Shown here: positions 1 through 64,000 of the stretch, in pieces
Layout: the number at the start of each line of letters is the position of its first letter
Position numbering within the stretch: position 1 is the first letter of the stretch
Translations under genes and position numbers: made by a program
Notes under the pieces: model-generated
Database searches by the model: none
What the model was told of the DNA's origin: nothing
The model's input: only the letters and a program-made list of their open reading frames with translations
Assembly: GCA_017429475.1 (NCBI GenBank)
Contig: JAFROX010000002.1
Location: 1 to 64,000, forward strand
DNA length: 64,000 bases
Direction of reading: 5' to 3'
Source of the DNA: Bacteroidales bacterium
GTDB taxonomy: Bacteria > Bacteroidota > Bacteroidia > Bacteroidales > UBA932

Positions 1-27
1 CTGAGCCAGGATCAAACTCTCCATTGT
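1..27 (-). rRNA. 16S rRNA, 5' end only (partial)
   Basis: The first bases are the reverse complement of the universal 16S 5' primer site (AGAGTTTGATCCTGGCTCAG). Aligned with the E. coli 5' end, the mature RNA would begin near base 27. The rest of the gene lies to the left of the window, so the rRNA operon is transcribed leftwards. Confidence 0.95.
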
Positions 28-182
28 ATAATCTTTATAAATTTCAGTCCGACCCCGCTCTACTCTTCTCTAAAGAAATTCACGCTTGCTCTTTCAATTG
101 TTATGCTACAATTGCCTTGTACTTTTCAAAGTACTTAGTCTTCCATCTTTTCAATCAACTTTTCCTACGCTTCTTCCGAAAC
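28..182 (-). other. 16S rRNA leader region
   Basis: The stretch between the rRNA promoter and the 16S 5' end would be the transcribed leader, about 155 nt. It is A/T-rich and holds two short dyads: GTACTT/AAGTAC around 119-134 and a pair of CAATTG palindromes at 95-100 and 109-114. These could be part of the rRNA processing stem, whose other arm lies outside the window. No protein gene is seen. Confidence 0.6.
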
Positions 183-188
183 GGGCTG

Positions 189-219
189 CAAATATAGCCC
201 TTCTTTTTTTATCTCCAAA
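189..219 (-). promoter_or_regulatory. Strong Bacteroidota-type rRNA promoter
   Basis: On the minus strand a -33 element TTTG (219-216) is followed after exactly 19 bp by a -7 element TATATTTG (196-189), a perfect match to the TAnnTTTG consensus of Bacteroidota primary sigma factor. Upstream it is A/T-rich. The start of transcription should fall near base 182, leading into the 16S gene. Confidence 0.8.
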
Positions 220-238
220 AAAATATGAAAATATTTTC

Positions 239-272
239 AAAAAAAAGACCGGCGACTTCAGAATCGCCGGTC
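239..272 (-). terminator. Intrinsic terminator of the DUF1080 gene
   Basis: Perfect 9-bp stem GACCGGCGA/TCGCCGGTC (247-255 with 264-272), 8-nt loop, followed on the minus strand by eight T residues. It lies just after the stop of the 295-1185 gene and isolates that gene from the rRNA promoter. Confidence 0.88.
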
Positions 273-294
273 CTTATATTGGAATCAGCAGATC

Positions 295-1185
295 CTAGAG
301 CTCACGAATCCAGATATTTCTGAAGCTTACAGGCTCGCTGGGATCTCCGTGGGCCTGGAGGAGGAGTTTATAAGTGGTATTCTGGTTAACCGGCGGAATA
401 CCGATATAGGAAGTAGTACCGATGATTTCCACATCGTTCAATACGACTACACCATTATATATAAGGGTAACTCTCGGTTTGGTCCTGTACTGGCCGAGTT
501 TGTTGAAAGTAGGAGCAGTGAAGATGAGGTCATAATACTGCCACTCACCATTGGGACGTGAAGGGTTCACCAGAGGAATGGTCTGTTTGTAAACACTGCC
601 GACCATACCGTTCACATATGTAGGGTTATTGTAACCGTCGAGAATCTGAATCTCATAACCGGTGTTGCCACCAATCTTGAGACCTGTGTTGCCACGGCTC
701 TGGCCGCTGCCCTGTATTCCCTCGGGAACACGCCACTCGAGGTGGATCTGGAAATCACCGAACTCACGTTTAGTGATGATGTCACCTGCGCTCTTGTTTA
801 CTGTGAGCAGACCGTCAGCCACTGTCCACTGAGCTTCTCCGCCGCCGCGCGCTGACTCCCATTCATTAAGGTTTGTACCGTCGAAAAGGATGATAGCATC
901 TGAGGGAGCGCCCCAATTCTGGTTCTTTGCGTCGAAAGAGCCGGGAGTAACTGTCGGGGGAACCGGATCGTAGAATTCGGTCATTTCCGGAGTCATTCTG
1001 GGAGCTTCCTGGCCGTTAGGCTGCTGGGTACCACCCACCCTGCTGGGAGGAGTACGAACGCCTTGCTGCTGAGGTGCGCCGGCAGGTCTGCCTTGAGGAG
1101 GTCCTTGCGGGGGCTGTGCGAGAGCCGATCCGCTTAGAAGCATAATAAGTGCTGCAGAAGCAGCAAGAAGGATATTCTTTTTCAT
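295..1185 (-). CDS. Secreted DUF1080 (3-keto-disaccharide hydrolase-like) protein
   Basis: 296-residue exported protein. Start chosen at the ATG at 1185, which gives a classic signal peptide (MKKNILLAASA...ALAQ, cleavage near residue 24); an upstream in-frame start would put 36 residues before it. Residues about 24-60 are rich in Pro, Gln and Gly; the remainder is the DUF1080 fold, a LamG-like beta-sandwich, seen in the stretches IILFDGTNLNEW, FQIHLEWRVPEG and the C-terminal SFRNIWIREL. Family members act on sugars (some are 3-keto-glycoside hydrolases) or serve as binding modules, so the substrate is not known. The gene has its own terminator and a promoter shared back to back with nhaA. Confidence 0.85.
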   Translation of the reverse strand: MKKNILLAASAALIMLLSGSALAQPPQGPPQGRPAGAPQQQGVRTPPSRVGGTQQPNGQEAPRMTPEMTEFYDPVPPTVTPGSFDAKNQNWGAPSDAIILFDGTNLNEWESARGGGEAQWTVADGLLTVNKSAGDIITKREFGDFQIHLEWRVPEGIQGSGQSRGNTGLKIGGNTGYEIQILDGYNNPTYVNGMVGSVYKQTIPLVNPSRPNGEWQYYDLIFTAPTFNKLGQYRTKPRVTLIYNGVVVLNDVEIIGTTSYIGIPPVNQNTTYKLLLQAHGDPSEPVSFRNIWIREL

Positions 1186-1215
1186 TTTACTAAATAAATT
1201 GGTTGATAAACGATT

Positions 1216-1252
1216 TTTGCAAATATAATATTTTTTCATCGTATTTTTGCAA
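1216..1252. promoter_or_regulatory. Overlapping divergent promoters for DUF1080 gene and nhaA
   Basis: The 88-bp gap between the two divergent genes holds TATTTTTG on the plus strand (1242-1249, for nhaA) and TATATTTG on the minus strand (1227-1220, for the DUF1080 gene). The plus-strand TTTG (1216-1219) touches the minus -7 box, and a direct repeat ATTTTTGCAA occurs at 1213-1222 and 1243-1252. Spacing from TTTG to the plus -7 box is 22 bp, longer than ideal. Confidence 0.55.
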
Positions 1253-1273
1253 TAGATTTTACAAAAGCTTTTT

Positions 1274-2608
1274 ATGAAAACCAAAGCCCTCAACGCCGGC
1301 AGATTCTACACACGCAACGCATTCCAGCAGTTCACCAAAAGCGGATCCATCGGAGGATTCATCCTGTTCTTCTGTGCAATTATCGCTGTTGTCGTTGCCA
1401 ATGTACCCAGCCTTCAGCACCTGCTCAGGATCTGGGACGTCGACATGGGCATTGAGATAGGCAAGTTTTCCATCAAGATGGACTTCATCCAATGGATCAA
1501 CGACGGCTTGATGGCTATCTTCTTCCTGAATGTAGGACTTGAAATAAAGCACGAAATACTGGCTGGCGAGCTGTCGCAGCCCAAGAAAGCGATGCTGCCT
1601 ATTTTCGCGGCGCTGGGAGGAATGATCGTTCCCGCCCTGATCTACACTTTCTTCAACGCCGGCACGGCCAGCGCCAATGGATGGGGCATTCCGATGGCTA
1701 CCGACATCGCTTTTGCGATGGGTGTGCTCGCACTGCTCGGCAAAAGCTGTCCCATCGGACTCAAGGTCTTTCTGACAGCCCTGGCAATCGTGGATGACCT
1801 CGGCAGTATCCTTGTTCTGGCAATTTTCTACCCTACACACGCCATTCACGGGATATTCCTCGTCTATGCGGCAATTGTAATGCTGATACTTTTGGCCTTG
1901 AACTATCTGAATGCCCGCAATCCTATGCTGTACATCATCCCGGGACTGTTCCTGTGGTATTTCATATTCAAGTCCGGCATTCACGCAACAATAGCCGGAG
2001 TACTGCTTGCCATAACCATACCGGCGAAGACCCGCATCAACGAAGTCCGGTTCTACACTAACGTCCAGCACCTGCTGAACAAGTTCAAGGCAGCCAGCCA
2101 CGGCCAGCTTGAGGCCGAAACCACCCCCGAACAGCTCGACCTGCTTCATCAGATCAACAACCGCGTTGATGACATCAGCCCTATCACCGACCGTTTCCAG
2201 GTTGCCCTCAACACTCCAGTAAACTACATTATCATGCCGTTGTTCGCACTCGCAAATGCAGGGGTGGCCTTCAGCGGTGAGATTTTCGCAGGCGGCTATT
2301 TCCACATCGCGCTCGGAATCTTCTTCGGCCTGCTGCTGGGCAAGCCTATCGGCATCTTCCTCTTCAGCTGGCTGTCAATCAAGCTCAAGCTCGCTCAGCT
2401 GCCTTCTAAATCCACTTACAAGCAGCTGTTCGCCATCGGCATGGTCGGCAGCATCGGTTTCACAATGTCTCTATTCATCGACAACCTGGCATTCACCGAT
2501 CCCGAGATGATTGCGGTGGGCAAGGCTGCAGTGCTGGTGACTTCGGCCCTCGCCGTCATCCTCGGCTTCCTGGCCGTCAAGCTAACCGCCAATAAAAAAG
2601 AAGATTAA
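1274..2608 (+). CDS. nhaA: Na+/H+ antiporter NhaA
   Basis: 444-residue inner-membrane antiporter that expels Na+ in exchange for H+ and controls internal pH. Typical NhaA signatures are present: INDGLMAIFFLNVGLEIKHE near the N terminus, GWGIPMATDIAFAMGVLALLG and LTALAIVDDLGSILVLAIFY, which carry the paired Asp residues of the ion site, and GKPIGIFLFSW plus GSIGFTMSLFI near the end. About twelve hydrophobic segments can be traced, with a hydrophilic insert around residues 265-300. Length is slightly above that of E. coli NhaA because of this insert. The gene stands alone; a ribosomal operon promoter follows. Na+ handling fits a cell that also carries Rnf. Confidence 0.96.
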   Translation: MKTKALNAGRFYTRNAFQQFTKSGSIGGFILFFCAIIAVVVANVPSLQHLLRIWDVDMGIEIGKFSIKMDFIQWINDGLMAIFFLNVGLEIKHEILAGELSQPKKAMLPIFAALGGMIVPALIYTFFNAGTASANGWGIPMATDIAFAMGVLALLGKSCPIGLKVFLTALAIVDDLGSILVLAIFYPTHAIHGIFLVYAAIVMLILLALNYLNARNPMLYIIPGLFLWYFIFKSGIHATIAGVLLAITIPAKTRINEVRFYTNVQHLLNKFKAASHGQLEAETTPEQLDLLHQINNRVDDISPITDRFQVALNTPVNYIIMPLFALANAGVAFSGEIFAGGYFHIALGIFFGLLLGKPIGIFLFSWLSIKLKLAQLPSKSTYKQLFAIGMVGSIGFTMSLFIDNLAFTDPEMIAVGKAAVLVTSALAVILGFLAVKLTANKKED

Positions 2609-2622
2609 TTTCTTCAGCGCGT

Positions 2623-2652
2623 TTTGTATTTTCAAAAAAAGGCGTATTTTTG
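2623..2652 (+). promoter_or_regulatory. Promoter of rpsP-rimM
   Basis: TTTG at 2623-2626, an 18-bp spacer and TATTTTTG at 2645-2652 fit the Bacteroidota promoter consensus. Transcription would start around 2658, leaving a leader of about 55 nt before rpsP. Confidence 0.7.
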
Positions 2653-2712
2653 CAGACCTTTTCTCGAGAAGATAAGGAAGTTAACCTCATTATTAACTTT
2701 AAATGACACATT

Positions 2713-3285
2713 ATGGCTGTTAAAATTCGCCTTGCACGCCACGGAAAAAAGAACTACGCTTTTTATCATATCGTGGTAACTGACGTCCGCTCACCTCGTG
2801 ACGGCCGTTTTATCGAGCAGATCGGTAGCTACAATCCCAACACCAACCCTGCAACCATCGTTCTCAACAATGACAGAGCTCTTTACTGGCTCAATTGCGG
2901 TGCCCAGCCCTCTCCCACTACACGTCGTATCCTTTCTTACGAAGGTGTACTCCTCAAGAAACATCTTGAAGGCGGTGTGAAGAAGGGTGCTTTCTCAGAA
3001 GCTGAGGCCCAGAAGAGATGGGACGCTTGGAAGGCTGAGAGAGATGCCAAGATCGCGAACAAGATCAGCGCTGTGAAGAACGCCGGCATCGAGGCTGCCA
3101 AAGCTGCCAAAGCTGCAGAAGCCAAAGTAAATGCTGAGCGTGCTGAAGCTATTGCCAAGAAGAAAGCTGAAGAAGCTGCCGCCAAGGCTGCTGCCGAAGC
3201 TGAGGCAAAAGCCGCCGCTGAAGCTGAAGCCGCTGCTGAAGCTCCCGCTGAAGAAGCTGCTGAAGAAGCTCCCGCTGAAGCTTAA
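2713..3285 (+). CDS. rpsP: 30S ribosomal protein S16 with long Ala-rich tail
   Basis: 190 residues. The first 80 or so are the S16 fold ([20 protein letters not shown], then [15 protein letters not shown]), a small-subunit assembly protein. S16 of E. coli is only 82 residues; here residues about 110-190 form an Ala/Glu/Lys-rich extension ending in repeated AEEA units, predicted helical or disordered and acidic at the end. Such tails are common in this phylum. rimM follows after 4 bp, so the pair is an operon, as in many bacteria where S16 and its 30S maturation factor are linked. Confidence 0.97.
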
Positions 3286-3289
3286 TTTC

Positions 3290-3760
3290 ATGCGAATTCT
3301 CAAATCCTACGGAACCGAAGGCGGTGTCATAGTAAGCACTGCATCCATTCCTGAGGATTTCGACATCACAGAACCGGTATTCATCGATTTCGATGAATTG
3401 CCGGTTCCTTTTTTTATAGAAGAATTCAAGGCCCACGGCAGCAAGAAGGCCTTCCTGAAACTCGAAGACATCGACAGTCTGCAGGATGCCGAGGAACTGG
3501 TGGGCAAGGACATTTTCTTCAGTCTGGAAGAAGATGATGATTTTGCGGGTTTCACCGGGCTGGAAGTATTCGACGCCATCACTTCCAAACAGGTCGGCAT
3601 CGTCAGGGAGTATGTCGACATTCCCTCCAACCCGTGCCTGGAGGTAGAAATTGCCTCATCCGGCGAAACGGTTCTCATACCCTGCCACGATGAACTCATC
3701 GACAGGGTGGACGAAAAGAAAGGCCGTATTTTCCTAAGGATTCCCGAGGGACTTCTCTAG
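3290..3760 (+). CDS. rimM: Ribosome maturation factor RimM
   Basis: 156-residue protein that helps 16S rRNA 3'-domain processing and S19/S13 assembly. The start at 3290 (MRILKSYGTEGGV) follows the rpsP stop by 4 bp; starts further upstream in this frame lie inside rpsP and are not credible. The N-terminal RimM barrel covers roughly residues 1-80 (FKAHGSKKAFLKLEDIDSLQDAEELVGKDIF) and the C-terminal PRC-like barrel contains LEVFDAITSKQVGIVREYVDIPSNPCLEV and ILIPCHDELI-like strands. Its TAG stop lies in the palindrome CTAG, whose other strand is the stop of def. Confidence 0.93.
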   Translation: MRILKSYGTEGGVIVSTASIPEDFDITEPVFIDFDELPVPFFIEEFKAHGSKKAFLKLEDIDSLQDAEELVGKDIFFSLEEDDDFAGFTGLEVFDAITSKQVGIVREYVDIPSNPCLEVEIASSGETVLIPCHDELIDRVDEKKGRIFLRIPEGLL

Positions 3761-4320
3761 TTCTCCACTTTAGCTTTATAGCGGGTATTGACGCAACCCT
3801 TTGATATGCCGCGGAGCTTGCCTGATATAAGCTTCTTCCGGATGGGCGATGCGTGGTCTGTGAACACGATACCGTCGAGATGGTCCATTTCGTGCTGCAC
3901 CATACGGGAGGCGAAATCGTCGAAGGTTTCTTCCTTGAGCTCGAAATTCTCGTCGTAATATCTCACCGTGATGACCTTGGGCCTGATGACATCTGCGTCA
4001 ACGTCGGGAATGCTCAGACAGCCTTCGTTGTATTCGGAAGTCTCCTCGCTCTCGCTCACGATTTCGGGATTGATCATCTTGCGGTAGAAATCCTTGAGCT
4101 CGGGATATTTCTCGGTAAGGTCCGAACCGTCGACAATAAGCAAGCGCTTGCTCACTCCCACCTGGGGAGCCGCAATGCCGCAGCCGTCTGCCTTCTTCAT
4201 GGTTTCGTGCATATTGTTGAGCAGTTCGGTCAGGGCGGCGCGGTCGTCCTTGCTAAGGTCGACAGGGGCCGCAACCTCACGGAGGACCTTTGATCCATAG
4301 AGATATATAGGTAGTATCAT
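3757..4320 (-). CDS. def: Peptide deformylase
   Basis: 187-residue Fe2+/Zn2+ hydrolase that removes the formyl group from nascent protein N termini. All three signature motifs are visible: GCGIAAPQVG, EGCLSIP and QHEMDHLDG (the HExxH-type metal site plus the metal-binding Cys). Length is normal. It follows ruvX by 3 bp on the same strand and shares its stop palindrome with convergent rimM. The formylating partner (Fmt) is elsewhere in this window as half of a fusion gene at 52970. Confidence 0.96.
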   Translation of the reverse strand: MILPIYLYGSKVLREVAAPVDLSKDDRAALTELLNNMHETMKKADGCGIAAPQVGVSKRLLIVDGSDLTEKYPELKDFYRKMINPEIVSESEETSEYNEGCLSIPDVDADVIRPKVITVRYYDENFELKEETFDDFASRMVQHEMDHLDGIVFTDHASPIRKKLISGKLRGISKGCVNTRYKAKVEN

Positions 4321-4323
4321 ATC

Positions 4324-4758
4324 CTAATCTGTTTTTCTGTCCATAAAAGTCTGAAGGATCAGCGCAGCGCTCACTTTGTCGACTGCAGCCTTGTCCCTGC
4401 GTGCCATCTTCTTGACACCGCCGTCAATAAGCGAACGGTGTGCCAAAACCGATGTGAAGCGTTCATCTTCCAGAGTCACAGGGATATCCGGAAAGTTCTT
4501 GCCGAGCAATTTGAGAAAGACATCCACATCGGCCGCAGCCTCGCTTGGCTTGTTGTCCATATTCATCGGATAGCCCACGACGAAGCGTACAATGGTCTCA
4601 TCCAGACTGAGTTTTTTAAGATAATCTATTATCTTTGCCGTTTGAACAGTTTCCACCGGAGAGGCAAACATCATCAGGGGATCACTCATTGCAACCCCTG
4701 TGCGTTTTTTTCCATAGTCTATGCCGACAAGCCTGTTCACAGCCTGCAAAGTTAACAT
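4324..4758 (-). CDS. ruvX: Putative pre-16S rRNA nuclease / Holliday junction resolvase YqgF
   Basis: RNase H-like nuclease needed for 16S 5' maturation in E. coli. Motifs: VGIDYGKKRTGVAMSDP at the N terminus (first acidic residue), FVVGYPMNMDN in the middle and LEDERFTSVLAHRSL, ending with DKAAVDKVSAALILQTFM, which has the last catalytic Asp. The ATG at 4758 gives 144 residues. The GTG at 4740 (VNRLVGIDYG) fits the usual family N terminus better, and a -7 box TAACTTTG lies at 4754-4747 inside the longer reading frame, so the shorter 138-residue form is a real alternative. The gene is upstream of def and back to back with an M23 peptidase gene. Confidence 0.92.
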   Translation of the reverse strand: MLTLQAVNRLVGIDYGKKRTGVAMSDPLMMFASPVETVQTAKIIDYLKKLSLDETIVRFVVGYPMNMDNKPSEAAADVDVFLKLLGKNFPDIPVTLEDERFTSVLAHRSLIDGGVKKMARRDKAAVDKVSAALILQTFMDRKTD

Positions 4759-4760
4759 TT

Positions 4761-5618
4761 ATGTTGAAAAGACTTAAAAATATATTCCGCATCCGAAGGA
4801 ACTGGAGGCTCACTGTCAGGGATATCGAGACTAACGCCGAGTTTTTCTCGCGGACTACATCGAGAGGGCTCCTCATAGCGATGGGAGCGATTGCAGCCTT
4901 TCTGCTGATCGCCGCCACCTATTGCATTACGGCCTTCACCCCTGTGCGCTACCTCATACCGGGTTATCCTTCGAAAGAGGTGCGGGCCTTACAGGAAGCC
5001 AACCAGCACAGAATCGACTCTCTCGAGAACGAAGTGTCGCTCTGGGCATTCCAGGTCAACAACATCCAGCGCATCGTCACCGGCCGCGAGCCCATCGATA
5101 TGGACAGTCTCCGCGTGATGCAGAAAGATTCCGCCTCCAGCCTCTACAGACAGCTGTACGCCCAGAGAGATTCCGTCCTGCGCAACGAAGTCATCAGCGA
5201 AGAGACTTTCAACATTTCATCGAGGGGAAGGAACATCGAACAGCTCGAAGGGATTCACTTCTTCACCCCTGTCAAAGGAATAATCACCCAAAGCTATAAC
5301 GTAGCCACCGGCCATCCCTATATTGACATCGCAGCAGCCGAAGACGAGATAGTATATTCCGTGCTGGACGGCACGGTCATAAGCGCAGGCTGGAATGACG
5401 ACACCGGCTACACCATCCAGATACAGCACAGCCACAATCTGGTTTCTATCTACAAGCACAATTCCCGTCTGCTCAAGAAAACCGGGGACAAAGTGTCTGC
5501 AGGCACTCCTGTCGCAGTGGTCGGAGACACCGGCAAACTGAGTTACGGCATACATCTGCATTTCGAACTCTGGCACAACGGAGAGGCCATCGACCCTACC
5601 GAATACATCAAGTTCTAG
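4761..5618 (+). CDS. M23 family (LytM-type) metallopeptidase, membrane-anchored
   Basis: 285 residues from the ATG at 4761; an in-frame start further upstream would overlap ruvX. A short cytoplasmic N terminus precedes one transmembrane helix (about residues 34-56, LLIAMGAIAAFLLIAATYC), then a stem of about 100 residues and the M23 domain. The zinc ligands are present: HPYID (His and Asp) and the His-x-His in GIHLHFELW; the catalytic-type His in SIYKHNS is also there. It probably cuts or senses peptidoglycan cross-bridges in the periplasm. dxr follows after 1 bp. Confidence 0.88.
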   Translation: MLKRLKNIFRIRRNWRLTVRDIETNAEFFSRTTSRGLLIAMGAIAAFLLIAATYCITAFTPVRYLIPGYPSKEVRALQEANQHRIDSLENEVSLWAFQVNNIQRIVTGREPIDMDSLRVMQKDSASSLYRQLYAQRDSVLRNEVISEETFNISSRGRNIEQLEGIHFFTPVKGIITQSYNVATGHPYIDIAAAEDEIVYSVLDGTVISAGWNDDTGYTIQIQHSHNLVSIYKHNSRLLKKTGDKVSAGTPVAVVGDTGKLSYGIHLHFELWHNGEAIDPTEYIKF

Positions 5619-5619
5619 A

Positions 5620-6783
5620 ATGGACATGCCTAAAAGACATATCGCGATACTTGGTTCCACGGGATCCATAGGCACTCAGGCCCTGGATGTCATAGGCCAG
5701 CATCCCGAAGCCTTTCAGGTGGAGCTCCTCACGGCAAACAGCAACAGCAGGCTTCTTATAGAGCAGGCTGCCCGCTTCCGTCCTAATGCCGTAGTCATAT
5801 GCGACGAAAGCCGCTACGACGAGGTGCAGTCTGCGCTTGATCCTCTCGACATCAAGGTTTTCACCGGCATCGATTCCATCTGCAGGCTTGTTCAGGGCGA
5901 AGAAATCGACATCGTCCTGACGGCTATGGTCGGATTCAGCGGCCTGCGGCCCACCATATCGGCAATCGCGGCTTCGAAGACAATAGCTCTTGCCAACAAG
6001 GAGACCCTAGTCGCCGCAGGAGAGATCGTGACCTCCCTGGCAAGGCAGTTCAAGGCTCCGATAGTACCGGTTGATTCCGAGCATTCAGCCATATTCCAAT
6101 GCCTCGCAGGGAACTGTTCCCCGATAGAAAAAATCCTTCTGACCGGATCTGGAGGACCTTTTCTCAATGCGTCGAAGGAAGAAATATACAACGCGACAAA
6201 AGAGCAGGCGCTGAACCATCCACGCTGGAAAATGGGAGCCAAGGTGACCATAGACTCGGCAAGCCTGATGAACAAAGGGCTGGAGCTGATCGAAGCCCGG
6301 TGGCTCTTCAACACCTCTGCCCAGGACATCGAAGTGGTGATCCACCCTCAGTCCGTCATACATTCGATGGTGCAGTTCCAAGACGGAACGGTAATGGCCC
6401 AGATGAGCATTCCCGATATGAGGATTCCCATACAGTACGCCATAGGATATCCGCTCCGGCGCCGCCTCGACACCCGTCGCATCGATTTTGCCCAGCTGGC
6501 GTCGATGACCTTTTTCAAGCCTGACACTGAGCGCTTCCCCTGTCTCGGATATGCTTATGCCGCACTCAAGGAAGGAGGCAATGCCACCTGTATTATGAAT
6601 GCCGCCAACGAAGTGGCCGTGGCCGCATTTTTGCAGGGAAAAATCCGCTTCGGACAGATCCCTGAAGTAATTGACCACACGATGTCGGTTTCACAGACGG
6701 TCCGCGCCGCGGATCTGGAATCGATCTATATAACAAATGATTCGGCCCGCAAGACTGCAGAAGAATACATCAACAAATTGTAA
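5620..6783 (+). CDS. dxr: 1-deoxy-D-xylulose 5-phosphate reductoisomerase
   Basis: 387-residue NADPH enzyme that makes 2-C-methyl-D-erythritol 4-phosphate, the committed step of the MEP isoprenoid pathway. The NADPH site (ILGSTGSIGTQALDVI) is at the N terminus. ALANKETLVAAGEIV, VDSEHSAIFQCL, SLMNKGLELIEARWLF and VVIHPQSVIHSMVQF carry the metal- and substrate-binding residues. The ATG at 5620 is 1 bp after the peptidase stop; a second ATG two codons on is equally possible. rseP follows after 2 bp, an arrangement common in Bacteroidota. Confidence 0.97.
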   Translation: MDMPKRHIAILGSTGSIGTQALDVIGQHPEAFQVELLTANSNSRLLIEQAARFRPNAVVICDESRYDEVQSALDPLDIKVFTGIDSICRLVQGEEIDIVLTAMVGFSGLRPTISAIAASKTIALANKETLVAAGEIVTSLARQFKAPIVPVDSEHSAIFQCLAGNCSPIEKILLTGSGGPFLNASKEEIYNATKEQALNHPRWKMGAKVTIDSASLMNKGLELIEARWLFNTSAQDIEVVIHPQSVIHSMVQFQDGTVMAQMSIPDMRIPIQYAIGYPLRRRLDTRRIDFAQLASMTFFKPDTERFPCLGYAYAALKEGGNATCIMNAANEVAVAAFLQGKIRFGQIPEVIDHTMSVSQTVRAADLESIYITNDSARKTAEEYINKL

Positions 6784-6785
6784 AA

Positions 6786-8210
6786 ATGGTTGTCTTAGTC
6801 AAGATAGTTCAAGTCATATTCGCCCTCTCGCTGCTGGTTCTCGTGCACGAGTTCGGGCATTTCCTTTTCGCGAAACTCTTCAGGATCAGGGTTGAGAAGT
6901 TCTATATGTTCTTCAACCCGCAGTTCTCCCTGATGAGGGTAAAGAAGTTCAAAGGCAAGCTGCATTTCAAGTTCTTCTCGAAGAACGTTCCACAGATCGA
7001 AGCTGACGCCGACCGCAGCGTCCTGGACGACGATGACTGGAACAAGTATCCCGACAATACCGAATACGGCATCGGCTGGGTTCCGCTGGGAGGCTACTGC
7101 GCCATCGGCGGTATGATCGACGAGACAACGAAGGCCGACCAGCTCAGCAAGGAACCCCAGCCGTGGGAGTTCCGAACAAAGCCGGCCTGGCAGCGTTTCC
7201 TCGTGATGTTCGGAGGCGTGTTCTTCAATTTCATCCTTGCAATAGTGCTCTACGCATCAGTGCTTCACCATTGGGGAGAGCAATACATCAAGAATGAAGA
7301 CGCGACCTACGGCGTCGCAGTGAACGACCTGGCTTACGAGATCGGGTTCCGCAACGGCGACCGCATCCTGAGCTTCGACAACGTTCCCGTCGACGACTTC
7401 TCTCAGCTTCAGGTCGATATGATCCGCTCAAAAGCCACGACCGCCCAGGTAATCCGTGGCGGAGACACCATACAGATCGCCATTGACCCGGTTTATCTCC
7501 CGGCAATGCTCAACTCCGCAGGAATGTTCAGCCTTGCCTTCCCCTTCGTGGTCGACAGCTTGGCAGCCGACTCTCCCAATGCCGGCAGCGGCCTGCAGAA
7601 CGACGACAAGTTCGTCGGCATCAACGGAGAGGATATGTTCCTTGTGCAGGACATCCAGAAAGAACTCGCCAAGCACAGCGAAGATTCTGTAGTGGCTTCG
7701 GTGAACCGTGCGGGCGAAGTGTTCGAAGTGCCTCTGGCAGTCGACACCGCAGGCCATATCGGCGTGCTGCTGGAGAACGACCTCAACAAGTTCTTCCACG
7801 TCACAGAGCACACATATTCCTTCCTTCAGGCAATCCCGGCAGGCATAGCCAAGGCCTGGAACTACATAGGCAACTACATCAAGGAACTCGGACTCATCTT
7901 CTCGCCCAAGACCAAGGCCTACCAGTCGGTCGGCAGTTTCATCGCCATCGGCAGGGTATTCCCCGGCACCTGGGACTGGTACAGGGTATGGAGCCTCACA
8001 GCAATGCTTTCGATAATGCTGGCAGTGCTCAACCTAATCCCCATCCCGGGACTGGATGGAGGCCACATCCTCTTCCTCCTCATCGAGATGATAACGGGCC
8101 GCAAGCTGAGCAACAAGGCTATGGAGATTGCCCAGACCATAGGAATGATATTCCTGCTGGCCCTGATGGTCCTGGCTTTCGGCAATGACATACGAAGTCT
8201 TTTCAAATGA
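6786..8210 (+). CDS. rseP: RIP metalloprotease RseP (site-2 protease)
   Basis: 474-residue intramembrane zinc protease that cuts anti-sigma factors and signal-peptide remnants. The zinc motif HEFGH lies in the first helix (LLVLVHEFGHFLFAKLF) and the third ligand region near the end is LNLIPIPGLDGGHILFLLIE. Two PDZ-like segments are seen between them, around residues 175-235 (IGFRNGDRILSFDNVPVDDF) and 250-320 (NAGSGLQNDDKFVGINGEDM). Hydrophobic helices follow at about 135-155, 400-425 and 450-470. It sits between dxr and a DUF4837 lipoprotein gene, overlapping the latter's reading frame only if an upstream start is used. Confidence 0.95.
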   Translation: MVVLVKIVQVIFALSLLVLVHEFGHFLFAKLFRIRVEKFYMFFNPQFSLMRVKKFKGKLHFKFFSKNVPQIEADADRSVLDDDDWNKYPDNTEYGIGWVPLGGYCAIGGMIDETTKADQLSKEPQPWEFRTKPAWQRFLVMFGGVFFNFILAIVLYASVLHHWGEQYIKNEDATYGVAVNDLAYEIGFRNGDRILSFDNVPVDDFSQLQVDMIRSKATTAQVIRGGDTIQIAIDPVYLPAMLNSAGMFSLAFPFVVDSLAADSPNAGSGLQNDDKFVGINGEDMFLVQDIQKELAKHSEDSVVASVNRAGEVFEVPLAVDTAGHIGVLLENDLNKFFHVTEHTYSFLQAIPAGIAKAWNYIGNYIKELGLIFSPKTKAYQSVGSFIAIGRVFPGTWDWYRVWSLTAMLSIMLAVLNLIPIPGLDGGHILFLLIEMITGRKLSNKAMEIAQTIGMIFLLALMVLAFGNDIRSLFK

Positions 8211-8227
8211 CAATTAATTATAGTATC

Positions 8228-9235
8228 ATGAAAGTGAACCACGCCATAAGACTGTTTTCTGCATTGGCCATCGGCCTGATGCTCACAGTTTCCTGCAAAC
8301 CGAAAGGCAGCGGAGAAAAGATCCTTCCCGCCATCAGTGGCAAGGCCGGTGAGATAGCTGTCGTATGCTCAAGAGGCGACTGGCAGGCCGAACCCGGCAA
8401 TGCAATCCGCGATATCATGGCCCAGGAGTGTCCCTACCTTCCCCAGGTGGAGCCGCTCTACACGCTCTTCAACGTCCCGACACAGTCGTTCAACAAAATA
8501 TTCGAGGTACACCGCAATATCATCTGGCTCAACATCGGCGACGAATATCCCGAGGCGAAGATGGTACTCAACAACGATGTATGGGCGGCTCCGCAGACAG
8601 TCGTACGCTTCGAGGCTAAAGACCAGAACGCTGTCGCAGCCCTCATCAGGGACAATGCCGAAAACCTTCTCGCCATATTCGAACAGGCCGAGCGCAACCG
8701 CATCATCGACAGTTCCCGCGAGTTCGAGGATCTCTCAATCCGCAGGCAGGTGGAGCAGTTTGCCGGCGGTTCGCCCTGCTTCCCCACCGGATACAGCATC
8801 AAGAAGATAACCTCCGACTTCATGTGGATTTCCAACGAGACCACTTTCACCAACCAGAGCATCCTGGTCTACAAATATCCGTACACCTCGCCGCAGGACC
8901 TCACGGCCAAGGCCCTTGCCGACAAGCGCAATGCCGTCACCCAGGAGAACATACCCTGCACTACCGAGAACAGCTACGTGATCATCAACCCGATGATAGA
9001 GCCCGGATACAAGAACCTGAAGTACAAGTCTCGCGAGTTCGTGGAGATGCGCGGTCTCTGGGAAGCATACAACGACTTTATGGGCGGCCCCTATGTGTCA
9101 CACTCATTCGTCAACCCCAAGACCAATGAGATCATCGTCCTCGACGCGTTTGTTTATGCTCCTAAATACCCGAAACGCAACTACTTGAGACAGGTTGAAT
9201 CCATCCTCTACTCATTCGAGTGGAATGGGGAATAA
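8228..9235 (+). CDS. DUF4837 family lipoprotein
   Basis: 335 residues. The ATG at 8228 is preferred because it leads directly into a lipoprotein signal (MKVNHAIRLFSALAIGLMLTVSC, lipobox Cys at about residue 23); an earlier start at 8207 overlaps rseP by 4 bp. The mature part matches the Bacteroidota-restricted DUF4837 family as I remember it, with segments IAVVCSRGDWQ, LFNVPTQSFNKIF and GPYVSHSFVNPKTNEIIVLDAFVYAP. Function is unknown; it is expected at the inner face of the outer membrane or in the periplasm. The position after dxr-rseP suggests envelope work. Confidence 0.82.
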   Translation: MKVNHAIRLFSALAIGLMLTVSCKPKGSGEKILPAISGKAGEIAVVCSRGDWQAEPGNAIRDIMAQECPYLPQVEPLYTLFNVPTQSFNKIFEVHRNIIWLNIGDEYPEAKMVLNNDVWAAPQTVVRFEAKDQNAVAALIRDNAENLLAIFEQAERNRIIDSSREFEDLSIRRQVEQFAGGSPCFPTGYSIKKITSDFMWISNETTFTNQSILVYKYPYTSPQDLTAKALADKRNAVTQENIPCTTENSYVIINPMIEPGYKNLKYKSREFVEMRGLWEAYNDFMGGPYVSHSFVNPKTNEIIVLDAFVYAPKYPKRNYLRQVESILYSFEWNGE

Positions 9236-9263
9236 CATTTTCTCCAACATTTTTCGCAAATAA

Positions 9264-9294
9264 TTTGTATTGGAGGAAAAAAAAATTACCTTTG
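9264..9294 (+). promoter_or_regulatory. Promoter of tRNA-Glu and rpsT
   Basis: TTTG at 9264-9267, exactly 19 bp, then TACCTTTG at 9287-9294: a perfect Bacteroidota promoter. The tRNA starts 26 bp after the -7 box. No separate promoter is visible for rpsT 24 bp past the tRNA. Confidence 0.8.
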
Positions 9295-9320
9295 CAGTCC
9301 TTTTTGAAGGAAACCGCACC

Positions 9321-9392
9321 GGTGGGTTCGTCTAACGGTTAGGACTCAAGATTTTCATTCTTGCAATAGGAGTTCGATTCTCCTACCCACTA
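9321..9392 (+). tRNA. tRNA-Glu (anticodon TTC)
   Basis: A full cloverleaf can be drawn: acceptor GGTGGGT with ACCCACT, D arm GTCT/GGAC, anticodon stem CAAGA/TCTTG with loop TTTTCAT (anticodon TTC) and a T arm with TTCGATT. The discriminator is A at 9392. The 3' CCA is not encoded. Confidence 0.97.
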
Positions 9393-9416
9393 CTTTTAAT
9401 ATTTAAAAATTTAGTA

Positions 9417-9671
9417 ATGGCAAATCACGCATCAGCAGACAAGCGTTTCCGTCAAAGCGAAACACGCAGATTGCATAACAAGTATTATGCAAGAACAACC
9501 CGGAATGCGATCAAGGCTATCCGGAACACAACAGACAAGGCTGCAGCCGAGGCTCTGGCCCCCAAGGTTTATTCAATGATTGACAAACTCGCAAAGTCAT
9601 CAGTCATTCACAAAAACAAAGCAGCGAATCTGAAAAGCGGTATCGAGCTCCACATCAGCAAACTTGCATAG
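9417..9671 (+). CDS. rpsT: 30S ribosomal protein S20
   Basis: 84-residue basic helical protein of the small subunit, binding 16S rRNA. The sequence shows the usual S20 pattern ([18 protein letters not shown]..., then [25 protein letters not shown]). Only 24 bp separate it from tRNA-Glu and no promoter fits in that gap, so tRNA and mRNA are probably cut from one transcript. A strong terminator follows. Confidence 0.97.
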
Positions 9672-9700
9672 TTTGTCGAACCGGACACTCAGATAAAGAA

Positions 9701-9735
9701 AAACTTTCCAACCTTTGGCTGGAAAGTTTTTTTTT
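9701..9735 (+). terminator. Intrinsic terminator after rpsT
   Basis: Ten-base stem AAACTTTCCA/TGGAAAGTTT (9701-9710 with 9720-9729), 9-nt loop, then a run of T to 9735. Confidence 0.92.
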
Positions 9736-9743
9736 ACGCAAAG

Positions 9744-10421
9744 ATGAAAGCAATCAAACAATGGCAGGCAGAGGAGCGTCCGAGGGAGAAGATGGCCACC
9801 AGAGGCGCCGAGGCCTTGACTAACGCAGAATTACTGGCCATCATACTTCACACCGGCGACAGCGGCCATACTGCCGTGGACCTTGCAAGGGAACTAATCG
9901 ACCTTGCTGGAGGCTCCCTGAAGGCGCTGTCGGCCCTGACTCCCGACAGGATGAGCAGCCTGAAGGGAATCGGCCCCGCCAAGGCGGTAACGATCGCCGC
10001 GGCAGTGGAGCTGGGAAAACGGATTGCACTTGACAGTTGCGAGGAGTTGCCGCCGATCTACAGTTCAAGGGCGGTTGCCGATATGATGCGCCCGCAGATA
10101 GGCAACCTTCTTCACGAAGAATGCTGGGTGCTCTACCTCAACCGGGCCAACAGGCTGATAGGGAAAGAACGCATCAGCTATGGCGGAGTCTCATCGACGG
10201 TGATGGACATCAAGATAATTGCCAAGAAAGCGGTGGAAAAACTGGCGGGGAGCATCATTCTGCTCCACAACCATCCTTCCGGCAACGTGACGCCCAGCAG
10301 CGAAGACAAACGACAGACTCTCGCCCTCCGTAAGGCCGTGTCACTCTTCGACATAGACCTTATGGACCACATTATTATCGGAAACAGCAGATATTTCAGT
10401 TTTTGTGATGCAGGGATTTGA
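9744..10421 (+). CDS. radC: RadC family JAB-domain protein
   Basis: 225 residues. Residues 1-85 hold the UPF0758 N-terminal helix-hairpin-helix region (LKGIGPAKAVTIAAAVELGKR); residues 100-225 are the JAB1/MPN-like domain with the metal motif HNHPSGNVTPSSED (His-x-His and Asp). The family is widespread; a role in DNA repair was proposed but is disputed. The start lies 8 bp after the rpsT terminator run, and I see no promoter of its own, so it may depend on readthrough. Confidence 0.92.
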   Translation: MKAIKQWQAEERPREKMATRGAEALTNAELLAIILHTGDSGHTAVDLARELIDLAGGSLKALSALTPDRMSSLKGIGPAKAVTIAAAVELGKRIALDSCEELPPIYSSRAVADMMRPQIGNLLHEECWVLYLNRANRLIGKERISYGGVSSTVMDIKIIAKKAVEKLAGSIILLHNHPSGNVTPSSEDKRQTLALRKAVSLFDIDLMDHIIIGNSRYFSFCDAGI

Positions 10422-10447
10422 TTTTGAGAAAAATGTTTCTACCTTTG
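10417..10447 (+). promoter_or_regulatory. Promoter of rpsO
   Basis: TTTG at 10417-10420, 19 bp, and TACCTTTG at 10440-10447. The -33 element lies over the radC stop codon. The leader before rpsO would be about 28 nt. Confidence 0.75.
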
Positions 10448-10481
10448 CCACCCTATTAACCAAAAACGGATTTTTTGCATT

Positions 10482-10757
10482 ATGGCAGAGTATTTATCAG
10501 CTGACAAAAAGCAAGAGATTTTCGCTAAATACGGAAAGTCTAATACTGACACCGGCTCAGCAGAGAGTCAAGTTGCTTTATTTTCCTACCGTATCGATCA
10601 CCTCACCGAGCATCTGAAGAAGAACCACAAGGATCACAACACCCAGCGTGCCCTTCTTCGTCTTGTAGGTAAGAGGCGTCGTCTCCTTGACTATCTCAAG
10701 GAAACTGACATCGAGAGATACAGAAATATTGTGAAGGAACTCAACCTTCGTAAATAA
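10482..10757 (+). CDS. rpsO: 30S ribosomal protein S15
   Basis: 91 residues, normal length. The S15 core is plain: GSAESQVALFSYRIDHLTEHL, then HKDHNTQRALLRLVGKRRRLLDYL. It binds the central junction of 16S rRNA. It lies just upstream of pnp, the same order as in E. coli, with a terminator between them. Confidence 0.98.
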   Translation: MAEYLSADKKQEIFAKYGKSNTDTGSAESQVALFSYRIDHLTEHLKKNHKDHNTQRALLRLVGKRRRLLDYLKETDIERYRNIVKELNLRK

Positions 10758-10777
10758 TCACATAGGAAATTTACTAA

Positions 10778-10809
10778 GGGGCTGCCGTTGTGTACAGCCC
10801 CTTTTTTTT
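10778..10809 (+). terminator. Intrinsic terminator between rpsO and pnp
   Basis: Stem GGGGCTG/CAGCCCC (10778-10784 with 10795-10801), 10-nt loop, followed by eight T residues. It separates rpsO from pnp, though some readthrough is likely since no clear pnp promoter is seen. Confidence 0.92.
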
Positions 10810-10834
10810 GGATATCTATTTTTTTGTTGTATTA

Positions 10835-13111
10835 ATGAACGTAATTAAGAAATTCATTCAATTGTCGGATGGCAGGACAATTGAGATCGAAACCGGCAAG
10901 CTTGCAAAACAGGCTGACGGTTCTGCTGTTGTCAAAATGGGTGGCACTATGTTGCTGGCCACCGTCACTGCTGCCAAAGAGGTAAAAGAGGGAACTGACT
11001 TCATGCCCCTCACTGTTGATTACAAAGAGAAGTATTACTCTGCCGGACGCTTCCCTGGCGGTTTTATGAAAAGGGAAGGCAAATCTTCGGATTACGAGAT
11101 CCTCATCTCACGTCTCATCGACCGTCCTATCCGTCCTCTCTGGCCGGATGACTTCCACCTCGAAGTGTTCGTGAATGTTTATCTGATCTCTGCAGAGAAG
11201 GACATCCAGCCCGACGCCCTTGCCGGCCTGGCAGCTTCCTGCGCCCTCGCATCTAGCGACCTGCCTTTCGGCGGCCCTATCTCAGAAGTAAGGGTAGCCC
11301 GCATCGGCGGTCAGTTCAAGATCAATCCGAACTTCAGCGAAATGGCTGACTGCGACCTCGACCTTATGGTTGCTGCCACAGAAGAAAATATCATGATGGT
11401 TGAAGGCGAGATGAATGAAGTGAGTGAACACGATATGCTCGAAGCCATCAAATTCGCACACGAAGAAATCAAGAAGCATTGCCGCGTACAGAAAGAACTC
11501 ATTACCGAACTCGGCAACGACACCAAGCGTGACTATCCTCACGACGTCGAGGACGAAGACCTTCGCAAGGCTGTACACGAGTTCTGCTACGACAAGTGCT
11601 ATGCCCACGCCAAATCATTCAAGGCTAAACACGAAAGGGAAGACGGTTTCGTGGCAATCAAGGAAGAATTCCTTGCCACCATTCCCGAGGAAGAGCTCGA
11701 AGAGAAGACTCCCCTGGTAGAGAGATATTACCACGCAGTTGAGAAAGAGGCTATGCGCAATATGATCCTCGACGAGGGTATCCGTCTCGACGGCCGCGTA
11801 TGCAACCAGGTACGCCCTATCTGGTGCGAAGTGGATTACCTTCCGTGCGCACACGGTTCAGCAATCTTCACCCGCGGTGAAACCCAGTCACTGGCTACCG
11901 TAACCCTCGGCACCAAGCTCGATATGAAAGAGATGGACGAAGTTCTCATCCAGGACGACCAGCAGTTTGTCCTCCACTACAACTTCCCTCCTTTCGCTAC
12001 CGGCGAAGCCAAGTCACAGCGCGGCGTCGGCCGTCGCGAAATCGGTCACGGCAACCTGGCGATGCGCGCCCTCAAGCCTGTCATCCCTATGATGCCTGAG
12101 AATCCCTACGCAGTACGCGTCGTATCTGATATCCTCGAATCCAACGGTTCTTCATCAATGGCTTCTGTCTGCGGAGGTTGCCTCGCGCTGATGGATGCAG
12201 GCGTGCAGATCCGCAAACCCGTGGCAGGCGTTGCAATGGGTCTCATCACCGACGAAATCCATCCCAACGACCGTTACGCCATCCTCACCGACATCCTCGG
12301 TGACGAAGACCACCTCGGTGATATGGACTTCAAGGTGACAGGTACCGCAGACGGTATCACCGCCACCCAGATGGACATCAAGGTCGACGGCCTTTCATAC
12401 GAGGTTCTCGAGAAAGCACTCGAGCAGGCACGTCAGGGCCGTATGCACATTATGGGCGAGATGATGAAGACCATCGACAAACCCCGTGAGGACTACAAGC
12501 CCTTCGTTCCCCGCATCAAATCGTTCGAAATTGCCAAAGAGTTCATCGGTGCAGTTATCGGCAAGGGTGGCGAGACCATCCAGAAGATCCAGGCTGAAAC
12601 CGGTGCTGTCGTCAACATCGATGAAATCGACGGCAAGGGTATCGTTGACATCGCTACCAACGACGCCGAAGCTATGCAGAAGGCTTATGACTGGATTATG
12701 GGCATCTGCGCCGTTCCCGAGGTTGGCGAGACCTACCACGGAAAGGTTACCAGCTGCGTAGAGTTCGGTGCGTTCGTCGAGATTCTCCCCGGCAAGGAAG
12801 GCCTGCTCCACATCTCAGAGATTGACTGGGGCAAGACCGAGAAAGTCGAGGACGTGCTCCACGAAGGTGACGAACTTGACGTGAAACTCATCGAGGTCGA
12901 CACCAAGACCGGCAAGCTCCGTCTGAGCCGCAAGGCACTCCTTCCGAAACCTGAAGGTTATGTAGAGCCTGTACGCAAACCCCGTCCTCAGGGACCGCGC
13001 CCCGGCGGTGACCGCAAACCTAGTGGAGAGCGTCACGGCAACAGCGAACGCAAACCCAGAGGCGAGCGCCCGCAGCACTCTCACAGAAGCGAGAAACCGG
13101 CAGAGGAATAA
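10835..13111 (+). CDS. pnp: Polyribonucleotide nucleotidyltransferase (PNPase)
   Basis: 758-residue 3'-5' phosphorolytic exoribonuclease. The ATG at 10835 ([15 protein letters not shown]) is the family start; the frame runs further upstream only into the rpsO terminator. In order: first RNase PH domain (about 1-230, with [17 protein letters not shown]), helical linker (about 240-310), second RNase PH domain (about 315-550, [23 protein letters not shown] and [16 protein letters not shown]), KH domain (about 560-620, [18 protein letters not shown]) and S1 domain (about 630-700). A basic, Arg/Pro/Gly-rich tail of about 50 residues ends the protein and may bind RNA. Confidence 0.98.
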
Positions 13112-13131
13112 TCCTCCAAGCCGCTCACAAT

Positions 13132-13167
13132 AAATAACCCCGGAGGCTGACGCTTCCGGGGTTATTT
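13132..13167. terminator. Bidirectional terminator between pnp and aguA
   Basis: Thirteen-base stem AAATAACCCCGGA/TCCGGGGTTATTT (13132-13144 with 13155-13167). A/T-rich flanks on both sides allow use by convergent pnp (plus) and aguA (minus). Confidence 0.85.
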
Positions 13168-13188
13168 ATTTCTAATGGACACCTGTCT

Positions 13189-15345
13189 CTAAAGCTCAGG
13201 CATGCTCGGCAATGTATAATCGGGAAGCATGTCATATATCTCAGGTCTGGGTTGACGAGGCATCTGAGGAGCGCCCTGCGGCCTTGCACCGCCTTGAGGC
13301 ATTTGTGGTCTGCGGAACACGCCTACCTGTTGCAGTTCATCGAGAGTATGCTGTGCAGGATAGCAGTCGTCAGGAATTGGCATATTCGAGAATGTCTGGA
13401 AATACAGGATGACTGCATCTCTCCACCACATCGCATCCTTGGCCTGGCGGATGAGTTTGGTGCGGACTTCCTGGTAGCGCTGATTGTCTACGTAGGGTTC
13501 CGCCTTTTCCCATATCCTCACATAATCTTCAGCAGCCTCTATACCTTTCTGATAGGTATGACAGAGTTCATTCCAAAGTGTCTGGCCGTCTTTCATCTTA
13601 TAGTCCCACGGAACGTGGTGGAACCACAGGAGAAGATTTTCGGGGCAGGTCTCGATATTGTCATAGGTAGAAGCCAGCGGCTCGTTGTACTGGGCTGTAG
13701 CACCTGAGCCTGTAGCAACGGTGCGGTCGAAACCTACGCCGTCAGGGCCGGCTTTGTGGTAGAACTGAGGAGACCAGTCCTTGCGGTAGCTGGTTTCCCA
13801 CGGGCCGGGGCCGAAATGGGCGTTGGAAGCCATAATGTGGTGCAGTCCGAGAGGCATCTCGTAGCTGACATTGACTTCCCTTGAGCGGAGGAGCATATCC
13901 TTGACGGGTTTCACGAACTTGGGATCGCTGCTGAACGTCTGGCGGAGCCATTCGTCTGCAATCTCGTCCGAACTCAAGTCGGGGTTCCAAGCCATACGGC
14001 CGTATGCATACCAGTTGATCTGGGCCATCTGATGGCCGCACCAGTTGGCATCGTCGCCGATGTTGGTAACGCCTGAAATGGCGCTGAGCTTGTTGTCCCT
14101 GTACTTGCCTTCTGTGACGGCGGCCACTGTAGAGCCTTTGCCGAACTCATAGGTATCAGTATCAAGACATTCCTTCCAAAGGGGATGGAGATAGACCATA
14201 TGCTTCGAGTGGCCGAGGTATTCCTGGGTGATCTGCACTTCAAGCATAAGGTTGGTCTTCGGAGCCTGTCCGAAAAGGGGACTGATGGGCTCGCGGGGCT
14301 GGAAGTCGATCGGACCGTTCTTTACCTGGACAAGCACGTTGTCGCGGAACTGGCCATCGAGGGGAACGAACTCGTCGCTGGCCTGCATCGCGCGGTCTTC
14401 TGCCTGTGCGTCATAAACGAAGGCCCTCCAGAACACTACGCCGCCGTAAGGGGCTAGAGCGTCTGCAAGCATATTGGCACCGTCCGCGTGGGTACGGCCG
14501 TAATCCTGGGGACCTGACTGACCCTCGGAATTGGCTTTCACCAGATATCCTCCGAAATCGGGAATCAGGGCATATATCTCTGCCGTCTTGTCTTTCCAGA
14601 ACTGAACGACCTTCGGGTCAAGCGGGTCAGATGTGTCAAGCCCGCCGATATGCTTCGGAGCCGCAAAGTTCAAAGACAGGAACACCTTCAGGCCATAAGG
14701 GCGGAAGATGTCGGCAAGAACCTTTACTTTCTGAAGGTACTCGGGAGTCAGGATCTGCGCATTGGCGTTCACATTGTTGATGGCCGTTGCATTGATGCCG
14801 ACAGAAGCGTTTGCACGGGCATATTCCTGATATACCGGAGACACCTTGTCGGGAAGTTCATCCCAGTTCCAGAGTGACTTGCCAGCATATCCGCGTTCGA
14901 CAGAGCGGTTCAGGTTGTCCCAATGGTTGAATGCACGGTACTCATAGGCAGGGACCTCTGTGATGGTCTTGCTGCCTTTGGGGAGTGCGTCCGTCTGCTG
15001 GAGGCGGAGCAAGCCGTACACACCGTAGAGAGTTCCTATGGCAGTATTGGCCTCGACGCTCACCTTGCCGCTTGAGAAGACGAGCCTGTAGCCGTCGCGT
15101 CCGAGAGCATCGTCCTGCTTGTCAAGGACTTTGATTTCTACAGCCGCCTTGCCTTTCCAAAAGCGGTCGATTTCGTTCTGGGCGATGGCTTCCGTAGTAT
15201 AGCTGGCAGGCTTGGCATCGCTGACCTGTTCCAGATTGTGGAACCACAGGTCGTGGCCGTCCGTATCGGCAGGCTTCTCAACCTTGCAGCCTGAGACTGC
15301 AAGGATGAGTGCCGATGCTATGACGAATGTCTTGAACGAATTCAT
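13189..15345 (-). CDS. aguA: Secreted GH67 alpha-glucuronidase
   Basis: 718 residues from the ATG at 15345, which opens a lipoprotein signal (NSFKTFVIASALILAVSGC). The enzyme family removes 4-O-methyl-glucuronic acid from the ends of xylo-oligosaccharides. GH67 domains are clear: an N-terminal domain to about residue 130, then the catalytic barrel with LSLNFAAPKHIGG, YLVKANSEGQSGP (general acid Glu), KNGPIDFQPREP (Asp) and MLEVQITQEYLGH (Glu), then the C-terminal helical domain. The last 40 residues are Pro/Gln/Met-rich. The start is only 5 bp after the stop of nifJ, so it is probably cotranscribed with a central-metabolism gene, which is odd. A secreted GH67 suggests surface or periplasmic xylan use. 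Confidence 0.93.
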   Translation of the reverse strand: MNSFKTFVIASALILAVSGCKVEKPADTDGHDLWFHNLEQVSDAKPASYTTEAIAQNEIDRFWKGKAAVEIKVLDKQDDALGRDGYRLVFSSGKVSVEANTAIGTLYGVYGLLRLQQTDALPKGSKTITEVPAYEYRAFNHWDNLNRSVERGYAGKSLWNWDELPDKVSPVYQEYARANASVGINATAINNVNANAQILTPEYLQKVKVLADIFRPYGLKVFLSLNFAAPKHIGGLDTSDPLDPKVVQFWKDKTAEIYALIPDFGGYLVKANSEGQSGPQDYGRTHADGANMLADALAPYGGVVFWRAFVYDAQAEDRAMQASDEFVPLDGQFRDNVLVQVKNGPIDFQPREPISPLFGQAPKTNLMLEVQITQEYLGHSKHMVYLHPLWKECLDTDTYEFGKGSTVAAVTEGKYRDNKLSAISGVTNIGDDANWCGHQMAQINWYAYGRMAWNPDLSSDEIADEWLRQTFSSDPKFVKPVKDMLLRSREVNVSYEMPLGLHHIMASNAHFGPGPWETSYRKDWSPQFYHKAGPDGVGFDRTVATGSGATAQYNEPLASTYDNIETCPENLLLWFHHVPWDYKMKDGQTLWNELCHTYQKGIEAAEDYVRIWEKAEPYVDNQRYQEVRTKLIRQAKDAMWWRDAVILYFQTFSNMPIPDDCYPAQHTLDELQQVGVFRRPQMPQGGARPQGAPQMPRQPRPEIYDMLPDYTLPSMPEL

Positions 15346-15350
15346 AGCTG

Positions 15351-18300
15351 TTATTCTTTGCCGGCCATACGCTTGTATGTGCCGAGTCTCCATTGTGCAA
15401 ACTGCTGAGTACGGTCGAAGAGCTCCTGAGCCTGCTCAGGGAATGTCTTCTGCAGCGATGCGAAACGAACCTCACCCTTGAGGAAGTCCTGGAAGAGACT
15501 CCAGTCGGGTTCCTTGCTGTCGAGAGAGAACGGGTTCTTGCCCTGCTCCTCGAGAGCCGGGTTGTAACGGTAGAGATGCCAGTAACCGCACTCTACGGCA
15601 CGTTTCTCTTCGAGCTGGCTGTGACCCATACCGGCCTTCAGACCGTGGTTGATGCAAGGAGCATAGGCGATGATCAGTGACGGACCGTCATAAGCCTCAG
15701 CTTCCTTGATGGCATTGAGGAACTGAGCCTGTGAAGCACCCATTGCAACCTGTGCTACATATACGTAACCATAGCTGATGGCCATCATTCCGAGGTCTTT
15801 CTTGCGGACCCTCTTGCCTGAAGTCGCGAACTTGGCAACGGCGCCGGCAGGTGTAGACTTGGATGACTGTCCACCGGTATTAGAATAAACCTCGGTATCG
15901 AGCACGAGGACATTGACGTTCTTGCCTGATGCAAGCACGTGGTCGAGTCCGCCGTATCCGATGTCATAACCCCAGCCGTCACCGCCGAAGATCCACTGGC
16001 TGCGTGCAGGTATGAAGTTTTCGAGCTCGAGAAGCTGTTTGCAGGTGTCGCATCCGCATTCCTTCATCAGAGGCACGAGCTTGTCGCAAACCTCGCGGGT
16101 GCTGGCAGCGTCATTGCGGTTCTCAAGCCACTGGGAGAAGAGAGCCTTGATCTCTGAAGAGCACTTCGGGCACTCGAGACCCTTGGTCATAAGGTCGGCG
16201 ACTGTAGCGCGTACCCTGTCGGAACCGAGTCTCATACCGAGACCGAACTCGGCGTTGTCCTCGAACAGTGAGTTGTCCCAAGCCGGGCCGTGACCTGCAG
16301 CGTTGGTGCAGTAGGGAGATGCCGGGAACGATGCTCCGTAGATTGAAGAGCAACCGGTAGCGTTGGCAATCATCATATGGTCGCCGAAGAGCTGGGTGAT
16401 GGCCTTGATGTAAGGAGTCTCACCGCAGCCTGCGCAGGCGCCTGAGAACTCGAAGAGAGGCTGGCTGAACTGTGAGTTCTTGACATTCTGCATCTTGCTT
16501 GCCACAGTGTCCTTGTAGCCGACCTTTGCGTGCAGGTAGTCGAAGTTGGCCTGCTCGCCTTCCTGTGAGTCCATAGACTGCATGCTGAGAGCCTTGTTGC
16601 CTTTCATTCCAGGACATACGTCGACGCAGTTGCCGCAACCTGTACAGTCGTAAGGGCTTACCTGCATTGTGAACTTGTATTCCTTGAAGGTGGCGTTGCC
16701 CTGGACAGACTTGATGCCTGCGGGAGCAGCGGCGGCCTCTTCCTCAGTCATAAGGAACGGACGGATGGCAGCGTGAGGGCAGATGAATGCGCACTGGTTG
16801 CACTGGATACAGTTGGCGGGATCCCAGGAAGGAACTGAAACGGCGATGCCGCGCTTCTCATAAGCTGCAGTTCCGGCAGGGATTGTACCGTCCACGAGAT
16901 CCTCGGGTGCGAAGACGCTTACGGGAAGGTCGTTGCCGCACTGTGCATTGACGATGTCGGCCACGTTGCGGATCCACTCGGGAGCAAGACGGTTGAAGTT
17001 CGGGTTCACGAACTTGCCGGTAAGGTTCTTCCATTCTGCAGGAACCTCGACCTCGATGTATTCTGCACCGCGGTCAACGGCAGCGTAGTTCATCTTGACG
17101 ACGTTCTCGCCTTTCTTGCCGTATGACTTGTCGATGGCTTTCTTCATATAGCCGACTGCCTCCTCGTAGGGGATGATGCCGGTGATCTTGAAGAATGCTG
17201 ACTGGAGGATGGTGTTGGTACGGCCTCCGAGTCCGATTTCGCCGGCTATCTTGGTGGCGTTGATGATGTAGAACTTGAGTTCCTTCTGGGCGATCTCCTT
17301 CTTCACGAAGTCGGGAATCCTCTTGAAGGTCTCTTCTACGCTCCACATACTGTTAAGCAGCAGGGTGCCGCCCTTCTTGATGCCGCGAAGCACGTCGTAC
17401 TTCGACAGGTATGAAGGAACGTGGCAGGCCACGAAGTCGGGAGTGGTCACAAGGTACGGAGCCCTGATGGGGGTGTCGCCGAAACGAAGGTGGCTGCAGG
17501 TGTATCCGCCTGACTTCTTTGAGTCATAGTCGAAATAGCCCTGGCAATATTTGGGAGTGTGGTCACCGATGATCTTGATGGTGTTCTTGTTGGCGCCGAC
17601 GGTACCGTCAGAACCGAGTCCGAAGAACTTGCACTCGTAGGTGCCTGCCTTGGCAAGGGAGATTTCCTCCTTCTGGGGCAGTGACTTGAAGGTCACGTCG
17701 TCCACGATGCCGATGGTGAAATCGTTCTTGGGCTCCTTGCGCTCGAGGTTCTCGAATACAGAAACGATCTGGGCGGGAGTGGTGTCCTTTGATGAAAGAC
17801 CGTAGCGGCCGCCTACGATGGTGATGTCACTGCGTCCGTAGAGGACTGACTTGACGTCAAGCAGCAGAGGCTCGCCGTTTGAGCCGGGCTCCTTGGTGCG
17901 GTCGAGGACTGCGATGTTCTTTGCAGTCTTGGGAAGGGCGCGAAGGAAATATTTGGCTGAGAACGGACGGTAGAGATGAACGCTTACAAGACCGCATTTC
18001 TTGTTGCCTTTTGCCTGAAGGTAATCGATGGTTTCCTTGATGGTCTCGCAGACAGAACCGATGGCGATGATGATGTTCTCTGCCTTGGGATCTCCATAAT
18101 AATCGAAAGGAAGATGATAGCGGCCGGTCAGTTCGCCGATTTCACCCATATAGCGGGCTACGATGTCCGGAACGTCCTCATAATACTTGTTGGAAGCCTC
18201 GCGGGCCTGGAAATAAACGTCAGGGTTCTGTGCGGTACCGCGGGTCACGGGCTTGTTGGGATTCAGAGCCCTTGCGCGGAAACGTGCGAGGGCCTTCTCG

Positions 18301-18893
18301 CTTACGAGCGGGCGAAGGTCTTCAGCCTCGAGCACCTCGATCTTCTGGATTTCGTGAGAAGTGCGGAAGCCGTCGAAGAAATGCACGAAAGGCACGCTAG
18401 ACTTTATTGCTGAAAGATGGGCTACAGCCGCGATGTCCATGGCTTCCTGCACGCTGTCTGATGCCAGCATTGCAAAACCTGTGGCGCGGGCACTCATAAC
18501 ATCCTGATGGTCGCCGAAGATAGAGAGCGACTGGGCTGCAAGGGCGCGGGCTGATACGTGGAATACTGCAGGGAGAAGTTCGCCTGAAATCTTGTACATA
18601 TTGGGGATCATCAGCAACAGACCCTGGCTGGCCGTAAAGGTGGTGGTGAGGGCACCTGCCTGGAGTGAACCGTGAACTGCACCTGCAGCACCACCTTCAC
18701 TCTGCATCTCGGTGACCTGTACGGTCTCGCCGAACATGTTCTTCTTTCCGAAAGCTGCCCACTCGTCAACCAGCTCTGCCATTGTAGAGGATGGAGTAAT
18801 AGGGTAGATAGCCGCATGCTCACTGAAAAGGTAAGCTACGTGAGCAGCGGCAAAATTGCCATCACAAGTGATGAATTTCTTTTCTTTTGCCAT
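15351..18893 (-). CDS. nifJ: Pyruvate:ferredoxin (flavodoxin) oxidoreductase, single chain
   Basis: 1180-residue enzyme that oxidises pyruvate to acetyl-CoA and CO2 and reduces ferredoxin. Domain order fits: alpha-type pyrimidine-binding domain (from residue 1, ITPSSTMAELVDEWAAFG), transketolase C-like domain, gamma domain (about 420-600, GLGSDGTVGANKNTIKIIGDH), two [4Fe-4S] motifs near 690-770 (CIQCNQCAFICP and CTGCGNCVDVCPGMKGN), and the C-terminal TPP-binding domain (GGDGWGYDIGYGG and LDTEVYSNTGGQ). A further Cys-rich region (CAGCGETPY) provides the third cluster. Its electrons could feed Rnf encoded at 38564-43646. The upstream gap has no clear promoter box. Confidence 0.98.
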   Translation of the reverse strand: MAKEKKFITCDGNFAAAHVAYLFSEHAAIYPITPSSTMAELVDEWAAFGKKNMFGETVQVTEMQSEGGAAGAVHGSLQAGALTTTFTASQGLLLMIPNMYKISGELLPAVFHVSARALAAQSLSIFGDHQDVMSARATGFAMLASDSVQEAMDIAAVAHLSAIKSSVPFVHFFDGFRTSHEIQKIEVLEAEDLRPLVSEKALARFRARALNPNKPVTRGTAQNPDVYFQAREASNKYYEDVPDIVARYMGEIGELTGRYHLPFDYYGDPKAENIIIAIGSVCETIKETIDYLQAKGNKKCGLVSVHLYRPFSAKYFLRALPKTAKNIAVLDRTKEPGSNGEPLLLDVKSVLYGRSDITIVGGRYGLSSKDTTPAQIVSVFENLERKEPKNDFTIGIVDDVTFKSLPQKEEISLAKAGTYECKFFGLGSDGTVGANKNTIKIIGDHTPKYCQGYFDYDSKKSGGYTCSHLRFGDTPIRAPYLVTTPDFVACHVPSYLSKYDVLRGIKKGGTLLLNSMWSVEETFKRIPDFVKKEIAQKELKFYIINATKIAGEIGLGGRTNTILQSAFFKITGIIPYEEAVGYMKKAIDKSYGKKGENVVKMNYAAVDRGAEYIEVEVPAEWKNLTGKFVNPNFNRLAPEWIRNVADIVNAQCGNDLPVSVFAPEDLVDGTIPAGTAAYEKRGIAVSVPSWDPANCIQCNQCAFICPHAAIRPFLMTEEEAAAAPAGIKSVQGNATFKEYKFTMQVSPYDCTGCGNCVDVCPGMKGNKALSMQSMDSQEGEQANFDYLHAKVGYKDTVASKMQNVKNSQFSQPLFEFSGACAGCGETPYIKAITQLFGDHMMIANATGCSSIYGASFPASPYCTNAAGHGPAWDNSLFEDNAEFGLGMRLGSDRVRATVADLMTKGLECPKCSSEIKALFSQWLENRNDAASTREVCDKLVPLMKECGCDTCKQLLELENFIPARSQWIFGGDGWGYDIGYGGLDHVLASGKNVNVLVLDTEVYSNTGGQSSKSTPAGAVAKFATSGKRVRKKDLGMMAISYGYVYVAQVAMGASQAQFLNAIKEAEAYDGPSLIIAYAPCINHGLKAGMGHSQLEEKRAVECGYWHLYRYNPALEEQGKNPFSLDSKEPDWSLFQDFLKGEVRFASLQKTFPEQAQELFDRTQQFAQWRLGTYKRMAGKE

Positions 18894-18984
18894 CTTTTAA
18901 GTGTTTAATATTTAGATAGATATGATTTATAAACGATTTTGGCGTATAATCGTGTAAAATTAGCATTTTATTTCGTGAAATGAC

Positions 18985-19015
18985 AAAAAAAGTGATACGG
19001 CAAGTATCACTTTTT
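18985..19015 (-). terminator. Intrinsic terminator after fabD
   Basis: Near-perfect stem AAAAAGTGATAC/GTATCACTTTTT (18987-18998 with 19004-19015), 5-nt loop. Read on the minus strand it follows the fabD stop and ends in a T-rich run; it separates fabD from nifJ. Confidence 0.85.
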
Positions 19016-19036
19016 CTTTATGTTATGTGGCTGGTG

Positions 19037-19888
19037 TCAGATGATTATCCTCTTCAGCAGATTGGTCAGGACCGAACCGGGACCGAGCTCGGCAAAATCC
19101 TCCGCCCCGGCCTTGGTCATATTGACCACTGTACGGCTCCACAGCACAGGGCTGGTAAGCTGGACTATAAGGTTCGCCTTGATCTCTGAAGGCTCGGTAT
19201 GAGGCTGTCCGTCTGCATTCTGAAACACCGGGCACGCTGCCTTGTTGAACCGGGTGCATTCTATTGCCGTTGCGAGTCTGGCACGTGCCGGCTCCATAAG
19301 CGGAGAATGGAAGGCTCCTCCCACGGGAAGAGGCAGAGTCCTTTTGGCTCCTGCTGCCTTTGCGGCGGCACAGGCCCTGTCGACTGCATCCGGTTCGCCG
19401 GAAATCACCAGCTGGCCCGGACAATTGTAATTGGCGGGCACCACAATGCCTTCCGTCCGTTCACAGATGCTCTCTACCTTTTCATCATCAAGCATCAGAA
19501 TCGCCGCCATCTTGCCGGGACTGGCATTGCACGCCTCGTTCATTGCCTCTGCCCGCACTGCCACAAGTCTCAGGGCGTCTTCGAAGTTCAGCACGCCTGC
19601 GGCTACGAGTGCGGAGAATTCTCCGAGAGAATGCCCCGCCACCATATCCGGGGCCGTTCCGACTGCAGCCCTGGCCGCAGCCACGGAGTGTATAAAAACT
19701 GCAGGCTGGGTGACACGGGTCTCGCGGAGCTGGCTGTCGCTCCCTTCGAACATTATCCTGACAATGTCGAATCCGAGTACTTCTCCTGCCTTGTCGAAGA
19801 CTCCCCTGGCATCGGGAGAACTATCGTAAAGGTCCCTGCCCATTCCGGGAAACTGGGATCCCTGGCCGGGAAAGAGGTATGCCTTCAT
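19037..19888 (-). CDS. fabD: Malonyl-CoA:ACP S-malonyltransferase
   Basis: 283 residues, slightly short of the E. coli enzyme (309). It moves malonyl groups onto acyl carrier protein for fatty-acid elongation. The N terminus has LFPGQGSQFPGMG, the nucleophile elbow is AGHSLGEFSALVAAG, and the catalytic His lies in GGAFHSPLMEPA. The C terminus ends TKAGAEDFAELGPGSVLTNLLKRI as in the family. It is a single gene with its own -7 box and terminator. Confidence 0.97.
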   Translation of the reverse strand: MKAYLFPGQGSQFPGMGRDLYDSSPDARGVFDKAGEVLGFDIVRIMFEGSDSQLRETRVTQPAVFIHSVAAARAAVGTAPDMVAGHSLGEFSALVAAGVLNFEDALRLVAVRAEAMNEACNASPGKMAAILMLDDEKVESICERTEGIVVPANYNCPGQLVISGEPDAVDRACAAAKAAGAKRTLPLPVGGAFHSPLMEPARARLATAIECTRFNKAACPVFQNADGQPHTEPSEIKANLIVQLTSPVLWSRTVVNMTKAGAEDFAELGPGSVLTNLLKRIII

Positions 19889-19914
19889 TTCGAGCCCATT
19901 TATTTTGAAACGGT

Positions 19915-19943
19915 CAAAGTTAACGATAATTGTTGTACTTTTG
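19915..19943. promoter_or_regulatory. Back-to-back -7 boxes for fabD and tRNA-Arg
   Basis: TAACTTTG on the minus strand (19922-19915) lies 26 bp ahead of fabD. TACTTTTG on the plus strand (19936-19943) lies 12 bp ahead of tRNA-Arg. Neither has an obvious TTTG at 19 bp, so both calls rest on the -7 match alone. Confidence 0.5.
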
Positions 19944-19955
19944 TCCCGACAACGG

Positions 19956-20030
19956 GCGCCCGTAGTTTAATGGATAGAATTGAGGATTCCGGTTCCTTAG
20001 GTTGGGGTTCGATTCCCCACGGGCGTACCA
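19956..20030 (+). tRNA. tRNA-Arg (anticodon CCG)
   Basis: Acceptor GCGCCCG pairs with CGGGCGT, the anticodon stem is GAGGA/TCCTT with loop TTCCGGT (anticodon CCG), and the T arm is GGGG/CCCC with TTCGATT. Discriminator A is followed by an encoded CCA (20028-20030), unlike tRNA-Glu in this window. It ends 7 bp before the convergent OstA-like gene. Confidence 0.95.
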
Positions 20031-20037
20031 AATTTTC

Positions 20038-22713
20038 CTATTGGCCGCCGGCCAACACCCTTGACTTTTTTATTTCTCGATAGAGTCTGCGGAAGAACCG
20101 CTTGTCGTTTCTTTGTATCATACGGTCTGCCTTGCGCAGGATGCGCTGTTCGCGCGGGGACATTTCGGGCAATGCAGGCTGCAGAGCCTCCGATACAGAC
20201 TCCGGAGCCTGTTCGGGCACCGTTTCAGACACGGCCACGGGTTTCTCTTCAACAACGGCTTCTTCCGTCTTTTCTTCAGCCTGCTGCCGTCTCACTGGCC
20301 TGTTACGCCTTTCTGCCGCCGTCCTTTCCTCCTCATCGATTTCATCAGCAGGCAGCACCGTCTGCAGAGAATCGGCCGTGGCAGCCGTCAAGTCCTCCGG
20401 TATGACTGCCAAGGAATCCGGCAAGGCAAGCAACGAGTCCTGAGGAATGAGCAATGCACTGTCCTGGGCGGCAGCCGCAATGGAATCCCTTCTTGCTTTC
20501 GCCTGGGCCCTGGCTTCCTCCCTTGCAAATATCTGCTTGTACACATTGCTCATATATTTGTTGAAATAGCGGTCCGATATGCGGAACGCAGGCATCTGGA
20601 CATCTTCGTACGCATCTCTCTCGGAAGGTTTCAGGCTACGGCGCGTTATCTCATACCGGCTGACAGGACGTTCGTCTCCGCGCCACTGGAAGCCTTTGAT
20701 GCGCTGCTTGTCGAGTTCAAGGTTGTAAATCGGGTAAGCGTCGCTCTGAGTCTGCTCATAGTATTTGATGCGCTGCGCTGTGCCGTCCTTGAGAGCCATC
20801 GTCATAAAGCGAGAATCCTTGATATTGATAGTCGTGATCTCTTCTTTTTCCTTCAGGTAGAACATGGCATTCACACCTCCGAGCGCATCGTAGCGGTAGA
20901 GGTCGTCGTCGCTGAAATGGCCCAGCATCTCCGTACTCTTGATCTGGTCGAAATGGACAGAGTCTTCCTGCATCACAAGCATAGCATTCTGCTGCATGCT
21001 TCCCCGACGGAGGCTCTCGTCCTGCATCAGCAGGATCATAAGGTCCGCCGTCAGCTGGTTGCGGGTCTTGTACCACATCACAGGATTGCCGAACATCCTT
21101 GCCAGGGAATCAATGTCACTGTATGCAAGGGAGTCGCAGCGAAGCTGCATATCGGAGCGGTAAATCCTGACATCCGGCCATCCCTGTATGTACTTGATCC
21201 TTGTAGTATCCAGTTGTGAGGCAACGGCAGCTGCCGCTGCAGTGGAATCGGCCGCCGCTGAGACTGTGGAATCAGCCACCGCAGAAACGGTAGAATCAGA
21301 CACTGCTGCGAACTCAGTGCCGTCAGCCTGTGCCGGACCTGCACGAAGTCCCCTCGGAGCCGCCGCTACGGTATCCTGCGGTACCTCTTCCTGAGGCGTT
21401 TCCTCCACTTCAGGTTCGGGCAAAGAACCGAACTTCTCTATGATTTTCTGCTTCTCCTCAGAGGGATCAAGACCAGCTGCTTTATAAAGCGAGTCGGTGG
21501 CGGGAATACCCAGTGCCGCCAGGCTGTCGACAGTATTCTTGGCAGCAAGCAGTTCCCTGCGCTGCCTTGCTATGGTCTCCGGCCTCTTGGCCTCAGCCTC
21601 GGCAAGAACCCTGGCCCGTTCTTCCGCCGCCTTCGTCTCGGCTTCGGCTATTGCATCGAAAAGTATGTCCTGCCTCTCTTTGAGGCGGGCGTCGACATCG
21701 GCCTGGGGAATGTCGCAACGGCGCACGGTGTAAACACGGATCGAATCGGAGGCGAAGAAGAGAGAATCTTTCACATGGTCCTCGTTCTCCCCGAAATAGA
21801 AGACGGCCGGGCTTTCCGTGAACTCCATATGGTGGTTGTTCAGCGAATCTGTCACGATCACAGCCTTGTGAGCCACGAAAGCCGACTCGTGGAGCGTGTC
21901 CAGAACCTGGACATTGTGATATGCCTCGTATCTCGGCTCCTTGCGGTAATAGTAGACCTCGTCAGCCCAAAGTTCGTAGTCCGGATCCTTGATATAGACG
22001 TCATTGTTGAACTGGACTATTGCATTCTCGGTGTCGTACCATCCGGCCAGGGCCTTGACGAAACCGTTCTCCCTCCAGACATATGTCTTGTCGCGGAAGT
22101 ATGCCTTTCTCTCGTTCGATAAATAATCCAGTTTCTCCGTCATCAAAAAGATGGAATCGGTGAACATCTGGACGTTTTCCTGGAAGGTGAAGACCTTCTG
22201 TCTCGACGCATAGATTCCGGTCTTGCCCTCTATCACATTGCCGTCCTTGTCCTTCATCGAACCGCCGTTGCGGAATATGGCCAGGCTGTCCTTGGTGTTG
22301 TAATCGAGGTTGTTGGTTCGCAGGGTGTCACCTTCGTTGTCGAACACGTCGACCAGCGGCCCTCTGAACTGGGCAAGATTGTCATCGATGAGATAGGTCA
22401 GGCTGTCGCTGCGGAGAATGGTCTTGTCCTGAACTATGCGGACCTTGCCGTAGGCCTTGATGATGTCACGGTCTATATCCCAGGCTGCGGAATCGCAGAA
22501 CAGATATGCTCCGTTATGGAAGAATGCGGCAGGTCCCTTTATCAGGCGGAAATCGTGGAATCCGATTTTCTGGAGCTTGGCCCATTCTGCGTTGAGAAGG
22601 GAAATGACGCTGTCGGCACGCGGAGGCGGACTGCTGCGCCTCTGCTGAGCCTGTGCAGGGCAAATGCAGACAAGCAGCAGAACTGCAACTGTAATGATTG
22701 CCTTGCGCAGCAT
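20038..22713 (-). CDS. OstA-like LPS transport protein
   Basis: 891 residues with a signal peptide (LRKAIITVAVLLLVCICPAQAQ). Residues about 30-340 consist of repeated OstA/LptA-type beta units (DSAAWDIDRDIIKAYGKVRIVQD, ...LRTNNLDYNTKDSLAIFRNGG, ...DYLSNERKAYFRDKTYVW), which in relatives build the bridge carrying lipopolysaccharide across the periplasm. More such units occur near 510-640. A low-complexity Ala/Ser/Asp stretch with repeated DSTVSA units separates them (about 475-510), and the last 200 residues are charged with Gln/Glu/Arg-rich segments. It ends an operon with two PpiC-like chaperones and guaB, overlapping neighbours within a few bases. The partner LptF/G permeases are at 52970 and 57334. 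Confidence 0.85.
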   Translation of the reverse strand: MLRKAIITVAVLLLVCICPAQAQQRRSSPPPRADSVISLLNAEWAKLQKIGFHDFRLIKGPAAFFHNGAYLFCDSAAWDIDRDIIKAYGKVRIVQDKTILRSDSLTYLIDDNLAQFRGPLVDVFDNEGDTLRTNNLDYNTKDSLAIFRNGGSMKDKDGNVIEGKTGIYASRQKVFTFQENVQMFTDSIFLMTEKLDYLSNERKAYFRDKTYVWRENGFVKALAGWYDTENAIVQFNNDVYIKDPDYELWADEVYYYRKEPRYEAYHNVQVLDTLHESAFVAHKAVIVTDSLNNHHMEFTESPAVFYFGENEDHVKDSLFFASDSIRVYTVRRCDIPQADVDARLKERQDILFDAIAEAETKAAEERARVLAEAEAKRPETIARQRRELLAAKNTVDSLAALGIPATDSLYKAAGLDPSEEKQKIIEKFGSLPEPEVEETPQEEVPQDTVAAAPRGLRAGPAQADGTEFAAVSDSTVSAVADSTVSAAADSTAAAAAVASQLDTTRIKYIQGWPDVRIYRSDMQLRCDSLAYSDIDSLARMFGNPVMWYKTRNQLTADLMILLMQDESLRRGSMQQNAMLVMQEDSVHFDQIKSTEMLGHFSDDDLYRYDALGGVNAMFYLKEKEEITTINIKDSRFMTMALKDGTAQRIKYYEQTQSDAYPIYNLELDKQRIKGFQWRGDERPVSRYEITRRSLKPSERDAYEDVQMPAFRISDRYFNKYMSNVYKQIFAREEARAQAKARRDSIAAAAQDSALLIPQDSLLALPDSLAVIPEDLTAATADSLQTVLPADEIDEEERTAAERRNRPVRRQQAEEKTEEAVVEEKPVAVSETVPEQAPESVSEALQPALPEMSPREQRILRKADRMIQRNDKRFFRRLYREIKKSRVLAGGQ

Positions 22714-22716
22714 AAG

Positions 22717-24078
22717 CTATTTGATCCAGCCTTCTTTTGAGAAGGGGCAGCCTGCGAACACAGGGTCCACCACGATATGGGTGGTCTTTATCTTTTCTTT
22801 CACGAACTCGTCAATCGCCTTGTTGGCATTGCGGTTGCTGGCCACGGTGGTCAGGACGTCGAAGTCCCTCTCAAAAGTCGCCACGTGGGACGGGATTATC
22901 TCCTCAAGCTTGATGATCTTGTAGATGGTGTTGCCCCTGCCCTCGTTGTCCACTGATTCAAAGGGTTCGGAAATGTCACCGACCTGCATGTCCCTGATTA
23001 CGATATAGTCGTTAGGCTTGAGCTGGTCTTTCTCGAACACGGCCGAACCGGTGTTCTCATCGACCATCATACCTCCATTGGTGCGGGTCTTGAAATCTTC
23101 AGAGAATGCCCAGGCCGCCTGCTCGAAAGTCATAAGGCTGTCCTCCACTATCAGTGTCTTGATGCTGTCGAGCCTTGAGAAAGCCTTGGTGCGGTCTTCC
23201 GCCGTATATTTCGGTTTGATGAGGATGTGGCGTGCGTTGAACATATCGCCTTCCTTCTCGATCATCTGTATGATATGGAAACCGTCGGGAGTCTCCACGA
23301 TCGGCGACACCTGGTCGACCTTCAATGCAGTAGCAGCATCAGAGAAAGCGGGCCAGTAAACGGTCTTGTTGGCCATACCGAGTTCACCGCCACGCGATGC
23401 GCTACCCGGGTCCTCGGAATAAAGCCTGGCCAGGGAAGAGAACCTCTCCCCGTTCACAATCCTTTCGCGGATTTCAAGCAGACGCTCCTTTACAAGCGTA
23501 GCCGCCGAGTCTTTGTCGGGATAGAGGACTATCTGACGGAGACGGTACTCGTCGGGAATCACAGGCATATCCTCGGGGGCTATCGTATCGGCGAAAGCCC
23601 TGATGTCCCTCGGAGTGAGATTGGGCACAGAAGATATCACCTTCTGCTGCATCTTCTGCGTCAGAATCTGTTCCTCAATGGCAGTACGCCAAATCTGCTC
23701 GAGGTCATAACGAGACTTGTGGAAATATTCCTCCATAGCCTTTTCGCCGCCCAGCTGTGTAGTTACGCTGGCAAACCTCTGAGTGAGGTTTTCCTGCACC
23801 TCGGGTGCCGCTGCCACCAGCGAGTCGAGCCTGGCCTGTGTGAGGAACAGCTTCGAAATCATTGCCTGCTCAAGGATCTCACATCTTGCATTGCGGTCGG
23901 CAACCTGGCCGTTGGCTCTCATCATCTGCACTTCCGCTTCGATGTCGGACAGCATTATGGCATCGTTTCCGATCAGTGCCACGATCTTGTCCACCAGACC
24001 TTCTTCATATCTCTGAGCCGATGCGCTGAAGCAGCTGAGAGCTACAGCAACCAGCAGTACGGCAAAACGCTTAATCAT
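22717..24078 (-). CDS. SurA-like periplasmic peptidyl-prolyl isomerase
   Basis: 453 residues from the ATG at 24078, which gives a signal peptide (IKRFAVLLVAVALSCFSASAQ). A SurA N-terminal chaperone domain follows (VDKIVALIGNDAIMLSDIEAEV), then a first parvulin-type domain (about 165-265, YRLRQIVLYPD ... ARLYSEDPGSASRGGELGMANK) and a second, more divergent one (about 270-375, FNARHILIKPKY). SurA helps fold outer-membrane barrels. The start overlaps the end of the upstream lipoprotein gene by 8 bp, and the OstA-like gene follows after 3 bp, so all are translated from one message. Confidence 0.9.
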   Translation of the reverse strand: MIKRFAVLLVAVALSCFSASAQRYEEGLVDKIVALIGNDAIMLSDIEAEVQMMRANGQVADRNARCEILEQAMISKLFLTQARLDSLVAAAPEVQENLTQRFASVTTQLGGEKAMEEYFHKSRYDLEQIWRTAIEEQILTQKMQQKVISSVPNLTPRDIRAFADTIAPEDMPVIPDEYRLRQIVLYPDKDSAATLVKERLLEIRERIVNGERFSSLARLYSEDPGSASRGGELGMANKTVYWPAFSDAATALKVDQVSPIVETPDGFHIIQMIEKEGDMFNARHILIKPKYTAEDRTKAFSRLDSIKTLIVEDSLMTFEQAAWAFSEDFKTRTNGGMMVDENTGSAVFEKDQLKPNDYIVIRDMQVGDISEPFESVDNEGRGNTIYKIIKLEEIIPSHVATFERDFDVLTTVASNRNANKAIDEFVKEKIKTTHIVVDPVFAGCPFSKEGWIK

Positions 24079-24913
24079 ACTTTTGAAATTTTTTATTTTC
24101 GAGGGCTTCATTCAGCAAGTCCCGTTCCAATTTTGACAATATCTCCTGCTTTCTGATGCTGATTATGGCATCTTTTATCTTTTCTTCGTTGAATTCCCTG
24201 GGGGTGAGAGCGTGGGGCGCATACCTGCTCTCGATGCATATCAGAGTGTTCTTCTGCTCGCCCTCGAGTATGTAGCTGCTCTGCTTCGCAGCGATCTCCT
24301 CAAGGTCCGACACCATCATTCCCACGTCCTTGGCCAGCTGCGGCACGGAAACATAAGCTCCGCCGTAATCTTCATATTTCTCGGCATAAGACCGGCTCAG
24401 TTCCGCCAGTTCAGCCACTTTGTCCTCATCCTTGGAGCGATAGAGCTCCTTTATGTTGGCGTAATAGGGGGACCGCTTGTTGATAGTTATGTATCTGGCC
24501 CGGACCACAGAGTAGTCGTACTTGAAGCTCTGGGGATGCTCTTCGTAATAGTTCTCGATCTGTTCGCGGCTCACTGCCGTGTCGATGCGGCTTTCCATAA
24601 ACATCTTCTCATAGCGGAAGCTGAGCAGGTCGTTTCGGAAAGCTTCTATCTCCTTTGAAATGTCCCTGTCTTCAGGAGCGAGCTGCTCCATAGCCTTCAG
24701 GGTCTTGAGCCTTGCAAGAGCCCAGCTCTGCACATACTGGTCCACCATATACGCACTATCCTCAGGGCTTGTCCCCTCGGGTACGAGCTTTTCGACTTCG
24801 CTCTTGTAGAGCACGTCCTTCCCTATCCGCGCAAGCACGTCACGCTTGGACTGGAAAAGACTGCACGAAGCCGTGAGCAGCGCCAGGACCATAAATGCAC
24901 AGAGTCGCTTCAT
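24071..24913 (-). CDS. PpiC/SurA-related lipoprotein
   Basis: 280 residues from the ATG at 24913; the frame continues upstream only inside guaB. A lipobox is present (MVLALLTASC, Cys near residue 17). The rest is helical with a degenerate parvulin-like pattern: LARIGKDVLYKSEVEKLVPEG resembles the SurA chaperone start, but no complete isomerase core is seen. It is likely a membrane-tethered chaperone acting with the SurA-like protein encoded next. The start shares its first base with the guaB stop (TAATG). Confidence 0.75.
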   Translation of the reverse strand: MKRLCAFMVLALLTASCSLFQSKRDVLARIGKDVLYKSEVEKLVPEGTSPEDSAYMVDQYVQSWALARLKTLKAMEQLAPEDRDISKEIEAFRNDLLSFRYEKMFMESRIDTAVSREQIENYYEEHPQSFKYDYSVVRARYITINKRSPYYANIKELYRSKDEDKVAELAELSRSYAEKYEDYGGAYVSVPQLAKDVGMMVSDLEEIAAKQSSYILEGEQKNTLICIESRYAPHALTPREFNEEKIKDAIISIRKQEILSKLERDLLNEALENKKFQKYD

Positions 24914-26382
24914 TATCTGCTGTAGTTGGGTGCCTCCCTTGTTATGGATACGTCGTGAGGATGGCTCTCTGCCATACCTGCGGCGGTTATCTTCACAAAT
25001 TTTGCGCCACGGAGCTCCTCGATGTTGCGGGCTCCGCAATAGCCCATACCGGCCTTCAGTCCGCCCACAAGCTGGTAGATCACCTCAGCGAGAGTGCCTT
25101 TGTAAGGAACCTGGGCTACGATGCCTTCCGGAACGAGCTTCTTGATGTCTTCTTCCATATCCTGGAAGTAGCGGTCCTTGGATCCCTTCTGCATTGCCTC
25201 GAGAGAACCCATGCCGCGGTAAGACTTGAATTTACGGCCGTTGAGGATGATGGCCTCGCCGGGAGCCTCCTCGACACCAGCGAAGAGAGAACCGGCCATA
25301 ATGGTAGATGCACCTGCCGCAAGGGCCTTGGTGATGTCACCGGAGTAGCGGATTCCGCCGTCGGCGATGATCGGAATGCCGCTGCCCTTGAGGGCGCCTG
25401 CCGCATTCATCACTGCGGTAAGCTGGGGAACGCCGATACCGGCGATGATACGGGTGGTGCAGATGGAACCGGGTCCGATACCGACCTTGACTGCATCCAC
25501 GCCGCACTCCTTGAGTGCGATGGCGGCTTCTGCGGTAGCGATGTTGCCGGCCACGATCTGCAGATGAGGGAATGCCTTGCGGATCTTCTTGATGGTTTCC
25601 AGCACGAATACAGAATGGCCGTGGGCAGTGTCGAGCACGATGGCGTCGGTGTCGACGCTCACCAGCTTCTCAACGGTCTCGAGGCTGTGCGAATTGATGC
25701 CTACGGCAGCAGCTACGAGCAGACGGCCCTTTCCGTCCTTGCTGGCAGTGGGGTTGTTCTTGATCTTCTTGATATCCTTGTAGGTGATGAGTCCCACCAG
25801 ATGCCCGTCCTTGTCGACTACGGGCAGTTTCTCGACCTTGTATTTGTGGAGCACCTCGATTGCGTGAGGAATGTCGTCACCGTGATCGATGGTCACGAGA
25901 TTCTCGCTGGTCATCACGTCCTTTATGGGAGTGGCGGGATTGTCTTCGAAACGGAGGTCGCGGTTCGTTACGATGCCGATCAGCTTGTTTGCCGAGTCGA
26001 CTACGGGAATGCCGCCGATATGGTTCTCGGCCATAAGCTTGAGGGCGTCCCCTACCGTCTGGTTCACGTCGATGGTCACCGGGTCGTAGATCATTCCGTT
26101 CTCAGCCCTTTTAACCCTGCGCACCTGATCCATCTGCTCGTCGATGAGCATGTTCTTGTGGATTACGCCGATGCCACCTTCGCGGGCTATGGCTATCGCC
26201 ATATTGGCATCCGTCACGGTATCCATCGCAGCCGAAACGATCGGCACGTTCAGGGGTATTTCCCTGGTGAACATAGAGTTGGTCACAACGTCGCGCGGAA
26301 TGACTTCGCTGCGAGCCGGAACCAATAGCACATCGTCGAAGGTCAGACCTTCCATAACCACTTGATCAGAAAACTGTTGCAT
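24913..26382 (-). CDS. guaB: Inosine-5'-monophosphate dehydrogenase
   Basis: 489 residues, the normal size. It oxidises IMP to XMP, the committed step of GMP synthesis. The barrel begins with [15 protein letters not shown]; two CBS domains lie at about 95-210 ([20 protein letters not shown] and [15 protein letters not shown]); the active Cys is in [15 protein letters not shown], followed by [16 protein letters not shown] and [11 protein letters not shown]. The C terminus holds [15 protein letters not shown]. Its promoter probably drives the chaperone and OstA genes behind it. A purine-rich GGAGGT lies 12 bp ahead of the start, one of few Shine-Dalgarno-like sites here. Confidence 0.98.
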
Positions 26383-26421
26383 ATTTTGTTACCTCCACTT
26401 ATAGATTCGTCCTAAATTAGA

Positions 26422-26451
26422 CAAAAATACAAAACTTTTCGTTTAAAGCAA
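26422..26451 (-). promoter_or_regulatory. Promoter of guaB and its envelope operon
   Basis: On the minus strand TTG (26451-26449), 19 bp, and TATTTTTG (26429-26422). The -33 part lies inside the 3' end of the radical SAM gene. Transcription would begin near 26416. Confidence 0.65.
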
Positions 26452-27366
26452 CCGGCCCTGCCAGGTATCACGCTCCTCGAGCCTTTTTTCGAGCATTTCA
26501 AGCAGCTGGGGATTGCGGACAAGGCCCCAGGGGGTCTCGTTCACGAAGCGCGGAGGCACCTCACCGGCAAAGCGCTCGATGCGGAGGTCTGGTCTGAGCC
26601 TTTCGAGGAAATCCACGAAGAAATCGATATATCCTTCGAGGGTGAACGTCACGAAATCCTCCCGTTTCTCCCTGAACTCGCGTTCCATCGCAGTGCCTTT
26701 GATGATCTGCAACTGATGGAACTTGACTGTGTCGAGCGGCAGCGCATTGATGGCCGGCGCCATATCCATCATCATCTCCCTGGTCTCGCCCGGCAATCCG
26801 AAGATGAAATGCGCCCCCTGCATTATCCCCTTTTCGGCGGTAAGTTCCACAGCCCTGCGGGCCTGCTCGAAGGTGTGGCCGCGGTTAATGCGTCTCAGTG
26901 TATCGTCGTGGCACGACTCGATCCCATATTCGACAATCACCACCTTGTCCTGCGACAGTTCCCTGAGATAGTCCAGCTTGGCGGCGTCGATGCAGTCCGG
27001 ACGTGTACCAACCACTATTCCGACCACATCCTTATGCGCCAGGGCTTCTTCATAAACCCTGCGCATCTTCTCCAAAGTGCCGTATGTGTTGGAGTACGCC
27101 TGGAAATAAGCCAGGTATTTGGTCACGGAGCGGTAGCGGCCCTGATGAAACTCTATGCCTTCGTCCAATTGGCGGGTAATCGACTTGTCGGGAGTGCTGT
27201 AATTGGGATGGAAGGCGGCATTGTCACAATATGTGCAACCGCCCGTGGACAGCGTGCCGTCGCGGTTGGGGCAGCTGAACCCGGCGTCGACCACAAGCTT
27301 CTGAAGCCTGCAGCCATACTTCTCCTTTAGAAAACCGACGAAACTGTTATAGCGGCGTTTGTCCAT
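26443..27366 (-). CDS. Radical SAM protein, TIGR01212/YhcC family
   Basis: 307 residues from the ATG at 27366 (MDKRRYNSFVGFLKEKYG). The cluster-binding cysteines lie in CPNRDGTLSTGGCTYCDN, the spaced pattern of this subfamily rather than plain CxxxCxxC. Other family stretches are GIESCHDDTLRRINRGH and HFIFGLPGETREMMMDMA. The reaction is not established; the family is close to Elp3-like radical enzymes, and an RNA or cofactor modification role is only a guess. It precedes guaB by 60 bp on the same strand. Confidence 0.88.
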   Translation of the reverse strand: MDKRRYNSFVGFLKEKYGCRLQKLVVDAGFSCPNRDGTLSTGGCTYCDNAAFHPNYSTPDKSITRQLDEGIEFHQGRYRSVTKYLAYFQAYSNTYGTLEKMRRVYEEALAHKDVVGIVVGTRPDCIDAAKLDYLRELSQDKVVIVEYGIESCHDDTLRRINRGHTFEQARRAVELTAEKGIMQGAHFIFGLPGETREMMMDMAPAINALPLDTVKFHQLQIIKGTAMEREFREKREDFVTFTLEGYIDFFVDFLERLRPDLRIERFAGEVPPRFVNETPWGLVRNPQLLEMLEKRLEERDTWQGRLL

Positions 27367-27379
27367 ATTGTTATGCAAT

Positions 27380-27410
27380 GATGCCCCTGCGGGCAATCCT
27401 CAGGGGCATC
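27380..27410 (-). terminator. Stem-loop between lemA and the radical SAM gene
   Basis: Perfect 10-bp stem GATGCCCCTG/CAGGGGCATC (27380-27389 with 27401-27410) just past the lemA stop. There is no T run on the minus strand, so it may end transcription weakly or only protect the lemA message. Confidence 0.6.
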
Positions 27411-27430
27411 ATCGAGATCAGATTTCTTGA

Positions 27431-28027
27431 TTAGAACTGAACCTGCGGAGCCTGGTCACTGCCTGCTGCTGCCTTGAAATAGGCCTTAGTGTCGAAGCCG
27501 GCGATCTTTGCAACTATGCTTGCCGGGAACTTGCGGATGAAGCTGTTATAGGGCTGCACAGCCTCATTGAATTTGTTACGCTCGACATTGATGCGGTTTT
27601 CAGTGCCTTCAAGCTGGGCCTGAAGCTCTTTGAAGCTTTCGGTGGCCTTGAGTTCAGGATAGCGCTCCACGGCTACCAGGAGACGTCCGAGACTCTGGCT
27701 GAGATTGTCCTGGGCGGCCTGGAAGGCGGCCATATTTTCCTCAGTGAGTTCAGAAGCGTCGATTGTGGTCTGGGTTGCCTTGGCACGGGCCTCGATAACG
27801 GCCTCGAGTGTAGACCTCTCATAATCGGCCACACCTTTGACTGTTTCCACCAGGTTGGGGATCAGGTCGGCGCGACGCTGATATGCGTTCTCGACGTTAC
27901 CCCAGGCTTTGGAAACGCTTTCCTCGGCGGCGACCATCCTGTTGTTGGTCTTTACGCCCCAAAGCACGCAGATGGCTGCCAGAATAAGGACTATGAGCCA
28001 TCCTCCAAGTTTCTTTCCTGCTGCCAT
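27431..28027 (-). CDS. lemA: LemA family protein
   Basis: 198 residues. One N-terminal membrane helix (GGWLIVLILAAICVLWGV) is followed by the LemA helical domain: VSKAWGNVENAYQRRADLIPNLVETVKG, then the sequence around ERYPELKATESFKELQAQLEGTENRINVERNKFNEAVQPYN, which is the family hallmark. The fold is a four-helix bundle outside the membrane; its function is unknown. It is the last gene after glyA and a small unknown protein, starting 4 bp after the latter. Confidence 0.93.
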   Translation of the reverse strand: MAAGKKLGGWLIVLILAAICVLWGVKTNNRMVAAEESVSKAWGNVENAYQRRADLIPNLVETVKGVADYERSTLEAVIEARAKATQTTIDASELTEENMAAFQAAQDNLSQSLGRLLVAVERYPELKATESFKELQAQLEGTENRINVERNKFNEAVQPYNSFIRKFPASIVAKIAGFDTKAYFKAAAGSDQAPQVQF

Positions 28028-28031
28028 AATG

Positions 28032-28349
28032 TTATTTGATTACTGCGCTTAACTTCTCGAAAAGCTTGTCATAACCTTCGTAGAGGTCTTTCTGGATGTC
28101 CTTGTAGTGGGCTTTGATTTCCTTGCCTTCCTTGCGGACGAATTTCTCCACGCCCTTGGCATTGGCCACGGCCTTCTTGGGGAAATTGACGCGTGCCTGA
28201 AGGTTGTCGGAGAGAGCCAGGCCTTCACGGATGAGACCGACTACCTGTTCTTCTTTCTTGCCTTCGCTGAAATCGTTGTACAAAAGGCAGTCGCTCACAA
28301 AATCATTCATAAGGAATTCAATATCCTTCTTAAGTACACGTAAATTCAT
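28032..28349 (-). CDS. Small conserved-looking protein of unknown function
   Basis: 105 residues, charged (many Lys and Glu), predicted all helical, with no signal peptide or membrane segment. I do not recognise a family. The middle (FPKKAVANAKGVEKFVRKEGKEIKAHYKDIQKDL) resembles a coiled, cytosolic helical bundle. It lies between glyA and lemA with gaps of 21 and 4 bp, and the codon use looks like the neighbours, so it is likely a real gene translated from the same message. Confidence 0.75.
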   Translation of the reverse strand: MNLRVLKKDIEFLMNDFVSDCLLYNDFSEGKKEEQVVGLIREGLALSDNLQARVNFPKKAVANAKGVEKFVRKEGKEIKAHYKDIQKDLYEGYDKLFEKLSAVIK

Positions 28350-28370
28350 AGTTCTATATATTGATTGTTA

Positions 28371-29651
28371 TTACCACTTGTTGAGCGGGAGGCCGTACAT
28401 CTTCATATGCGACTGGTCCTTCACCTTCTCTATCACTTTCTCGTTGTCGATGTTGCTGAGCACCATATCGATCATATCCACGATGTTGAGCATATCCTTC
28501 TCGACCAGTCCCCTTGAAGTGACGGCGGGAGTGCCGACGCGGATACCCGAAGTCTGGAACGGGGAGCGGGTGTCGAACGGCACCATGTTCTTGTTGACGG
28601 TGATGCCGGCGCGGACGAGGGTCTTTTCCGCAACCTTACCTGTAAGGTCGGGGAACTTGGTGCGCAGGTCGATAAGCATCAGGTGGTTGTCTGTGCCGCC
28701 TGAAACTACTTTATATCCTTTGTCGATGAAGGCTGCCGCCATAGTCTTGGCATTCGAAGCAACCTGCTGCTGATATACCTTGAACTCGGGCTGCAGTGCC
28801 TCGTAGAACGAAACGGCCTTGGCAGCTATGCAGTGCTCGAGCGGACCTCCCTGGACACCGGGGAATACGCTGGAGTTGATCATCTGCGACATCATCTTGA
28901 TCTCTCCCTTGGGAGTCTTGACGCCCCACGGGTTCTCAAAGTCCTTGCCGATGAGTATCACGCCGCCGCGCGGACCACGAAGTGTCTTGTGGGTGGTGGA
29001 CGATACGATGTGGGCGTATTTCACAGGGTTCTTCAGCAGACCTGCTGCGATGAGGCCTGCGGGATGGGCCATATCTACCCAGAGGATGGCGCCGATGCGG
29101 TCGGCAAGCTCTCTCATCCTCTCCCAGTCCCACTCGCGTGAATAGGCTGATGCACCGCCGATGATGAGTTTCGGTTTGTACTTGAGCGCCTGGGCTTCCA
29201 TATCGTCATAGTCGATGAGACCGGTCTCTTCATTGAGCCTGTATGCAACGGCATTGTAGAGGATGCCGGACATATTCACCGGAGAGCCGTGGGTAAGGTG
29301 ACCGCCGTGGGCGAGGTCCAATCCCATAAAAGTGTCGCCGGGCTTGAGGCAGGTCATCATCACCGCCATATTGGCCTGGGCGCCTGAGTGAGGCTGGACG
29401 TTGGCATATTCTGCATCGAAAAGCTTGCAGAGGCGGTCGATGGCTATCTGCTCCACCTGATCGACGACTTCGCAGCCGCCATAGTACCTTGCGTTAGGGT
29501 AGCCTTCAGCATATTTGTTGGTCAGAACCGAGCCAAGGGCCTCAAGCACCTGGTTGCTTACGAAGTTTTCAGATGCGATGAGTTCGATGCCGTCGATCTG
29601 GCGTTCTTCCTCTTTTTTTATCAGATCCAGAATTTGTACGTCTTGTTTCAT
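28371..29651 (-). CDS. glyA: Serine hydroxymethyltransferase
   Basis: 426-residue PLP enzyme that interconverts serine and glycine and loads one-carbon units on tetrahydrofolate. Motifs: [19 protein letters not shown] at the N terminus, [15 protein letters not shown], and the PLP-Lys site [32 protein letters not shown] holds the Asp that binds the PLP nitrogen. Length is typical. It begins a minus-strand operon with the small unknown gene and lemA. Confidence 0.98.
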
Positions 29652-29673
29652 AGGAGAGTCCTTTTATAAGTCA

Positions 29674-29701
29674 CAAAGATAACAAATGATTCTTACCTTT
29701 G
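29674..29701. promoter_or_regulatory. Divergent -7 boxes for glyA and the trmH-like gene
   Basis: TATCTTTG on the minus strand (29681-29674, 22 bp ahead of glyA) and TACCTTTG on the plus strand (29694-29701, 19 bp ahead of the methyltransferase gene). No TTTG stands at the ideal distance for either, so the calls rest on the -7 match. Confidence 0.55.
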
Positions 29702-29720
29702 CTGGCAAATCAGCAAAAAA

Positions 29721-30257
29721 ATGTTCCGCAAACTTGTCAACGATGAGCTCGGCAGAATCTCCGTGGAGGAGTTCAAGTCTGCACCGAAGGAAGATGTGGT
29801 CGTAGTGCTGGACAATGTCCGCAGCCAGCACAACATCGGCTCGGCGTTCCGCAGCTGCGACGCCTTCCGCGTAAGCAAGATCTATCTCTGCGGAATATGC
29901 GCAGTGCCGCCTTCCGCCCAGATCCACAAGTCAGCCCTCGGAGCCGAGTTCAGCGTGGACTGGGAGTATTGCGAAAGCACTGTGGCCGTAGTGGAGAGAC
30001 TGCGCAGCGAGGGCTATGTGATTGTCAGCGTCGAGCAGGCCGAAGGATCCACTTCGCTGGACGGTTTCCGCCGCAAAGACGGCCACAAGTATGCCCTTGT
30101 CTTCGGCAACGAGGTGCACGGCGTTGCGCAGGATGTGGTTTCATCCAGTGACTTGTGCCTTGAAATACCTCAGTACGGGACAAAGCACTCCCTCAACGTT
30201 TCCGTCTCCATCGGCATCGTCCTCTGGGAACTGCTGGGCGGCCGGACTGTTGTTTAA
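29721..30257 (+). CDS. SpoU/TrmH family RNA methyltransferase
   Basis: 178 residues, the short single-domain form. The three SPOUT motifs are clear: VLDNVRSQHNIGSAFRSCDAFRV (motif 1), ALVFGNEVHGVAQDVV (motif 2) and LEIPQYGTKHSLNVSVSIGIVLWELL (motif 3), which together form the trefoil knot that binds SAM. The target is probably a ribose 2'-OH in tRNA or rRNA, but the exact base cannot be told from sequence. It is monocistronic, with a gene-free stretch behind it. Confidence 0.92.
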   Translation: MFRKLVNDELGRISVEEFKSAPKEDVVVVLDNVRSQHNIGSAFRSCDAFRVSKIYLCGICAVPPSAQIHKSALGAEFSVDWEYCESTVAVVERLRSEGYVIVSVEQAEGSTSLDGFRRKDGHKYALVFGNEVHGVAQDVVSSSDLCLEIPQYGTKHSLNVSVSIGIVLWELLGGRTVV

Positions 30258-30306
30258 TATGAACGCTCAGGCGTATTCCATTCCCGTCCACGTTTTACCC
30301 CATATC

Positions 30307-30343
30307 CGTGGATGGGAGTCGTTTTTATGGCCCGCCATCCACG
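30307..30343. repeat. Inverted repeat CGTGGATGG/CCATCCACG
   Basis: Perfect 9-bp arms at 30307-30315 and 30335-30343 around a 19-nt loop, about 50 bp past the trmH-like stop. It has no T run on the plus strand next to it, so it is not a standard terminator. Confidence 0.7.
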
Positions 30344-30431
30344 TTTCGAACCTGTTTTATGGACGAGAATTGGCAAACGGATATCCGGTGGCTGCAGGGA
30401 GCGCGCCTACGGGAGCAGAGTGCGTCCGGGC

Positions 30432-30453
30432 GGCGGATTTCGCTTTGTCCGCC
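30432..30453. repeat. Inverted repeat GGCGGA/TCCGCC
   Basis: Six-bp arms at 30432-30437 and 30448-30453 with a 10-nt loop. GC-rich and likely to fold if transcribed. Confidence 0.5.
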
Positions 30454-30719
30454 TGTCGCGACGAACTCCTCCGTCTTAGTCTGCATCTTTCGCTGTCGAC
30501 AGACTGTGCCTGCTGACGCAGCCAAGTCTGCCACCATCTCAATCTGCGCCTAACCGTCGTCGATCAAGCGTCGCTCCCGGGCGGCGTCCTGCCGCTCATC
30601 CTTCTCCCGCCCTCTCCGCAATGCTCCCTCCGTCGCCTCCCCGCATCCACCTGCGACAATTCGCCCCAAACCCAACTTTTGCATTGGGTCTAAATCCCCT
30701 CCAGAGGGCGTTATTTCAC

Positions 30720-30747
30720 GAATGCGGTAGGAAATCGTACCGCATTC
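30720..30747. repeat. Inverted repeat GAATGCGGTA/TACCGCATTC
   Basis: Perfect 10-bp arms (30720-30729 with 30738-30747), 8-nt loop. A further partial copy of the arm (CGAATGCG) lies near 30780. It could be a stem-loop of an RNA or a protein- or recombinase-binding dyad. Confidence 0.7.
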
Positions 30748-30965
30748 AACAAAAACCCGCCTGTAGAGCCGTTTTTCTCCGAATGCGAAAGTTGACTTTG
30801 CTCAGCACGAGCTGATTTCGAGAGGACATATTCCTCGTACCATGCCCGGCACCCTGCGAAAGTGTCTTCGGCGAGCGAGGAGGGCCTTTGGCCGAGCGCC
30901 CCGCAGCTCCGCCGGGAGATATCTTCCTCTACACTGTCACCTCCACCACCGCAATTCCGTTACGC

Positions 30966-30984
30966 CAAAGCGGGTTCCGCTTTG
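30966..30984. repeat. Inverted repeat CAAAGCGG/CCGCTTTG
   Basis: Eight-bp arms (30966-30973 with 30977-30984) with a 3-nt loop, just left of the terminator of the envelope operon. A short tight hairpin of this kind could add to transcription stop. Confidence 0.6.
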
Positions 30985-30994
30985 CAATAAACAA

Positions 30995-31020
30995 GAAGTG
31001 CCACCCGAAGGCAGCACTTC
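30995..31020 (-). terminator. Terminator of the TonB/DUF4249 envelope operon
   Basis: Stem GAAGTGC/GCACTTC (30995-31001 with 31014-31020), 12-nt loop, followed on the minus strand by a T-rich stretch. It lies 24 bp after the stop of the last gene (31045-31689). Confidence 0.8.
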
Positions 31021-31044
31021 CTAATTAGGTCTCGACACGACAGA

Positions 31045-31689
31045 TTACCGGTCGAGGACTACGTCTATGAAGTAGGCGATATACACCGATGTGCCATCCT
31101 GATAATAGGTCATTCCCTTGACGGGTGTATATTCCTTGCCGTCGAGGACGACTTTGGTGCAGGCCGGGTAGAAGGCATTGCTGTTTGCCTCGAGGCTCTT
31201 TGCCCAAGTGGTAGATATCTCGTGCACGGCATCGTCGCCGAACACGGCCGGGCAGGTGAAGTTATATTTCAGACTGCTGTAAGATTCATCAGTCTTGTTT
31301 ATGAGAATGGTGCGGAAGTCAAAAAACCAGCGCCCTTCAGACCCATATGTTCCGTCTTCGCGGGGCGTAACCCTGGAATAGTCGTCCATGAACTTAGAAG
31401 CGGTAAAGTTGACCTTGACGCTGTCGTCAGCCGATTTCAACAGGGCTAAGTCAAGTGTGTATTCCTCGGGATTTATTTCGCCTTTCCAGGGCTTGCCCGT
31501 GTCGCTCCTGTACATTTCGGCAGCAAGCGGGGTAATCAGTTCATTCCCTGCCGCATCCTTGAAACTGATGTGCAGGAAGTAGTAATGGGTTCTCCATTCT
31601 GTCGGGATTATTATCGGCTTGAAGAAATCGCAGGAAGTCAGAGCCAGTGCCGCGAGGGCTATTATAAATGTAAATCTCAGTGTTTTCAC
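31045..31689 (-). CDS. Lipoprotein of unknown function, last gene of the envelope operon
   Basis: 214 residues from a GTG start at 31689, chosen because it leads straight into a lipoprotein signal (KTLRFTFIIALAALALTSC, Cys near 20). The rest is beta-rich with many aromatic residues (WRTHYYFLHISFKD, GRWFFDFRTILIN, SSLKYNFTCPAVFG) and ends in VYIAYFIDVVLDR. I do not recognise a family. Being seventh in a run of genes for a TonB receptor, lipoproteins and small barrels, it is expected at the outer membrane. Confidence 0.75.
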   Translation of the reverse strand: MKTLRFTFIIALAALALTSCDFFKPIIIPTEWRTHYYFLHISFKDAAGNELITPLAAEMYRSDTGKPWKGEINPEEYTLDLALLKSADDSVKVNFTASKFMDDYSRVTPREDGTYGSEGRWFFDFRTILINKTDESYSSLKYNFTCPAVFGDDAVHEISTTWAKSLEANSNAFYPACTKVVLDGKEYTPVKGMTYYQDGTSVYIAYFIDVVLDR

Positions 31690-31720
31690 GATTCGGTGGT
31701 ATTTATCTCTGCAAAGTTAA

Positions 31721-32224
31721 TCAAAAAGTGAAACCGACGGTCGCCCCGAGGCCCCAGAAATTGGCCTGCAGGCCTACCATTAGATGAGGAAGCATATTCC
31801 CAAATTCAAAGTCGAACCCAAGCTTACCGCTGAGGAACATAGTATTGGTGTTCTCAAACCTTACGAGATAACCGATATCCGTACCCACATACACCGAGTG
31901 CCGGCCTCCGGTGCCCAAAGGATAGTAATGGGTATAATCAAGCAACAGCGGAACACCTGCACCTCTTGGCCTTACATCGCCTTCTTTGATGAAAGGAGCA
32001 TTGTGAAAAGCCGAACTCAATATATACCCTGTCTGAAAACCGAGATAGTTGGCTCTGCTGAATCTGTAGCCCACAGACAAATCGGCCGCGTTATGCGTAT
32101 CGCTCCAGTTATACCAGTCAAACCTGTACATCACAGACCATTGGAAACCTTTTCCTTCGCCGGTCTGGGCATAGACGCTGCCTGCAAACAGCAGCGCTGT
32201 AATTATCAAGATGATTTTTTTCAT
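31721..32224 (-). CDS. Small outer-membrane beta-barrel protein (second of tandem pair)
   Basis: 167 residues from the ATG at 32224; the frame upstream of it lies in the preceding gene. Signal peptide KKIILIITALLFAGSVYAQ. The mature protein is made of alternating beta strands with aromatic belts (GKGFQWSVMYRFDWYNW, LSVGYRFSRANYLGFQTGY) and ends with VGLQANFWGLGATVGFTF, whose C-terminal Phe is typical of outer-membrane barrels. It is a paralogue of the next gene upstream, sharing KGFQW, GYRF and NYLG-QTGY segments. Confidence 0.78.
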   Translation of the reverse strand: MKKIILIITALLFAGSVYAQTGEGKGFQWSVMYRFDWYNWSDTHNAADLSVGYRFSRANYLGFQTGYILSSAFHNAPFIKEGDVRPRGAGVPLLLDYTHYYPLGTGGRHSVYVGTDIGYLVRFENTNTMFLSGKLGFDFEFGNMLPHLMVGLQANFWGLGATVGFTF

Positions 32225-32238
32225 AGCACTACTGTCTT

Positions 32239-32778
32239 TTAGAAGGCAAAACCAATTGAAACCCCAAAACCAGGATAACTGAAAAGCAGGGCGAGCTGCA
32301 AGTGTGTGAAATCTGCGATATTGAGATCGAGACCTGTTTTCACGCAAGCATAGAATAGAGTACTGTTGGCAGGCCCTGTGACAACGTCAGAAGGGGCATA
32401 TCCTACTCTTTCAATAACGGCATCCGGATACCTTCTGAAATTACCTCCAATCTCTACTCCGGCTATCAGAGAATGGCGCTGAGCCTTGCCAATAGGAAAA
32501 TAATGGATGTAATCTGCCAGCAAGGGAATGCCCCAATATTGCCCTCCGAATTCATAATCACCTCCTCGCCCATAAAAAGCATAACCGCTCTGCAAACCGA
32601 GATAATTACCCCTGTTGAAGCGATATCCTCCTGTCGCATTGACAGAAGCCTGCATAAAACCCGGGCCCATCTCCTGCTTGTACGCCACCCCCCACTGGAA
32701 ACCTTTGACCTCACCGCTCTGGGCGTATGCGCTGCCAGAAATCAGAAGCACAGCAATCATCCATAGTAAATGTCTCAT
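32239..32778 (-). CDS. Small outer-membrane beta-barrel protein (first of tandem pair)
   Basis: 179 residues from the ATG at 32778. Signal peptide RHLLWMIAVLLISGSAYAQ. Strands such as GEVKGFQWGVAYKQEMG, GYRFNRGNYLGLQSGYAF and HSLIAGVEIGGNFRRY, and the end PGFGVSIGFAF, fit a barrel of about eight strands. Its relation to the following gene points to tandem duplication. Role unknown. Confidence 0.78.
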   Translation of the reverse strand: MRHLLWMIAVLLISGSAYAQSGEVKGFQWGVAYKQEMGPGFMQASVNATGGYRFNRGNYLGLQSGYAFYGRGGDYEFGGQYWGIPLLADYIHYFPIGKAQRHSLIAGVEIGGNFRRYPDAVIERVGYAPSDVVTGPANSTLFYACVKTGLDLNIADFTHLQLALLFSYPGFGVSIGFAF

Positions 32779-32791
32779 AACAAATATTATA

Positions 32792-34150
32792 TTAGTCTTC
32801 AGTTTCATCAGTTACCGGTATCACCTCATACGGCATTGCCCTGATATAGTCGAAATGGTAGCCTTTCTCAAGGCGCACACCCGGAACGACACTGTCTGTC
32901 TCAGAATCGTAGATATAGACCATCGGATAGTCGTCAGGCCCATCTCCTCCGGTCACTCCGATATAAGCCTTGCCGTCAAGCACAGCACTGCGCTGCGAAA
33001 GGCCGCCTGTACAGTAAGGGAGCGGAACGCCGTTACAGCTCAATCGCGTCCGCTGGTTGGTTTTCAGATCAAGTATGCTGTAAAAATGGCTGCGGCTGTC
33101 AATATCGGTACCAAGCCTGTCTTCCCGGGCATATAGCAGCATCTTGTCGTTGCCGACATATTGTATGGTCAAAAGTTTTCCCTCAGGATTCTGGAAGCCG
33201 TTCCATCCTCCATCGAACGAGTGCTGTCCCTGACCCATATATTGTGACGGCTGCATCCGGCGCAACACCCCCACCTGCCTGCCATACTCATTGGCAAGTC
33301 CTGCCACATACAGGGTTCCGGTCTCATCGTATGCCATACAGCTTCCCAACGGCCGGCCGCAATCATCAGAAACCAGTTCTTCCATCACTCTTTCAGGAAC
33401 AACCTTGTCAGACATTATCCTGAAAGTAACGGACAGAAGGTCCGCCAGATGCAGTACTGGCCGATTGATGCCGCTGCTGTCTCTTGCACAGAAAAAGTAG
33501 AAAATCTTATTGTTGTTGTTAGGGCGCACTGTAATAAGCCCCGGGTCAGCCACTCCATATCCTGCAGGCAAGTTGAACTTGTATCTTTCCTCCCTGGCAA
33601 TGGCAAGATTGTCACCACGACGTTTTGTGACGTAGTATTCCTGGGTCTCTGTATCTACTCCCAGCATAAACAGGTGCGGCAAATCGGCATTATCGTGTTC
33701 AGACCAAGCGTAGGTGTATCTCCCGGGATAGAAGACATTCTCCCTGAAGGGAATCTGCTCATCGACCTTTGAAAGAAGATATTCTTCGCCTGCTTCATTG
33801 TGCTCTATATGGAACTTCACAAAACGGTTCGAGTCTTCCAGCGGTACCTGGTAGTAGTATTCGCCCCGCGCGATAAGTTCTGGGGTATACCGGTCGGTGA
33901 TATCGATGGCCTTGCCAGTGAATTCAATCACAGGCTGGTCGGCATCAAGGGATGCCACGCTGCGGACCAGGGTGGCTGTAGGATTCATCCCGATGTGCCG
34001 GTCCACACTGACAAAAAGGTCGAACCACACCCCGGTTATGGGTTCCGGCTCTGGCTCCGGCTCCGGCATTTCGTAGCAGGAAGCTCCTGACAGCATCCAG
34101 ACCGCTGCAAGCAGAACTGCAAGCCGTATGAAAAACCGCGGTTTAATCAT
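32792..34150 (-). CDS. Large surface lipoprotein, possible beta-propeller (DUF4374-like)
   Basis: 452 residues from the ATG at 34150, which overlaps the TonB-receptor stop (ATGA). A lipobox is seen (AAVWMLSGASC), followed by an EPEPEPEP linker that could span to the surface. The rest has repeated blade-like units (FMLGVDTETQEYYVTKRRG, LHLADLLSVTFRIMSD, YSILDLKTNQRTRLS, PMVYIYDSETDSVVPG). This resembles the DUF4374 lipoproteins found beside Bacteroidota TonB receptors, some of which capture iron-siderophore complexes, but the family call is uncertain. The direct partner is probably the receptor encoded just upstream. Confidence 0.7.
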   Translation of the reverse strand: MIKPRFFIRLAVLLAAVWMLSGASCYEMPEPEPEPEPITGVWFDLFVSVDRHIGMNPTATLVRSVASLDADQPVIEFTGKAIDITDRYTPELIARGEYYYQVPLEDSNRFVKFHIEHNEAGEEYLLSKVDEQIPFRENVFYPGRYTYAWSEHDNADLPHLFMLGVDTETQEYYVTKRRGDNLAIAREERYKFNLPAGYGVADPGLITVRPNNNNKIFYFFCARDSSGINRPVLHLADLLSVTFRIMSDKVVPERVMEELVSDDCGRPLGSCMAYDETGTLYVAGLANEYGRQVGVLRRMQPSQYMGQGQHSFDGGWNGFQNPEGKLLTIQYVGNDKMLLYAREDRLGTDIDSRSHFYSILDLKTNQRTRLSCNGVPLPYCTGGLSQRSAVLDGKAYIGVTGGDGPDDYPMVYIYDSETDSVVPGVRLEKGYHFDYIRAMPYEVIPVTDETED

Positions 34151-36168
34151 AACGTAATCCTCCAGCTGAAGTTCGGCATTATGGGCAGCAGGGCAATCTC
34201 TTTCCAAGACTCCTTGCTTGCATCGTAGTAAAGCATAAACGGATTGAAGTGGTTGGTCACGTTGCATACTCCCACATTGACAGTATGCTCTATACGACCT
34301 GTCTTGAAGCGCTTCTGCCAGCCCAGGTCAAGACGGAAAACGGTCGGCATATGATAGTTGTTGACACCTGAGTAGTATTCCGCAGTCCAGGTGTCGTCCA
34401 TATACGGAAGCAGGTATGTTTCGGCCTGTCCGTTCTCCCAATGGCCGCTCTGCAGGATTACGGTGGCCGTGAAGCTCTTCCATTGCGCAGTAGCGTTCAA
34501 CATATGCCGGCGATCGAAACGCGCGTGGAACGGTTTGCCGTCATAGAAAGAAGGGAAGTTCTCGCGGGTAGTCTTGGAAAGAGTGTACGACACCCTTCCG
34601 TACCAGTCCCCGTGCTGATATTCATAAAGGGCTTCCAGACCGTATGATCGGCCGTCGCCAAGCTCTACGTGGTTTTCCCATCCGGCCAAGGCTCCGCTGA
34701 ACAGATCTTGTGAGTATTTGTAATAGACAAGGTCATCCATCAGTTTATAGAAACCGCCCACTGAGAAACTGTGGTCCAGAAAACGTCCTGCAATACCGGC
34801 CCCGCCCTGAAGCGACTTTTCCGGTGCGACCGACTCCACGGTAGGCACCATCAGGTCGAGCGACCAACCCACCGGCATTCCTTCGAGCGTATGGTAGTAC
34901 TGCACAAGGCGGTCGAAAGTAAACTCGAAGGCAAGGTGGGGAGTAAAGTTCCATTTGGCGGAAACGCTCACCTCGGGATCGAAGCGTCCGCTGCCTTTGC
35001 GTATTTCCGTATCGCCCGGCTGGACACTCAGATTGTAATAATAGTTCCCGCGGGCGGAGGCCTTGAGCGAAAGCACATCCGGAATCTTGTACTCACTCTG
35101 CAGCCACGCAGTAGCGATAAATGTGTTGGATTTCCTCATTAATTCTCCGACCTGCCCAGGGGCAAACCGGGCGTAGCGAAACATAAGTCCTTCATCAAAC
35201 TCAAAGCCCTTTATTTCGAACTGGTGCATTTTTGCCTGGAGGCTGTATTCTGTCAAACCCGATTTCAGCGAAAGATGATTCTGCACTCCTCTAAACTTTT
35301 TATCCTGTTCCTGGGCGCTGCCGTAGTTGTTGGCAGAAGCAGTCACGTCAAGTTGGCTCAGCGCACCTGTGTGATGATATTTGACAATCCCGATCAGATT
35401 GTGCCAGCCCATCTCCTCGTGCGAATTCTTGGACATATCGAAGCGGTAGCGGTCCTGACTGCCAAGGAATGATATTGCGAGGGAATTGTTGTAATCCAAA
35501 GGAAGATGCAGCTTGCCATATACATCACCGACAAGGGCTCCGAAGTTGTTCAGGCCGCCGAGCATTCCGGGCAGCATATTCTTGACCGCCATATATTCAA
35601 GGGCCAACGGCGACATTCTGGCAGAAACGATGTAGGTGCGTTGCTTGTTGTCCTTGCCTTCGGCACTCGCGCTTGCCAGGAAGTTGTTCAGGGCAAAACT
35701 GAATTTCTGTTTTTCTTCGGGTTCGCGTGTGATAACCTGCAGGTGCGATGCCGTGAAATTACTCTCGGAGCCGTCGAAGCCGCCTTTGCTGAGTTCAGCA
35801 CTCTCTATCACATCCGTAGGAACAAGGGTTGTAAGACCCAGGATATGGGAATAGCCATAGACCGGCACCCCATCCAGTGAAAACAGGTTGTTGCCGGAGC
35901 CTCCTCCGCGGACATACATTGCAGTTGTTCCATCGGCTCCGGTTGTCACTCCGGGAAGGCTCTGCGCCCAGCGGATAGGGTCACCTTCACCCACCGGTGA
36001 AACGACGCCGCGGATGCCTTCGATACCTGTATGGAGTCGCCCCAGGCTCACCTCAATGCGGCGGGTGTCTGTCTTCACGGCAGCCTGCAACGTGTCTTCC
36101 CAGGCCGGATTCTGAGCCACACAGGTTAAGGAAAAAAGAAGAATCAGAATTGTTATTGTTTTTTTCAT
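34147..36168 (-). CDS. TonB-dependent outer-membrane receptor
   Basis: 673 residues from the ATG at 36168. Signal peptide KKTITILILLFSLTCVAQ. The plug domain begins at about residue 35 (RWAQSLPGVTTGADGTTAMYVRGGGSGNNLFSLDGVPVYG, then DVIESAELSKGGFDGSE), without the carboxypeptidase-like N-terminal domain common in SusC proteins. The rest is a 22-strand-type barrel ending in PNFSWRITL. No SusD gene is present; instead two DUF4249 lipoproteins lie upstream and a large lipoprotein downstream. The substrate is unknown; nutrient or metal-chelate uptake driven by TonB is the family role. Confidence 0.9.
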   Translation of the reverse strand: MKKTITILILLFSLTCVAQNPAWEDTLQAAVKTDTRRIEVSLGRLHTGIEGIRGVVSPVGEGDPIRWAQSLPGVTTGADGTTAMYVRGGGSGNNLFSLDGVPVYGYSHILGLTTLVPTDVIESAELSKGGFDGSESNFTASHLQVITREPEEKQKFSFALNNFLASASAEGKDNKQRTYIVSARMSPLALEYMAVKNMLPGMLGGLNNFGALVGDVYGKLHLPLDYNNSLAISFLGSQDRYRFDMSKNSHEEMGWHNLIGIVKYHHTGALSQLDVTASANNYGSAQEQDKKFRGVQNHLSLKSGLTEYSLQAKMHQFEIKGFEFDEGLMFRYARFAPGQVGELMRKSNTFIATAWLQSEYKIPDVLSLKASARGNYYYNLSVQPGDTEIRKGSGRFDPEVSVSAKWNFTPHLAFEFTFDRLVQYYHTLEGMPVGWSLDLMVPTVESVAPEKSLQGGAGIAGRFLDHSFSVGGFYKLMDDLVYYKYSQDLFSGALAGWENHVELGDGRSYGLEALYEYQHGDWYGRVSYTLSKTTRENFPSFYDGKPFHARFDRRHMLNATAQWKSFTATVILQSGHWENGQAETYLLPYMDDTWTAEYYSGVNNYHMPTVFRLDLGWQKRFKTGRIEHTVNVGVCNVTNHFNPFMLYYDASKESWKEIALLPIMPNFSWRITL

Positions 36169-36210
36169 AGGACTGAATTCATAATTAACAGCAAACACCC
36201 AGCAGATGCA

Positions 36211-37233
36211 TTAATATATATCCCAATAATTATAAGCTGTTGATTCCCAGCGGTACGGCGCTGTCGTAATGGCACCGAAAATTCCTATTCCACCATTTAT
36301 ATTGGTGTACACATTATCCCTTACATATATTGACGAAAGGTCTGAGCTCAGAGTAGCGTGATAATGACCGAAGGCCTCGCACAAGTATTTGTCATATTCA
36401 TCCGACAGGCAGGCGAAATATAATATCCCTTCCGTGGGTTTCGGCGGCCGGGGAGAGTCATCGGCATAATAGTAATACGCTCCCGAGAAGTGACCGTCAA
36501 TCAAAAACCAGGTCTCCGCAGGAGATTCAAGTTTCTGGAAGCGAAGGAAGCGACGGTGCACGGGATAACCGGCGAGGTAAGAATTATAGTGCTTGTTGAG
36601 TTTCCACACAGGATCCCAGAGATATTGGACTATAGCAGTGTCTAGGACGGCCCCGGTAAGGTTGAAATTATCCACGTTTGGATAGTTGGTACATATATTT
36701 TCTACAATCTCTCTCTGTTCCCAATGATAATCATAATCGAAGGCATACGCCCAGATGGTACAGGGAAAGTTCGATTTATACTGAATCCCTTTGGGAAGAG
36801 TCTCATAACTCGTAAAATTGTCGCCTCGCAACTCTCCTTCAAAACTCTCGACCGGAGGTTCAATCGGCATAGTCTGCTCTGCCCAGACAGGGTCACGATC
36901 AGGCACTGTGACCTCCAGTCGGTAATCGTGTGTCGGGATTGCAGCATACTCAAGCTGCCAGGTCTCTTCGTCGATCCGGGTGAAGCGGCCAGCTTCCCTG
37001 CCTTCGGTCAGGTCTGTCAGCACGGCAGTCGCTCCGACAACACGAGGAGCTTCGCTTCGTGACGCACTCTTGGTGTAGGACAAACTCAGCTTCTGCACAG
37101 GGTCTACTGTGAGCACACAGGAAACCACCAGCTGCGGATCCTCCATCGCATCCAGAATCACGTCTTTGACGCAGGAAGTGAACAAGACTGCCAGCATCAG
37201 CATCAGGACTTTTGAGCAATAGATCTTATTCAT
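36211..37233 (-). CDS. DUF4249 lipoprotein, second copy
   Basis: 340 residues. Lipobox LMLAVLFTSC. The N-terminal 110 residues are a beta-sandwich-like domain: DAMEDPQLVVSCVLTVDPVQKLSLSYTKSASRSEAP, then TAVLTDLTEGREAGRF and HDYRLEVTVPDRDPVWAEQTMP. DUF4249 proteins sit next to TonB receptors in Bacteroidota and may be surface partners for substrate capture; none is well understood by me. It closely resembles the first copy (37245-38396) over its first 125 residues and differs in the rest. Confidence 0.87.
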   Translation of the reverse strand: MNKIYCSKVLMLMLAVLFTSCVKDVILDAMEDPQLVVSCVLTVDPVQKLSLSYTKSASRSEAPRVVGATAVLTDLTEGREAGRFTRIDEETWQLEYAAIPTHDYRLEVTVPDRDPVWAEQTMPIEPPVESFEGELRGDNFTSYETLPKGIQYKSNFPCTIWAYAFDYDYHWEQREIVENICTNYPNVDNFNLTGAVLDTAIVQYLWDPVWKLNKHYNSYLAGYPVHRRFLRFQKLESPAETWFLIDGHFSGAYYYYADDSPRPPKPTEGILYFACLSDEYDKYLCEAFGHYHATLSSDLSSIYVRDNVYTNINGGIGIFGAITTAPYRWESTAYNYWDIY

Positions 37234-37244
37234 ATCAGTATATA

Positions 37245-38396
37245 TCAGTATACATCATTATTCTCAGGATCATACTGAGGGCCGAACACCTGGATTCTTA
37301 CGCTGGGGCGCGCCCAGATATATCCCCCAATCTCGTCGCCGAAGAAGTTTTCGGCCATTCTGGTGACACAACCAAAGATTCCCAATCCTCCGTGGATGTT
37401 GGTATATGTATTGTCCCTGAGATAGATTGTTGACATGTCCGTGCTCAGTTCCGCATTATACTGCATATAAGCTTCGCACAGGTAGTGGTCATAATCTTCT
37501 GACAATGCGTCAAAAAACACCCGGGACTGAAAAGAGATATTGGTAGCATCATCGTTAAAATTCCCGTCGATAGAAAAATAAGGCCCAGGCTTGCCATCTT
37601 CCAGGAGTTGTTTCCAGTCCTCCCTTGGAGGGAAGCGTAGGAAGTCCCGATGCATAGCATATCCTGTCAGATAATTATCTCGATACGTTCCAAAGGCCAG
37701 GTTAGGGCTGTTGACGAAATCAGGCACACCGGCTCCTTGCCGTGTTGCCCCGTCCAGATTGATGTCGTCGACATAAGGGTAATCTGTGCAGAGCTGACCT
37801 ACAGGAACATATTGTTCCAACTCTGCATCAAATGTCTTTACATACGCCCATATCGGGCAAGAAAAGTCAATATGATAGAAGGATCCTCCAACAATCACAT
37901 CACCGAAAGTGATACCATCCACCCAGGAAACATAGTCCGTAAGCCGGTCAATGTCCAAATTCAACCAAGGATATTCATCGGGAGTATAACCCCATCCTGC
38001 CCCAGCGCCAGAAATCGGTTTACGAGGCATAGTCTGTTCCGCCCAGACCGGTTCGCGACCGGGAACCGTAACATCCAGGCGATAGTGATGCCCTGGGATG
38101 GCGGCATATTCCAGTTGCCAGTCCCTTTCAGAAATCCTTTCGAAGCGGCCTGCCTCCACTCCTTCAGTCAAATCCGTAAGGATGGCCGTCGCATCAGTCA
38201 CGTGCGGAGCCTCGCTCCGTGAAGCACCTTTCGTGTAGGAAAGTGTCAAATTCTGAACAGAGTCCACCTTGAGGACACACACAACCACCAGTTGCGTGTC
38301 CTCCATCGCATCCATAATTACGTCTTTGATGCAGGAAGTCGTCAAGCCGACTGCCAGAAAAAGCAGCAGGCAGAAATAGAAGTGTTTCTTTATCAT
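37245..38396 (-). CDS. DUF4249 lipoprotein, first copy and first gene of operon
   Basis: 383 residues. Lipobox FLAVGLTTSC. It shares KDVIMDAMEDTQLVV, LTLSYTKGASRSEAPHV, AILTDLTEGVEAGRF and REPVWAEQTMPRKPI with the second copy, then has an insert around residues 130-170 (GAGAGWGYTPDEYPWLNLDIDR) and a different C-terminal half, rejoining at EDYDHYLCEAYMQYNAELSTDMSTIYLRDNTYTNIHGGLGIFG. It probably heads a seven-gene operon ending at 31045. I see no good TAnnTTTG box ahead of it, so control may use an alternative sigma factor. Confidence 0.87.
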   Translation of the reverse strand: MIKKHFYFCLLLFLAVGLTTSCIKDVIMDAMEDTQLVVVCVLKVDSVQNLTLSYTKGASRSEAPHVTDATAILTDLTEGVEAGRFERISERDWQLEYAAIPGHHYRLDVTVPGREPVWAEQTMPRKPISGAGAGWGYTPDEYPWLNLDIDRLTDYVSWVDGITFGDVIVGGSFYHIDFSCPIWAYVKTFDAELEQYVPVGQLCTDYPYVDDINLDGATRQGAGVPDFVNSPNLAFGTYRDNYLTGYAMHRDFLRFPPREDWKQLLEDGKPGPYFSIDGNFNDDATNISFQSRVFFDALSEDYDHYLCEAYMQYNAELSTDMSTIYLRDNTYTNIHGGLGIFGCVTRMAENFFGDEIGGYIWARPSVRIQVFGPQYDPENNDVY

Positions 38397-38508
38397 AGTA
38401 TCTATCGGCCTCCTCTCAAAATACAGGTACTATCTATATAACACCAAGACTAACGAAATACGTCTTCTATAAGATGATTTTTTCGTACAAATAGTTGCAA
38501 CTGTTGAT

Positions 38509-38540
38509 AAAAAAGGGCGAACCATCGAGGCCCGCCCTTT
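38509..38540 (-). terminator. Terminator of the rnf operon
   Basis: Stem AAAGGGCG/CGCCCTTT formed by 38512-38519 and 38533-38540, 13-nt loop, with a run of T residues on the minus strand. It follows the rnfA stop by 24 bp and separates it from the DUF4249 operon. Confidence 0.85.
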
Positions 38541-38563
38541 AATCTGTGTTATGATGGTGTTTT

Positions 38564-39163
38564 CTAAACCATACCGCTGAATCCCATAAACGCCATGGCC
38601 ATGATTCCTGCGGTGATCAAGGCGATGGGAACGCCCTGGAACGACTTGGGAACTTTCGAGAGTTCGAGCTGCTCGCGGATGCCGGCGAAGAGCACGATGG
38701 CAAGGCCGAAACCGATGGCGCTGGCGATGGCGAAGACCACCGACTCGCCGAGATTCAGGAAATGGGTCTCGCCGCCGAAGGTGAACTGCTTCTGCACTAC
38801 CATCAGGGCCACGCCGAGCACGGCGCAGTTTGTGGTGATCAGGGGCAGGAAGATACCGAGCGCCTGATAGAGCGAAGGGCTTATCTTCTTGATGATGATT
38901 TCAACCATCTGCACGAGGCCGGCTATCACGAGGATGAAGCAGACCGTCTGTAGGAACTCGATGCCCAGGGGCACGAGGACATAGTACTGCAGAAGATAGG
39001 TGACGCAGGTGGCCAGAGCCATCACGAACGTCACTGCCGCAGACATTCCGACTGCGGTGCTGACCTTCTTGGACACGCCCAGGAAAGGGCATACGCCAAG
39101 GAACTGTGACAGAAGTATGTTGTTGACAAATACTGCCGATATGATGATCAATATATATTCCAT
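38564..39163 (-). CDS. rnfA: Rnf complex subunit A
   Basis: 199-residue membrane protein with six hydrophobic helices. Family segments: [29 protein letters not shown] and [20 protein letters not shown], the latter with the conserved Cys that helps bind an iron-sulfur site between RnfA and RnfE. Rnf oxidises ferredoxin, reduces NAD+ and pumps Na+ or H+. Last gene of the cluster rnfB-C-D-G-E-A. Confidence 0.97.
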
Positions 39164-39171
39164 GGCCTGTA

Positions 39172-39756
39172 CTATTTAGTTGTCAATTTCCTGAAAAGAA
39201 CCATCAGATAGCCGAGCACGATGAAGGCGCCGGGAGCGAGTACGAAGAGCAGCATTCCGTCGGGAGCCATAAACTTCCAGCCGAAAGCGCTGCCGCTGCC
39301 GAGAATCTCACGCACGAGACCGAGCACCGTGAGAGAGAGTGTGAAGCCGAGACCGATGCCAAGGCCGTCACAGGCCGAGTCGAGCACTCCGTTCTTGTTG
39401 GCGAAGGCTTCGGCACGGCCGAGCACGATGCAGTTCACCACGATCAGAGGGATGAACAGACCAAGAGTCTCATAGAGCGAAGGAAGATAGGCCTGCATCA
39501 GCAGCTGCACTATCGTCACGAACGCCGAGATGATGACAATGTATGACGGGATGCGCACCTTGTCGGGAATGAAACGGGCCACCGCCGAAATCACGATATT
39601 CGAGAGCACGAGCACGCACATCGTAGCCACGCCCATACCCATACCGTTGATGGCTGAAGTCGTGGTTCCCAAAGTGGGGCACATACCCAGCACCAGTGCG
39701 AAAGTAGGGTTATCCTTGATAAAGCCCTTGGTGATAAGTTTCCATCTATTGGCCAT
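39172..39756 (-). CDS. rnfE: Rnf complex subunit E
   Basis: 194-residue membrane protein homologous to RnfA with inverted topology. It starts [37 protein letters not shown] and has [22 protein letters not shown] with the matching conserved Cys. It lies 8 bp before rnfA and 3 bp after rnfG. Confidence 0.97.
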
Positions 39757-39759
39757 ACC

Positions 39760-40383
39760 TTAATCCTCCTTAGCTTTGGTGGCGCCGGTAGCAACGTCAG
39801 TTGCATCCTCGCCCTTGATGGTCAGATAAACTTTGTAGGCTTCTGCCACGCCTGAGGTGAAAGCTCTCGAAGTGATGGTGGAAGCAGTGATGGCGTCGAT
39901 GTCGCCGCCGTCCTTGCGGACCAAAAACTTCGTCTTGGCAGGATCCATACCGTCGAACTGAGCCCTGAAGCTCCCTTCGCCGGTCTCAGTGATCTTGGCG
40001 CCGAGGCCGGGAGTCTCGGAGTGGGAAATCACCGAAGTGTTGTAGATTTTGCCTGTTTCAGCGTCAAAGCCCACCAGCATATCGATGGTTCCGCCGAAAC
40101 CGGTCGGAAGCACCTCGATGGCATAGCCCATTACCTTGCCCTGATATGTGGCAGGATAGACTTTGTACTGCTTGCCGTCGACCTCGACGTTCCAGCTGTC
40201 CTCGCTCGGGATATTGTCGAACTCGGGGACAACCGCCTTGATGGCATTGTTGGTCTTGGCCAGGTTGGCTGCGGCAATCGGCTCGGCAGTCACGTGGTTG
40301 ACCAGGCCGAGCAGCGCTGAGCACACCAGACAGATGCACCCGAGTGCCAGAACCATATTCAAGAATGATGATTTAGCTGCCAT
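39760..40383 (-). CDS. rnfG: Rnf complex subunit G (FMN-bound)
   Basis: 207 residues: one N-terminal membrane helix and a periplasmic FMN-binding domain. The site of covalent FMN attachment lies in ITASTITSRAFTSGV (Thr in the S/T-x-T pattern), preceded by PGLGAKI. GYAIEVLPTGFGGTIDMLVGFD is typical of the domain. It carries electrons between RnfD/E and the others. Confidence 0.96.
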   Translation of the reverse strand: MAAKSSFLNMVLALGCICLVCSALLGLVNHVTAEPIAAANLAKTNNAIKAVVPEFDNIPSEDSWNVEVDGKQYKVYPATYQGKVMGYAIEVLPTGFGGTIDMLVGFDAETGKIYNTSVISHSETPGLGAKITETGEGSFRAQFDGMDPAKTKFLVRKDGGDIDAITASTITSRAFTSGVAEAYKVYLTIKGEDATDVATGATKAKED

Positions 40384-40386
40384 ATT

Positions 40387-41385
40387 CTATTTCCTCCTCC
40401 CATAACCGTAACGTACCGGTTTGCAATATTTGTTCAAAAGCGGAACGGTGAGGTTCATAATCAGGATGGCGAATGAAACGCCCTCGGGATAAGAACCGAA
40501 ATAACGTATCAGCACTGTCAGCACGCCAATGCCGACACCGAAGATAATCATACCCTTGTCGGTCATAGGCGAAGTGACATAGTCCGTGGCCATAAAAATC
40601 GAGCCGAGCATCAGACCTCCGGTGAACAGGTTGAACAGCGGGCCGGTGTACTCTGCAGGGTTGCAGAGCGAGAAGATGCCGGTCATTACCGCAACCGTAA
40701 CCCAGATGGCGACGGGGATGTGCGGTTTGATGACCTTGCGGCAGAGCAGATAGACGAAGCCTATCAGCAGGGCGATGACCGAAGCCTCACCTGCGGAACC
40801 CCCGGCCCTTGCAAAAAGCATCTGGGCGGGAGTAAGTCCCGGATTGGCCGCAAGGATTTCCTGGACTGTCTGGCCGTTGCGCACGCCTTCGTTGATGAGG
40901 GCGAGCGGAGTCGCGCCGCTGAATGCGTCAACGCCGCCGAACCAGCTCTGGGGAGCCGTCCAGGTAGTCATAGCTACGGGGAATGATATCAGAAGGAACA
41001 CACGGCCTACGAGAGCCGGGTTGAAAACGTTCTGTCCAAGGCCTCCGAAGGTCATCTTGGCGATGCCGATGGCCACTACGGAACCTATGACTGCAACCCA
41101 CCAGGGAGCTGCGGGCGGAAGGTTGAGGGCCAGCAGCACACCTGTGACGATGCAGCTGCAGTCCATAACCGTGACAGGACATTTCATCATATATTTCTCG
41201 ATGAGGAACTGCACCAGCATACAGGTAGCAACGCAGCATACCAGCAGCAGAAGGGCGTTCCATCCATAGAAATACAGGGAAACAAGCACCGCGGGCGCAA
41301 GGGCGATCAGCACGTCTCGCATCAGGCGGACAGTGGAGAATTCGCTGTGTACGTGCGGAGCGGGAGAAACTATTGTTTTTGCCAT
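40387..41385 (-). CDS. rnfD: Rnf complex subunit D
   Basis: 332 residues with about ten membrane helices. The second FMN is attached at the Thr in FSGATPLALI. Other conserved parts are KMTFGGLGQNVFNPALVGRVFLLISFP and the C-terminal GSYPEGVSFAILIMNLTVPLLNKY. It is homologous to NqrB and probably forms the ion path with RnfA/E. Confidence 0.97.
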   Translation of the reverse strand: MAKTIVSPAPHVHSEFSTVRLMRDVLIALAPAVLVSLYFYGWNALLLLVCCVATCMLVQFLIEKYMMKCPVTVMDCSCIVTGVLLALNLPPAAPWWVAVIGSVVAIGIAKMTFGGLGQNVFNPALVGRVFLLISFPVAMTTWTAPQSWFGGVDAFSGATPLALINEGVRNGQTVQEILAANPGLTPAQMLFARAGGSAGEASVIALLIGFVYLLCRKVIKPHIPVAIWVTVAVMTGIFSLCNPAEYTGPLFNLFTGGLMLGSIFMATDYVTSPMTDKGMIIFGVGIGVLTVLIRYFGSYPEGVSFAILIMNLTVPLLNKYCKPVRYGYGRRK

Positions 41386-41397
41386 ATCTCTTGCCTC

Positions 41398-42732
41398 CTA
41401 TTTTTTAGCGCGACTGCGGATGATCTTCATCACCTCGGCCTTGTTGATTCGTATCATATCAAGCAGAGGAATATTGGCCGGGCAGGTGTACAGGCAGCAG
41501 CCACATTCTATGCAGTCGAAAATCTTGTTCTCTTCAAGGGCCTCATACTGGCCGCCGGCACGTGAAAGCTTGTTGAGCAGCCAGGGTTCCAGACCCATAG
41601 GGCAGGCGTCCGTGCATTTGCCGCAGCGGATGCAGTTGCTCTCGGGCTTGCGGCGGGTCTGCTCTTCGGTGAGCAGAAGCAGGCAGGACGAACCCTTCTG
41701 TGTCGTGGCGTCCATATTGGCCACGGCCTTGCCCATCATAGGACCGCCGCTGATGAACTTGGCCGCATCCTCGGGAACTCCTCCGGCGGCTTCGAGCACG
41801 AACGACAGGGGTGTGCCGAGACGCACCAGGAAGTTGCGGGGCTCGGGCACGCATTGTCCTGTGACTGTCATTGCACGCTCGAAGAGCGGTTTGTTCTTCT
41901 GGACAGCTTCGTAGACGGCGTATGAAGTGGCTACGTTCTGAACCACGCAGCCGGTGTCGATAGGCAGCGCGCCTGAAGGTACCTGACGGTGGGTGACGGC
42001 ATCGATCAGCTGCTTCTCACCTCCCTGCGGATATTTCTTCTTGAGCTTGAGCACCTCGATTCCGGGGTAGCCTGAGCAAGCCTTCTGCATTGCTGCAATA
42101 GCCTCGGGCTTGTTCTCCTCGATGCAGATGAAGCACTTGCAACCGCCCAGCACTTTCGCCATGATGGCAGCACCGATGACGATGCCTTCGGGCTTCTCGC
42201 GCATCAGGCGGTCGTCGGCAGTGACATAAGGCTCGCATTCAGCACCGTTGATGATGAGGAACTCGGCTGTCTTGCCTGCAGGCGGGTTGAGTTTTACGTG
42301 TGTGGGGAATGTGGCTCCACCCATGCCTACTATGCCGCAGGCCTTGATCTTGTCAAGGATTTCTTCGCGGGTACCCTTTATCTCCTTTACTATCGCTTCG
42401 CTGCGGTCGATTGCAGGATCCCACTCGTCACCTTCCACGTCGATTACGACGTGAGGCACCAAATTGCCGGCGATGTCGGCCCTGGGCTCGACTGCTGCGA
42501 CGGTTCCGGAGACTGAAGAGTGCACGAAGCCTGAGATGAATCCTGAGGGCTCACCTATCACCTGGCCTACGAGCACCTTGTCACCCTTGGCCACGACAGG
42601 TGTGGCAGGGGCTCCGAGATGCTGCGCCATCGAGATGGCCACCTTAGCCGGAGGTGCAAGCGGCGCGATGGCAGCTTCCTTGGCTATCTTGTTGTCGTGG
42701 GGATGAACTCCACCTATCTTGAAAGTAATCAT
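41398..42732 (-). CDS. rnfC: Rnf complex subunit C (NADH/ferredoxin interface)
   Basis: 444 residues. It begins with a barrel-sandwich domain (VSGTVAAVEPRADIAGN), then GMGGATFPTHVKLNPP, which is the NAD/FMN-binding Rossmann part like that of NuoF. Two [4Fe-4S] motifs follow: CIRCGKCTDACPMGLEP and CIECGCCLYTCPANIPL. Stops and starts overlap with rnfB (ATGA at 42729-42732). Confidence 0.97.
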   Translation of the reverse strand: MITFKIGGVHPHDNKIAKEAAIAPLAPPAKVAISMAQHLGAPATPVVAKGDKVLVGQVIGEPSGFISGFVHSSVSGTVAAVEPRADIAGNLVPHVVIDVEGDEWDPAIDRSEAIVKEIKGTREEILDKIKACGIVGMGGATFPTHVKLNPPAGKTAEFLIINGAECEPYVTADDRLMREKPEGIVIGAAIMAKVLGGCKCFICIEENKPEAIAAMQKACSGYPGIEVLKLKKKYPQGGEKQLIDAVTHRQVPSGALPIDTGCVVQNVATSYAVYEAVQKNKPLFERAMTVTGQCVPEPRNFLVRLGTPLSFVLEAAGGVPEDAAKFISGGPMMGKAVANMDATTQKGSSCLLLLTEEQTRRKPESNCIRCGKCTDACPMGLEPWLLNKLSRAGGQYEALEENKIFDCIECGCCLYTCPANIPLLDMIRINKAEVMKIIRSRAKK

Positions 42733-43646
42733 TCCGTCACCTCCTTTGCTTTAACCTCGGGCTTTACAGCTGCCGGTGCGGCTTTCTCAACCGGGGCGGC
42801 AGGTGCTGCGGCCGGAGCGGCCGGCTTCTCGGGGAAGTTGAACTTGTGGATGGCTCCCGTAGGGCATTCGCTGACGCACTTGGTGCAGAGCTTGCAGACG
42901 TTGAAGTCGATGTAGGCGAGGTTGTTCTCAACCTTGATAGCTTCGAACGGGCAGACTTTCTGGCACTTCGCGCAGCCGATGCAGGCAGCCTTGCAGGCCT
43001 TGCGGGCCACGGCGCCCTTGTCCTTGCTGTTGCAGAGCACAACGACCATACGGTCCTTCGGGCCTGTGGTGCGAAGTTCGATGATGCCTCTCGGGCAGGC
43101 GGCGGCACACGCACCGCAACCGGTGCACTTTGTGACATCCACCTCGGGCAAGCCCGTCTCGGGATTCATCTTGATAGCGCCGAACTTGCAGGCAGCCACG
43201 CAGTCTCCGCAACCCAGACAGCCGTAGCGGCAGCCGGTGTCACCGCTGTAGAGCGCAGCCTTCACCTTGCAGGATGCCAGGCCGTCGTAGTCGTTGGTCC
43301 TGGGTCTGTTTTCACAAGTGCCGTTGCATCGCACAACGGCCACCATCTTTTTCTGAGCCACTGCTTCGCGTCCAAGGACCTTGGCGACCTTCTGCATAAC
43401 ATCATTGCCGCCGACGGGACAGAAGAGAGAACCGATCTCGGGGGCAGCCACCACCCTCTGCGCGAAATCGCGGCAACCAGCGCTTCCGCAGCCGCCGCAA
43501 TTGGCACCGGGGAGACAAGCCTCCACCAAGTCGATACGTTCGTCTTCTTCGACCTTGAACTTCTGGGCTACAAAATACAAGACAACTGCCACCACTATGC
43601 CTATGACGGTCAGGATGACAATTGTCGCCAAAAGTGTAGAATTCAT
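42729..43646 (-). CDS. rnfB: Rnf complex subunit B (polyferredoxin)
   Basis: 305 residues from the ATG at 43646 (MNSTLLATIVILT). One membrane helix is followed by the CGGCGSAGCRDFA-type cluster site and four [4Fe-4S] ferredoxin motifs (CLGCGDCVAACKFGAI, CTGCGACAAACPRGI, CIGCAKCQKVCPFEAI, CKLCTKCVSECPTGAI). The last 35 residues are Ala/Pro-rich. RnfB takes electrons from ferredoxin. It heads the rnf genes and its start overlaps the rseC stop region. Confidence 0.97.
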   Translation of the reverse strand: MNSTLLATIVILTVIGIVVAVVLYFVAQKFKVEEDERIDLVEACLPGANCGGCGSAGCRDFAQRVVAAPEIGSLFCPVGGNDVMQKVAKVLGREAVAQKKMVAVVRCNGTCENRPRTNDYDGLASCKVKAALYSGDTGCRYGCLGCGDCVAACKFGAIKMNPETGLPEVDVTKCTGCGACAAACPRGIIELRTTGPKDRMVVVLCNSKDKGAVARKACKAACIGCAKCQKVCPFEAIKVENNLAYIDFNVCKLCTKCVSECPTGAIHKFNFPEKPAAPAAAPAAPVEKAAPAAVKPEVKAKEVTE

Positions 43647-43648
43647 TA

Positions 43649-44083
43649 TCAATTAATTTTCTCTATCGAAAAAGTAAAAATCCTTTCGAGCCGGTCCCTA
43701 AAAAGGAACACGAACAGATAATAGACTGCGACGCCCGCAAGGGACAGCAGACCGACCATCAATTCGCTCAGACCGGTATTAGACAAAATTAACAATAATA
43801 AAATTAAAATTACTAAAGGAATTGCATAAGAAATGAACACAGCCTGGACTCCCAGTGACTGGTTCAGGACGAGGTTGACCTTGTCGCCGACATTGAACTC
43901 TTCCACCAGAGAACTGATGCTGTACGGTACATCCACATAGTGGATTTCTTCTTCACCTGCTACACATACGCCCTTAGCGTGACAAGCCGCACAAGCCGAC
44001 TTGTTCACGATCTCGACGGTGATGAAGTCCTCGCTGATCTCGCGTACTATTCCCTCGTGTTCTATCCTCTCTATCTTTTTCAT
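43649..44083 (-). CDS. rseC: RseC/MucC family membrane protein
   Basis: 144 residues: an N-terminal Cys-containing domain (SACAACHAKGVCVAGEE, four Cys that could bind a cluster or metal) followed by two membrane helices (VFISYAIPLVILILLLLIL and GLLSLAGVAVYYLFVFLF). In other bacteria RseC is linked to Rnf/Rsx and SoxR reduction, which fits its place immediately ahead of rnfB. Its start overlaps the DUF3108 gene by 4 bp. Confidence 0.9.
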   Translation of the reverse strand: MKKIERIEHEGIVREISEDFITVEIVNKSACAACHAKGVCVAGEEEIHYVDVPYSISSLVEEFNVGDKVNLVLNQSLGVQAVFISYAIPLVILILLLLILSNTGLSELMVGLLSLAGVAVYYLFVFLFRDRLERIFTFSIEKIN

Positions 44084-44919
44084 TTGACTTTGCTTGTGAG
44101 AGGAGCCTTGAGGTTTTCGAGCTTGGTGGTGCGGATTTCTAGCTTTCCTACGGAGATGGGCACGGAGAGATACAGCGGAACGCGGTTCTCATCGTCAGAA
44201 AGCCAGATGTAGATAGTATTCTTGGAATCTTCTCCGGTGGGCACGGTAAGCTTTGTCTCTCCCTGAGGGAAATCACCTCCCACACGCTTCAGATTCATCG
44301 CAAGGCATACGGTGTTGAACTTGCCCATTCCGTCAATCTGCCTGACCTCCTTGCGGACAAAACTGCAGGTGGCCCTGGTGAGATTGCGGTCCATCGCTAT
44401 CAGCATTGAGACCGGCTTGCCTGCGACAATTGAATTGATGTCAGCCGCACGCAGGCTGTATATCATATTTATGATGTCACGGATTGTCTCGTTGCTGTGG
44501 AAAGCAGTGTCCACGGGAGCCGGCATCGTGCTCTTGCTTACCTTGGCATAGAGGGTCTTCTTGTCGGCGCTCCAGGTGTAATCGTTGTGCGCGGTGAAAT
44601 TGCCTTCGCTCACAGAGCGCATCGCATATAACGGATCCAGGTCGTATTCGAACTTGGACTCATAGACATCCCTCACCTTGTAGAAAGAGTCGAAAAAGCT
44701 GTTGGTGCGCGCATTCAGCAGAATGTGGAAGCAGGGAGTGCCTGCGTGGGTGCCTTGCTGGAGGTTGAAAGACAGCGTGGCGATGTCAGCCTTGATGCCC
44801 CATTTGTAGTTCAGTGTAACTTCAATCTTCTCACCCGCCTTGAAGGGCAGTGAAGGATTCTGGGCAAAACTAAAAATTGAAAATATCGCTGTTGCTATTG
44901 AAAGCAGAATCTTTTTCAT
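44080..44919 (-). CDS. DUF3108 family exported protein
   Basis: 279 residues with a signal peptide (KKILLSIATAIFSIFSFAQ). Domain segments such as FKAGEKIEVTLNYKWGIKADIATLSFNLQ, then FYKVRDVYESKFEYDLDPL and TIYIWLSDDENRVPLYLSVPISVGKLEI match DUF3108, a beta-rich periplasmic family of unknown role. It lies between dnaB and rseC, overlapping the latter, which suggests an envelope function. Confidence 0.87.
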   Translation of the reverse strand: MKKILLSIATAIFSIFSFAQNPSLPFKAGEKIEVTLNYKWGIKADIATLSFNLQQGTHAGTPCFHILLNARTNSFFDSFYKVRDVYESKFEYDLDPLYAMRSVSEGNFTAHNDYTWSADKKTLYAKVSKSTMPAPVDTAFHSNETIRDIINMIYSLRAADINSIVAGKPVSMLIAMDRNLTRATCSFVRKEVRQIDGMGKFNTVCLAMNLKRVGGDFPQGETKLTVPTGEDSKNTIYIWLSDDENRVPLYLSVPISVGKLEIRTTKLENLKAPLTSKVK

Positions 44920-44937
44920 GCAATGTCAGTTTTGAAC

Positions 44938-46383
44938 TCAGTAGTCTATATCAAAACTCGTACCGACTTCGTTCATCCTCGATTCATACTCCTTATATTG
45001 GACATTCGCATCCTCGAATCTCACCTCTGAAGAAATGAATCGCATCTCCACGTCACCGGTCTCTCCGTTACGGTGTTTTGCTATTATCAACTGAGTCTGC
45101 CCGGGATACGCATCGGCTTCAGCAGTGCCGAAGAACTCGGGCCTGTGTATGAACATAACTATGTCTGCATCCTGCTCGATCGCGCCCGACTCACGCAGGT
45201 CGCTGAGCTGGGGACGCTTGTTTCCGCCGCGCGTCTCCACAGAACGGTTCAGCTGCGACAGGGCAAGGATCGGAACGTTCAGGTCCTTGGCGATGGACTT
45301 GAGCGAACGCGAGATGGCGGAAACTTCCTGCTCGCGCATTCCGCGAAGTTCCACGGGACCGGTCATAAGCTGAAGATAGTCGATGATGATCATCTTCACG
45401 TTCTGGGTCTGGACAAGGCGCCTGGCCTTGGAGCGGAACTCATAGATCGAGAGGGACGGCGTGTCGTCAATCCACAACGGAGCTTTTGACAGCTTTCCGA
45501 TGCGCTCGTTCAGAGTATCCCAGTCCTGGGGGTCGTTGAACTTCTTGGCTCCCCAGATCTTGTCGGAGGGGATGCCGGTTTCGCTCACCAGAAGTCGCTT
45601 CACCAGCTGGGTCTGCGACATTTCGAGCGAGAAGAAAGCTACCGGGACATTATAGTCCACGGCCATATTGCGGGCCATCGTCAGCACGAATGCAGTCTTT
45701 CCGACAGAAGGCCTGGCGGCGAGGATGATCAGGTCCGAAGGCTGCCAGCCGTAGGTGATCTTGTCGATGTTGGCGTATCCCGAAGGCACTCCGCTCAGTC
45801 CGTCCTGACGCTCCTGGCCTTTCTGGATGTCGTCGATAGCCTGGTTGATCACCATCTGGATGGGGCTGGTGTCGCGCTTCATATTGCGCTCGGCAAGCAC
45901 AAAGACTTCCTGCTGCGCATACTGCAGAAGGTCGTCCACAGGCATCGAATCCTCGAAAGATTGTTTCTGTACGCGATATGAAATCGCAATCAGCTCGCGC
46001 TGGATGAATTTCTGGAGGAGTATCTTGGTGTGATAGTCGGTGTTGGCGGCAGCGCCGATCTTCATGCTCAGGGAGCTAAGATATGAAGCACCGCCAACGG
46101 CCTCGAGGTCACCGCTCTTGGTGAGCTCGTCGGCAACGGTGAGGATGTCAACCTTGTCGTTGCGCGATGCTATGGCCTGGATGGCCTTGAATATCTTCTT
46201 GTTGCTCTCATTATAGAAGCACTCGGGGGTCAGAGATTCAAGGACGTCGTTGATGCAGTCGTTGTCGAGCATCATGGCAGCAAGGACGGCCTCCTCGATT
46301 TCAATCGCCTGAGGGGGTTTCCGTCCCATATCTGCCGACAGCTGCGACAGATCCACCTTTATTTCCTTCTTTCTCTGGGGCAT
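44938..46383 (-). CDS. dnaB: Replicative DNA helicase DnaB
   Basis: 481-residue hexameric helicase that unwinds DNA at the fork. The N-terminal helical domain (PPQAIEIEEAVLAAMMLDNDCINDVLESL) is followed by the RecA-like domain with Walker A in LAARPSVGKTAFVLTMARN, Walker B in KMIIIDYLQLM and the later DLRESGAIEQDADIVMFIHRPEFF. The final EVRFEDA-type strand ends the domain. No intein is present. It is in the middle of a long minus-strand run and shares no clear promoter of its own. Confidence 0.98.
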   Translation of the reverse strand: MPQRKKEIKVDLSQLSADMGRKPPQAIEIEEAVLAAMMLDNDCINDVLESLTPECFYNESNKKIFKAIQAIASRNDKVDILTVADELTKSGDLEAVGGASYLSSLSMKIGAAANTDYHTKILLQKFIQRELIAISYRVQKQSFEDSMPVDDLLQYAQQEVFVLAERNMKRDTSPIQMVINQAIDDIQKGQERQDGLSGVPSGYANIDKITYGWQPSDLIILAARPSVGKTAFVLTMARNMAVDYNVPVAFFSLEMSQTQLVKRLLVSETGIPSDKIWGAKKFNDPQDWDTLNERIGKLSKAPLWIDDTPSLSIYEFRSKARRLVQTQNVKMIIIDYLQLMTGPVELRGMREQEVSAISRSLKSIAKDLNVPILALSQLNRSVETRGGNKRPQLSDLRESGAIEQDADIVMFIHRPEFFGTAEADAYPGQTQLIIAKHRNGETGDVEMRFISSEVRFEDANVQYKEYESRMNEVGTSFDIDY

Positions 46384-46398
46384 TGCAGAAAACTATTC

Positions 46399-47232
46399 CT
46401 AGTCCTCTTTTGCAGGTTCGTCGAATTCAGGGCTCACAAGGATGCGGCCGCAGTATTCGCAGATTATGATCTTCTTGTTCTGGGCGATGTCGAGCTGGCG
46501 CTGGGGCGGGATCTGGTTGAAGCATCCGCCGCAGGCTCCCCTCTTCACGGTGACTACTGCCAGATGGTTCTTGCAGTTGTTGCGCACGCGGTTGTAAGCC
46601 ACATACATACGCTCGTCAAGCTTCTTGGCAAGGTCTTCCTTGTGGGCTTCGAGCTGCTCTTCTTCCTTTGCGGTCTCGGTGATGATCTGCTCGAGTTCGG
46701 CCTTCTTGTTGTCGAGGTCGGTCTGGCGGCCTTCAAGCAGCTTCTTGGTATCCTCGAGGAGTTGTGCCTTCTCGGCAAGGAGGAGGTTGGTCTCGCGGAT
46801 ATGTTTCTCGCTGGCTTCCTGCTCGAGCTGCTGGAATTCGATCTGACGGGTGATGGATTCGTACTCGCGGTTGTTCATCACCTTCTTGCTCTGCTCCTCG
46901 TATTTCTCTACGAGAACCTTGCACTCCTCGATCTTGGCCTTGAGGTCTGAGATGTATTTCTCAGCATCCTTGATCTCGGTCTGGGTGTTGGCTATTCTCG
47001 TGTTGAGACCGGCGATGTCGTCTTCAAGGTCCTGAACCTCCAAGGGAAGTTCACCACGGAGAAGGTGGATCTTGTCGATTGCTGTGTCGGCCTGCTGTAT
47101 TTTATAGAGCGTGCGGAGCTTTTCTTCCATTGACACACCGTCTGATTCGGTCACTGACTTGACCGCAGACACGAAGGTTTCGCTCTGGTCGATAGGGGTA
47201 ACGATTGCCTTGTTAGCTTTTTTTGTAGCCAT
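46399..47232 (-). CDS. Zinc-ribbon coiled-coil protein (COG1579-like)
   Basis: 277 residues. Residues about 40-210 form a long coiled coil with heptads of Leu, Glu and Lys; the C terminus has a zinc ribbon with CGGCFNQIPPQRQLDI and IICEYCGRILV (CxxC x about 20 CxxC). The family is thought to bind nucleic acid; in some bacteria it is linked to lipid or cell-division genes. It lies directly after nif3, a pairing often seen in Bacteroidota. Confidence 0.88.
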   Translation of the reverse strand: MATKKANKAIVTPIDQSETFVSAVKSVTESDGVSMEEKLRTLYKIQQADTAIDKIHLLRGELPLEVQDLEDDIAGLNTRIANTQTEIKDAEKYISDLKAKIEECKVLVEKYEEQSKKVMNNREYESITRQIEFQQLEQEASEKHIRETNLLLAEKAQLLEDTKKLLEGRQTDLDNKKAELEQIITETAKEEEQLEAHKEDLAKKLDERMYVAYNRVRNNCKNHLAVVTVKRGACGGCFNQIPPQRQLDIAQNKKIIICEYCGRILVSPEFDEPAKED

Positions 47233-47239
47233 AATCTAC

Positions 47240-48001
47240 TTAATAGTAATATATTGGATTGTTGTTGTTCTGAGTTCGGCGGACTGCAAAGGTATGTATT
47301 TTTTCGCTAAGCAGTCCAAATAATTTATTCACAATATCTATTTCGCTTTCATAGTGTCCTACGTCGAGCAGCATAAAGCCGGCATCGGTGAAAAAGCTGT
47401 GGTAGCTGAGGTCTCCGCAGAGGTATGCGTCTGCCCCTTTGGCTTCGGCTTCCTCAATGAGGCTTCCTCCGGAACCGCCGCACATAGCCACGCGGCGCAC
47501 AGGGGTGTCAAGAGGCCTCGAGCAGCGCACGACCGGCAGGCCGAAGGTCTTCTTCACAAGATCTATGAATGCTTTGGATTCCATTGCTTCGGGCAGGACT
47601 CCGATGGCGCCGAGGCCGTCCTCATCGAGCGGCTCGATATCGGTCAGGCCCAATTTCTCGGCCATTATGCGGCTCACTCCGTCGGCAGCCTTGTCGGCGT
47701 TGGTATGGGCTGCATACACCACCATATCGTGCTTGATGGCGGTCACTATCGCAGACCCCAGGAAAGTGTCGGGATTGATTTTCTTCACGCCCTTGAAGAT
47801 AAGGGGATGATGGGTTACGATCATATTGCATCCGGCGGCTGCGGCTTCCTCTATCAGGGAGGGTGTGCAGTCGAAACCCACCATTATGCCCTTGACCTCG
47901 GCCTCGGGGCTGCCTATGCAGAAACCGGCATTGTCCCAGCTTTCCTGGAGGCAGAGAGGGGCGAAATCCTCGATTATCTCAGCGACCTGGCGTGCCTTCA
48001 T
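47240..48001 (-). CDS. Nif3-like dinuclear metal protein (DUF34)
   Basis: 253 residues, the short form without an inserted domain. Metal-site motifs: MIVTHHPLIFKG, AAHTNADKAADGV and, near the end, MLLDVGHYESE. The family forms hexameric rings with two metals per subunit. A GTP cyclohydrolase I type 2 label is often given in databases but is not established. It follows merR after 1 bp. Confidence 0.94.
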   Translation of the reverse strand: MKARQVAEIIEDFAPLCLQESWDNAGFCIGSPEAEVKGIMVGFDCTPSLIEEAAAAGCNMIVTHHPLIFKGVKKINPDTFLGSAIVTAIKHDMVVYAAHTNADKAADGVSRIMAEKLGLTDIEPLDEDGLGAIGVLPEAMESKAFIDLVKKTFGLPVVRCSRPLDTPVRRVAMCGGSGGSLIEEAEAKGADAYLCGDLSYHSFFTDAGFMLLDVGHYESEIDIVNKLFGLLSEKIHTFAVRRTQNNNNPIYYY

Positions 48002-48002
48002 A

Positions 48003-48323
48003 TCAGATATCGTTCTTGACGGTCTCGAGCAGGGATCGTATCTCCTTGAGCTTTGCTATCACCTCGAATCGCTGGTCTGCACCTTCTTCGTTGCTGCCCA
48101 GAAGCTTGCGTGCGCCTTCAAGGGTGAGGTTGCGCTCTTTCACCAGGAAATGGATCTTCTTGAACATCTCCACGTCCTCCGGACTGAAGAGGCGGTTGCC
48201 CTTGTTGTTGCGTCTAGGGTGGATAAAATCAGTGAAATTGTCAGACCAGAAGCGCACCAGTGAAGTATTCTCCCCAAGCAGCTCGGCGACCTCGCCTATC
48301 GTATAGCAAATCTTGTTGCTCAT
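48003..48323 (-). CDS. MerR family transcriptional regulator
   Basis: 106 residues, the short form typical of Bacteroidota. The helix-turn-helix is IGEVAELLGENTSLVRFWSDNF, followed by the wing HPRRNNKGNRLFSPEDVEMF and a helix HFLVKERNLTLEGARKLL. No metal- or drug-binding C-terminal domain is present. It lies between an M23 gene and nif3; targets unknown. Confidence 0.92.
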   Translation of the reverse strand: MSNKICYTIGEVAELLGENTSLVRFWSDNFTDFIHPRRNNKGNRLFSPEDVEMFKKIHFLVKERNLTLEGARKLLGSNEEGADQRFEVIAKLKEIRSLLETVKNDI

Positions 48324-48333
48324 AGCTTATGTT

Positions 48334-49296
48334 TTAATCTATAGATTGTCCTGTATATGACGAAACGACCACCATGTCGCGGTAGACCGCGGGACTCAGG
48401 TCGGCGAAGAAATAGTTCACCGGATCGACGCTGCGGCCCTGGCGCACAACTTCGTAGTGCAGGCCGCCTGAGAAGGTCATTCCGCTCGTCCCTACCCTGG
48501 CGATTACGTCGCCCTGCCTGAGGTTCTGCCCCTGACGGACGTATATCTCGCTCAGATGGCCGTACACTGTCTGAATGCCGTTGCGGTGGTCTATGGTGAT
48601 GCTGTTTCCCATACCCTTCGAAGCCCTGTCTATCTTCGACACCACTCCGTCGGCGGTCGCTTTCACCTGGGTTCCTACGGCTGCTATTATGTCAAATCCG
48701 CCGTGCCTGCGCAAAGTCTTATAGAAAGGATTGATCTTCATCCCCACGGTGGCACCGGTCTGCGCAAGCTTGAAGTTCTCTACGGGAAGCGTAGAAGGCA
48801 GGCTTGTCGGCTTGAAGTCTTCCTCTCCGACGGCCTGGTATATGGCTCTGATCTGACGGTTGACATTCGACACCCTCTCTTCCAGACGGTCGGTCTGCCC
48901 GTCGGTGAAAGCCGCGAGATCCCCGTCGGACAGGGAAGCCAGGAACTCGTCTCTTGCCACGGTGTCGGTGCTGACAAACGCTTCGACAGACGGCGGGTCC
49001 ATTCCGAAAATATCGTTGAATATCTCCTTGTCGCGGAGTTCGAGGTTCTTGATGACGTCGTCGAGCAGATCCACCTGCTGGGTCATCTTGCCGTATTCCT
49101 CCTCGAGGTACTCATTCTCGAGCGACAGTTTCTTTTCCCGCTCGGTGCTGAAAAGCAGGGCGAAGAGCAGATACATCACCGCGGCGGCAAGAATGCCGTA
49201 AAGACAGAACTTGAGGATCGTAAGCAGGATGCTGCCCGCCGAGGGAGTCACCTCGTCGAACGACTTGCTCTCTTTGTTGAAACGGTATTTCTTCAT
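48334..49296 (-). CDS. M23 family protein, catalytic His replaced
   Basis: 320 residues. One membrane helix near residues 26-48 (ILKFCLYGILAAAVMYLLFALLF), a coiled-coil stem (about 50-130) and an M23 domain (about 185-290). The His and Asp zinc ligands are kept (RRHGGFDIIA) and the third ligand His is in GLHYEVV, but the first His of the usual His-x-His is Gly (codon 48463-48465, about residue 278). The protein may therefore be inactive and act as a regulator, like EnvC/NlpD-type factors. The next gene upstream (49300-50268) is a paralogue with the intact motif; the two are 3 bp apart. Confidence 0.88.
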   Translation of the reverse strand: MKKYRFNKESKSFDEVTPSAGSILLTILKFCLYGILAAAVMYLLFALLFSTEREKKLSLENEYLEEEYGKMTQQVDLLDDVIKNLELRDKEIFNDIFGMDPPSVEAFVSTDTVARDEFLASLSDGDLAAFTDGQTDRLEERVSNVNRQIRAIYQAVGEEDFKPTSLPSTLPVENFKLAQTGATVGMKINPFYKTLRRHGGFDIIAAVGTQVKATADGVVSKIDRASKGMGNSITIDHRNGIQTVYGHLSEIYVRQGQNLRQGDVIARVGTSGMTFSGGLHYEVVRQGRSVDPVNYFFADLSPAVYRDMVVVSSYTGQSID

Positions 49297-49299
49297 CCC

Positions 49300-50268
49300 T
49301 TACCCCCTGCTTCTGGACTTTTGGATCATGTCCTTATACTCTTCGGGAGTAATGTCGGTTGAGAAGAAGTTCCAGGGATTGACGGCATTTCCCCTGTAGA
49401 TCACTTCATAATGGAGGTGCGGACCAGTCACGCGCCCGGAGCTGCCGAGCTCTCCGACCTTGTCACCCCTTTTAACCCTCTGGCCTTCCACAACGCTTGC
49501 GCTGAGGAGGTGGCCGTAACGGGTGGTGTAGCCGAATCCGTGGTCAACGTCCACTACGATGCCATAGCCGTAGTAGTTATAGTCTACGCGCACCACCACG
49601 CCGTCGCCGGTGCAGATGATGTCGGTGCCGGTAGGGCCTCCGATGTCAATGCCGCTGTGGAACTTGGCTCCGCCGTTGATGGGGTCGGAACGGTATCCGA
49701 AAGGCGAGGTCTGCTGCATGCTCTTGGTGGGAACCACTGGATATATGCTCGGGACACAGTTGGCCATGTCGCCTGCCCTTGCCGAAAGGGCCTGGATATC
49801 GTCGAACGAGAGCGACTGGACATAGGCCTTCTTCGTCAGGATGTCAAGTCTGTTGCGGGTTGTGATCAGATAGTCTGCGCTCATGAAGAGCCTGAGGTCT
49901 GCATAGCGGTCAACCCCGCCGAAGCCGGCGTTGCGCACGGCCTGCGGAATCTCATCCATTCCGAACACAGAACGGTAGACCACGTTGTCCCTCTCCTGCA
50001 ATTCGCTCAGGGCTGCGTTCTGGCTCTCCATCCTTTCGTTGATTTCAGCGATTGATGCCAGCATCTCCTTGTTCTGGCGTTCAAGTATGGCAGTCTTGGG
50101 CGTATTCTTCTTCATTACGCCGTTCCACAGCCAGAAATAGCTGAAGAAAAAGGCCAGTCCGATCAGCACGACAATGCCGAAACGAGTCCATTTCGTCAGG
50201 CTTGACGGGACGTAGAGGTCGTATGACGACGTTTGAGGATTGTATATGTACTGACTTTCTTTGGCCAT
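49300..50268 (-). CDS. M23 family metallopeptidase, intact
   Basis: 322 residues from the ATG at 50268; a TTG at 50280 is an alternative start but lies on the -7 box. A membrane helix at about 32-55 ([17 protein letters not shown]) and a coiled-coil stem (about 60-110) precede the M23 domain, with [12 protein letters not shown] (His, Asp), TRYGHLL and the intact [12 protein letters not shown]. It likely cleaves peptide bonds in peptidoglycan. It starts a long minus-strand run; the -7 box TAACTTTG is only 9 bp ahead of the ATG. Confidence 0.9.
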
Positions 50269-50277
50269 TGTAACTGG

Positions 50278-50313
50278 CAAAGTTATATAAATCTGATAAA
50301 AATGCTATTTTTG
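50278..50313. promoter_or_regulatory. Divergent -7 boxes for M23 gene and alaS
   Basis: TAACTTTG on the minus strand (50285-50278) and TATTTTTG on the plus strand (50306-50313, 33 bp ahead of alaS). No TTTG stands at 19 bp for either. The minus box leaves room for only a few untranslated bases before the M23 start. Confidence 0.55.
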
Positions 50314-50346
50314 TGCCAAATTATAATAGATATAAGTATTTCCAAT

Positions 50347-52962
50347 ATGACTTCTAAAGAAATCCGCCAGACCTTTCTGGACTTTTTTGCTTCGAAAGGC
50401 CACACCATAGTTCCTTCAGCGCCGATGGTAGTGAAGAACGACCCCACCCTGATGTTCACCAATGCAGGAATGAACCAGTTCAAGGACTGGTTCCTCGGCA
50501 ACGAGCCCGCCAAGTACCAGCGCGTAGCCGACTCGCAGAAATGCCTCCGCGTGAGCGGCAAGCACAACGACCTGGAAGAAGTGGGCCACGACACCTATCA
50601 CCACACCATGTTCGAGATGCTCGGCAACTGGAGCTTCGGCGACTATTTCAAGAAAGAAGCCATCCAGTGGGGCTGGGAACTGCTCACCGACGTTTTCAAG
50701 CTCGACAAGAACCGTCTCTATGCCACAGTGTTCGAAGGCAGCGAGGCTGACGGAGTCCCGATGGACGAAGAGGCCAGGCGCGAGTGGCTCAAATATCTTC
50801 CCGAGAGCCACATTATCCTCGGCAACAAGCACGACAACTTCTGGGAGATGGGAGACACTGGTCCCTGCGGCCCTTGCAGCGAGATCCACATCGACCTCCG
50901 CAGCGACGAAGAGCGCGCAAAGGTTGACGGCGTCACTCTCGTAAACCAGGGACATCATCTGGTAATCGAAATCTGGAACCTCGTCTTCATGCAGTTCAAC
51001 CGCAAGGCCAACGGTTCCCTGGAACCACTGCCGGCAAAGCACGTCGACACCGGAATGGGTTTCGAACGCCTCTGTATGGCATTGCAGGGCAAGCAGAGCA
51101 ACTACGACACTGACGTATTCACCGATATGATCGACGCCATCTCCGCTCTCTGCGGCAAGAAATACGAGCCTGAGACCGAAGTAGGCGTAGCAATGAGGGT
51201 CATCGCCGACCACATCCGCGCCATCAGCTTCTCTATTGCCGACGGTCAGTTGCCTTCAAACGTAAAGGCAGGATATGTGATCCGCCGCATCCTCCGCAGG
51301 GCCGTACGCTACGGCTACACCTTCCTCGGCTTCAAGGAGCCGTTCCTGTGCAGGCTTGTGCCGAACCTCGTAGCCCAGATGGGCGATGCATTCCCCGAAC
51401 TGCGCAAGCAGAACGAACTGATAGTACGCGTCATCAAGGAAGAGGAGGAAGCTTTCCTCCGCACCCTCGACAAAGGAATAAGGCTGATGGACAACATAAT
51501 GGCCAAGGCTGCCGACACAAAGAAAATCAGCGGCGTGGATGCCTTCACACTCTACGACACCTACGGATTCCCCATCGACCTGAGCGAACTGATCGCCCGT
51601 GAGAACGGCTACACCATCGACCTTGCAGAGTTCAACGTAGAGCTCGAGAAGCAGAAGCAGCGCGCCCGCAACGCCACTGCCATCGAAGCCGGCGACTGGC
51701 TCAGCGTAGGTCCCGACGCCGTCACAGAGTTCGTGGGATACGACACTATGACCGCAGACGTCAACATCGTCCGCTACCGCACCGTCAAGGCCAAGAACAA
51801 AGAGCAGATCCAGCTCGTGTTCGACCGCACTCCTTTCTACGGAGAGATGGGTGGCGAGGTCGGCGATTCAGGATGGATCAGCGCCGGCGACGAAAAGATT
51901 GCTATCATTAACACCATAAAGGAGAACGGCCTGCCCATCCATATCGCAGAGCGCATGCCTTCCGACCTTCAGGCCACATTCAAGGCAGAGGTCGACGCAG
52001 AGCGCCGCATATGCATCCAGAACAACCACTCTGCAACCCACCTGCTGCACGCAGCTCTCCGCAAGGTGCTCGGAACACACGTGGAGCAGAAAGGTTCTTT
52101 CGTGGGTCCCGATTCTTTCCGCTTCGACTTCTCACACTACGAGAAGATGTCTCACGAGCAGATCCTCGAAGTAGAGCGACTCGTGAACAAGATGATACGT
52201 GCAAACGCACAGCTCCAGGAATATCGCGACGTTCCCATCGAAGAAGCCCGCAATATGGGTGCGATGGCGCTCTTCGGAGAGAAATACGGCAACAGCGTGC
52301 GCGTCATCAAGTTCGGTGACTCGATAGAACTCTGCGGCGGCTGCCACGCTCCCGCCACCGGTGCCATCGGATTCTTCCGCATCATCAGCGAAAGCGCCAT
52401 CGCAGCCGGCGTACGCCGTATCGAAGCCACGACAGGCTTCAGGGCTGAAATAATGGTGGACAACATGGAAGAGACTATCGGCGCCATCCGCGAAATGCTC
52501 AACAACGCTCCGGATATCCTGACTGCCATACGCAAGACCGTAGATTCCAACGAATCATACCGCAAGGCTATGGAAGCAGTGCAGCAGGAGCGCGCCGTCA
52601 ATCTCAAGAACAGCGTGAAGGCCACCGCCCAGGCAGCTAACGGCATCACATTGATGACGCTGCGCAAGTGCATTAGCATGGAACTTGCAAGGAACGTGGC
52701 ATTCCTGCTCCACTCGGAGACCACAGCCACTGCCTTCATCGCAGCCTTCGAGAGCGAAGACAGCAAACCCTGCCTGGTGCTTATGTACACCGACGACCTC
52801 GTCGCTCAGGGCAAGGATGCCGGCAAGGACATCCGCGAAGCTGCCAAACTGATACAGGGCGGCGGTGGCGGTCAGAAGTTCCTGGCCACAGCCGGAGGTA
52901 AGAACCTGGATGGTCTGGCCGAAGCGGCAGAAGTACTTGTGAAACTGGCAACAGGCAAATAA
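50347..52962 (+). CDS. alaS: Alanyl-tRNA synthetase
   Basis: 871 residues from the ATG at 50347 ([19 protein letters not shown]), which matches the family start; the frame upstream is not coding. Aminoacylation core: [49 protein letters not shown] and [22 protein letters not shown]. The editing domain has [17 protein letters not shown] (His-x3-His) and [13 protein letters not shown] (metal Cys/His). The C-terminal DHHA1 domain ends in [17 protein letters not shown]. It is followed after 7 bp by the LptF/G-Fmt fusion gene. Confidence 0.98.
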
Positions 52963-52969
52963 TCCTATC

Positions 52970-55408
52970 TTGAAGAGACTCGACCAATACCTGCTCAAAT
53001 CCTTTATGGGCCCATTCGCACTGGTGTTCTTCATCGTGCTGTTCATCCTTGTGATGCAATTCCTGTGGGTCTACATCGACGAGCTGGTGGGCAAAGGCCT
53101 GGGTTTTTCCGTCATAGCTGAATTTATGGGCTGGGGGGCCTGCACCATCCTGCCTATGGTGCTTCCCCTGTCGACGCTGCTGGCCTCCATAATGACTATG
53201 GGCGGCCTCGGAGAAAACAACGAGTTGCTGGCGATGAAAGCCGCCGGCATATCCCTCGGCAGGACGATGCTTCCGCTGATGATAGTTTCGCTGCTCATCA
53301 CGGTCGGAGCCTTCTTCATCTCGAACGAACTCATTCCCGTAGCATACGAACATATCTACGCCCTGCGCGACGACATCGGCCGCACCAAGGATGAGATCAA
53401 GATACCGGACGGAGTCTTCTACGACGGAATCGAGGGCTACACACTGAGGGTAGAGAGCCAGGACGAGGAAACGGGAATGATGCACAACCTGATGGTCTAC
53501 GACCACACATCCAATGTCGGAAACAACTCCCTCATCCTCGCAGACTCTGGCAAGATCCAGATCACCGAAGACAAGAAATATCTTATATTCGACATGTACA
53601 ACGGCCGTTCATACGACGAAACCAACCGTATGGGCTACCGCGACACCACTCTCGACCAGGATATAATCAGTTTCAAGGAGCAGCGCATCTACATCTCGCT
53701 GGCCAACTACACGTTCACACGCGACGAAAACGGAGACCGTTTCAGCGATGAGATAATGTCGCAGGACCTGCACGACCTGCATCACGACCGAGACTCCATC
53801 CTCAATGATTACGATGTGAACTACGAGTCCCTCCTGCGCAAATTCGTATACAACCTGAATCTGGAATACTATCCCCAGATCGACACATCCCTTCAGAAAG
53901 AGCCTCTGCCGCTCTTCGACCTCAAGGGTTTGAGAGCCAATATTGACTCCACCTTATCTTCCGATCAGAAAAGGTCCGTACTCATCAATGCGAAGAACGA
54001 ATTTGAGAATGGCGGCCTGGGAGCCATCGACACCTATGAAAGGGACACTTTCAGATTCCTGAGCCCTACGAGGAAGATGCTGGTGGAGATGTGCCGGAAG
54101 TTCACCCTTGCACTGGCCTGCCTGCTGTTCTTCTTCATCGGAGCACCGCTCGGAGCCATCATCCGCAAGGGCGGTCTCGGCACGCCTGTTATCATTTCCA
54201 TATTGTTCTTCGTCTTCTACTGGGTGATCGACACCACCGGAGTAAAGCTCGCAAGGGACGGCAATATGGATGAAATCGTGGGATCGGTCATATCTTCGGC
54301 CGTCCTGCTGCCCATAGGAGCGTTCCTCACCTGGCAGGCTACGACCGACTCTCCTCTGTTCAATGCAGATTCGTGGAAGGCATTCCTGAGGAAATTATGG
54401 GCTCCTGTCGGAGCTTTCCTGAGGCGGGCTTCGAACTTCCTCAGGCGCAAGAGGGGCCGCATCGACATCGTCTATATGGGTACTCCTGAATTTGCAGTTG
54501 CCCCGCTCAAGGCTCTTATGGAGCAGACGGACTACAATATCGCCGCAGTGGTGACAGTGCCTGACAAGGCTTCGGGCCGCGGACTGCAGATGCACGAAAG
54601 CGCCGTCAAGAAGTTCGCCACGGAGCGCGGCATTCCAGTGCTTCAGCCCGAAAAGCTCAAGGATCCCGATTTCCTCGCCCAGTTGAAATCATTCGATCCT
54701 GACCTGTTCATAGTGGTTGCCTTCCGTATGCTTCCGAAGGAAGTATGGAGCATGCCCCGCCTAGGCACATTCAACCTGCACGCATCCATCTTGCCTCAAT
54801 ACCGCGGTGCCGCGCCTATCAACTGGGCCATCATCAACGGCGAGAAGCAGACCGGCGTCACTACGTTTATGATTGACGAGAAGATCGACACCGGAGGCAT
54901 ACTCTATAACGACTACTGCCCTATCGAAATCTATGACAACGCAGGCACCCTGCACGACAAACTCGCGGAGAAAGGTTCCGAACTTGTAGTCAAGACGGCC
55001 AGGGCTCTCGTCAAGAAGAGAGTCACCCCTTCACCGCAGGTGGCATTCAGCGAGCTCAAGCCCGCGCCCAAGATCACACGCGAAACCTGTCAGATCGACC
55101 TTGACGACGAAGCATCTGCCATCTGCCTGCTCGTCCGCGGTCTCTCTCCCTATCCCGGAGCGCACCTCAACCTTGTGTCTGAAGACGGCACTGTCACCGA
55201 CGTGAAAGTCTATGACGCCTTCGTGCCTGACAGGGAAGAGCAGCTGGCCAAAGGACAGATAGCCACCGACGGCAAGACCTACCTTTCTGTTGGCTGTGCA
55301 GCGGGCAATCTGCGTATAATGGACATCCAGCTCGCAGGCAAGAAGCGCCTCAAGATAGAAGAATTCCTGAAGGGATTCAGGGATGCATCCAAATATCACT
55401 TCGAATGA
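52970..55408 (+). CDS. LptF/LptG-type permease fused to methionyl-tRNA formyltransferase
   Basis: 812 residues in one frame. It begins with a TTG codon (KRLDQYLLKSFMGPF, the usual family start). Residues 1-480 are an LptF/G lipopolysaccharide export permease: N-terminal membrane helices (about 12-35, 60-80, 100-122), a periplasmic beta domain, then three helices (about 375-460). After an Arg-rich amphipathic linker, residues 497-812 are Fmt: RIDIVYMGTPEFAVAPLKAL, the catalytic set N602, H604 and D640 (FNLHASILPQYRGAAPINW, IDTGGI) and the C-terminal domain from about 700. The spacing N to D of 38 equals that of E. coli Fmt. No ATG, GTG or TTG occurs in the junction before the first Fmt strand, so separate translation is unlikely. 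The last membrane helix places Fmt in the cytoplasm. The next gene overlaps by 4 bp. Confidence 0.9.
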   Translation: MKRLDQYLLKSFMGPFALVFFIVLFILVMQFLWVYIDELVGKGLGFSVIAEFMGWGACTILPMVLPLSTLLASIMTMGGLGENNELLAMKAAGISLGRTMLPLMIVSLLITVGAFFISNELIPVAYEHIYALRDDIGRTKDEIKIPDGVFYDGIEGYTLRVESQDEETGMMHNLMVYDHTSNVGNNSLILADSGKIQITEDKKYLIFDMYNGRSYDETNRMGYRDTTLDQDIISFKEQRIYISLANYTFTRDENGDRFSDEIMSQDLHDLHHDRDSILNDYDVNYESLLRKFVYNLNLEYYPQIDTSLQKEPLPLFDLKGLRANIDSTLSSDQKRSVLINAKNEFENGGLGAIDTYERDTFRFLSPTRKMLVEMCRKFTLALACLLFFFIGAPLGAIIRKGGLGTPVIISILFFVFYWVIDTTGVKLARDGNMDEIVGSVISSAVLLPIGAFLTWQATTDSPLFNADSWKAFLRKLWAPVGAFLRRASNFLRRKRGRIDIVYMGTPEFAVAPLKALMEQTDYNIAAVVTVPDKASGRGLQMHESAVKKFATERGIPVLQPEKLKDPDFLAQLKSFDPDLFIVVAFRMLPKEVWSMPRLGTFNLHASILPQYRGAAPINWAIINGEKQTGVTTFMIDEKIDTGGILYNDYCPIEIYDNAGTLHDKLAEKGSELVVKTARALVKKRVTPSPQVAFSELKPAPKITRETCQIDLDDEASAICLLVRGLSPYPGAHLNLVSEDGTVTDVKVYDAFVPDREEQLAKGQIATDGKTYLSVGCAAGNLRIMDIQLAGKKRLKIEEFLKGFRDASKYHFE

Positions 55409-56037
55409 CGACCGTTATCCTTGCGCACGGAGAGTTCCCCTCATCCGACAGGACTCTCGGCTTCCTGAAACACGCTGACCGCATCATCTGCTGCGACGGC
55501 GCCGCCGAAAGGCTGCTGGCAGAAGGCATAGTGCCGGACCTCATCGTCGGCGATATGGATTCTCTCCCGTCAGAACTTCAGCAGCGCTATGCCGGCATTG
55601 TCCGCAAGATCAGCGAGCAGGAAACCAATGACCTCACCAAGGCATTCAAGGCTGCCCTGGAGCCGATGCCCGACACCATCCACATCCTAGGTGCCACCGG
55701 CAGGCGCGAAGACCACACGATGGCAAACGTGTCGCTGCTGGCCGATTATGCCGAGATGCTCTCTGGCAGCGGATGCGACATAGATATGATAACGGAAAGC
55801 GGCACCTTCCGCGCCTTCTGCGCAAAGGATGCCCGCTTCAGCTGCCCCCTCGGGGTGGAAATCTCCATATTCGCCTTCGACAACACCCTTCGCATGAGCT
55901 GCGAGGGCCTGTTCTACAAAACGGACAGAGTCACCTTCGACACGTTATGGAAGGCGACTCTGAACCACAGTACTGCAGAGGAATTCTCACTTCACCTCAA
56001 CCATCCGGCCAAGGTAGTGGTGTTCATCTGTAGCTGA
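55405..56037 (+). CDS. Thiamine pyrophosphokinase
   Basis: 210 residues. It transfers pyrophosphate from ATP to thiamine, giving TPP, the cofactor needed by PFOR in this window. Motifs: IICCDGAAERLL, DLIVGDMDSLP and QETNDLTKAFKAAL in the catalytic half, and GATGRREDHTMANVSLL. The C-terminal beta domain (about 130-210) binds thiamine. Its ATG overlaps the stop of the fusion gene (ATGA), and its TGA stop abuts that of the convergent transporter gene in the palindrome TGATCA. Confidence 0.94.
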   Translation: MTTVILAHGEFPSSDRTLGFLKHADRIICCDGAAERLLAEGIVPDLIVGDMDSLPSELQQRYAGIVRKISEQETNDLTKAFKAALEPMPDTIHILGATGRREDHTMANVSLLADYAEMLSGSGCDIDMITESGTFRAFCAKDARFSCPLGVEISIFAFDNTLRMSCEGLFYKTDRVTFDTLWKATLNHSTAEEFSLHLNHPAKVVVFICS

Positions 56038-57318
56038 TCATTGTTTTTCGGGCTGGTGCTTATACTTGAACAGTATGGCGAATAGGATTCCGACTACCAG
56101 AGCGTAGGCCGCGAATATCAGCCAGACTGTCTTCCACTCCGGGTCGTATGCGGCGGTATCCTCAATGAAATGGTTGACTACAAGACCTGCGACCCACGTT
56201 CCGAGCGAAGCTCCGATACCGTTGGTCATCAGCATAAAGAGGCCCTGGGCGCTCGAGCGGATGCCCGTGTCGACATTCTCGTTTACGAACAGTGAGCCGG
56301 AGATGTTGAAGAAGTCGAAAGCCACGCCGTAGACGATGCAGCTCAGTACGAAGAGCCAGACTCCTCCGCCGGGATTGCCGATGCCGAAGAAGCCGAAGCG
56401 CAGCACCCATCCGAACATAGCGATAAGCATCACTTTCTTGATGCCGAATTTCTTCATAAAGAACGGAATCAGCAGGATGCAGAGTGTTTCCGAAATCTGG
56501 CTGAGAGAGATCAGGGCATTGGCGTTGTTTGCTCCCCAGGTATCTGCAAAGAGGGGATTGCCCTGGAACGACTTGATGAATGTATTGGCATAGCCGTTGG
56601 TAATCTGAAGGGCGGCGCCAAGCAGCATCGAGAATATGAAGAATATCGCAAAGTTACGCTCCTTGAACAGCTTGAATGCAGACAATCCCGTAGCCTCTGC
56701 GAAAGACTGGGTAGAAGCGCTCTTGGGCTTGCAGGGGCAGTTCGGGAGAGTCAGCGCATAGAGCATAAGAACTATGCTGAGTATGCCTGAAAGGAAGAAC
56801 TGCTCGTAAGAGTTCTGGAACTGGACTCCCTGTGAATTGCGCACGAAGTTGACGAAAAGCATCGAGCATATGAAGCCCACCGTGCCGAACACCCTGATCG
56901 GAGGGAAATCCTTGACAGGGTCCTTGCCGCTGACTTCAAGCGCATTGAAAGCCACGGAATTGGAAATGGCGATGGTCGGCATATAGAACGCTACGCTGAT
57001 GGTATAGAGGGTATAGAAGAGACCGAACTGCGCTCCGCTTCCCGCACTCATCGCATACCAGGCAAGCGCGAGCATCGAGATGCCGGCAAGGGCGTGACAG
57101 AGGGAGAGCACTTTCTGGGCCGGAATCCATTTGTCGGCGACGATGCCTGCGAGGGCTGGCATAAAGATGGACACGAAACCCTGTGTGGCGAAGAACAGCC
57201 ATATCTTGCTGCCGAATCCGGCCAGGGCGAGATAGCTGCCCATAGAAGTCAGGTAGGCTCCCCAGACGGCGAACTGCAGAAAACTGAGTATAATCAGTCG
57301 TAAAGTTGTGTTTTTCAT
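56038..57318 (-). CDS. MFS nucleoside:H+ symporter (NupG-like)
   Basis: 426 residues with twelve hydrophobic helices. LRLIILSFLQFAVWGAYLTSMGSYL and GFVSIFMPALAGIVADKWIPAQKVL at the N terminus match the nucleoside-symporter branch (NupG/XapB). The later segment NALISLSQISETLCILLIPFFMKKFGIKKVM is also typical. It lies 15 bp after lptF/G on the same strand, following queG and tgt. Nucleoside uptake could supply purines or queuine precursors, but this is speculation from position. Confidence 0.88.
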   Translation of the reverse strand: MKNTTLRLIILSFLQFAVWGAYLTSMGSYLALAGFGSKIWLFFATQGFVSIFMPALAGIVADKWIPAQKVLSLCHALAGISMLALAWYAMSAGSGAQFGLFYTLYTISVAFYMPTIAISNSVAFNALEVSGKDPVKDFPPIRVFGTVGFICSMLFVNFVRNSQGVQFQNSYEQFFLSGILSIVLMLYALTLPNCPCKPKSASTQSFAEATGLSAFKLFKERNFAIFFIFSMLLGAALQITNGYANTFIKSFQGNPLFADTWGANNANALISLSQISETLCILLIPFFMKKFGIKKVMLIAMFGWVLRFGFFGIGNPGGGVWLFVLSCIVYGVAFDFFNISGSLFVNENVDTGIRSSAQGLFMLMTNGIGASLGTWVAGLVVNHFIEDTAAYDPEWKTVWLIFAAYALVVGILFAILFKYKHQPEKQ

Positions 57319-57333
57319 ATATAGATCTTTGTT

Positions 57334-58431
57334 TTACTTCGGAGCCAGACGATAGAGGTAGATCACTATTATCGTGAACACCACATTAGGCAGCCAGATA
57401 GCCACGAACGGAGGCATCAGGCCGGTGCGGACGAACATTTCGCTGAAGCGCTGGAACAGGATGTAGGAGAAGCACAGGCCCACTCCGATACCGATGTTGA
57501 GGCCAAGCCCTCCCCTGCGCTTGCGGCTGGACAGAGCAAGGCCCATAATTGTCAGGATGAATGCCGAGAAAGGCAGCGCAGTGCGGGAATACTTCTCGAT
57601 GAGAGAATAGTCCACCGACTTGTCTCCCCTCAATTTCTGAGTCTCGATGAGCTGGTCCAGTTCCTTTACGGTAAGGGTCTGCATCACGTTGCTTCGGCGC
57701 AGGAAATCCTCGAGCGTCAGGTCGATGACGGTATCGCGCGCCTTGCCGGCAGTCACATATTCGTTGCCGTACTGGTCGTAATTGCGGATGAAATAGTTGT
57801 GAAGCTTCCAGCCGTTGGTAGTGGTGTCCCACGCGGCCGTCTCGGCGGAGAGTTTCGACGTTATCTTGTTGTCCTCGATGGTTTCGAGTGAGAAACGGTA
57901 GGCAGTGCTGTTGAAGGTGCTGAAGCTCTCCACATAGACGAACTGCCCGGGTTCTATCTGGTAATGCACGTCACGGGTCGCTCCCAGCGTCGATTTCGCC
58001 TTGATGTACTTGTTCTCGAAATCGAGCCGGACCTTGTTGGCCGGAGGAATCACATAAAGGTTCAGGATGAGCGAGAATATGGCCACGAACGCCGCCGAAA
58101 TCAGATACGGCACCAGCAGGCGGTTGAAGCCTATGCCGTTCGACAGCATAGCGATGATCTCGGAATTCTGCGCCAACTTGGACGTGAAGAAGATGACCGT
58201 GATGAACACGAACATCGGACTGTACATATTGATAATGAAGGGGATGAAGTTCGCGAAATAGTCGAACACAATCTCCTTCAGCGGCACCTGGTTGTCGACG
58301 AAGTGGTTGATCTTCTCGCTGATGTCGAACACCACGATGATGACGATGACGATAAGCAGCGTCAGGAAGTAAGTCCCGATGAACTTCTTGATGATGTACC
58401 AGTCTATTATTTTGATCTTGGGACTTCTCAT
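57334..58431 (-). CDS. LptF/LptG family permease (unfused copy)
   Basis: 365 residues. Six membrane helices, three on each side of a periplasmic beta-jellyroll domain (about residues 135-265). The start KIIDWYIIKKFIGTYFLTLLIVIVIIVVFDISEKI and the end KRRGGLGLNIGIGVGLCFSYILFQRFSEMF are family-typical. Together with the permease half of the fusion at 52970 it could form the LptF/LptG pair that lifts lipopolysaccharide out of the inner membrane with LptB. Its ATG overlaps the tgt stop (TAATG). Confidence 0.93.
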   Translation of the reverse strand: MRSPKIKIIDWYIIKKFIGTYFLTLLIVIVIIVVFDISEKINHFVDNQVPLKEIVFDYFANFIPFIINMYSPMFVFITVIFFTSKLAQNSEIIAMLSNGIGFNRLLVPYLISAAFVAIFSLILNLYVIPPANKVRLDFENKYIKAKSTLGATRDVHYQIEPGQFVYVESFSTFNSTAYRFSLETIEDNKITSKLSAETAAWDTTTNGWKLHNYFIRNYDQYGNEYVTAGKARDTVIDLTLEDFLRRSNVMQTLTVKELDQLIETQKLRGDKSVDYSLIEKYSRTALPFSAFILTIMGLALSSRKRRGGLGLNIGIGVGLCFSYILFQRFSEMFVRTGLMPPFVAIWLPNVVFTIIVIYLYRLAPK

Positions 58432-59561
58432 TACAATCTCTCGTCAAGTTTCTTTACCGCCTGCTCTTTCCACTGGGCGAAGTCTCCGGCTGCGATATGC
58501 TCGCGGGCCTTGGCAACCACATCAAGGTAGAACGCCAGGTTGTGCTCGCTGGCAATCTCGGCCGCCAGCATTTCGCCGGCTATGGTCAGATGCCTCAGGT
58601 AGGCCTTGGTGTAGGTCCTGTCGACAAAAGACGTGCCTTGCGGATCGATCGGACTGAAATCGTCAGCCCACTTCTTGTTGCGTATGTTGATGGTTCCCTC
58701 CCAGGTGAAGAGCATTCCGTTGCGTCCGTTGCGTGTAGGCATCACGCAGTCGAACATATCCACTCCGCGAGAGATGGCCTCGAGGATGTTGGAAGGCGTG
58801 CCGACCCCCATCAGGTAGCGCGGCTTGTCGGCCGGCAGCAGAGGATGGAGCAGTTCTATCATCTCATACATCTTCTCGACAGGTTCGCCTACTGCCAGGC
58901 CTCCGATGGCATATCCTTCCCTTTCATAGCTCACAGCCGTCTCGGCAGCCCTGGCACGGAGGTCCGGATAGACACAGCCCTGGACTATGGGGAAGAAGGT
59001 CTGACTGTAGCCGTACAGCGGCTCGGTCTCGTCGAAATGGCGGATGCAGCGCTTGAGCCACTTCTCGGTGAGGTCGAGCGACTTCTTCGCATAATTGTAA
59101 TCGGCATCGCCGGGACAGCATTCGTCAAGGGCCATTATGATGTCGGCTCCGATGATGCGCTGTGTGTCCACGTTGTTCTCGGGTGTGAAGATATGCTTGG
59201 AGCCGTCGATGTGGGAGCGGAAGATGCAGCCTTCCTCCGTGAGCTTGCGGATGGGGCTCAGGCTGAACACCTGGAAACCGCCGCTGTCTGTGAGGATGGG
59301 CCTGTCCCACGAGCAGAACTTGTGCAGCCCGCCTGCCGCCTTCAGCACATCAAGGCCGGGCCTCAGATACAGATGGTAGGTGTTGCCTAGGATTATCTGC
59401 GCCCGGATGTCCTCTTTCAGATCGCGGTGATAAACACCCTTGACAGAGCCTACTGTGCCCACAGGCATAAAAATAGGCGTGAGGATCTCTCCGTGGTCGG
59501 TGGAGATGACCCCGCAGCGGGCATTGCTTGCCGTGTCCCTATGTGTCAGGCCAAAGCGCAT
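58431..59561 (-). CDS. tgt: tRNA-guanine transglycosylase
   Basis: 376 residues from the ATG at 59561 (MRFGLTHRDTASNARCG); an in-frame TTG at 59582 is less likely. The enzyme swaps guanine-34 for preQ1 in tRNAs with GUN anticodons. Active-site stretches: LTDSGGFQVFSLS, GGLAVGEPVEKMYEM and DMFDCVMPTRNGRNGMLFT (nucleophile Asp). The zinc site of the E. coli enzyme (CxCxxC plus His) is changed: the three Cys positions read Gly, Ser and Asp in DPQGTSFVDRTYTKAYL, while the His in SEHNL remains. I recall the same loss in Bacteroides relatives. The gene is between queG and lptF/G. Confidence 0.95.
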   Translation of the reverse strand: MRFGLTHRDTASNARCGVISTDHGEILTPIFMPVGTVGSVKGVYHRDLKEDIRAQIILGNTYHLYLRPGLDVLKAAGGLHKFCSWDRPILTDSGGFQVFSLSPIRKLTEEGCIFRSHIDGSKHIFTPENNVDTQRIIGADIIMALDECCPGDADYNYAKKSLDLTEKWLKRCIRHFDETEPLYGYSQTFFPIVQGCVYPDLRARAAETAVSYEREGYAIGGLAVGEPVEKMYEMIELLHPLLPADKPRYLMGVGTPSNILEAISRGVDMFDCVMPTRNGRNGMLFTWEGTINIRNKKWADDFSPIDPQGTSFVDRTYTKAYLRHLTIAGEMLAAEIASEHNLAFYLDVVAKAREHIAAGDFAQWKEQAVKKLDERL

Positions 59562-59575
59562 ATAATCTGACAAAT

Positions 59576-62545
<2,970 letters not shown>

Positions 62546-62563
62546 CACAAGCGCCCTTGTAAC

Positions 62564-62597
62564 AAAGAAGCCGGCCCGTCATCGGGTCGGCTTCTTT
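62564..62597. terminator. Bidirectional terminator between esterase gene and rplQ
   Basis: Fifteen-base stem AAAGAAGCCGGCCCG/CGGGTCGGCTTCTTT (62564-62578 with 62583-62597) with one G-T pair and a 4-nt loop. T-rich ends on both strands let it serve both convergent genes. Confidence 0.9.
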
Positions 62598-62614
62598 CGT
62601 ATCGTATTGATAGA

Positions 62615-63124
62615 TTATTCAGCTGCGGGAGCTTCTGCTGCAGGCTCTTCAGCCTTCGGAGCTTCAGCCTTGGGTGCCTCGGCTGCCTTGGGAGCAGCTT
62701 TCTTACCTGCACGGCGGGTAGAAGCTTTCTTGGTCTCTTTCTTCACAGTTGATGCGAGAGCTGCTTCGTTGAAGTCTACGAGCTCGATGAGTGCCATATC
62801 GGCACCGTCACCCTGACGGAAACCGGTCTTGAGGATACGGGTGTATCCGCCGGGACGGTCAGAGATCTTGGGAGCAATGACCCTGAAGAGTTCGGTAACG
62901 GCCTCTTTCTGCTTCAGATAGCTGAAAACTACACGACGTGAATGGGTTGAATCATCCTTAGATTTCGTGATCAGAGGTTCAACGTAAGTTCTCAAAGCCT
63001 TAGCCTTGGCAACGGTAGTCTCGATCCTCTTGTTGAGAATCAGAGAGCATGCCATGTTCGACAGCATAGCTTTGCGATGTCCGCTCTGACGACCCAGGTG
63101 GTTTATTGCCTTATTGTGTCTCAT
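62615..63124 (-). CDS. rplQ: 50S ribosomal protein L17 with Ala/Pro/Glu tail
   Basis: 169 residues. The L17 core (about 1-118) shows [49 protein letters not shown] and [30 protein letters not shown]. coli L17 is 127 residues; here the tail of about 40 residues is rich in Ala, Pro, Lys and Glu with repeated APKAE units, as on S16. It lies 3 bp after rpoA, the last gene of the usual ribosomal cluster. Confidence 0.97.
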
Positions 63125-63127
63125 AGT

Positions 63128-64000
63128 TTATTGTTCCTTTTTTTCGATGTTATACTTAGAAATGTCCATTCCGAAGTTCAATTTGAGCCTGTCTACAAGA
63201 AGGTCGATCTCGTTGAGGGACTTCTTGCCGAAGTTGCGGAATTTCATCAGTTCAGACCTCTGGTGTGAAACCAGGTCAGCGAAAGTTTCAATGTTAGCAG
63301 CCTTCAGGCAGTTGAGGGCGCGGACTGAAAGTTCCATATCTGACAGTTTGGTGAGAAGCAGATGACGCATGCGGAGTGACTCCTCGTCAAGCTCTTTGTT
63401 CTCGACTTCCACGGGAGCTTCCAGGGTGATCTTGCTGTCTGAGAACAGCATGAAGTGCTGGATAAGGATAGTTGCAGCTTCCTTGAGAGCTTCCTTCGGA
63501 TGGATTGAACCGTCGGTAGTTATTTCGATAATAAGTTTTTCGTAGTCGGTTTTCTGCTCTACGCGCCAGTCTTCCCTTGCGAAGTTGACGTTCTTGATCG
63601 GAGTGTAGATGGAATCGATGGCGATTGTGCCTACCGGTGCATTCTCATCTTTATTCTCGTCTGCCGGAACGTAACCCCTGCCTTTACCCACTGTGAAGTC
63701 CATAACGATCTTTACGCTCGGTTCCATCGTGCAGATGTGCAGGTCAGGATTCAGGACTGTGAATGAAGACAGACTCTTCGAAAGATCGGCAGCAGTAAAT
63801 TCTTGCTTGCCACTAACAGTAACCGTTGCACTTTCGCTCTCTTCCTCCTCAATCATTCTTTTAAGACGAACTTGCTTCAGATTAAGGATGATGTCTACCA
63901 CACTCTCGATGACGCCGGGAATAGTGTCGAACTCGTGAGCGACACCTTCGATGCGGATCGAAGTGATGGCAAAACCTTCCAGAGAGGAGAGCAGAATGCG
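63128..64000 (-). CDS. rpoA: RNA polymerase alpha subunit, 5' end outside window
   Basis: 290 residues are visible, of about 330; the reading frame runs to the right edge and its first visible codons give [20 protein letters not shown], the dimerisation domain. A later GTG at 63901 ([12 protein letters not shown]) is internal, not a start. The N-terminal assembly domain ends near residue 235 of the full protein; the C-terminal DNA-binding domain is [51 protein letters not shown]. About 40 N-terminal residues are missing. Confidence 0.97.

Follow-up and report, generated by a model that had tools for sequence, protein, structure and literature searches.

Introduction

The LptF and LptG subunits of the solved LptB2FG permeases (6mit, 8frl and 9doh) match PF03739 over their full length, cross the membrane with six transmembrane (TM) helices and end at a C-terminal tail. 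Methionyl-tRNA formyltransferase (Fmt; TIGR00460, E. coli structures 1fmt and 2fmt) is usually pictured as soluble in the cytosol, where each initiator tRNA has to encounter it. A formyltransferase joined to a second enzyme is known from ArnA, a two-part protein linked to lipopolysaccharide (LPS), which acts on a nucleotide sugar in LPS modification and whose formyltransferase domain has the same fold as Fmt.

Here we analyse a gene from a 64,000-nt stretch of Bacteroidales DNA (the window) that resembles each of these systems and differs from all of them. Its permease half shows the full-length PF03739 match and the six TM helices, and an lptG-type gene lies nearby in the window too, but it scores under the curated LptF cut-off and its tail runs into an enzyme. 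That enzyme is an Fmt without a start of its own, its N-terminus running on from the membrane protein, whereas the separate relatives of the gene have fmt frames of their own. In ArnA the formyltransferase is N-terminal, while in the window it is C-terminal and Fmt proper. We found no description of an lptF-fmt fusion in the literature searched, which consisted of open-licence papers and so is weak evidence of absence. Both component families are well known; the novelty lies in their combination, in its being the sole copy and in its apparently repeated origin.

Results

Architecture of the gene and its surroundings

As the original prediction had it, one uninterrupted frame joins a permease to Fmt. 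The frame is open from TTG to TGA and carries the Pfam domains of both halves, namely LptF_LptG at residues 6-455 (223.6 bits, cut-off 27.9), Formyl_trans_N at residues 501-675 and the C-terminal Fmt domain, Formyl_trans_C (PF02911), at residues 701-804, all three over cut-off. The features of the window considered here are:

50347..52962, + strand: alaS, alanyl-tRNA synthetase (TIGR00344, 872.7 bits, match from 50350; start picked by eye)
52970..55408, + strand: fused lptF-fmt gene, a single open frame of 812 aa with a TTG start at 52970 and a TGA stop at 55406-55408
52970..54349, + strand: LptF-type half, residues 1-460, six TM helices
54350..54460, + strand: linker, residues 461-497, basic (10 K/R, 1 D/E), no ATG, GTG or TTG
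54461..55405, + strand: Fmt half, residues 498-812, formyltransferase N domain with N602, H604 and D640, plus C-terminal domain
55406..55408, + strand: stop codon TGA of the fusion, overlapping the ATG (55405) of the following gene
55405..56037, + strand: thiamine diphosphokinase gene (TIGR01378, 128.9 bits, cut-off 76.4), in ATGA overlap with the fusion
57334..58431, - strand: lptG-type gene, presumed partner permease (PF03739)
3835..4314, - strand: peptide deformylase, which removes the formyl group (PF01327, 171.2 bits; single match in the genome)

Because alaS ends 7 nt upstream on the same strand and the start of the thiamine diphosphokinase gene overlaps its stop, the fusion lies within a tight same-strand gene run. 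Its TTG start, also part of the original prediction, is common to the window and its seven closest relatives (L005-L011). Among the other 107 fused rows, in which the place of the start was picked by a script, 85 begin with ATG, 10 with TTG (these seven relatives included), 9 with GTG and 3 with another codon. TTG is possibly a weak start that lowers the output of both halves.

The permease half is over the PF03739 cut-off and has the LptF/G fold, and it and the lptG-type gene are the only two PF03739 matches in the genome. It scores 170.2 bits against an equivalog cut-off of 230 for LptF (TIGR04407) and 100.2 against 240 for LptG. Since these scores are under the curated cut-offs, as are those of the partner lptG-type gene (173.4 against 240 bits for LptG) and of the LptF-type proteins of two other loci of the order Bacteroidales (L192 and L209), we use the name "LptF" provisionally, as meaning closer to LptF than to LptG. 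TM helices are predicted at residues 2-41, 46-82, 96-138, 331-397, 404-430 and 435-459, and we infer that the large domain between TM3 and TM4 is periplasmic. As six predicted helices precede it, the C-terminus should lie on the same side as the N-terminus, which in the solved LptB2FG is the cytoplasm; of the earlier claim of a cytoplasmic C-terminus, the predicted helices thus support the shared side.

The Fmt half is over the fmt equivalog cut-off (TIGR00460 of NCBIfam, 232 against 201.5 bits). Its N602, H604 and D640 align, at equal spacing, with N, H and D of E. coli Fmt (108, 110 and 146 of the 1fmt chain), in agreement with the original prediction, and we assume these positions to be the catalytic ones; together with a loop Arg they are kept in all 108 fused and all 47 separate rows. 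A structure model of the fusion (mean pLDDT 82) matches LptF/LptG over residues 1-460 and Fmt structures, including the tRNA complex 2fmt, over residues 496-812. The linker is its least certain part (pLDDT 52-60, and below 50 at residues 489-493), with a helix predicted at low confidence for residues 466-491, and a pTM of 0.50 leaves the relative placing of the two halves loose. Median dN/dS over 28 pairs from the 8 closest genomes was 0.131 for LptF, 0.047 for Fmt and 0.20 for the linker (27 of 28 pairs usable), the underlying dS medians of 0.7-0.9 being near saturation; all three segments are under purifying selection.

Distribution and copy number

The fusion is present in 39 of 119 sampled genomes of the family, 37 of them with both halves and 2 cut by contig ends; one genome of this sample, G099, had been flagged by the search for a stop at the junction, yet proved on inspection to be one open frame. 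Its carriers include Candidatus Cacconaster- and Cryptobacteroides-type MAGs, and relatives in named genomes (the best 80 of 550) likewise include Candidatus Cryptobacteroides and Candidatus Cacconaster; PMC8957277 places Cacconaster in family UBA932, which would make UBA932 the family of the window too. Counting the window, 114 distinct junctions read through in one frame. A stop or an indel at the junction, which the original prediction had named as one finding that would undo it, is contradicted by these junctions in other assemblies. Judged from the assemblies compared, this is a genuine gene fusion and not an assembly error, real as first claimed and wider than first claimed, being found in a group of gut Bacteroidales.

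Within the window's genus, the own genome and 24 genus mates hold 18 full-length fusions, the other 17 sharing 57-94% identity with the window. A contig end truncates the locus in five genomes (G003, G012, G013, G015 and G020), and a 73% complete one (G007) has neither half. In a further member, G024, the frame breaks towards the end of Fmt (near positions 3750-3890 of its locus, L022), which is either an error or a real truncation. In an order sample of 295 genomes, three of the four members of the window's family are fused, and no fusion-like score was seen in the 291 members outside it: 284 of these match at E<=1e-100 with a best value no better than 1.2e-161, G038 excepted, and 7 have no match. 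G038, at 1.2e-237, was rejected as a fusion outside the family, being a stop-split pair. In a phylum sample of 138 genomes the own genome alone reached E<=1e-140, a limit at which a diverged fusion could go unnoticed. The loci that we examined, 190 in all and partly chosen for similarity, comprise 133 fused pairs, 52 separate pairs and 5 without fmt in the stretch covered.

No fmt besides the fusion scores over cut-off in its own genome, which is 80.3% complete. Two other formyltransferase matches there were discarded as second copies, one being PurU (389.2 bits, over cut-off) and the other PurN-like (128.8 bits, under its cut-off of 150.1). Each of the 37 family genomes with both halves (31 of them at least 90% complete) gave exactly one match at E<=1e-25, and so a second complete fmt, which had been raised as a way for the prediction to fail, was found neither in the own genome nor in these.

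Favoured reading of the locus

We consider it likely, going by sequence, that this is a true composite gene encoding a working, membrane-tethered and sole Fmt, with both halves active and the protein uncut. Neighbouring lptF and fmt genes would have been joined once the end of the lptF frame ran on into that of fmt with no stop between them, and the product would be an LptF-type subunit of the inner membrane, with the sole methionyl-tRNA formyltransferase of the cell borne on its basic cytoplasmic tail. The permease half would act with LptG in LPS export and the Fmt half would formylate initiator Met-tRNA, each by its usual chemistry, while the tether would keep Fmt membrane-bound and in equal number with LptF; regulatory cross-talk would not be required. 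The peptide deformylase gene of the genome is in keeping with this reading. Three parts of it are deduced: the membrane location, the activity of both halves and the accumulation of an uncut full-length protein.

If it holds, there is a group of gut bacteria whose sole Fmt is bound to a subunit of a membrane transporter, and a single protein serves both LPS export and translation initiation; such bacteria would be a natural experiment on the amount of formylation capacity that a cell requires and on whether its location matters. It would also mean that two functionally unrelated housekeeping genes were joined by simple neighbourhood, apparently more than once.

Start codons at the junction

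The strongest alternative is that two products are made, the fusion and a free Fmt arising by internal initiation or by cutting of the linker, with the soluble enzyme doing most of the work. In the window itself no ATG, GTG or TTG occurs in the 38 codons ahead of the first Fmt strand, as had been predicted, and the first in-frame start-type codon is the ATG of YMGTP, at the end of that strand. Thirteen of 20 distinct fusions of the window's genus likewise lack all three codons in the 20 codons ahead of the Fmt domain, and one of the 20 has an ATG there, against a naive chance of 0.47 that assumes even codon use and ignores the shared descent of the rows. In most of this genus the fusion would thus be the sole product from a canonical start, which speaks against two products; cutting of the linker or initiation at near-cognate codons may nonetheless occur.

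Cryptobacteroides-type fusions (62 rows, a group defined by the tree) differ in this respect. An in-frame ATG stands within 20 codons ahead of the Fmt domain in 43 of the 62, and in 28, among them L082, L105 and L107, it stands exactly 7 codons ahead, as in this example: MSIFRKTRIVYMGTP. Many separate fmt genes have their start codon 3-8 codons ahead of the Fmt domain, and the ATG at -7 is possibly an old fmt start kept as an internal one. Because an ATG shortly ahead of the Fmt domain is so common in them, two products are possible in these genomes, where free Fmt may, by this codon evidence, exist beside the fusion; the low confidence of the structure model over the linker also agrees with this. 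Against it, fewer than half of the rows in the group have the ATG at -7. We regard two products as unlikely for the fusion as a whole. The earlier statement that Fmt must be made within the membrane protein accordingly stands for part of the group and for canonical starts, and falls short for the 43 fusions that keep an ATG.

Origin of the fusion and a proposed coupling

We return to the composite gene and to how it may have arisen. In L192, a basal family member, the gene order is lptF, ribBA, fmt, and in it and L193 the Fmt domain lies about 1.2 kb from the lptF stop. Among 51 separate-gene loci of the family, it lies within -10 to 100 nt of that stop in 49, the two genes overlapping in, for example, L121, L127 and L131 and sharing one frame in four loci (L158 and L160-L162); where lptF and fmt touch, ribBA is absent from between them. 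In L028, of another family, the two are adjacent and share a frame, which a TAG and a TAA interrupt between them. The 51 loci leave out 25 family genomes with separate genes (g25, g35, g36, g40 and g29, mostly the first three), and since lptF and fmt are on different contigs in those looked at (G067, G076, G085 and G105), adjacency is not the rule in these genera. Separate genes with stops in close relatives, another outcome named in advance as fatal to the prediction, do therefore exist, but in other genera or families, and they look like the older state. The relatives suggest a path from lptF-ribBA-fmt through touching genes with stops to the fused gene, and we infer that the step from touching to fused took only a small change in the lptF tail. 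As a separate observation, ribBA lies directly beside lptF both in L192 (1220-2452, - strand) and in L210, from another Bacteroidales family (2879-4132, + strand), both over the NCBIfam cut-off.

We built a tree of LptF plus Fmt without the linker from 155 of the 185 loci with both halves, leaving out 25 fused rows (19 duplicates and 6 partial) and 5 separate rows with partial genes. The fused and separate states need at least 4 changes on this fast tree and 6 on a likelihood tree of 62 hand-picked rows, and well-supported branches force 3 changes in each. In tests chosen with the tree in view, a single clade for all fused rows was rejected (p=3.9e-5; p=0.001 without L163), while one for the main fused group of six genera was not (p=0.625). 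Because a single fused clade is rejected and the outgroups have separate genes, it seems from the trees that the fusion was gained at least three times, or fewer times with later splits; its origin in g39 rests on one MAG, G096.

A bolder proposal is that all initiator-tRNA formylation takes place on an LPS-exporter subunit of the inner membrane, that initiation and outer-membrane supply, sharing one protein, can limit each other, and that the fusion arose repeatedly by selection for this link, which we think quite unlikely. A related proposal, close to the link with outer-membrane biogenesis suggested in the original prediction, is that through the tether LPS export is tuned to formyl-folate or initiation status, or that formylation is sited where membrane proteins are synthesised. 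The seeming repeated origin would fit such coupling, as would retention: in the 155-row tree one group of 34 rows and another of 65 (many of them similarity-picked) are fused throughout, with no separated pair among them. Retention by itself is weak evidence, since splitting the gene again takes a new stop and a new start, and coupling is not needed for the joining because the genes are adjacent or overlapping in many relatives, which can explain its repetition. The structure model, moreover, does not place the halves against each other. We hold functional coupling to be highly improbable.

Artefact, sugar formyltransferase and minor observations

An assembly or binning artefact could be entertained in that the fusion-bearing named genomes are MAGs or come from uncultured organisms, but with linker lengths that vary among lineages while the frame is kept, the distinct one-frame junctions of other assemblies rule out assembly error and leave the artefact practically no chance. 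Two contigs of one MAG, SUG854, each carry a fusion (L082 and L107), and these differ, being alike at 660 of 809 residues, which suggests a mixed bin or two copies.

That the Fmt half is an ArnA-like formyltransferase of LPS sugars, making the fusion an LPS-modification device, we reject as next to impossible: the ArnA model gives 145.8 bits on the fusion, far under its cut-off of 777, while the fmt model is over its own, the separate gene of L192 is likewise fmt (256.7 bits), and the own and fused family genomes yielded no other fmt.

The amphipathic moment of the linker was set aside as an argument, the difference being too weak (the median z was 1.8 for 71 fused rows against 1.0 for 31 separate ones, with a further 53 left out because they lacked an anchor). 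L209 (587-3517, - strand; another Bacteroidales family) encodes a 976-aa LptF-type protein whose long C-terminal extension matches no NCBIfam model at 1e-10 and, by eye, contains further hydrophobic helices. Neither it nor L210, where an ordinary LptF of 480 aa stands beside ribBA, was accepted as a further fusion. In the 627-aa LptF of the basal family member L192 (2445-4328, - strand), TM6 is followed by some 150 further residues, a tail absent from the fused forms.
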